Source of the DNA: Actinomycetota bacterium
Lineage (GTDB): Bacteria > Actinomycetota > Acidimicrobiia > Acidimicrobiales > Ilumatobacteraceae
Assembly: GCA_026393695.1 (NCBI GenBank)
Contig: JAPKZR010000076.1
Location: forward strand, 1 to 32,452
Length of the DNA: 32,452 nt
Direction: 5' to 3'
Shown here: positions 1 through 32,452 of the stretch, piece by piece
Layout of the letters: the number at the start of each line of letters is the position of its first letter
Numbering within the stretch: the stretch's first letter is position 1
The notes under the pieces: generated by a model
What the model saw: the letters and a program-made list of their open reading frames with translations, nothing else
What the model was told of the DNA's origin: nothing
The model's database searches: none
Made by a program: the position numbers and the translations under genes

Positions 1-522
1 ATAGGCGCCACCGATCCACGCACCAACGGCAAACGGCACGGCCTCACTGCGGCCGCCGCGGATGCAGCCGTGAATCACCAACAACAAACCAATGGTTGCC
101 ACGACCTCGCTGAGCCATAGTGCTCCTGACGATCGTGCATGCGTTGAGAAATGAATTGCAGGTAACTCGAACATCAGGCTGGCAATCACGCTCCCGATGC
201 ACCCTCCAATGGTCTGAGCGATCGTGTACAGCGCTGCATCGCGGGTGCTGATCGAGCCGAACAACCGGTCAACCAAGGTGACCACCGGATTGAAGTGGGC
301 GCCCGACACAGCGCCAAACATCAGGATCAACCCAATGAGAGCGCCAGCGGTGCCGGCAGCATTCTCGAACAGCTGCAAGCCGACGTCGTTTGGCGAGAGG
401 CGAGTGGCCATGATGCCCGACCCCACCACAGCGATGATGAGCAGCGCCGTGCCCAGGGCCTCGGCGGCAAGACGGCGGGTAATCGAGATCGCCGGGGCAG
501 GGGATTGGGCTGGTTGTTTCAT
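1..522 (-). CDS. MIP/aquaporin-family channel, partial (C-terminus beyond window edge)
   Basis: This is a membrane channel of the major intrinsic protein family, probably passing water, glycerol or As(OH)3. It is not in the ORF track because it runs off the left edge, but 174 codons read open on the minus strand from ATG 522. A hydrophobic helix (about residues 19-38) is followed by SGAHFNPVV at about 73-81, the first half-helix pore motif with NPV in place of the usual NPA. More hydrophobic helices follow at about 97-118 and 135-152. The second NPA repeat would lie outside the window. The start overlaps the stop of the upstream ArsR-ArsC gene by 4 bp (ATGA), so the two are translationally coupled. 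Linkage to arsR/arsC resembles rhizobial AqpS, where a channel replaces an arsenite pump; the arsenic role here is inferred from this context. Glycerol or water facilitation alone remains possible. Confidence 0.85.
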   Translation of the reverse strand, partial: MKQPAQSPAPAISITRRLAAEALGTALLIIAVVGSGIMATRLSPNDVGLQLFENAAGTAGALIGLILMFGAVSGAHFNPVVTLVDRLFGSISTRDAALYTIAQTIGGCIGSVIASLMFELPAIHFSTHARSSGALWLSEVVATIGLLLVIHGCIRGGRSEAVPFAVGAWIGGAY

Positions 523-1184
523 TGTGGGTCTTTCAAGGAGTTGAGGAGAAGGTTGATTCGCTCCCGTAGCTCTGCAGCAGTGGTGTCGAAGGCGCGTTTG
601 GTGCCGATGGCCACTGGGTCGGTGATCGACCAATGCAGCCAATCGGGGTGTGCAGTGATCTCTTCGTGCGCCTGATCGCAAACGGTGATCACCAGCGAGG
701 GCAGTTTGCCGAGGCCGTGCAGCGAGCGAGGTGTGGTTGTTGAGATGTCGAGGCCGCAGCGCTGAGCCGCGGCGACTGCCCCAGGATGCACACGCTCTGC
801 CGGGTGCGTGCCAGCGGACTCGGCAGGTGCGTCGGTCATTGATCGCCAAAGCGCCGCCGCCAACTGGCTGCGCGCCGAGTTTCGGGTGCATACGAACAGT
901 GCCTTGCTGCGCGTGATGGTGCGCTTGGGACCAAGATCAACCAGCGCTCCTTGAGTGAGCCGCACATACTTGCGGCGCGCGTCGCCACTCGAGGCTGAGC
1001 GAGTGATCATCCCCACGTCTTCAAGCACAGCAAGGTGATGGGCCAAGAGGTTCGACTCGATGCCGAGCAACGTGCGTAGTTCTGTGGGCGTGCGATCAGA
1101 CAACGAGAGCTCGTCGACGATCGCCAACCGGCCGGCATCGCCGAGCGCAGCGTGTCTGTTTGCACGACGTTCTCCGGAAGCCAC
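519..1184 (-). CDS. ArsR-family repressor fused to LMW-phosphatase-type arsenate reductase
   Basis: This 221-aa protein joins a winged-helix ArsR domain (residues 1 to about 88) to an ArsC-like low-molecular-weight tyrosine phosphatase domain (about 92-215). The catalytic loop VCTRNSARS gives C-x5-R (Cys99, Arg105), and HWSITDP carries the family's Asp-Pro. TVCDQAH keeps one further Cys (169), but the third Cys of the thioredoxin-linked pI258 type is missing, so reduction through mycothiol/mycoredoxin is more likely (inference). The ArsR half contains no cysteine, so the classic CxC arsenite site is absent. I start at GTG 1184 rather than the tracked TTG 1205: a TTGACT/TATGCT promoter ends 6 nt before this GTG, so the mRNA is probably leaderless, and the TTG lies inside the promoter spacer. 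It heads an operon with the MIP channel and is likely self-repressed through the palindrome in that spacer. It could instead be a phosphatase sensing something other than arsenic. Confidence 0.9.
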   Translation of the reverse strand: MASGERRANRHAALGDAGRLAIVDELSLSDRTPTELRTLLGIESNLLAHHLAVLEDVGMITRSASSGDARRKYVRLTQGALVDLGPKRTITRSKALFVCTRNSARSQLAAALWRSMTDAPAESAGTHPAERVHPGAVAAAQRCGLDISTTTPRSLHGLGKLPSLVITVCDQAHEEITAHPDWLHWSITDPVAIGTKRAFDTTAAELRERINLLLNSLKDPQ

Positions 1185-1190
1185 ATGGGC

Positions 1191-1225
1191 AGCATAATCA
1201 CTCAATAATTATTGAGTCAATAATT
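1191..1225 (-). promoter_or_regulatory. arsR-arsC promoter with palindromic operator in the spacer
   Basis: On the minus strand, -35 TTGACT (1220-1215), an 18-nt spacer and -10 TATGCT (1196-1191) lie 6 nt before GTG 1184. The spacer holds an 18-bp perfect palindrome, ACTCAATAATTATTGAGT (1200-1217), and the 9-mer TCAATAATT occurs at 1202-1210 and again at 1217-1225. An operator wedged between -35 and -10 fits steric repression by the ArsR domain. The AT-rich block stands out from its GC-rich surroundings. Confidence 0.8.
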
Positions 1226-1337
1226 CCGCGGTGGTCGGTCGCTTCGTCGCATTGCGCCGAAGCCGGTACTCTACAAATCTGCGATTTCGGTGGGTCGGCC
1301 AGACGGGCTCGACCACAGTGGGTTGGCCACATCAGTC

Positions 1338-1344
1338 AGAGGAG
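1338..1344 (+). promoter_or_regulatory. Shine-Dalgarno of the SDR gene
   Basis: AGAGGAG ends 7 nt before ATG 1352. It decides the start, because the open frame extends upstream to 1160 through the divergent promoter region and would add 64 unlikely residues. Confidence 0.85.
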
Positions 1345-1351
1345 CATTGTC

Positions 1352-2224
1352 ATGAGCGAACGGTTCGAGAACGGTTTTGCAGGTCGCGTTGCCGTTGTGA
1401 CGGGCGCAGGCACGGGCATGGGTCGTGAGCTTGTTCGCCAACTCACCGCCGATGGGTGCGACGTTGCGGTGTGCGATGTCATCGGTGAGAACCTTCGCCA
1501 AACGGCCGCAATGTGTGCCGAAGATGGCAACACCGGCCAAGTGCTCGAAGTAATCGCCGATGTCTCGAGCGAAGAACAGATTCTCGCGTTTCGCGATGCT
1601 GTCGCCGAGTGGCGCCCGCACGTGAACTTGTTGTTCAACAACGCCGGCATTGCGGGCGGTGGCAGCATCGTCAACGGCGATCGCGCCCAGTGGGACAAGA
1701 CCTTCGCCGTGTGCTGGAACGGTGTGTATCTCAACACCCGCGCCTTCATGCCGTTACTCATGCAGGCTCCTGTCGGGCATGTCATCAACACCAGTTCGGT
1801 CAACGGATTCTGGGCCTCGGTCGGACCCGACACAGCGCACAGTGCCTACTGCTCAGCCAAGTTCGCGGTCAAGGGTTTCACCGAAGCGCTCATCACCGAC
1901 TTCGCCATCAACGCGCCGCATCTGCGTGCGTCAGTGGTCATGCCGGGCCACATCGGTACGTCTATCGTGATCAACTCACTGAAGCTCAACAGCTCCACCG
2001 CCGACTCGGGTCTCATCGATGTCGAGGGCATGGGTGAGCTGTTCCGTGACAACGCACCAATGACCGCCGCTGAGGCAGCCACCATCATGTTGGATGCGGT
2101 CAAGAACGAGCAGTGGCGAGTGCTCGTGGGCGCCGATGCCCAACTGCTCGATGCTGCCGTTCGTGCTCGCCCCAACGAGGCATACCAGCCCAACTTCTTT
2201 CAGCTGTTCGAACCACAGGACTGA
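1352..2224 (+). CDS. Short-chain dehydrogenase/reductase (SDR)
   Basis: This is a soluble NAD(P)-dependent oxidoreductase of 290 aa with a classical SDR Rossmann fold. The dinucleotide loop TGAGTGMG is at residues 17-24, NNAG follows strand 4, and the active-site Tyr and Lys are in YCSAK (Y166, K170), with Ser in NTSSVNG just before them. The C-terminus (about residues 215-290) is longer than in minimal 250-aa SDRs, which suggests a larger substrate pocket. The substrate cannot be read from sequence. ATG 1352 is chosen for its SD; the longer tracked ORF is an artefact. The gene is divergent from the ars operon with about 170 bp between the starts. Nothing ties it to arsenic, and the next feature downstream is a tRNA gene. 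Confidence 0.92.
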   Translation: MSERFENGFAGRVAVVTGAGTGMGRELVRQLTADGCDVAVCDVIGENLRQTAAMCAEDGNTGQVLEVIADVSSEEQILAFRDAVAEWRPHVNLLFNNAGIAGGGSIVNGDRAQWDKTFAVCWNGVYLNTRAFMPLLMQAPVGHVINTSSVNGFWASVGPDTAHSAYCSAKFAVKGFTEALITDFAINAPHLRASVVMPGHIGTSIVINSLKLNSSTADSGLIDVEGMGELFRDNAPMTAAEAATIMLDAVKNEQWRVLVGADAQLLDAAVRARPNEAYQPNFFQLFEPQD

Positions 2225-2304
2225 ACTCGTAACAATCCGTTGCGTTCGCAGCCCAAGCGGAGGCGGCGGATCGCGCCACGGCTGATAACCTCACCCCCGT
2301 TCAC

Positions 2305-2379
2305 GCGGGTGTAGTTCAGCGGTTAGAACCTCAGCCTTCCAAGCTGATGACGCCGGTTCGATTCCGGTCACCCGCTCCA
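2305..2379 (+). tRNA. tRNA-Gly(TCC)
   Basis: The cloverleaf reads acceptor GCGGGTG/CACCCGC, D arm GTTC...GAAC, anticodon stem TCAGC/GCTGA with loop CTTCCAA (anticodon TCC), and T loop TTCGATT. The discriminator is T and CCA is encoded at 2377-2379. A TAACCT hexamer at 2286-2291 is a plausible -10. Confidence 0.97.
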
Positions 2380-2458
2380 GAAGCTTCGTTGAATGCGCTC
2401 GTTGTTGCCCCTGAGCAGTAGCGCCGCGCTCGGCGGCCCGTGGCCAGCCGTCAAACAA

Positions 2459-2535
2459 TGGTCGGAATGAGAGGATTCGAACCTCCGACCCCCTGCTCCC
2501 AAAGCAGGTGCGCTACCAAGCTGCGCCACATTCCG
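2459..2535 (-). tRNA. tRNA-Pro(TGG)
   Basis: On the minus strand the acceptor is CGGAATG/CATTCCG, the D arm GCGC...GCGC, the anticodon stem CCTGC/GCAGG with loop TTTGGGA (anticodon TGG), and the T loop TTCGAAT. The discriminator is A and CCA is encoded at 2461-2459. A good -10, TATGAT (2550-2545), lies 9 nt upstream of the 5' end. It faces the tRNA-Gly gene tail to tail. Confidence 0.97.
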
Positions 2536-2614
2536 TTTCGTCGCATCATATCGGCCGATCGCATCTCCAATGGTGCTTGCCGAGGCAAATAGTGCAACGA
2601 GTCGTTTGGAGGTC

Positions 2615-2652
2615 GTGTGCCGCCGACCACGCTGGGTCGGTCGGCGGCACAC
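2615..2652 (-). terminator. Strong hairpin after the multicopper oxidase gene
   Basis: A perfect 14-bp inverted repeat, GTGTGCCGCCGACC / GGTCGGCGGCACAC, with a 10-nt loop begins about 10 bp after the oxidase stop codon. There is no T tract on either side, so it is a U-less actinobacterial-type terminator or a 3' stabilising hairpin rather than a canonical intrinsic terminator. Confidence 0.7.
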
Positions 2653-2661
2653 GAGGACTTG

Positions 2662-4002
2662 CTACTTGACGATGATCGCCGTGACCATTCCGAACATGCC
2701 CTGGGGGCCTTCGGCGTGGGTCAGGATGTGGCAGTGCCACGCCCAGACGCCTGGGTCCGTGAAGTGGTACACCACCGTGTAGCGCTCGCCGGGAGCAACG
2801 AGGATGGTGTCCTCGGCCATTGGCTCCTTGAGCGGCACGCCGTCTTTAGCGATGATCCAGCCGACCGGTTGATGCATGTGCATCGGGTGAGCCGTGAGGC
2901 CCTCGTTGAAGTAGTTCACGAGCATCGTGTCGCCCACGTTGGCCGAGTACGGCTCGGTAGCGGGGAAGCTCTTGCCGTTCAGCGTGAGTCCGATGGTGCC
3001 AGCGTCGTTGAGCATCATGTTCACGGTCTGGTCAATCTTGGTGATTCCCTTGTCGGCCAGCGAAGCGGGCAACGGCATGTCGCCGATGATGAAGGCTCCG
3101 GCCAAACCGTTAGGGATCTGGGTCTGCGCATCGTGGTGCGAGTGGTACATGCCCACCGCAGGCTCAAGCGCCGTGAACTCATAGATAAACGACTTGCCTG
3201 GCTCCACTGGGTCCTGTGTGAACGGATCGACGCCGTCCATCGCGTTGGGCACCCGAATGCCGTGGAAGTGGATATCGGTTGACTCTGGCAGTTCGTTCTT
3301 GAGAACAATCTTGACCTTGTCGCCAACCTCGACCCGAATCGACGGGCCAGGCACCATGCCGTTATAGGTCCACGCCTTCACGATCTTGCCGGGCTCTACT
3401 TCCCAGTCGACGATCGAGGTGGTCAGGTCGAACTCTTTGGTGCCATCGGCGAGGATCTTTGGCTCAAGAGCAGAGCCGCCGAATGTGCTCTTGGGTTCGT
3501 TCACGAACCGCAATGCTCGTTCGGTCATCGCCTTGTCCATCTCCTGATACGACATCGTTGTCGGGGGAGCCGGAGTGGTGGTCGCTGAGCCGGCGGCTGA
3601 TACATGGATCATGCCCTTCATCCCTGACGCTGCGTGTCCAGGGATGTTGCACTGGAAAGCAATTTCACCCTCGGTGGCGTTCTTCAGGGTGATGGTCTGG
3701 GCCTCGCCGGGCTGCAGGTCTCTCGTGGTGAGGTTGCGCTCGGCGATGCTGAAGTTGTGTGGGATATTTCCGGAGTTCGTGACATGAATGGTCACATCTC
3801 CGGGCGGCACGTCGAGCATGTTGGGCGTCATCGCAAACTCGGTGAGGTTCACATCGACAGCGGTGGTTGTGACTGCAGCGGTTACCGAGCCGTTTGAGCC
3901 CGAGTCGCCCGAGCGTGAAATCGCAAAACCGGCAAAGGCAAGCGCAACCACCCCGAGTCCAAATCCTCCGACAGCCAGCACGGATCTTTCGTCATTGTTC
4001 AT
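2662..4002 (-). CDS. Membrane-anchored cupredoxin-multicopper oxidase fusion
   Basis: This 446-aa exported copper oxidase has an N-terminal hydrophobic anchor (about residues 9-30, after MNNDERS). A plastocyanin-like cupredoxin follows at about 48-135, with type 1 copper ligands His82 and CNIPGHAASGM (Cys118, His123, Met128). A Thr/Pro linker leads to two multicopper-oxidase domains (about 185-446) with a complete set of ligand motifs: HFHG (245-248), HSH (287-289), HPMHMH (372-377) and HCHILTH (423-429) with a downstream Met. It should therefore bind a trinuclear centre and a second type 1 site, the cupredoxin probably passing electrons to or from it. The substrate is unknown: phenols, metals or a small redox protein are all possible, and a nitrite-reductase-like role is not excluded. 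I take ATG 4002; ATG 4011 would add three residues. Two DevR-box-like sites lie upstream, and a hairpin terminator follows. Confidence 0.9.
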   Translation of the reverse strand: MNNDERSVLAVGGFGLGVVALAFAGFAISRSGDSGSNGSVTAAVTTTAVDVNLTEFAMTPNMLDVPPGDVTIHVTNSGNIPHNFSIAERNLTTRDLQPGEAQTITLKNATEGEIAFQCNIPGHAASGMKGMIHVSAAGSATTTPAPPTTMSYQEMDKAMTERALRFVNEPKSTFGGSALEPKILADGTKEFDLTTSIVDWEVEPGKIVKAWTYNGMVPGPSIRVEVGDKVKIVLKNELPESTDIHFHGIRVPNAMDGVDPFTQDPVEPGKSFIYEFTALEPAVGMYHSHHDAQTQIPNGLAGAFIIGDMPLPASLADKGITKIDQTVNMMLNDAGTIGLTLNGKSFPATEPYSANVGDTMLVNYFNEGLTAHPMHMHQPVGWIIAKDGVPLKEPMAEDTILVAPGERYTVVYHFTDPGVWAWHCHILTHAEGPQGMFGMVTAIIVK

Positions 4003-4035
4003 GGCCGTCATTGTGATTGGGCCACGCGCGACCTC

Positions 4036-4077
4036 ATAGGGACGATCGTCTCAAGGGCTCGGGACTTTGGTCACTGA
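4036..4077 (-). promoter_or_regulatory. Tandem DevR/DosR-box-like operators before the multicopper oxidase
   Basis: There are two palindromes. The proximal GGGACGATCGTCTC (4039-4052) is centred 43.5 bp upstream of ATG 4002; the distal GGGACTTTGGTCAC (4061-4074) is centred 22 bp further. Against the mycobacterial DosR consensus TTSGGGACTWWAGTCCCSAA the distal 20-mer (4058-4077) matches at 15 positions by my count. A weak -10, CACAAT (4015-4010), lies 7 nt before ATG 4002. The positions suit activation by the nearby DevR-like regulator (inference). Confidence 0.65.
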
Positions 4078-4094
4078 TCCGCGAAATCGGCTGA

Positions 4095-5102
4095 TTACAG
4101 CGGCACCTTCCAGGTGACCAGCGTGCCCCCAGTGGATTTGGCCCTGATTTCGAAGTTTCCACCAAGGCCGTCGGCGCGCGCCGCCAGGTTGCCCAAACCG
4201 TTGCCGTGCCCGAGCGCATTCGGAGCGATGCCGACGCCGTTGTCGTCGATGGTGGCCGTGAGCTCGCCCTCGACGCGGATCTCGACGAGCACTTCGGTTG
4301 CGTGGGCGTGGCGTGCCACGTTGCCGAGTGCCTCGCGGACCACGGCGAACAGCTCGCTGCGTACATCGGCGGGAATCAGCAGTTGCGCAGCGCCATCGAT
4401 CACGAGACGAGGCGTGAACCCCAACAGGCGAGTTGCTTGACGAATCAGGGCCTGAATCTCTTGGCCAAATGAGCCTTGTCGCTGCGCTGAGCCCAGCGTG
4501 AAAACTGTGGTGCGAATCTCGCGGATCGCGTGATCGATCTGGTCGACCGCTGAGGTGACTCGTGATGTCATGGTCGGGTCGACCAACATCTCGAGTGCCT
4601 GCATCTCAAGACCCAACGCGTACAGATGCTGCAGCGCGGTGTCGTGTAGGTCGCGGGCGATGCGCTCTCGTTCGGTCACCAGCGCCAGCGCTTCGTTGGT
4701 GGTTTGTAGGCGTCGCTCGAGCTTGACCCGCTCGGAGATGTCGCGAACGCTGGCAACTATCGAGTGTCCGCGCTCGTTGTTCAGCACGCTGAGGGCGATG
4801 GAGACGGCAATTTCGGTGCCATCACGATGCAGCAAACGAACGTCGCCAGCTGGCCCCATGGGCCGCGAAGCGTCGGCTTTCACAAACCCGGAACGCAACG
4901 TGGGGTGCGACGGGCGGGCCGAGGTGGGCACCAATACCTCGATGCGTTGGCCAATCAAGTCGGCCTTGATGTATCCAGACATTGCTGCCATTGCTGCGTT
5001 GACGAACAAGATGACGCCGGTGTCGTCGCACAGCACAAGGCCATCTGGTGATGCTTCCATCACCGCCGTGGCGGGGAGTTGGCTCAGGTTGGTCGACTCC
5101 AT
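4095..5102 (-). CDS. PAS-domain sensor histidine kinase (NarL/DevS-type, HisKA_3)
   Basis: This 335-aa cytoplasmic sensor kinase, with no evident membrane segment, pairs with the adjacent divergent response regulator. A PAS domain spans about residues 12-125. The dimerisation/phosphoacceptor helix RERIARDLHDTALQHL carries His153, and the HATPase domain (about 245-335) has EALGNVARHA (N box), DDNGVGI (G1) and GNGLGNLAARA (G2). The DHp sequence and the REIRTTVFTL segment resemble mycobacterial DevS/DosT, but the haem-binding GAF pair is replaced by one PAS domain, so the signal may differ; a PAS cofactor is not visible. ATG 5102 is preferred over the tracked GTG 5120 because TATGGT stands 6 nt upstream and the DevR-like box lies 43.5 bp upstream. 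The multicopper oxidase follows 92 bp downstream on the same strand but has its own operators. Confidence 0.92.
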   Translation of the reverse strand: MESTNLSQLPATAVMEASPDGLVLCDDTGVILFVNAAMAAMSGYIKADLIGQRIEVLVPTSARPSHPTLRSGFVKADASRPMGPAGDVRLLHRDGTEIAVSIALSVLNNERGHSIVASVRDISERVKLERRLQTTNEALALVTERERIARDLHDTALQHLYALGLEMQALEMLVDPTMTSRVTSAVDQIDHAIREIRTTVFTLGSAQRQGSFGQEIQALIRQATRLLGFTPRLVIDGAAQLLIPADVRSELFAVVREALGNVARHAHATEVLVEIRVEGELTATIDDNGVGIAPNALGHGNGLGNLAARADGLGGNFEIRAKSTGGTLVTWKVPL

Positions 5103-5108
5103 GGGCGA

Positions 5109-5155
5109 ACCATAGCCCACATTTGGTCACCGAAAAAGATGACCTAAGTCCCTAT
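5109..5155. promoter_or_regulatory. Shared divergent promoter with a DevR/DosR-box-like operator
   Basis: ATGACCTAAGTCCC (5139-5152) matches 11 of 14 positions of GGGACTWWAGTCCC. Its centre lies 43.5 bp from the kinase ATG 5102 and 42.5 bp from the regulator ATG 5188. A half-site TTTGGTCAC (5122-5130), the same 9-mer found in the distal oxidase box, sits 22 bp away, although its left half is poor. The -10 candidates are TATGGT (5114-5109, minus) and TCAAAT (5176-5181, plus), each 6 nt from its start codon. One box would serve both genes. Confidence 0.65.
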
Positions 5156-5187
5156 ATGCGTGGCCTCTCACGTGGTCAAATAGCTGA

Positions 5188-5847
5188 ATGTCTGCAAAGG
5201 TGCGCGTCTTTCTCCTCGATGATCATGAGGTCGTTCGTCAGGGCGTCCGGTCCCTGCTTGAGGCCTCCGGTCAAATCGAAGTGGTCGGCGAAGCTTCAAG
5301 CGCCGCCGAGACCTTGGCTCGAGTTCGTGCATCGCAACCCGATGTGGCCGTACTCGATGTGCGCATTCCCGACGGCAACGGTGTCGAGGTGTGCCGCGAG
5401 ATCCGCAGCGAGTTCCCGCACATCCATTGCCTGATGCTCACGTCGTACAGCGACGATGACGCACTCTTCGAAGCCATCATGGCTGGCGCCTCGGGCTACG
5501 TGCTCAAGCAGATCCGTGGCTCAGAGTTGGTATCTGCAGTGATGCGTGTGTCGCTTGGCGAGTCATTGCTCGATCCTGCCGTCACTGGCAAAGTGTTGGC
5601 CCGGCTTCGATCGCCGGAGCCCGAAGACGATCGTCTGGTCCATTTGAGCCCGCAAGAACGGCGTCTGCTCGAACTCATCGGTGAAGGCCTGACCAACCGT
5701 CAGATCGGTGCCGAGATGTTCCTTGCCGAAAAGACGGTGAAGAACTACGTGTCCACGTTGCTCGGCAAGATGGGCATGCACCGGCGCACCGAAGCTGCCG
5801 TGTATGCCGCTCGGCTCGATATGAGCCAAGCCCGCAAGAACGACTAA
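5188..5847 (+). CDS. DevR/DosR-like response regulator (NarL/LuxR family)
   Basis: This is a 219-aa DNA-binding response regulator. The receiver domain (about 1-120) has the acidic pair D11-D12, phosphoacceptor D57 in VLDVRIPDGNG, the switch Thr in LMLTSYSDDD, and Lys in YVLKQIRG. A LuxR-type helix-turn-helix (about 150-212) has LSPQERRLLELIGEGLTNRQI and MFLAEKTVKNYVSTLL. From memory it is close to M. tuberculosis DevR/DosR along its whole length, including the LDVRxPDGNG and FLAEKTVKNYVS segments, so calling it DevR-like is better supported than a generic NarL label. It should be phosphorylated by the divergent PAS kinase and bind the box between the two genes (inference). The start ATG 5188 has no SD and is probably leaderless. 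It converges on a small unknown gene 21 bp downstream. Confidence 0.94.
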   Translation: MSAKVRVFLLDDHEVVRQGVRSLLEASGQIEVVGEASSAAETLARVRASQPDVAVLDVRIPDGNGVEVCREIRSEFPHIHCLMLTSYSDDDALFEAIMAGASGYVLKQIRGSELVSAVMRVSLGESLLDPAVTGKVLARLRSPEPEDDRLVHLSPQERRLLELIGEGLTNRQIGAEMFLAEKTVKNYVSTLLGKMGMHRRTEAAVYAARLDMSQARKND

Positions 5848-5868
5848 CGCCCTCGCAGGGGTAACTGA

Positions 5869-6144
5869 TTAGCGCTTTGCTGCTGCTTTAGCGAGGCGCT
5901 TGGCGGTCTTGCCAGCTGGCGCAAGAGATCGGTGATCAAGGTCGCCGTGTTCGGCGCCATTGGCGAACAACACCCGGTAGCGCTGCCAGTTGAACCCGTT
6001 TGCCAAAATCACGCGGCCAGCGGTGCCCACGGGGACGCCGTCGAGTTCGATGGTTGAGGTCACACGATCGCCCATGCTCAACTCGAGCTGGTCTGCGTGT
6101 GGTTTGGCGAGGGCGTGGGGTTTCCAGAACGTCACAGGTTCCAT
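5869..6144 (-). CDS. Small conserved-looking protein of unknown function
   Basis: This is a 91-aa protein I do not recognise by name. The central part (about 25-75), from MGDRVTS through GVPVGTAGRVILANGF to YRVLFANGAEHGDL, looks like a small SH3/KOW-like beta barrel: the GDRV opening and a GxxGxV turn are typical of such domains. The tail is a Lys/Ala-rich basic stretch (KTAKRLAKAAAKR) that could contact nucleic acid. I start at ATG 6144, because the 18 residues of the longer tracked ORF (to 6198) would run into the tig promoter and start. It is divergent from tig and convergent with the response regulator. No function is proposed. Confidence 0.65.
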   Translation of the reverse strand: MEPVTFWKPHALAKPHADQLELSMGDRVTSTIELDGVPVGTAGRVILANGFNWQRYRVLFANGAEHGDLDHRSLAPAGKTAKRLAKAAAKR

Positions 6145-6185
6145 TCTGCCCGATGAGAGGGAGTCGTTGCATCTTTCTGCGCCGA

Positions 6186-6191
6186 TACACT
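6186..6191 (+). promoter_or_regulatory. -10 hexamer of tig
   Basis: TACACT ends 9 nt before GTG 6201 and no SD lies between them, so the transcript has at most a few leader bases. No convincing -35 is seen. Confidence 0.5.
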
Positions 6192-6200
6192 CGGCCACCT

Positions 6201-7595
6201 GTGAAAAGCACTCTCGAATCCCTAGAGGGAAACAAGGTCAAGCTGTCGGTCGCCGTTGACGAAACCGAGTTTGATCGCGACATTGACTCAGCATTCAAAA
6301 AGATCGCTCGTGAGGTGCGGTTGCCAGGCTTTCGAGCCGGCAAAGCTCCCCGCAAAGTGCTCGAGGCCCGCATCGGCATTGCAGCCGCTCGCGAGCAAGC
6401 GCTTCGCGATGGTGTGCCGAACTATTTGGCGCAGGCCGTGCGAGAGCACGATGTCGACCTCATCGCTACGCCCGAGATCGAAATCACCGGCGGCGAAGAG
6501 AGTGGTCCTATCTCGTTTGACGCTACGTGTGAGATCCGCCCCGAGGTCACCGTGCCCGGCTACGGCGGCTTGCGTGTCGAAGTTCCGGCTATCACCTGCA
6601 CCGACGCCGACATCGACGCCGAGGTAAAGAAAGAACTCAGTCGTCAAGGCACCCTCGCCGATGTCGAGCGGGCCATCGCCCTTGGCGATCAGGTCACCCT
6701 CAACCTGCAGGGTCTGCGCAACGGCGAGCCAGTTGTTGGCCTCAACACCGAAGACTGGCTCTACGAAGTCGGCAAGGGTTGGGTCGCTGGCGGCTTCGAC
6801 GATCAGCTCGTCGGCGCCAAGGTCGGCGACGACCTCACCTTCTCGCTCATCCCTAACGGCACCGAAGAACCAGCCGATTTCGAAGTCACCATCAACAAGG
6901 TGCAAGAACTCATCCTGCCCGAGTTCAACGACGAGTGGGTCGACTCAAACGTCGCCGAATACGACACCGTTGCTGGCTGGCGCAGTGCGCTGCACGACCG
7001 ACTCAGCGAGGCACACCTCAATCAGGCTCGTAGCCAGATCGTCGATCGCGCCACATCGGCTCTGGCCGAGCTGGTCGACATCGAGCCACCAGAAGCAATG
7101 GTTCAAGGCGACCTGCAGGCTCGTGTGCAAAACACGGTGCAGCAGTTCCAGAGCCAAGGTATTGCGCTCGATCAGTGGCTGTCAGCCACCGGCCAAGACG
7201 CCAACAGCTTTGTCGAGGGGTTGCGCATCCAGTCGCTCAAGGCCGTGAAGGTCGATCTCGCCCTGCGTGCCGTCGCCGTTGCCGAAGACCTCTCGGTCGA
7301 CGACGACGACTTCGAGCGCGAATTCGAGCGCATTGGCCTGCAGGTGCGCCAGCGTCCAGCGCAGGTGCGTAAGGCCTACGAGAAGAACGATGCAATGAGC
7401 GAACTCGGTGCTCAAATTCGCAAGACCAAGGCGCTCGACTGGTTGCTGCATCATGTAGAGATCGTCGACCCTTCGGGTCAGGTCATCGATAACGATGTCA
7501 TTCTCGGCCATGATCATGAGCACGATCATGACCACGACCATGATCACGACCACGATGGTCATGACCACGACGATCACGACGATCACGATCACTAG
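6201..7595 (+). CDS. tig: Trigger factor with His/Asp-rich C-terminal tail
   Basis: This is the ribosome-associated chaperone and peptidyl-prolyl isomerase that meets nascent chains at the exit tunnel (464 aa). The N-terminal ribosome-binding domain carries the signature GFRAGKAP (43-50). The FKBP-like PPIase domain lies at about 155-240 (GDQVTLNL through DFEVTINK), and the helical chaperone domain follows to about 430. GTG 6201 is chosen because residues before it are unlike the family; the tracked ORF from 6000 is an overlong frame. The last 28 residues alternate His with Asp, Glu and Gly (13 His), a likely metal-binding tail absent from E. coli trigger factor but reminiscent of SlyD. It might bind Ni, Zn or Cu, or merely be a charged tail. 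clpP begins 11 bp downstream with its SD touching the tig stop, so the two are probably cotranscribed. Confidence 0.97.
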
Positions 7596-7600
7596 GAGAA
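7594..7600 (+). promoter_or_regulatory. Shine-Dalgarno of clpP
   Basis: AGGAGAA overlaps the tig stop codon by two bases and ends 6 nt before ATG 7607. It fixes the clpP start and ties clpP translation to the tig transcript. Confidence 0.85.
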
Positions 7601-7606
7601 CTGCGA

Positions 7607-8248
7607 ATGAGTCCAATGCGTGAACCCGTGCGTAACTACTACGTACCAAATGTGATCGAGACGACAAGCCGCGGCGAGCGTCACTCAGACCTGTACTCGC
7701 GCATGTTGCGCGAGAACATCATCTTCATCCCCACCGCCATTGATGACACGGTTGCCAACCTCGTCTGTGCCCAACTCATTCACCTCGAGAGTGAGAACCC
7801 TGACAAGGACATCAGCATCTACATCAACAGCCCCGGTGGAGACATCACCGCCCTGTTTGCCATCTACGACACGATGCAGTTCATCAAGAACGACATCGCC
7901 ACCATCTGCCTCGGACAGGCCGCTTCGGCTGCCGCCGTGCTGCTTGCTGCCGGCACCAAGGGCAAGCGCCTTGCGCTGCCACACGCCCGCGTGTTGCTGC
8001 ATCAGCCGTGGGGCCAGGTTGGCTACGGACAAGTCACCGACCTCGAGTTGGCGGCCAAAGAGATTCTGCGTATGCGCGACCTTCTCGAAGAGATCTTGGC
8101 CAAGCACACGGGTCAGACCGTCGAGAAAATTCACGCCGATACTGACCGCGACTATGTGATTGAAGCGCCCCAGGCAGTCGAGTATGGCATTATCGATGAA
8201 GTAATTACATCTCGTTCCGCTGTCGACCGCTCCGGTCCAATTCGGTAA
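7607..8248 (+). CDS. clpP: ATP-dependent Clp protease proteolytic subunit
   Basis: This serine peptidase assembles into the tetradecameric barrel fed by ClpX or ClpC (213 aa). The catalytic triad is visible as Ser107 in GQAASAAAV, His132 in LLHQPWGQ and Asp182 in DTDRDY; SPGGD at 75-79 forms the oxyanion strand. The segment after the catalytic Ser is AAA rather than the more usual MGA or MGS. The gene lies between tig and clpX as in other actinobacteria, but only one clpP is present, whereas many relatives carry a clpP1-clpP2 pair here. It either works alone or its partner is encoded elsewhere. Confidence 0.98.
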
Positions 8249-8278
8249 CGCACGCCAACCGATCCGGTAGGGGGAATA

Positions 8279-9562
<1,284 letters not shown>

Positions 9563-9600
9563 TTCTTCGTTTCTGGCCTGCGGGCATCGTCTCGCACCCA

Positions 9601-9606
9601 TAGGGT
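9601..9606 (+). promoter_or_regulatory. -10 hexamer of folC
   Basis: TAGGGT ends 9 nt before ATG 9616 with no SD between. The same hexamer at the same distance precedes the MoxR-like gene. Confidence 0.5.
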
Positions 9607-9615
9607 TGTCATCAC

Positions 9616-10914
9616 ATGAACTACGCCGATGCTCTTGCATACCTCGACGCGCACGCCACCTACGAAAAGACGGGTCTGATCGACTCGCCATCGCTGGCCA
9701 CCATCGAGCGACTCATGTCGGTGATGGGCGACCCGCAGACCACATATCCGGTGATTCACATCACTGGCACCAATGGCAAGGGTTCCACCTCGCAGATGAT
9801 CACCCGCTTGCTCATGGCGCACGGCCTCACGGTGGGTACCTTCTCGAGCCCCCATCTCGAGCGCATCAACGAACGCATGACCTACAACTGCGAGCCAATC
9901 AGTGACGAAGAGTTTGGTGACCAGGTGGGCGCTGTCGCCGATCTCGAGGTGCTTGCGGGCGTGCGACCGAGCTATTTCGAGATCACTACCGCTGCCGCGT
10001 TTCGTTGGTTCAGCGACATCGCCGTCGATGTTGCCGTGGTCGAAGTTGGCTTGCTCGGGCGCTGGGACTCAACCAACGTGGTCGACGCTCAGGTCGCTGT
10101 CGTCACCAACGTGGCGCTCGATCACACCGAGTTTGCAGGCCCCACAAAGGCCGATATTGCCCGCGAGAAAGCCGGCATTGTCAAGGCCAACAGTGCGGTC
10201 ATCATCGGTGAGACCGACCCAGATCTCGTCGAGATTTTCCGGTCGGGGGGCGGCGCTGTTGTGTTCGAACGGGGCGAGCAGTTCGACTGCCTCGAGAACC
10301 AACTCGCGGTTGGCGGTCGACTCGTCGACCTGCGCACTCAAACCACGGTGTACTCCGATGTGTTCGTGCCGTTACATGGGCAGCATCAAGGCGACAACGC
10401 AGCGGTAGCGCTTGCGGCGGTCGAGGCGTTCTTTGCTTCTCCGGTGCCCGAAGAACTCGTGGTCGAGGCCTTTTCGAACGTGCAGATGCCCGGGCGCTTC
10501 GAGGTACTCAATCATCTTCCGCTGGTCATCGTCGATGGGGCGCACAACCCCGCTGGCGCCGACACCTGCGCGCAGGTGTTCTTCGAAGACTTCCATCCCG
10601 AGGGTCGACGCATCTTGATCGTTGGTTGTCTGCGCGGCCGCGATCCAGCGCAGTTGCTTGGTGCGCTGCGCGCCGAAGAGTACGACGTGGTCATCTGCTG
10701 CACCGCTCCATCGCCGCGTGGTCTGCCGGTGAAGGAGTTGGCAGCGATCGCTCGCAGCGTGGGTTGCGACGATGTGTACGAAGTTGCGTCCGTGTTGGCA
10801 GCGTGTCAGCGCGCGCTCGACATTGCTTCCGTCGACGATGCCATCGTGGTGTCAGGCTCGATGTACGTGGTGGGCGAGGCCCGTCCGTACATGATCACCC
10901 GTCGCATCGCCTAG
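9616..10914 (+). CDS. folC: Bifunctional folylpolyglutamate/dihydrofolate synthase
   Basis: This cytoplasmic ATP-dependent ligase of the Mur-ligase superfamily adds glutamate to dihydropteroate and to folates (432 aa). The P-loop is HITGTNGKGSTSQM at about residues 48-61, followed by FSSPHLERINERM, the FolC signature with the folate-contacting segment. NVALDHTEFAG and DGAHNPAGAD are the usual central and C-terminal ligase motifs. In Streptomyces valS sits between clpX and folC; here the gap is only 53 bp with a TAGGGT -10, so folC probably has its own promoter. No other folate gene is nearby. Confidence 0.95.
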   Translation: MNYADALAYLDAHATYEKTGLIDSPSLATIERLMSVMGDPQTTYPVIHITGTNGKGSTSQMITRLLMAHGLTVGTFSSPHLERINERMTYNCEPISDEEFGDQVGAVADLEVLAGVRPSYFEITTAAAFRWFSDIAVDVAVVEVGLLGRWDSTNVVDAQVAVVTNVALDHTEFAGPTKADIAREKAGIVKANSAVIIGETDPDLVEIFRSGGGAVVFERGEQFDCLENQLAVGGRLVDLRTQTTVYSDVFVPLHGQHQGDNAAVALAAVEAFFASPVPEELVVEAFSNVQMPGRFEVLNHLPLVIVDGAHNPAGADTCAQVFFEDFHPEGRRILIVGCLRGRDPAQLLGALRAEEYDVVICCTAPSPRGLPVKELAAIARSVGCDDVYEVASVLAACQRALDIASVDDAIVVSGSMYVVGEARPYMITRRIA

Positions 10915-10979
10915 GCGACCGCCGCGGCGATTGCCGTTGCCGACTCGCTGCTGCGGTAGGCGAACTGGCTGCGGCGCCG

Positions 10980-10985
10980 TAGCCT
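10980..10985 (+). promoter_or_regulatory. -10 hexamer of ndk
   Basis: TAGCCT ends 8 nt before ATG 10994 and no SD lies in the gap. The identical hexamer stands before obgE. Confidence 0.45.
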
Positions 10986-10993
10986 TTGGCTCC

Positions 10994-11404
10994 ATGTCTG
11001 ATCGCACTCTCGTCCTCCTCAAGCCCGATGCCGTCGAACGCGGTTTGATCGGCCAGATCACCTCGCGTTTCGAGGCCAAGAACCTCACCATCGCAGCGAT
11101 GGAACTTCGTCAGCTCGACAGCGCGATTCTCGCTCGTCACTACGAAGAGCATCAGGGCAAGGGTTTCTACGGCGAGCTCGTTGAGTTCATGTCCCGCGGA
11201 CCAGTAGTTGCCATGGTCATCGAGGGTCCGGAAGACACATGGGAAGTCGTGCGCACACTGGTTGGCGCCACCAATCCTCGCAAGGCTGCCCCTGGCACCA
11301 TCCGTGGCGACCTCGGCATCTTGTTCACCGAAAACCTGGTGCACGGCAGCGATTCACTCGAGTCGGCACAGCGCGAAATCGGCATTTTCTTCCCGAATCT
11401 GTAA
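10994..11404 (+). CDS. ndk: Nucleoside diphosphate kinase
   Basis: This enzyme balances NTP and dNTP pools by phosphotransfer through a histidine (136 aa, normal length). It opens with the typical RTLVLLKPDAVERGLIG. NPRKAAPGTIRGD and NLVHGSDSLESAQREI carry the nucleotide site and the catalytic His of HGSDS. ATG 10994 is chosen over the tracked 10931, whose 21 extra residues are unlike the family and cross the promoter. It lies between folC and mreB, as in Streptomyces. Confidence 0.97.
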   Translation: MSDRTLVLLKPDAVERGLIGQITSRFEAKNLTIAAMELRQLDSAILARHYEEHQGKGFYGELVEFMSRGPVVAMVIEGPEDTWEVVRTLVGATNPRKAAPGTIRGDLGILFTENLVHGSDSLESAQREIGIFFPNL

Positions 11405-11420
11405 CAATCCGCGAGTCCGC

Positions 11421-11456
11421 TACGATGGTCGGGAACGGCGCCGCCGCTTCGGAAGG
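11421..11456 (+). promoter_or_regulatory. Candidate mreB promoter and ribosome-binding site
   Basis: TACGAT (11421-11426) is a candidate -10 that would give a leader of roughly 30 nt. GGAAGG (11451-11456) ends 8 nt before ATG 11465 and can serve as SD. Unlike its neighbours, this gene does not look leaderless. Confidence 0.45.
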
Positions 11457-11464
11457 TTTTTCCC

Positions 11465-12499
<1,035 letters not shown>

Positions 12500-12520
12500 T
12501 CGTCACCAACTCTCACTACT

Positions 12521-13570
12521 GTGCCCATCTATTCGGTCAGTCGTCGCCGCGCCATCGTGTTGTTGGTGCTGTCGTCAGTGCTGCTGCTCACGATCGACCT
12601 TCGCGGTAACCCCGTCATCGACGGTGCTCGCTCGTTGTTCGCCAGCGTGCTCTCGCCATTCGAAACGGCGGGGCGTGTCGTTTCGACCCCCCTTCGCAAC
12701 GCATGGAATGGGGCCACGAGCTATCACGATCTTGAGCGCGAGAACGAACGCCTGCACGACGAGATTGCTCGACAGCGAGGCGACCAACTCACCGCGCGCG
12801 CAATCGTGTCTGAGTACCAAGAACTGCTCACGCTCAACGGTCTCACCGCGCAATACCCAACTGTCACTTGTCGCGTGGTGGGCGCTTCGCCGGGCAACTT
12901 CAGCCAGACAATCGAAATCGACCGCGGCAGCAACGACGGCATTCTGGTGGGCATGGTCGTGGTGAACAACGCTGGCCTGGTGGGCAAAATCACTTCGGTC
13001 TACGACAACCGCAGCGTGGTGATGCTCGCCAACGATTCCGAGTACGCAATCGAAGCAAAGGTTTCGGCGGGCGGCGAACTGGTGTCGCCGTCAGCGGGCA
13101 CCTCTACCTCGCTCAGCACGCCAACAACGCTGAACACGTCGACCACAACGACGGCCGGCGGCTCGCCGCAGGTCGGTCCCACGGCCACGACCACGACCAC
13201 GACCAGCACAGCGCCAGCAACAACGACGACCACCACCACTGTTGCGCCGAGGCCCTCTGGGGTGACCACTACAACGATCCGTGTCGATCAGCACGACACA
13301 GGTGCGTTCGAAGGGCGAGGCAAGGGCCGTCTTCCAGCGATGAGGTTCGTTGCCGAAAGCGCCATCAGGGTCGGCTCGGTGGTGTCCACCACCGGTGGCT
13401 CGAAAAGCTTGGCGCCACCCGACATCATCATTGGCGAGGTCATCAACATCGTGCGTCGTGCCGGCTCGGCTGGCCCGTTGCTCGAAATCAGACTTGCTGC
13501 GAACTTGGCGCAGTTGAACTTCGTGCAGGTCGTGCGGTACCGGCCACCATCAGAAGTCCCGCCAGGCTGA
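12521..13570 (+). CDS. mreC: Rod-shape protein MreC with a Thr-rich insertion
   Basis: This is a bitopic membrane protein that bridges MreB/MreD to the periplasmic synthases (349 aa, start GTG). A transmembrane helix lies at about 10-28, then a coiled-coil segment (YHDLERENERLHDEIARQ, about 67-85), then the beta-barrel core (about 110-190 and 265-345). The core is interrupted at about 193-262 by a low-complexity insert of Thr, Ser, Ala and Pro with runs of six and seven Thr. This insert is not part of the usual MreC fold and probably forms an extracytoplasmic loop or glycosylated linker. mreD begins one base after the stop, so the genes are coupled. Confidence 0.94.
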   Translation: MPIYSVSRRRAIVLLVLSSVLLLTIDLRGNPVIDGARSLFASVLSPFETAGRVVSTPLRNAWNGATSYHDLERENERLHDEIARQRGDQLTARAIVSEYQELLTLNGLTAQYPTVTCRVVGASPGNFSQTIEIDRGSNDGILVGMVVVNNAGLVGKITSVYDNRSVVMLANDSEYAIEAKVSAGGELVSPSAGTSTSLSTPTTLNTSTTTTAGGSPQVGPTATTTTTTSTAPATTTTTTTVAPRPSGVTTTTIRVDQHDTGAFEGRGKGRLPAMRFVAESAIRVGSVVSTTGGSKSLAPPDIIIGEVINIVRRAGSAGPLLEIRLAANLAQLNFVQVVRYRPPSEVPPG

Positions 13571-13571
13571 C

Positions 13572-14096
13572 GTGGAAGCGCTTCTTCGTCGCCCAATCTT
13601 TCGGGTCGCTCCGGTAGCGCTGATGTTGATCGCGCTGCAGCGCGTGGCTATCGGCGACATTCGTTTTTGGGGTGTGGCCCCGCAGATTGTGCTCGCCTTT
13701 TGCGCCTCGGCTGGCATTGCCGGCGGCGCAGATCGCGGCGCCTGGATGGGCTTCGTGGTGGGGCTGATGTTCGACCTTGGCACCGGTTCATTGCTCGGTC
13801 AGCACGCCCTGGCCTACGGGTTGGCTGGCTACACAGCGGGTCTCGTCAATGTTGTGGCGGTCGACCCGCATTGGTGGCTCTCGATGTTGTTTGTTGGCCT
13901 TGGTAGCGCCGTTGGTGAGTTCACGGTTCCTGTGGTGAAGACATTCGTGAGCGATGGGGGATGGCACGGCGAGCGGTTGTCGTCGATCCTGCCGGTCGTG
14001 GCGATCACCAGCTCGATGCTGTCGTTCGCTTTCATGCCGTTGGGTCGTTGGTCGTTAGCGATTCGAAAGAAGACCTGGAAGGCGCCAGCCGCATGA
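13572..14096 (+). CDS. mreD: Rod-shape membrane protein MreD
   Basis: This small polytopic membrane protein of the elongasome has 174 aa and about five hydrophobic helices. MreD is poorly conserved in sequence, so the call rests on size, hydrophobicity, fragments such as FDLGTGSLLGQHALAYGLAGY, and its position between mreC and mrdA. The GTG start (VEALLRR) follows the mreC stop by one base. No catalytic motif is expected. Confidence 0.9.
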   Translation: MEALLRRPIFRVAPVALMLIALQRVAIGDIRFWGVAPQIVLAFCASAGIAGGADRGAWMGFVVGLMFDLGTGSLLGQHALAYGLAGYTAGLVNVVAVDPHWWLSMLFVGLGSAVGEFTVPVVKTFVSDGGWHGERLSSILPVVAITSSMLSFAFMPLGRWSLAIRKKTWKAPAA

Positions 14097-14141
14097 CCAT
14101 GGCGCGCCCAATGTCGACAACACACAGACCAGAATGTCGCC

Positions 14142-16355
14142 ATGGCAGTTGACAAACGCGCGGCCCGGCTTGGGGCGCTAGCCCTCGTGGCGGTGGTGTT
14201 GCTCAGTGCTATCGGAGCTCGGCTCTGGTTCTTGCAAACGGTTCAGCGCGACGCCTTTCAACAGCAGGTCTCAGTGAGCAAGACCCGCACCCAGTTGCTC
14301 GTGCCCGAGCGAGGTCGCATCTTCGATTCGGTGGGCCGAATCATTGCCGACAACCGTCGCGTGCTCACCGTCACGGTCGACCGTTCGATCATTCGTAAGA
14401 GCGCCAATCGCAACGAACTGTTTCTGCGCTTGTCTGGCTTACTCGGCGTGTCGGTGCAAGAGATGGAGCTGCGCTACAAGAGCGGCCGCTACAGCAACTT
14501 CTTGCCGCTGCCGCTTCGCGAAGACGTGCCCGAAGATCTGGTGCTGCAAATCGAGAGTCGTAGCGAGGATTACCCCGGGGTGCGTGGCGACGAAGACTGG
14601 AGTCGGGTGTATCCGTTCGCTCCGTTGGCGAGCCACGTGATTGGCTATCTCGGTCTCATCCTCGACACACAGGCGAAAGAGTACAAACAGCTCGGATATC
14701 TCAACAACGAGTCCATTGGGCAGTTCGGTGTTGAAAAGAGCATGGAGACCACGTTGCATGGCTCGTGGGGCAAGGTGATCTACGAGGTCGACAGCACCAA
14801 CCATGTGGTGCGCGAACTCAGCCGAGTCGAGCCTGTCGCCGGTAAAGACATTCAGCTCACGATCGATCTGAGAGTGCAGCAGTACGCCGAGCAAGCGCTC
14901 CAGACCGAGCTTCGTTTGCGTCGCGAAACCACCGACACGGCTCGCATGGCGCGCAACCCACTCGACAAGTTGGGCAATCCCAAGTTCACCGGCGAAGCGT
15001 TTGTTGTCGACCCTGACACGGGCGTCGAATACCTTCCGTACCCCTCGCCGGCCGGTTCTGTGGTGGTGATGGACCACGAGTCAGGCCAAGTGATTGCAAT
15101 GGCGAGTTATCCCACCTTCGACAATCGTTGGTTCAACGCTGGCATTAGCGGCGCGAAGTTCAAAGAACTGTTTCCCAATGATCAGGCCCACCCTGAGAAA
15201 TCGATTCTCGTGAATCGGGCAATTCAGGGCCAATACAACTTGGGTTCCACCTTCAAGCCGTTTGTGGCCTATGCGGGCATGATGTCGGGCGTTATCGCCC
15301 CCGACGAGTTGTACACCGACAAGGGCAGCTACAAGCTTGAGAGCATCGACCGCAGCGTCTGCAACACCGGAGTGCGCTGCGAGTATTTCAATGCCACCAA
15401 CGCCAATACTGGTCGTCCCAGTTCGTATGGGCCAGTCAGCGTCGAGTCTGCGCTGGCCATCTCGAGCGACGCGTTCTTCTACCGACTCGGTGAGCTCACC
15501 TTCAAGGCTGGTCGCAACCTGCTGCAGGACCAAGTGAAGAAGTTCGGCTTCGGTAGAGACTCGGGCATTGAGTTGCCCTTTGAGTTCGATGGTCGTGTCC
15601 CCGACTCAGAGTTGAAGAAGCGCTTGGTCGAGTCAGGCAAACTCGCCAAAGGCGAGGTGCCTCGCCTGCTCGTGGGTGACAACGTGCAGACCTCTATTGG
15701 CCAGGGCCTCTTGGCCGCCTCGCCGCTACAACTCGCCAACGCGTACGCCACCTTGGCCAATGGCGGATTCTTGAATACGCCACACATTGTTCGCGCGATC
15801 TATCAAGGTGGTGTCGCCGAGGTGTCGCCCGGCCTGGTCGATCTCACCCAGGGCGTGTTGATCACTGCCTACGACAAGGCCGACCTTGTCGAACAGATCG
15901 ATCTGCCACCTGCCGTGAATGATCCCATCGTGGCCGGCCTGAAACGCGTGATCACGGGCAAAGGCGTGCGTTATCCATCCACCTTCTACCATGCCACCAC
16001 TGGCGAGACGCTCTTCAAGAACTATCCGTACAGCAAGCTCACCATCGTCGGTAAAACCGGTACGGCGCAAGGGTTTGCGAGCAAGCCGTGGAACGACTCG
16101 TCTGCCTTTGCTGCCTTCAGCACCAATCCGTTCAAGCCGTACACCGTGGTGGCCTACCTCGAAAAGGCTGGCTTCGGCAGCAAGGCCGCGGCCCCCGTGG
16201 TGAAGTGTGTGTTCGAGGCATTGGCCGGCGCCATCAAGCTGGACCCAGTGGTGCCTTCTGATCCGCTCGATGTCACCTCGGCGCTACCCGCCCTGCCGGC
16301 TGAGTTGCGATCGACGAACTGCTTGCAGAATCCCATCGACCCGGTGCGCGACTAA
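14142..16355 (+). CDS. mrdA: Penicillin-binding protein 2 (elongasome transpeptidase)
   Basis: This class B PBP crosslinks peptidoglycan during elongation (737 aa). An N-terminal membrane anchor (about 10-30) precedes the pedestal domain, which has PERGRIFDSVGRIIADN. The transpeptidase domain has S369-TFK372 (nucleophile and Lys), the SxN-type triad S441-S442-D443 and K638-T-G640. The protein is longer than E. coli PBP2, partly because of a segment around VCNTGVRCEYFNATN with two Cys that could pair outside the membrane. The stop overlaps the rodA start (TAATG), so the transpeptidase and its glycosyltransferase partner are translationally coupled. Confidence 0.97.
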   Translation: MAVDKRAARLGALALVAVVLLSAIGARLWFLQTVQRDAFQQQVSVSKTRTQLLVPERGRIFDSVGRIIADNRRVLTVTVDRSIIRKSANRNELFLRLSGLLGVSVQEMELRYKSGRYSNFLPLPLREDVPEDLVLQIESRSEDYPGVRGDEDWSRVYPFAPLASHVIGYLGLILDTQAKEYKQLGYLNNESIGQFGVEKSMETTLHGSWGKVIYEVDSTNHVVRELSRVEPVAGKDIQLTIDLRVQQYAEQALQTELRLRRETTDTARMARNPLDKLGNPKFTGEAFVVDPDTGVEYLPYPSPAGSVVVMDHESGQVIAMASYPTFDNRWFNAGISGAKFKELFPNDQAHPEKSILVNRAIQGQYNLGSTFKPFVAYAGMMSGVIAPDELYTDKGSYKLESIDRSVCNTGVRCEYFNATNANTGRPSSYGPVSVESALAISSDAFFYRLGELTFKAGRNLLQDQVKKFGFGRDSGIELPFEFDGRVPDSELKKRLVESGKLAKGEVPRLLVGDNVQTSIGQGLLAASPLQLANAYATLANGGFLNTPHIVRAIYQGGVAEVSPGLVDLTQGVLITAYDKADLVEQIDLPPAVNDPIVAGLKRVITGKGVRYPSTFYHATTGETLFKNYPYSKLTIVGKTGTAQGFASKPWNDSSAFAAFSTNPFKPYTVVAYLEKAGFGSKAAAPVVKCVFEALAGAIKLDPVVPSDPLDVTSALPALPAELRSTNCLQNPIDPVRD

Positions 16356-17518
16356 TGGCGTTTTCGGTACTGAATCGCCGGCCTGACTCGGGCCTCGGCA
16401 ATGTGCGCTCGAGTCCTGGCGATCCGAGCCGCAACGTCGATTGGGTGCTGCTGGTTGCCCAAGCGGCGCTCACTGTCATCGGATGCCTCACCGTGTATTC
16501 GGCGTCGCGTACGAAGGTGTCGAATCCGTATCTCTTCGCGACGCGACAGGTGGTGTTCGTCATCATCTCGATCGGCGTGATGCTGCTCATCATGTCGCTC
16601 GACTACTCATGGCTCCGCGAGCGGGCCCGCGCCTTTTACGTGGCCAGCCTTGTCAGCTTGGGTTTGATCTTCGTGTTGGCCAAGGTAAGTAACGGCGCTC
16701 AGCTCAGCTTCAGCGTGGGGCCGATCAACATTCAGCCGAGCGAACTGGCCAAGGTGGCGGTGTTGCTGGCGCTCGCAGCGTTTCTCAGTGAAGACAACAG
16801 TGATTCGGTGTCATACGAACGGTTCGTGGGCGGGCTCTGGCTCGGCGGCATTCCGGTGGTGCTCATCATTTTGCAGCCAGACCTGGGGTCGGCGTCGGTA
16901 TTCGTGGTGTTGATGATGGGACTCCTGCTGGTTGCTGGAGCCCGTGCCAAGTACATCGCAATGATCACGGTGCTCGCGATCAGCACCCTTGCTGCTGCGT
17001 TCGTTACTCGGTTCGTGAGCGGCTACCAGACGATTCGAATCCGGGCGTGGATGAGCCCGAACTCGTCAGACGACCTGTTGCAGCCCTACATCTTTCAGGG
17101 CCGCAACGCATTGCGGGCCACGGCTACTGGCGGAATCACCGGCAAGGGTTGGCTGCTCGGACCCATCACCAACGCCAGAAGCGACATCCCGGTGCAGTGG
17201 GCCGACTTTCCGTTTAGTGCCATCGCCGAACAATTCGGTTTGATTGGTTGCTCGGTGCTCATTGGGTTGTTTGCAGTCGCTCTGTTTCGCATTTGGAGAA
17301 TTGCGCACCTTTCCCGCGACATCTTGGGTACCTACATTTGCGCGGGTGTGTTCTCGATGCTGCTCTGGCAGATCTTCCAGAACATTGCGATGACCCTCGG
17401 ACTGATGCCGATTACGGGCCTGCCGATGCCCTTTATCTCGTATGGAGGATCGGGCATGGTGGCCTATTTCGTGATGTTCGGGCTCGTGCAGAGCGTGCAC
17501 ATGCGCCGAATGCGGTAG
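16355..17518 (+). CDS. rodA: SEDS peptidoglycan glycosyltransferase RodA
   Basis: This polytopic membrane enzyme polymerises lipid II with PBP2 (387 aa, about ten helices). GPINIQPSELAKVAV and LQPDLGSASVF are SEDS hallmarks: the Asp of QPDLG is the expected catalytic residue, and the C-terminal GLPMPFISYGGSGM is the family signature. Pairing with mrdA in one overlapping unit argues for RodA rather than FtsW. It closes the mre cluster; a 302-bp gene-free stretch follows before rne. Confidence 0.95.
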   Translation: MAFSVLNRRPDSGLGNVRSSPGDPSRNVDWVLLVAQAALTVIGCLTVYSASRTKVSNPYLFATRQVVFVIISIGVMLLIMSLDYSWLRERARAFYVASLVSLGLIFVLAKVSNGAQLSFSVGPINIQPSELAKVAVLLALAAFLSEDNSDSVSYERFVGGLWLGGIPVVLIILQPDLGSASVFVVLMMGLLLVAGARAKYIAMITVLAISTLAAAFVTRFVSGYQTIRIRAWMSPNSSDDLLQPYIFQGRNALRATATGGITGKGWLLGPITNARSDIPVQWADFPFSAIAEQFGLIGCSVLIGLFAVALFRIWRIAHLSRDILGTYICAGVFSMLLWQIFQNIAMTLGLMPITGLPMPFISYGGSGMVAYFVMFGLVQSVHMRRMR

Positions 17519-17820
17519 CGCAACTGCTGCGTGTACCGCACGTTTGGCCAGCGTTCACGTGTACGACTTGTTCGAAATGTCGATACCGTTCTGCAGCAAT
17601 ATCGTCTTGCCGCGACCAAGGTCGCTCCAAGACGTAGTGTTGGCCGCAACACACGTTGTCTGCTCTGCGTTCTGCGCAGCGGACAACAACAAGCAATCAG
17701 GGTGAATATTGCCCGTCAATGAGGTCGAAAGCGACGGCGCCGGTTGGGACGATTCCCACCTTGGGCAGCCGTTGCGCAACGCTCACCGGGATGGTGAGCG
17801 CACACGGAGGGAATACGTCC
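17519..17820 (+). other. 302-bp gene-free stretch: structured leader of rne
   Basis: I see no credible gene here. It contains a strong hairpin at 17655-17687: outer stem GTTGTCTG/CGGACAAC, a 2-nt bulge, inner stem CTGCG/CGCAG and loop TTCTG. There is also a small palindrome GCGACC-AA-GGTCGC, a second hairpin GCTCACC-GGGAT-GGTGAGC (17781-17799), and the SD GGAGGG (17806-17811) 9 nt before ATG 17821. Neither hairpin has a T tract. E. coli rne is autoregulated through 5' leader hairpins, so this may be a functional analogue (inference). Confidence 0.6.
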
Positions 17821-19890
17821 ATGGACGACATACGGGTCGAGAATCTCGACGAACCGGCACAGAAATCAGCTGAAACGGCCGCAGAAGCGCCCGATTCAAG
17901 CGCAGAAGATGTTTCAGAAGGCGGAGTTGTCGACGAAACGGGCCAAGAGCCCACGGTGCGACCGGTTCGCAAACGTCGTCGCGGCTCGCGTGGCGGCCGT
18001 GGTCGCTCTAAGTCAGGCACCGGTCAAGGCGCTTCGGGCGACGGTGACGCCGATTCCGATGATGATGACGACGACTTCGGCGATGAGAACGATGTCGAGA
18101 ACGATGTCGATGGCGAAGCTGGTGACTCCGGCTCCGACGCCGACACGTCAGAGACGCCCGCTCCGGGCGCGCCCAAGGTGCAACGTCAGCAGAACCCACC
18201 GCGGCAAAAGCAAGCCGGTCAACAGCCCAGCGGCCAGCCTCGCGCACCGCAGCAGCCGCGCCAGCCTCGCCCTGCTGTCGTCGTCGTAGCCGCTGGCTCC
18301 GACGCAGACCCAGAATTGCCAGAGCGCGCATCCGAGGGTAAGGCCAGCGCCGAGGCCGCCGAGACTGCTCTCGTTCGGCGCCCGCAGATTGGCGATACCC
18401 GCCCCGCCCCGCGCCCGGCATCCGCCGCTCCTGAGGCTGCTGTCGAAGGCGCCGCACCAAGCACCGGCGCCAAGAAGAAGCGTCGGCGCACACCGAAGGC
18501 CAAGGTCGCCTCGGCAACCGGCAGCGGCTCATCGGGTGGCTCTCGCGGGAGTAGTGCCCAACTCGATGCCGATCTGCTTGAGAAGCGGCGTGGTCGCGAG
18601 CGCAACGGCCGTCCGGTCGGTCGCTATTTGATGTGCGTGCAAGTACGCGACAACCTCACCCAGGTTGCAGTGCTCGAAGGTCGCAACCTCGTTGAGCACT
18701 ACGTGAGCCAACCGGCCGACGATGTCAGCCAGATTCACGGCAACATCTACGTCGGCAAGGTGCAAAACGTGCTGCCAGGCATGGAAGCAGCCTTTGTCGA
18801 TATCAGCACGCCAAAGAACGCGGTGTTGTACCGCGGCGATGTGCAGTACGACCAAGAAGACATTGTTGAGGCCGGCAAAGACGCCCGCATCGAGAACATC
18901 CTCAAGGCCAAGCAGCTCATTGTGTGCCAGGTCACCAAGAACCCCATTGGGGCCAAGGGTGCTCGGCTCACTCAGGAAGTTTCGTTGCCGGGTCGCTTCG
19001 TGGTGCTCATTCCTAACTCAAAGACCTATGGCATCTCGAAGCGCTTGCCCGACGATGTGCGCAAGCGTCTGCGCAACATCCTCGACCGGGTGAAGCCCGC
19101 CGAGCATGGTCTCATCGTGCGCACCGCCGCCGAGAACGCATCCGAGCACGAGCTTCGCGCCGACATGACCCGTCTGCTCGATCAGTGGAACATCATCGAA
19201 GCCAAGGCCAAAAAGGCCCAAGGCCCAGCGTTGCTCTACCGTGAACCCGAGCTTGCAGTACGCGTGATCCGCGAGGAGTTCAACGCCGAATACCGCGGTG
19301 TCATTATCGACGACCAGCGCTTATTCGAAGACGTACGTGATTACGTCACGGCGTTCAACCCCGAGCTCGCCGACCGTGTCGAGTACTTCGACGCATCGCA
19401 AGAGGGCCTACCCATCTACGAGCGGTTCCACCTTCACGAGCAGCTTCACAAGGCGCTCGACCGCAAGGTGTGGCTGCGTTCTGGTGGCTCGTTGATCATC
19501 GAGCACACCGAGGCGCTCACGGTCATCGACGTGAACACGGGCAAAAACGTGGGCACATCGAACTCGAATCTTGAAGCAACGGTGTTCCACAACAATCTCG
19601 AAGCTGCCGACGAAATTGCTCGTCAACTTCGGTTGCGCGACATCGGCGGCATCATCGTGATCGACTTCATCGACATGGAGATTCGCGAGAACCGCCGTAA
19701 AGTGCTCGAAGCCTTCCGCGATGCCCTAGCCCGCGATAAGACACGTACGCAGGTGTTCGATATCTCTGACCTCGGTCTTGTCGAAATGACCCGCAAACGA
19801 ATCGGTGAAGGTCTGCTCACCAATTTCGCAGACCAGTGCCCGAACTGCGAAGGTCGTGGCGTGCTCGTTGATTTGGCGCTTTTGCAGTAA
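17821..19890 (+). CDS. rne: Ribonuclease E/G
   Basis: This endoribonuclease initiates mRNA decay and rRNA/tRNA processing (689 aa). The first 250 residues or so are disordered: an acidic leader, a basic patch (VRKRRRGSRGGRGRSK), an Asp/Glu stretch and Pro/Gln/Ala-rich segments. The S1 RNA-binding domain begins at about 266 (YLMCVQVRDNLTQVAVLEG). The catalytic Asp pair is D570 (LTVIDVNTG) and D615 (IIVIDFIDM), and the zinc-link is CPNC at 673-676. The protein ends just after the zinc-link, so it has no C-terminal scaffold; any partner-binding region must be the N-terminal one. ATG 17821 has SD GGAGGG; the tracked upstream frame to 17656 runs through the leader hairpins and is rejected as coding. 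Confidence 0.95.
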   Translation: MDDIRVENLDEPAQKSAETAAEAPDSSAEDVSEGGVVDETGQEPTVRPVRKRRRGSRGGRGRSKSGTGQGASGDGDADSDDDDDDFGDENDVENDVDGEAGDSGSDADTSETPAPGAPKVQRQQNPPRQKQAGQQPSGQPRAPQQPRQPRPAVVVVAAGSDADPELPERASEGKASAEAAETALVRRPQIGDTRPAPRPASAAPEAAVEGAAPSTGAKKKRRRTPKAKVASATGSGSSGGSRGSSAQLDADLLEKRRGRERNGRPVGRYLMCVQVRDNLTQVAVLEGRNLVEHYVSQPADDVSQIHGNIYVGKVQNVLPGMEAAFVDISTPKNAVLYRGDVQYDQEDIVEAGKDARIENILKAKQLIVCQVTKNPIGAKGARLTQEVSLPGRFVVLIPNSKTYGISKRLPDDVRKRLRNILDRVKPAEHGLIVRTAAENASEHELRADMTRLLDQWNIIEAKAKKAQGPALLYREPELAVRVIREEFNAEYRGVIIDDQRLFEDVRDYVTAFNPELADRVEYFDASQEGLPIYERFHLHEQLHKALDRKVWLRSGGSLIIEHTEALTVIDVNTGKNVGTSNSNLEATVFHNNLEAADEIARQLRLRDIGGIIVIDFIDMEIRENRRKVLEAFRDALARDKTRTQVFDISDLGLVEMTRKRIGEGLLTNFADQCPNCEGRGVLVDLALLQ

Positions 19891-19937
19891 TCACGGGCTT
19901 GCGCCAGCCAGCCATTTGAAATGACCCCAACATCTTG

Positions 19938-19966
19938 TTGGTGTAGTCACCCAACGACGATAGGAT
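19938..19966 (+). promoter_or_regulatory. rplU-rpmA promoter
   Basis: TTGGTG (19938-19943), a 17-nt spacer and TAGGAT (19961-19966) lie 10 nt before ATG 19977, giving a leader of about 4 nt. The -35 overlaps a small hairpin, CCAACA-TCT-TGTTGG (19927-19941). Confidence 0.6.
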
Positions 19967-19976
19967 CTCACCCGTT

Positions 19977-20288
19977 ATGTACGCAGTAATCGCAACCGGC
20001 GGTAAGCAGGAACGTGTCGCAGAAGGCCAGCAATTGCAGGTCGAGCTACTCGGGGCTGAAGACGGCGCCGACGTCTCCTTCACTCCTGTTCTGTTCGTCG
20101 ACGGCGACTCAGTATTGGCTACACCTGCCGAGCTGAAAGGTGTCACCGTTACGGGCCGAGTCATCGGCACCGCAAAGGGACCCAAGATCGACGGCTTCAC
20201 CTACAAGCGCCGCACGAACCAGCGCAAGCGCTACGGGCACCGTCAAAAGTACACCGTCGTCGAAATCACATCGATCGCAAAGGGCTGA
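19977..20288 (+). CDS. rplU: 50S ribosomal protein L21
   Basis: This 103-aa large-subunit protein binds 23S rRNA and has the normal length. MYAVIATGGKQ at the N-terminus and the basic C-terminal signature TYKRRTNQRKRYGHRQ are diagnostic. rpmA follows after 3 bp, so the pair is cotranscribed and ends at the intrinsic terminator downstream. The order rne-rplU-rpmA is conserved in actinobacteria. Confidence 0.98.
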   Translation: MYAVIATGGKQERVAEGQQLQVELLGAEDGADVSFTPVLFVDGDSVLATPAELKGVTVTGRVIGTAKGPKIDGFTYKRRTNQRKRYGHRQKYTVVEITSIAKG

Positions 20289-20291
20289 GCC

Positions 20292-20546
20292 ATGTCAAAG
20301 ACAAAAGGTGGCGGGTCTACTCGCAACGGTCGTGATTCCAATGCACAGCGCCTCGGCGTCAAGGCATTTGGTGGATCGTCCATCACAGCCGGAACCATCT
20401 TGATCCGCCAGCGCGGCACTCGGTTCCACCCAGGCATCAACGTGGGCATCGGCAAGGACGACACCTTGTTCGCTCTCAAGGCTGGCAACGTGCAGTTCGG
20501 CGAGCGCCGTGGCCGCCGTGTTATCAACGTGATTGTCCCTGAGTAA
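20292..20546 (+). CDS. rpmA: 50S ribosomal protein L27
   Basis: This 84-aa protein reaches the peptidyl-transferase centre through its flexible N-terminus. [16 protein letters not shown] starts without the cleavable extension known from Firmicutes, and GVKAFGG and [12 protein letters not shown]-type motifs (here [13 protein letters not shown]) are typical. It is the last gene of the unit; obgE, often its direct neighbour, is separated here by dgt on the other strand. Confidence 0.98.
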
Positions 20547-20569
20547 ATCAGTTCTTCACTGAGTTCTTT

Positions 20570-20604
20570 CTGACCCGGCCCTTGTGGCCGGGTTCAGTCT
20601 TTTT
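20570..20604 (+). terminator. Intrinsic terminator of rplU-rpmA
   Basis: The perfect stem ACCCGGCC-CTTGT-GGCCGGGT (20573-20593), extendable by CTG/CAG past a bulge, is followed by TCAGTCTTTTT. This is the only canonical hairpin plus T-run terminator I found in the window. Confidence 0.88.
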
Positions 20605-20632
20605 CGGCTCGACTTCGGTCGATCTCGGTCGA

Positions 20633-21802
20633 CTATTCGGCCATGCCCACGCCGTGCGGTAGCCGATCGGCGCTCCAACCCAGCAGCATCATCGCTTGGC
20701 GACAGGCAAATCGATCGGTCATGCCGCTCACGTAGCGAACTGCTGAGTGCAGGGCTTCGGCGCTGCCCGCCTGAATGCCGGCAACCGGCACGGCGCTGTG
20801 TTGATGGTCGATGTGGTGCTGGGTGTCGATATCGGCGAGCAGGTTGGGTCGATCGGCGTAATGCTCGACGAGGGCCTGCAGCAGGGCGATGACAGCCCTT
20901 GCCTGTGCTTGTGAGGCCGGCCGCAGGTACACGTGCTCGTAGTTGAATTGGCGAAACTCGCTGAGCGCTGCGGCGTAGTCGTTGACCATGCCGATGCGCC
21001 CTGTTTGCGCCGCAGCATCGGTCATTGCGTGCACGAACGCACCGAGTTGGCGCGAGCGGGTGGCGCCACAGCGGTCGCGAACTAACGCGGGCAACATGTC
21101 GGGTGCCACGATTCCGGCGGCTACTGCATCTTCGAAGTCGTGGCACACGTAGGCAATGCGATCGGCCCATGACACCACCTCGCCCTCGGGGGTTGCCGGC
21201 GCTGGCCGTGACCACGAATGATTACGGATGCCATCGAGGGTCTCGGAGCACAAGTTGAGCGAGGTTAAGGTGACATCGGCGCCCCACAGCGCATGGTCGT
21301 ATCCGCCAGGCACATAGGGCGATAGGGCGTCTTCGCTGGCGTGGCCGCCCGGGCCGTGACCGCAGTCGTGGCCGAGCGCGATGGCCTCAGTGAGCGCCAG
21401 GTTTAAGCCGAGGGCCCGCGAGATCGACACGGCCACCTGGGCCACTTCGAGCGCGTGGGTGAGGCGTGTGCGCTGGTGATCGTCGGGAAAGACGAACACT
21501 TGGGTCTTGCCGGCAAGGCGGCGAAACGACGAGGCGTGCAGAATGCGGTCGCGGTCGCGTTCGAAGCAGGTGCGATATGTGTCGACCGCTTCGTCGATGA
21601 CCCGATCGCCCGCGCCGCTGGCTCGGGTGGCGAGGCGTGCCATCGAGGCATCTTGGGATTCTTCGCTGCTGCGGCGATCGACGAGTTCGGTGCTGCCCGG
21701 CCCGGCCCACGAGTCACTATGGGCCAATTGGATGCCTGCGACCTGATGCCCAGACATCGTGGCGGCCCAGCGCTGAGCCCGTTCTTGCACCGATTCGTCC
21801 AT
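20633..21802 (-). CDS. dgt: dGTPase-like HD-domain triphosphohydrolase
   Basis: This cytoplasmic metal-dependent hydrolase probably cleaves dGTP or other dNTPs to nucleoside and triphosphate (389 aa). FRRLAGKTQVF leads into TRLTHALEVAQVA (first metal His), then LGHDCGHGPGGHASEDAL carries the HD pair and the Gly/His-rich loop of the dGTPase family. It is nearer the shorter actinobacterial/deoxyguanosinetriphosphatase-like proteins than E. coli Dgt, so the exact nucleotide preference is uncertain. ATG 21802 has TATCCT 7 nt upstream and no SD, implying a leaderless mRNA. The gene lies on the opposite strand between rpmA and obgE, breaking a usual run. Confidence 0.92.
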   Translation of the reverse strand: MDESVQERAQRWAATMSGHQVAGIQLAHSDSWAGPGSTELVDRRSSEESQDASMARLATRASGAGDRVIDEAVDTYRTCFERDRDRILHASSFRRLAGKTQVFVFPDDHQRTRLTHALEVAQVAVSISRALGLNLALTEAIALGHDCGHGPGGHASEDALSPYVPGGYDHALWGADVTLTSLNLCSETLDGIRNHSWSRPAPATPEGEVVSWADRIAYVCHDFEDAVAAGIVAPDMLPALVRDRCGATRSRQLGAFVHAMTDAAAQTGRIGMVNDYAAALSEFRQFNYEHVYLRPASQAQARAVIALLQALVEHYADRPNLLADIDTQHHIDHQHSAVPVAGIQAGSAEALHSAVRYVSGMTDRFACRQAMMLLGWSADRLPHGVGMAE

Positions 21803-21809
21803 GTCTCGC

Positions 21810-21859
21810 AGGATACGCGGTGCAATCGGCGACCACCGACTACTGCTGACAGATAGCCT
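21810..21859. promoter_or_regulatory. Divergent -10 elements of dgt and obgE
   Basis: TATCCT (21815-21810, minus) lies 7 nt before dgt ATG 21802. TAGCCT (21854-21859, plus) lies 11 nt before obgE ATG 21871. Neither gene has an SD and I see no good -35 for either. Confidence 0.45.
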
Positions 21860-21870
21860 GCATTTGCCCT

Positions 21871-23112
21871 ATGAGTGGATTTGTCGACGAAGCCCAACTA
21901 AATGTCCGCGGAGGCGATGGTGGTGCCGGCTGTGTGTCGTTCCGTCGCGAAGGTCCAGAGGCCATGGGTGGACCGAACGGTGGCGATGGAGGCAAGGGCG
22001 GCGATGTCTGGCTCGTAGCCACTCGCAACGTTGCTTCGCTGCTCGCGTTCCGTGATCATCCCCACCGTCGCGCCAAGGACGGCGTGCACGGAAAGGGCAA
22101 GGATCAACACGGTAAGCGCGGCGAAGGTATCGAGGTCATGGTTCCCGAGGGCACCATTGCTCGCGACATGTACACCGGCGAACTGCTCGCCGACCTCGTT
22201 CATCACGGCGACCGTTGGCTCGCTGCTGCTGGCGGTCGTGGCGGCCGTGGCAATGCCAAGTTCTGGTCAAACCGTCGTCGTGCCCCGAACTATGCCGAGC
22301 AGGGCGAGCATGGTGTCGATCAGTGGCTCAAGCTCGACCTCAAACTGATGGCCGATGTCGCCTTGGTGGGTTTCCCCAACGCTGGCAAGAGCACGCTCAT
22401 CAGCAGCATTAGCGCAGCAAAGCCGAAGATTGCGGCGTATCCGTTTACCACGCTCGAACCGCACCTCGGTGTTGTCAGCGTCGACAGCGACACCGAGTTC
22501 ATCGTCGCCGACATTCCCGGCCTCATCGAAGGCGCTAGCGAAGGACGTGGCCTCGGCCATCAGTTCCTGCGCCACATTGAGCGCGCCCGCGTGTTGTGCG
22601 TGTTGGTCGATCTCGAATCAGCCGATGGCGTGTCGCCAGCCGAGCAAGAGCGCATCTTGTTGGGCGAGCTTGGTAACTACGAGCCCGAACTACTCGAGCG
22701 TCCTCGCTTTGTCGTTGGCACCAAGAACGATGTCGGCTTCGAGACCGAGTGGGACGGCCTACGTATCAGTGCCATCACCACCGAGGGCCTACGGGTGCTC
22801 GTGGGCAAGTTGGCCGAGTTGGTCTCGAAGGTTCGCCACGAGCAGCCCGACCAAGAAGGCATTGTCATCATTCGTCCTGAGGTCGATGGTGCAGTTGTCG
22901 AGCGCATCGACGAGAACCAGTTCCGTGTTCGCGGCCGCAATGTTGAGCGCGTCGTTGCGTTGAACGACGTGACCACGCCAGAGGCACTGAACTGGATCGA
23001 CGAGCGGTTGAAGAAGCTTGGTGTCGATCGCCTGCTGAGCCGTGCCGGCGCTCAGGATGGAGACGTCGTGTGGATCGGTGAGTTCAGCTTCGAGTACGAG
23101 CCGGATCTGTAA
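21871..23112 (+). CDS. obgE: Obg-family GTPase
   Basis: This is a ribosome-associated GTPase involved in 50S maturation and the stringent response (413 aa). The Gly-rich Obg fold (about 1-158) has GGDGGAGCVSFRRE and GGNGG-like GGPNGGDGGKGG. The G domain has GFPNAGKS (167-174), DIPGLIEGA, and TKND as the NKxD motif. The C-terminal OCT domain (about 330-405) ends VVWIGEFSFEYEPDL. The proB start follows the stop codon with no gap, so they form one unit. Confidence 0.97.
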   Translation: MSGFVDEAQLNVRGGDGGAGCVSFRREGPEAMGGPNGGDGGKGGDVWLVATRNVASLLAFRDHPHRRAKDGVHGKGKDQHGKRGEGIEVMVPEGTIARDMYTGELLADLVHHGDRWLAAAGGRGGRGNAKFWSNRRRAPNYAEQGEHGVDQWLKLDLKLMADVALVGFPNAGKSTLISSISAAKPKIAAYPFTTLEPHLGVVSVDSDTEFIVADIPGLIEGASEGRGLGHQFLRHIERARVLCVLVDLESADGVSPAEQERILLGELGNYEPELLERPRFVVGTKNDVGFETEWDGLRISAITTEGLRVLVGKLAELVSKVRHEQPDQEGIVIIRPEVDGAVVERIDENQFRVRGRNVERVVALNDVTTPEALNWIDERLKKLGVDRLLSRAGAQDGDVVWIGEFSFEYEPDL

Positions 23113-24201
23113 ATGCGGGTCGTCGCCAAAGTCGGAACATCGTCGCTCACCGATGCATCTGGTGTGATTCAGGTGCACGTGATCGCGTCGCTGTGCGATC
23201 AATTGGCAGCGCTTCGACAGCAGGGCCACGAAGTCATTTTGGTGAGTTCGGGCGCAATCGCAGCGGGTGTGGCGGCGTTGAGTCTTGAGGCACGGCCAAC
23301 CGATGTGTTGTCGTTGCAGGCCCTTGCTGCTGCTGGCCAGCCACGGCTGATGCAGGAGTACAACCAGCAGTTCGCTCGTCATGGTGTCGTTGCTGCGCAA
23401 GTGCTGTTGGTGCCCCACGACTTCGCCAACCGTCATCAGTATCTGCACGCCCGAGACACGCTGGTTCGTTTGCTCGAACTTGGTTGCGTTCCTATCGTGA
23501 ACGAAAATGACACTGTTGCCAGCGACGAGATTCGTTACGGCGACAACGATCGCATCGCGGCGCTTGTCGCTCACAACGTGAGCGCCGATGTGCTGGTCCT
23601 GCTCACCGACATGCCCGGCTTGTACACGGCCGATCCGCGTACGAATCCCGACGCCACGTTGATCAGCAACGTTGCCGCCGATGATCCTTTGCTCTCGGTC
23701 TCGGCTGGCTCAACAGGCACCAATCGTGGCAGTGGTGGCATGGCTTCAAAGCTGGGTGCGGCGCGCCTCGCGAGTTGGTCAGGCGTGCGCGCGGTCATCG
23801 CCGAAGCGTTGCGTCCAAATGTGTTGGTCGATGCTGTTGCGGGCGTCTCGGTGGGCACCACCTTTGAGCCCAGCGATCGACGCTTGCCTGCGCGCAAGCT
23901 ATGGATTGGTTTCGCCAGTCAGGTCGATGGCTCGGTCACGGTCGATGGCGGGGCGGCGAGAGCATTGGTCGAGCGAGGCACTTCGTTGTTGCCGGCAGGA
24001 GTCACCGCGGTTGATGGTGATTTCGAAGAGGGTTCCACCATCGAAGTGCGTGATGCCGAAGGCATTGTGTTCGCCCGTGGCATGGCTGCGGTTTCGTCGG
24101 CCGTGGTGCGCGTGAATGCTGGGCGAAGCACTCGCGATCTTGCCCCGCAGATTGCTCACGAAGTGATTCATCGCGACGATCTGGTGCTGTTGCCTCGCTG
24201 A
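23113..24201 (+). CDS. proB: Glutamate 5-kinase
   Basis: This enzyme catalyses the first step of proline synthesis, phosphorylating glutamate with ATP (362 aa). The amino-acid-kinase domain has VVAKVGTSSLT, ILVSSGAIAAG and NENDTVASDEIRYGDND, with LLTDMPGLYTADPR as the ATP-side motif. A PUA domain (about 275-355) follows, as in E. coli ProB. ATG directly abuts the obgE stop. proA, the next pathway gene and often next in line, is absent; the gene converges with murJ. Confidence 0.96.
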   Translation: MRVVAKVGTSSLTDASGVIQVHVIASLCDQLAALRQQGHEVILVSSGAIAAGVAALSLEARPTDVLSLQALAAAGQPRLMQEYNQQFARHGVVAAQVLLVPHDFANRHQYLHARDTLVRLLELGCVPIVNENDTVASDEIRYGDNDRIAALVAHNVSADVLVLLTDMPGLYTADPRTNPDATLISNVAADDPLLSVSAGSTGTNRGSGGMASKLGAARLASWSGVRAVIAEALRPNVLVDAVAGVSVGTTFEPSDRRLPARKLWIGFASQVDGSVTVDGGAARALVERGTSLLPAGVTAVDGDFEEGSTIEVRDAEGIVFARGMAAVSSAVVRVNAGRSTRDLAPQIAHEVIHRDDLVLLPR

Positions 24202-24246
24202 GCTGAGCTGCGTGAGTTGCGTGCGCCGGCCGCCGACTGTGGTCGC

Positions 24247-25857
24247 TTAGACCTCGCTGTGGCGGCGGCGGAGCAAGCGGTCGCTGATCAACGTGAGTTC
24301 GGGCGCCTTCAACAGGGTCAACACGGCCACGTACACGCCGGCGCCGATGATGGTGCCCAGCAGCGCTCGCGGTATCGCTCCGTCGCCAGCATTGGTGCCC
24401 ACGTGGCGAGCGAACAACCACACGACCTCGCCCATGATCGCTGAGGCCAACAACATGCGCCCCATGCTTTCGTAAATGGGGCGCAGTTCGAATCCAGGCA
24501 CCTTGTAGCTCAGCACCAAGAGCGCAACGACAGCACTGGCCAAGTAGGCAATGCCAAACGACAGTCCGAGGCCGAGCACTCCATAGCGGCCAACGAGTAT
24601 CCATGCGAGCACGATGTTGAGCGCGTTCTCGCCGAGGTTGATGATGAACGGCGTGCGCGCGTCTTGATGGGCATAGAAGCCGCGCAACACAAAGAGGTAC
24701 ACGCTGAACCCCACGAGACCGACGGCGAATCCGCCGAGCGCCCGGCTGGTGTTGAGCGCCTGCAGCGCATTGAGGCGGCCGTGTTGCAGGATGCCGCCGA
24801 TGATCGAGCGGCGCAGAACGAATAAGCCAATACCGGCGGGCAAGGTGAGCAATGCCACCATGCGGATGCCGAGCGACGTGCGATCGATGAACGCTGCTTT
24901 GTCGCCGCGGGTCACAAAGCGAGAGAGTTCGGGCACGAAGGTGGTTGCGATTGATACTGCCAGCAAGCCGTGGGGGAGCACGAAGAAGGTGAAGGCTGCG
25001 GTGTACGCCGCCTGTTGGCCTTCGCCCGAACCGAGGGCGAGGTTCTTCACGACCACGATGGAGACCTGGTTGGCAATTGCGTAGCCAAGGGTCCATCCCG
25101 AGAGCTGCACGAGTTTGCGTACCGCCGGATGGCGGAAGTTGGCGTTGAAGCGCAGTGGCACATGCGCCTTCTTCAGCGCCGGCAGCAACGCGATTGCCAT
25201 CACCGCGATGCCGGTGGTAGCGCCGAAGCCGAGCATCAGCCGCAGGCTGGTGTTCGATAACACCTCGCCGAGTTCGATGTCTTTGTGGCCAACCACGCCA
25301 GGAATGAGCAACAGGCTCACGATGATGACCAGATTCGAGAGCACCGGTGACCACGCTGCGGCAAAGAAGCGTCGGCGCGCATTGAGCAACGCAGCGCCAA
25401 GTGCCGACAGGCCGTAGAAGAAGATCTGGATCAAAAAGATGCGGGCGAGCGACGAGCCGACATCGCGGTACTGCGTGGCGTTGATGGTGCTCGGAGGATT
25501 GAACGAGAACAGGTGAAAGATCCACGGCGCAGCGACGAATGCGACTGCGGTGATTGCGGTGAGTGCCAACACGGCCACGGTCACCACAGCGGTGGTGGCT
25601 TCGTCGTCTTCTTGTTCGGCGTGTTTGGTGAACAGCGGCACGAGGCTCGCCGACAGAATGCCGCCGAGCAAGAGCTCGTAGATCGCGTTGGGGCTGTTGT
25701 TGGCGCCGTCGTATGCGTCGGCCAATGCGGTTTGTCCGATGATGATGCTGAAAACGACAATGCGAATCAACCCGGTCAGCCGGGACAATGCTGTGCCCAA
25801 CGTGACGACGACGTTGGATCGCAACATACCTCGTCCCCCGAGCGCGTCGTTGTTCAC
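24247..25857 (-). CDS. murJ: Lipid II flippase MurJ
   Basis: This polytopic MOP-superfamily transporter moves lipid II across the membrane for peptidoglycan synthesis (536 aa, about 14 helices). VVTLGTALSRLTGLIR is the N-terminal signature, DAYDGANNSPNAIYELLLGGILSASLVPLF the conserved helix 1-2 region, and repeated MVALLTLPAGIGLFV-type helices follow. I take GTG 25857, because TACTAT (25869-25864) ends 6 nt before it (leaderless); ATG 25827 is a plausible shorter alternative, and the tracked start at 25947 overlaps the divergent gene. It is functionally linked to mrdA and rodA upstream but not cotranscribed with them. In several actinobacteria murJ orthologues carry extra kinase-like domains; this one does not. 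Confidence 0.94.
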   Translation of the reverse strand: MNNDALGGRGMLRSNVVVTLGTALSRLTGLIRIVVFSIIIGQTALADAYDGANNSPNAIYELLLGGILSASLVPLFTKHAEQEDDEATTAVVTVAVLALTAITAVAFVAAPWIFHLFSFNPPSTINATQYRDVGSSLARIFLIQIFFYGLSALGAALLNARRRFFAAAWSPVLSNLVIIVSLLLIPGVVGHKDIELGEVLSNTSLRLMLGFGATTGIAVMAIALLPALKKAHVPLRFNANFRHPAVRKLVQLSGWTLGYAIANQVSIVVVKNLALGSGEGQQAAYTAAFTFFVLPHGLLAVSIATTFVPELSRFVTRGDKAAFIDRTSLGIRMVALLTLPAGIGLFVLRRSIIGGILQHGRLNALQALNTSRALGGFAVGLVGFSVYLFVLRGFYAHQDARTPFIINLGENALNIVLAWILVGRYGVLGLGLSFGIAYLASAVVALLVLSYKVPGFELRPIYESMGRMLLASAIMGEVVWLFARHVGTNAGDGAIPRALLGTIIGAGVYVAVLTLLKAPELTLISDRLLRRRHSEV

Positions 25858-25863
25858 CTGCGC

Positions 25864-25928
25864 ATAGTACGGCTTTAGTAACGAAGGTGTAACTCGATTG
25901 AGGCGCCGACGAACCGTGCGGTTAGGGT
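25864..25928. promoter_or_regulatory. Divergent -10 elements of murJ and the MoxR-like gene
   Basis: TACTAT (25869-25864, minus) is 6 nt from murJ GTG 25857. TAGGGT (25923-25928, plus) is 9 nt from ATG 25938. A weak TTGAGG at 25898-25903 could be the -35 of the plus promoter (19-nt spacer). Confidence 0.5.
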
Positions 25929-25937
25929 GCGATCCGT

Positions 25938-26810
25938 ATGGGAACACGCTTTGAATCTGTTCAGTCGGTACGCGAAGGGCTTCGCGCCGAGAATTACCTT
26001 GCTGACGAAGGGATCGCCGGTGTCGTATTCCTGGCCGATCGTCTCGGTAAACCAGTTCTTGTTGAGGGCCCAGCAGGCACCGGTAAGACCCAGTTGGCCA
26101 AGAGCGTCGCCGAGATGCTTGGCGCTCGCTTGATCCGTTTGCAGTGCTACGAAGGCCTCGACGAGTCGAAGGCCCTCTACGAGTGGAACTACAAAAAGCA
26201 GCTGCTGCGCATTCAGGCCGACAAGAGCAGTGACTCGTGGAGCGATGTGCACGACGACATCTTCTCCGACGAGTTCTTGTTGACCCGCCCGTTGCTTGAG
26301 GCCATCACCGCCGAAGATCCAGTGGTGTTGCTCATCGACGAAGTCGACCGTGTCGAGGTTGAGACCGAGGCGTTGTTGCTCGAAATCCTTTCCGAGTATC
26401 AGGTGAGTATCCCCGAGTTGGGCACCATCACGGCCAAGCAGATTCCGCTCGTGTTCCTCACGTCGAACAACACTCGCGAACTGTCCGAGGCGCTCAAGCG
26501 CCGTTGCTTGTTCTTGCATGTCGACTACCCAGAGCTCGAGCGTGAGAAGCAGATCGTGATGACTCGCGTTCCTGACGTCACCGAGAACATGGCCGATCAG
26601 ATTGCGCGCATTGTGCGCAGCCTGCGTCAACTCGATCTGAAGAAGGCGCCAAGCGTCAGCGAAACCATCGACTGGGCGCGCACGCTGGTGCTGCTCGGTG
26701 TGCAAAACATCGATGCGCAACAGGCCAAAGAGACCTTGCACGTTCTGCTCAAGTACCAGACCGACATTGCCAAGGCCGCCAAAGAGTTGTCCGTCGAAGC
26801 CAAGAAGTAG
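25938..26810 (+). CDS. MoxR-family AAA+ ATPase (CoxD-like)
   Basis: This AAA+ chaperone-type ATPase probably works with the VWA protein encoded next (290 aa). Walker A is EGPAGTGKTQ (about 43-52), Walker B is VVLLIDEVDRVE, sensor 1 is FLTSNNTRELSEALKRRC, and the arginine-finger region follows. QCYEGLDESKALYEWNYKKQLL is a MoxR/CoxD hallmark. Such ATPases act in metal-centre insertion or complex assembly; CoxD matures the Cu-Mo CO dehydrogenase. No CO dehydrogenase, methanol dehydrogenase or other client is in the window, so the client is unknown. The VWA gene begins 24 bp downstream. Confidence 0.93.
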   Translation: MGTRFESVQSVREGLRAENYLADEGIAGVVFLADRLGKPVLVEGPAGTGKTQLAKSVAEMLGARLIRLQCYEGLDESKALYEWNYKKQLLRIQADKSSDSWSDVHDDIFSDEFLLTRPLLEAITAEDPVVLLIDEVDRVEVETEALLLEILSEYQVSIPELGTITAKQIPLVFLTSNNTRELSEALKRRCLFLHVDYPELEREKQIVMTRVPDVTENMADQIARIVRSLRQLDLKKAPSVSETIDWARTLVLLGVQNIDAQQAKETLHVLLKYQTDIAKAAKELSVEAKK

Positions 26811-26834
26811 TGGGCGCGTACAAGGCCTCGTCTC

Positions 26835-28277
26835 ATGATTGATCTTCTCGCCGGCTTCGTCGTAGAGCTTCGCAACGCGGGCATACCTGTTTCGCTGACC
26901 GAGAACCTCGACGCGATGGAGGCCATCCAGCACATCCCGATCGAGGACCGAGACGCGTTTAAGTACGCGCTCGGCGCCACGATGGTGAAGAACAACAGCC
27001 ATTGGCGCGCGTTCGAAACCGTGTTCGAGGTGTACTTCAGCCTTCGCGGACCCGAGTACAAACTCGTCGATGGCGACGAGAGCGAACTCGACGAGATGTG
27101 GCGCGAGATGCAAGAGCAGCAGCAGGGCCAAGGCGAAGGCAAGGGCGCTGGTGGTGGCGGTATGGAGGCGTTGACGCCCGAAGAGATGATGAATCTCCTC
27201 ATGAAGGCGTTGATGAAGGGTGATCAGGGCATGATGCGTGCCTTGGCCAAGCAGTCAGTGCAGCGTTTTGCTGGCATGGAGCCCGGCCGCCCAGTGGGTG
27301 GCACGTATTACCTGTATCGCACGCTTCGTAATCTCGATCTCGAAGGCATGCTCGAAAAGCTGATGGAGGCGAGTCGTCAAGAAGTTGGCGGCGAACTCAC
27401 CCCACTGGAAGAGCGCCTCGAGAAAGACGAATACGACAGCCGCATCGATCAATTCAAGAAAGAGATCGAAGCCGAGATCCGTCGTCGCCTCGTTGCCGAT
27501 CGTGGGGCCGAGGCAATGGCCAAGACCCTGCGTAAGCCGTTGCCCGAAGACGTCGAGTTCATGCATGCGTCACGCGACGAAATGCAGAACCTGAAGAAGT
27601 CGCTCTACCCGCTCACCCGCAAACTGGCCGCACGGTTGGCGCGCAAGCGTCGCCATGGTCGCAAGGGTCCGCTCGACTTCCGCAACACCGTTCGTCACTC
27701 GCTGTCGTACGGCGGCGTTCCGGCCGATCCCAAGTTCAAGTACCCACGTCCGGCCAAGCCCGAACTCATGGTGATTGCCGACATCAGCGGTTCGGTTGCG
27801 GCATTTGCTCGCTTCACGCTGATGCTGGTCTATGCAATCCAGGGGCAGTTCAGCAAGGTTCGCTCGTTTGTGTTTATCGACGGCCTCGATGAGGTAACCG
27901 AATACTTCAAGGGTGTCGAAGACATCAGCGAAGCAATTCATCGGGTGAACACCGAGGCCGATGTGGTCTGGGTCGATGGTCACAGCGACTACGGCCACGC
28001 GTTCGAAGTGTTCTGGGACAAGTACGGCAAAGACGTTGGCCCCAAGACAACGGTGCTGTTGCTCGGCGATGCTCGCAACAACTATCACGCCAGTCAGGCG
28101 TGGGTCGTGAAGAACATCCGCCAGAAGGCCCGCCATGTCTATTGGCTGAACCCCGAGCCACGCAGTTACTGGAACACCGGCGACTCAATCGTGGGCGACT
28201 ACGGAACTCACACCGACGGCGTATACGAGTGTCGCAACTTGCGTCAGCTCGAAGCCTTCGTCGAAAAGCTCGCCTAA
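26835..28277 (+). CDS. VWA domain protein (CoxE-like)
   Basis: This is the probable partner of the MoxR-like ATPase (480 aa). The N-terminus, FVVELRNAGIPVSLTENLDAMEAI, is typical of CoxE-type proteins. The middle is a charged, Gln/Glu/Met-rich helical region (EEMMNLLMKALMKGDQGMMRAL). The C-terminal von Willebrand A domain (about 310-470) has an intact MIDAS start, D316-I-S-G-S320, followed by hydrophobic strands. An intact metal site suggests it engages a ligand or client through Mg2+. A two-gene MoxR-VWA unit isolated from obvious clients may serve a general assembly role (inference). Confidence 0.9.
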   Translation: MIDLLAGFVVELRNAGIPVSLTENLDAMEAIQHIPIEDRDAFKYALGATMVKNNSHWRAFETVFEVYFSLRGPEYKLVDGDESELDEMWREMQEQQQGQGEGKGAGGGGMEALTPEEMMNLLMKALMKGDQGMMRALAKQSVQRFAGMEPGRPVGGTYYLYRTLRNLDLEGMLEKLMEASRQEVGGELTPLEERLEKDEYDSRIDQFKKEIEAEIRRRLVADRGAEAMAKTLRKPLPEDVEFMHASRDEMQNLKKSLYPLTRKLAARLARKRRHGRKGPLDFRNTVRHSLSYGGVPADPKFKYPRPAKPELMVIADISGSVAAFARFTLMLVYAIQGQFSKVRSFVFIDGLDEVTEYFKGVEDISEAIHRVNTEADVVWVDGHSDYGHAFEVFWDKYGKDVGPKTTVLLLGDARNNYHASQAWVVKNIRQKARHVYWLNPEPRSYWNTGDSIVGDYGTHTDGVYECRNLRQLEAFVEKLA

Positions 28278-28292
28278 GCCCCGCGTCGGCGT

Positions 28293-28363
28293 CCCACGTT
28301 TGTCGCCCTCCCACGTTTGTTGAAGACTATTGGTCGACCCTCGACCAACTGCCTTCAACAAAC
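28293..28363. repeat. Direct repeat plus large two-tier hairpin between convergent genes
   Basis: CCCACGTTTGT occurs twice (28293-28303 and 28310-28320). The second copy runs into an inverted repeat: GTTTGTTGAAG (28315-28325) pairs with CTTCAACAAAC (28353-28363). Inside it TTGGTCGA (28330-28337) pairs with TCGACCAA (28341-28348) around a CCC loop, with ACTA and CTGC forming a 4x4 internal loop. GTTGAAG recurs once more near 28399. It may be a bidirectional terminator for the VWA gene and guaB, or a dispersed extragenic palindrome. Confidence 0.75.
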
Positions 28364-28430
28364 CGAGAAACCGGGGGGAACCTGGGGGACTCCGGAGTGT
28401 TGAAGGCGGTGGCGATGTTGTGGGCGGGCG

Positions 28431-29993
<1,563 letters not shown>

Positions 29994-30082
29994 TTAGGTG
30001 CAATGCCGGTTCGGGTCGTCGGGATTGAACGAAAAGTCAGGCGGCGGGCCCGCCGGACTGTCTGGCCGGACCGCAGCATGCG

Positions 30083-30088
30083 TATTCT
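30083..30088 (+). promoter_or_regulatory. -10 hexamer of the histidine phosphatase gene
   Basis: TATTCT ends 9 nt before GTG 30098; the gap GAGAGGCCT could double as a very short SD (GAGAGG, 3 nt from the start, too close to be convincing). Confidence 0.5.
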
Positions 30089-30097
30089 GAGAGGCCT

Positions 30098-30748
30098 GTG
30101 ACCCGCCTCATCATGATTCGCCACGGTGAATCGAACACAACTGTCGCTCGCCGCATCGGGGGCTTTCGAACGTGTTCGGGGCTGTCGCCGCTGGGCCGTG
30201 AGCAATCCGAACGTCTACGCGACCGACTCGCCGCCACCGCAGAGATTTCTGCCGATGTGCTCGTGAGCAGTCAGTTCCCGAGGGCTCGAGAAACTGCCGA
30301 GATCATCGCTCCGGCGTTTGGCAATATCGATATCGACATCGTCGAGGGCTTTGGCGAGCATGATCCCGGCGAGGTGTGCGACGGCATGACCTTCGACGAA
30401 TACGTAGCGCGCTACGGACGTCACGATCATGAGACAGACCCGTTCAGCGTGGGCTTTCCGGGTGGCGAGACATTGGCGGCGTTTCAGCTACGTGTGGGCG
30501 AGGCAATCTCGCAAACCCTGCGCGCTAACGAGGGCAAGACCATCGTGGTTGCATGCCACGGCGGCGTGATCGACGCGGCCCTTCGCCAAGCGCTTCGCAC
30601 CGCTCAGTTGGGTGTGTTCGAAATCAACACGTTGAATACTTCGATCACCGAGATGCAGCTCGTGAAGCCTGGCCGGTGGCGCCTTGTTCGCTACAACGAT
30701 CACGCTCACCTTGCTGGGTTGCCAAGAGAGACTGCTCGGCAGCCCTAG
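30098..30748 (+). CDS. Histidine phosphatase (phosphoglycerate-mutase-like) family protein
   Basis: This cytoplasmic phosphatase of the RHG superfamily has 216 aa. R8-H9-G10-E11 contains the phosphohistidine, SSQFPRARETAE the conserved Arg, an acidic loop around VEGFGEHDPGE the likely proton donor, and CHGGV the second His (154). The substrate cannot be assigned; a role as true cofactor-dependent phosphoglycerate mutase is unlikely from the size and lack of the longer insertions. The start is GTG 30098. Its stop codon TAG also supplies part of the TAGATT -10 of the next gene. Confidence 0.9.
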   Translation: MTRLIMIRHGESNTTVARRIGGFRTCSGLSPLGREQSERLRDRLAATAEISADVLVSSQFPRARETAEIIAPAFGNIDIDIVEGFGEHDPGEVCDGMTFDEYVARYGRHDHETDPFSVGFPGGETLAAFQLRVGEAISQTLRANEGKTIVVACHGGVIDAALRQALRTAQLGVFEINTLNTSITEMQLVKPGRWRLVRYNDHAHLAGLPRETARQP

Positions 30749-30751
30749 ATT
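30746..30751 (+). promoter_or_regulatory. -10 hexamer of the downstream SDR gene
   Basis: TAGATT, overlapping the phosphatase stop codon, lies 6 nt before ATG 30758 with no SD. A separate leaderless transcript for the SDR-GMC pair is possible. Confidence 0.4.
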
Positions 30752-30757
30752 ACGGGC

Positions 30758-31570
30758 ATGGGGATTCTCGATGGTCAGGTGGCTGTTGTCGTTGGCGGTC
30801 ACAGCGGGTTCGGTGAGTCGATCACGCGGCTGTTCGCTTCCGAGGGCGCGACGGTTGTAGTAGCCGGACGCCGCGTCGATCTCGTCAACGAGGTTGCCGC
30901 GTCGGTTGGCGGACTCGGAGTCGATTGCGATATCACCGACGACGAACAGGTGCAGTCCCTTCAGCAATTGACCACGCAGACATACGGCAAGATCGATATC
31001 GCTGTGAACTGCGCGGGCTACGAGCAGAGCACGCCACTGGCCGACCTCACGCCAGCCAAGCTCGACGCGATGTTGGCCGTTCAGCTCAGCGGAGCGATGT
31101 ACTGCATGCGCCATTTCGGCAATGCAATGGCGGCCTCGGGTGGCGGTGCCTTCTTGTCGATCAGTTCGCTCACGGCCCACAACCCATCGAACGGCCTTGC
31201 CGCCTACGCCAGCGCGAAGGCAGGTGTTGAATACGCCTCGAAGATCGCGGCTGTCGAATACGGGGCCAAGCAGGTTCGGTTCAACACGGTTGCCGCGTCG
31301 CTCATCGAAACGCCGATGACCAAGCGCGTCTTCAAAATCGAGTCGGCCATTCAGGCGCTGCGCGAGGTCACGCCGCTAGGTCGAATGGGAACCAGCGACG
31401 ATGTCGCCAAGGCAGCGTTGTTCTTGTGCGGCCCATCGGGCAACTTCATTACTGGCCAAACGTTGTGCGTCGACGGTGGAGCATCGTTGCTGATGCTGCC
31501 CACGCAACAGATGTTTGCCGACGTGTATCGCCGCTGGAGCGAAGCTCAGACAACACCGGATCCGGCGTAG
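30758..31570 (+). CDS. Short-chain dehydrogenase/reductase (SDR)
   Basis: This NAD(P)-dependent oxidoreductase has 270 aa. The nucleotide loop is GGHSGFG at 13-19, varying from the usual TGxxxGxG: Gly replaces Thr and His-Ser occupy the middle. NCAG, the Ser of LSISSLTA, and YASAK (Y150, K154) complete the active site. FITGQTLCVDGGASL near the C-terminus is typical of classical SDRs. The GMC oxidoreductase follows after 3 bp, so the two enzymes probably act on related alcohols or aldehydes. It is not close to the SDR at 1352 beyond family motifs. Confidence 0.92.
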   Translation: MGILDGQVAVVVGGHSGFGESITRLFASEGATVVVAGRRVDLVNEVAASVGGLGVDCDITDDEQVQSLQQLTTQTYGKIDIAVNCAGYEQSTPLADLTPAKLDAMLAVQLSGAMYCMRHFGNAMAASGGGAFLSISSLTAHNPSNGLAAYASAKAGVEYASKIAAVEYGAKQVRFNTVAASLIETPMTKRVFKIESAIQALREVTPLGRMGTSDDVAKAALFLCGPSGNFITGQTLCVDGGASLLMLPTQQMFADVYRRWSEAQTTPDPA

Positions 31571-31573
31571 TCG

Positions 31574-32452
31574 GTGCGCTACGACACGGTGATCATTGGT
31601 GCGGGCTCGGCCGGCGCTGTGTTGGCCTCACGGCTGTCGCAGTCGGCCACCCATCAGGTGCTGCTGCTTGAGGCCGGCCCCGATCACCGCAGTGCGCAGA
31701 CGCCAGCGTCTATCGCCGGTAACTCGTTTCTCGACGCGCTCGCCGAACCGGGTCGCATGTATCCGAACCTTGTTGCGCAGCGGACTGAGGATGGGCCTGA
31801 GAGCGTGTATCGGCGCGGCAGGGGCATCGGTGGGTCGTCGGCAGTGAACGCGATGATCGGCATGTGGGGCGTGCCCGACGACTACGACCGGTGGCAGCGC
31901 GATCTGGGTTGCGAGGGTTGGTCGTGGGCCGATGTGGCGCCTGTGTTTGGCCGACTCACAGCGATGCTCAGCCAGCCATCTCGGGCGGAGTGGGGAAGTG
32001 TCGACACGGCGTTAGTCGAGGCCGCGCAGTTGCTCGGTCATAGTGCCTGCGACGACTATCTGCAGGCCGGTGCGCTTGGCGTAGGGCCAGCGTGGCTGAC
32101 GCGGATGAATGGTCGACGGGTATCTACCAACGATGCGTATCTCGAAGCCGCACGTGATCGTGCAAACCTCAGCATTCGCGGCGACGCGTTAGCAGATCGC
32201 GTGTTGCTCGACGGCGCCCGTGCAGTTGGGGTTCGCCTCGCCGATGGCGAAGTGATCGACGCTGGCGAAGTCATTGTGTGCGCAGGCGCCATTCACTCAC
32301 CCGCCGTGCTGTTGCGAAGTGGCGTGCAACTCGAGGGCATCGGTCGCGGGCTTAAGGACCATGCGTCGGCCAGCGTCACGCTGCAGCTTCACAACCACGC
32401 TCGGGCATCGTCCAACGATCTTGCGTTAGCCACGTTGCTGCGTTGGTCATCA
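31574..32452 (+). CDS. GMC-family FAD oxidoreductase, partial (C-terminus beyond window edge)
   Basis: This flavin-dependent alcohol oxidase or dehydrogenase of the glucose-methanol-choline family is visible for 293 codons with no stop before the right edge, so it is missing from the ORF track. The FAD-binding VIIGAGSAGAVLASRLS is at the N-terminus. GRGIGGSSAVNAMIGMWG with DDYDRW is GMC signature 1, and VIVCAGAIHSPAVLLRSG is signature 2. The catalytic His region lies beyond the window. GTG 31574 follows the SDR stop by 3 bp. The substrate is unknown; choline, aryl alcohols or sterols are all used in the family. Confidence 0.93.
   Translation, partial: MRYDTVIIGAGSAGAVLASRLSQSATHQVLLLEAGPDHRSAQTPASIAGNSFLDALAEPGRMYPNLVAQRTEDGPESVYRRGRGIGGSSAVNAMIGMWGVPDDYDRWQRDLGCEGWSWADVAPVFGRLTAMLSQPSRAEWGSVDTALVEAAQLLGHSACDDYLQAGALGVGPAWLTRMNGRRVSTNDAYLEAARDRANLSIRGDALADRVLLDGARAVGVRLADGEVIDAGEVIVCAGAIHSPAVLLRSGVQLEGIGRGLKDHASASVTLQLHNHARASSNDLALATLLRWSS

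Follow-up and report, generated by a model that had tools for sequence, protein, structure and literature searches.

A cysteine-free ArsR half fused to an ArsC domain without its resolving cysteine: a candidate arsenate-sensing repressor of Actinomycetota

Arsenate is often the form in which arsenic enters the cell and, to our knowledge, almost all ArsR proteins studied so far sense arsenite. A gene on contig JAPKZR010000076.1, from an Actinomycetota bacterium of the Ilumatobacteraceae, raises the question of what such a repressor responds to when its DNA-binding half carries no cysteine and a reductase domain is attached to it. The gene, arsRC, lies in the window, meaning the whole stretch of 32,452 nucleotides that was analysed. 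The answer favoured here, with somewhat better than even confidence, is that the arsRC protein acts as an autoregulatory repressor, with its fused ArsC domain serving to sense arsenate. The gene and its two halves are as follows.

519 to 1184, minus strand: arsRC, an ArsR-type repressor joined to ArsC (LMW phosphatase fold), from the ORF, Pfam, an AF2 model and fold matches
942 to 1172, minus strand: cysteine-free winged-helix (ArsR) half, from the alignment and the AF2 model
543 to 905, minus strand: ArsC-like domain with P-loop CTRNSARSQ and WSxxDP kept and the third redox cysteine absent, from Pfam, fold matches and the alignment

The initial annotation had described an ArsR-ArsC fusion, and the fusion is real: HTH_5 (22.4 bits, cut-off 22) and LMWPc (44.5 bits, cut-off 23.2) both match one protein encoded by a single minus-strand ORF. 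Counted from GTG, the protein has 221 amino acids; by the ORF reading the stop is TGA at 519-521 and the likely start GTG at 1182-1184, with an alternative in-frame TTG at 1205, inside the operator. NCBIfam HTH_metalloreg scored 35.2 on the protein, below its cut-off of 55; the ArsR-type winged-helix domain is recognised by HTH_5 and by the helix order and wing of the AF2 model. In this monomer model (pLDDT 95.4, pTM 0.80), the ArsR C-terminal helix is only five residues long, and the ArsC domain comes immediately after it. The best fold matches are ArsC enzymes, among them 1lk0, in which pI258 C89L is trapped as the disulfide intermediate (TM 0.84).

Fusions of this kind have been noted earlier (PMC6205960; PMC6514093). 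In PMC6514093, the actinobacterial ones form clusters C4 and C7, including the Rhodococcus erythropolis PR4 cluster RER_RS00775-00825; they share the domain order of the window protein, with which the PR4 fusion has about 50% identity. The main text places them by ArsC phylogeny alone, and no discussion of cysteine loss, operon types, operator or sensing was found in that text. The arsRC gene is not an oddity of one window, an explanation rejected by the class- and phylum-level matches. Among 395 Acidimicrobiia genomes, 121 gave a match, about 55 of these being full-length fusions, and the phylum-level search found matches at E <= 1e-20 in 54 of 397 genomes; related fusions occur across Acidimicrobiia and in Actinomycetes, with full-length examples also on actinomycete plasmids. 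The fused ArsC domains group together in a single clade, separate from stand-alone ArsC (SH-aLRT 95.7), and the window protein, with both domains in one chain, belongs with the actinobacterial ArsR-ArsC fusions. Its nearest relatives are 89% identical and have the gene order arsRC-aqp-arsC.

Three codons mark the positions on which the question turns.

888 to 890, minus strand: P-loop Cys99 (106 from TTG), Cys in 57/57 relatives
678 to 680, minus strand: second cysteine, Cys169 (176 from TTG), equivalent to pI258 Cys82, Cys in 57/57 relatives
657 to 659, minus strand: Ile176 (183 from TTG), at the place of the pI258 resolving Cys89, never Cys in the clade

In GTG numbering, the window protein has cysteines at 99, 143 and 169; the ArsC half contains all three and the ArsR half is free of cysteine, just as had been noticed from the sequence at the outset. 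The missing third redox cysteine was likewise borne out, Ile176 aligning without gaps with Cys89 of pI258 ArsC. An alignment of 57 close arsRC-type members extends both observations. The ArsR half is cysteine-free in 46 of the 57, the others having one or two scattered cysteines, and the ArsR halves of the aligned members show no conserved cysteine and no CxC; the cysteine pair or triad of a canonical As(III)-sensing ArsR is absent from the window protein. In the ArsC half, the P-loop cysteine and the second cysteine are present in all 57 and the resolving cysteine in none, its position being taken by Leu (32) or Ile (9) in 41/57 and by other residues in the rest, while the position of pI258 Cys15 is always Ala. 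The pattern recurs in phylum-level and plasmid members, and random cysteine loss is rejected because it is fixed across the 57. The fused domain is not decayed, since the catalytic P-loop and Asp-Pro are kept: Cys, Asn, Ser, Ala and Ser of the loop are found in 57/57, Arg in 56/57 and the catalytic Asp in 57/57, and the linker from wing to P-loop measures 23-27 residues in every member. Judged as a thioredoxin-dependent ArsC, the protein has the CX5R P-loop and catalytic Asp and lacks the third of the three redox cysteines, and TIGR02691 scored 38.7 bits against a cut-off of 174.3.

More distant ArsR-LMW phosphatase fusions (L011 and L069-L078 except L073), which were left out of the 57-member clade, keep the third cysteine in 10/10 cases. 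They have a longer linker, often a cysteine after the wing, and an upstream site resembling ATCAA-N6-TTGAT; a glyoxalase-like neighbour is frequent and, where seen, replaces the arsenic genes. At L073 (1993-2643), a CxC-bearing ArsR is fused to a three-Cys ArsC and followed by an aquaporin, in contrast to the Cys-less fusions. Since both this fusion and the distant group retain the third cysteine, its loss is specific to the arsRC clade. One member of that clade, L056 (2007-3347), is a triple fusion in a single ORF, comprising ArsR, a two-Cys ArsC and a three-Cys ArsC.

The missing third cysteine had initially been taken to indicate mycothiol chemistry, and this part of the interpretation fared poorly. 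The P-loop, CT-x-NSARSQ, resembles the thioredoxin-type loop of pI258; in PMC6514093, the loop residues of the mycothiol enzyme Cg_ArsC2 are C8, V9, N11, G12 and G13, and in a comparison with mycothiol-dependent ArsC (Cg_ArsC1/2) this set was not matched by the window loop, CTRNSARSQ. The source genome has an MshC-like gene scoring 416 bits against a cut-off of 485.1. Given the P-loop type and this score, the cysteine loss does not stand as proof of mycothiol chemistry; lost turnover in a sensor explains it at least as well, and an arsenate sensor has no need of mycothiol chemistry.

Three further features lie immediately ahead of the gene.

1200 to 1217, no strand assigned: operator palindrome ACTCAA-TAATTA-TTGAGT, with arms conserved upstream of relatives
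1215 to 1220, minus strand: -35 box TTGACT, overlapping the operator, from a promoter scan
1191 to 1196, minus strand: -10 box TATGCT, 6 nt ahead of the GTG, from a promoter scan

The scan returned TTGACT-18-TATGCT with 9/12 matches, where shuffled sequences averaged 0.0. At 1200-1217 stands ACTCAATAATTATTGAGT, a perfect 18-bp palindrome, as first described. Contrary to that description, it is not confined to the space between the two hexamers: it shares the final 3 bases of the -35 box and takes up 15 bases of the 18-base spacer. What relatives conserve is the arms ACTCAA...TTGAGT only, the perfect middle being local to the window. With up to two mismatches, ACTCAA-N6-TTGAGT occurs upstream of 51 of the 57 members, compared with 0.4% among shuffled sequences and 0.1% among control stretches; a chance palindrome is rejected on these conserved arms, far above shuffles. 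The source genome assembly contains one exact site, at arsRC, and plasmid-borne members from actinomycetes carry a similar site beside the start codon. The transcript is probably leaderless, as predicted from the 6 nt that separate the -10 box from the GTG.

Downstream of arsRC, the contig breaks off inside a second gene.

1 to 522, minus strand: aquaporin (MIP), partial at the contig end, Pfam MIP 70.9 bits

Its ATG (522-520) overlaps the arsRC stop as ATGA, and the gene runs off the contig; in near relatives (L005/L006) the order continues as arsRC-aqp-arsC. No LMWPc domain besides that of arsRC was found in the source assembly, which is 89% complete and whose contig stops inside the aquaporin gene. 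The neighbours of the 57 loci were found by searches with annotated plasmid genes. A separate ArsC lies just downstream of the fusion in 42 loci (aquaporin and ArsC in 25, ArsC in 16, ArsC with gapdh-arsJ in 1) and, where readable through, has the three-Cys MGCGDxCP form. Eleven loci have gapdh-arsJ without a separate ArsC, and a twelfth has gapdh at the contig end; the ArsJ-associated GAPDH family scores 543.7 bits and the ArsJ family 562.9, each above its curated cut-off. The last three of the 57 end early, the window and L021 with an aquaporin at the contig end and one with 55 bases of flank; apart from that one, every locus (56/57) has arsenic-type neighbours. Among ten GAPDH-ArsJ genomes, ACR3 is present in eight, in some of them close downstream, and neither ACR3 nor ArsB was found in the other two. 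Arsenite handling is therefore not absent there, and the argument for As(V) sensing that such genomes contain no arsenite at all is weakened by the ACR3 in 8/10.

Phosphate-transport genes also appear beside the fusion. Rhodococcus and Mycolicibacterium relatives are divergent to pstSCAB, and pstS directly follows the fusion in two genomes; at L089, L090, L109 and L115, the fusions adjoining pstSCAB or pstS are Cys-less, an arrangement that suggests arsenic-controlled phosphate uptake. Elsewhere in the window, 2662-4011 encodes a multicopper-oxidase-like protein whose front part is cupredoxin-like, and the ORF at 6000-7595 resembles trigger factor and has a long His/Asp-rich C-terminal tail, for which metal binding is possible.

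An ArsR half without a usable thiol site, a complete ArsC beside most fusions and GAPDH-ArsJ elsewhere lead us to read the fused ArsC domain as an arsenate sensor; the genes under arsRC control, judged from sequence, suggest the same role for the enzyme half. Sensing through the reductase domain had been raised initially as an appealing possibility. It has gained support from the cysteine loss in both halves, the separate ArsC, the GAPDH-ArsJ operons and the conserved operator, even as the accompanying mycothiol inference weakened. From the observed sequence, cysteine pattern, operator conservation and operon content, we infer the following ligand, switching chemistry and DNA release. The winged-helix half would bind ACTCAA-N6-TTGAGT, thereby covering the -35 box and spacer, and shut off the probably leaderless operon, arsRC-aqp in the window and arsRC-aqp-arsC in near relatives. 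Arsenate would enter the P-loop of the fused domain, and either oxyanion binding or the first steps of the reductase reaction, halted at a Cys99-Cys169 disulfide for want of a third cysteine to pass it on, would alter the ArsC domain so that the repressor releases its DNA. The separate three-Cys ArsC would then reduce arsenate and the aquaporin let arsenite out, with GAPDH-ArsJ taking the place of ArsC and aquaporin in other operons. Switching probably occurs by one of these two routes. More tentatively, and with rather less than even confidence, the domain may be a one-turnover arsenate sensor that acts through the trapped Cys99-Cys169 disulfide and runs ArsC/aquaporin, GAPDH-ArsJ and phosphate-transporter modules across Actinomycetota. 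The C10-C82 intermediate of B. subtilis ArsC was prepared from a C15A C89S mutant (PMC6193951), a residue pattern that is natural in the arsRC clade.

The alternative that survives best is a bifunctional protein, in which the ArsC domain functions as a reductase with the help of mycothiol/mycoredoxin or another thiol, the fusion merely coupling repressor and enzyme. Because the catalytic residues and two cysteines are intact, reductase activity with an outside thiol is conceivable, and an MshC-like gene is present; together with these intact residues, the common occurrence of ACR3 and the fact that the fused domain is the sole LMWPc domain found in five GAPDH-ArsJ genomes, some with ACR3, keep an enzyme-repressor in contention, and published models treat Leptospirillum ArsRC as both ArsR and ArsC (PMC4443643). 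We nevertheless regard it as unlikely, since a separate complete ArsC accompanies the fusion in 42 operons, the third cysteine is lost in 57/57, the P-loop is of the thioredoxin rather than the mycothiol type, and the MshC-like score falls below its cut-off. Less likely still is a transfer of the As(III) site from the ArsR half into the ArsC pocket, with arsenite held by Cys99 and Cys169: both cysteines are invariant, pI258 ArsC has been crystallised with arsenite (1lju) and many operons also export arsenite (aquaporin, ACR3), but GAPDH-ArsJ operons deal with arsenate, neither ACR3 nor ArsB occurs in two of the ten genomes that have them, and the pst neighbours point to an oxyanion. It is very improbable that the repressor answers oxidation (peroxide or disulfide stress) or phosphate instead of arsenic; peroxide is able to produce the C10-C82 disulfide in mutant ArsC, ArsC binds sulfate (PMC6193951) and pst genes adjoin some relatives, yet arsenic-type neighbours stand at 56/57 loci. 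That the ArsC domain is a mere dimerisation scaffold without a signal role, replacing the shortened ArsR C-terminal helix (five residues as predicted), is scarcely credible when its active-site residues are strictly conserved.

The arsenate sensor proposed here can be set beside known systems. With canonical As(III)-responsive ArsR, the arsRC protein shares the winged-helix fold, an operator over the promoter and a regulator gene placed first in the operon, but it has no CxC or other conserved cysteine and almost no C-terminal helix; relative to such repressors, the sensor role has probably moved to the ArsC domain. With the thioredoxin-dependent ArsC of S. aureus pI258 and B. subtilis, the fused domain shares fold, P-loop, second cysteine and WxxxDP, whereas it lacks the third cysteine, has Ala at P-loop position Cys15 and is joined to a repressor. 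The Sinorhizobium arsR-aqpS-arsC operon is controlled by a stand-alone ArsR. Its pathway (PMC6205960) combines aquaporin and ArsC in one operon, as in arsRC relatives. An arsenate input has been proposed before: TtSmtB, a Thermus ArsR, is reported to prefer arsenate (PMC5658604), and the ArsR of the V. cholerae var operon controls GAPDH and ArsJ, with arsenate sensing probable and unproven (PMC9601151); neither is described as fused to ArsC. While the fusions themselves were already known, no description of the cysteine pattern, the operon set or the operator was found in the open-access literature, and a functional study elsewhere is conceivable.

The arsenate sensor of the V. cholerae GAPDH-ArsJ operon has been stated to be an open question (PMC9601151). 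With a sensor built from a fused ArsC, direct detection of arsenate by the cell would have an explanation. Should the fused domain indeed play this part, a detoxifying enzyme has been turned into the signal receiver of its own pathway, and the family would offer a natural arsenate-specific switch for biosensors.
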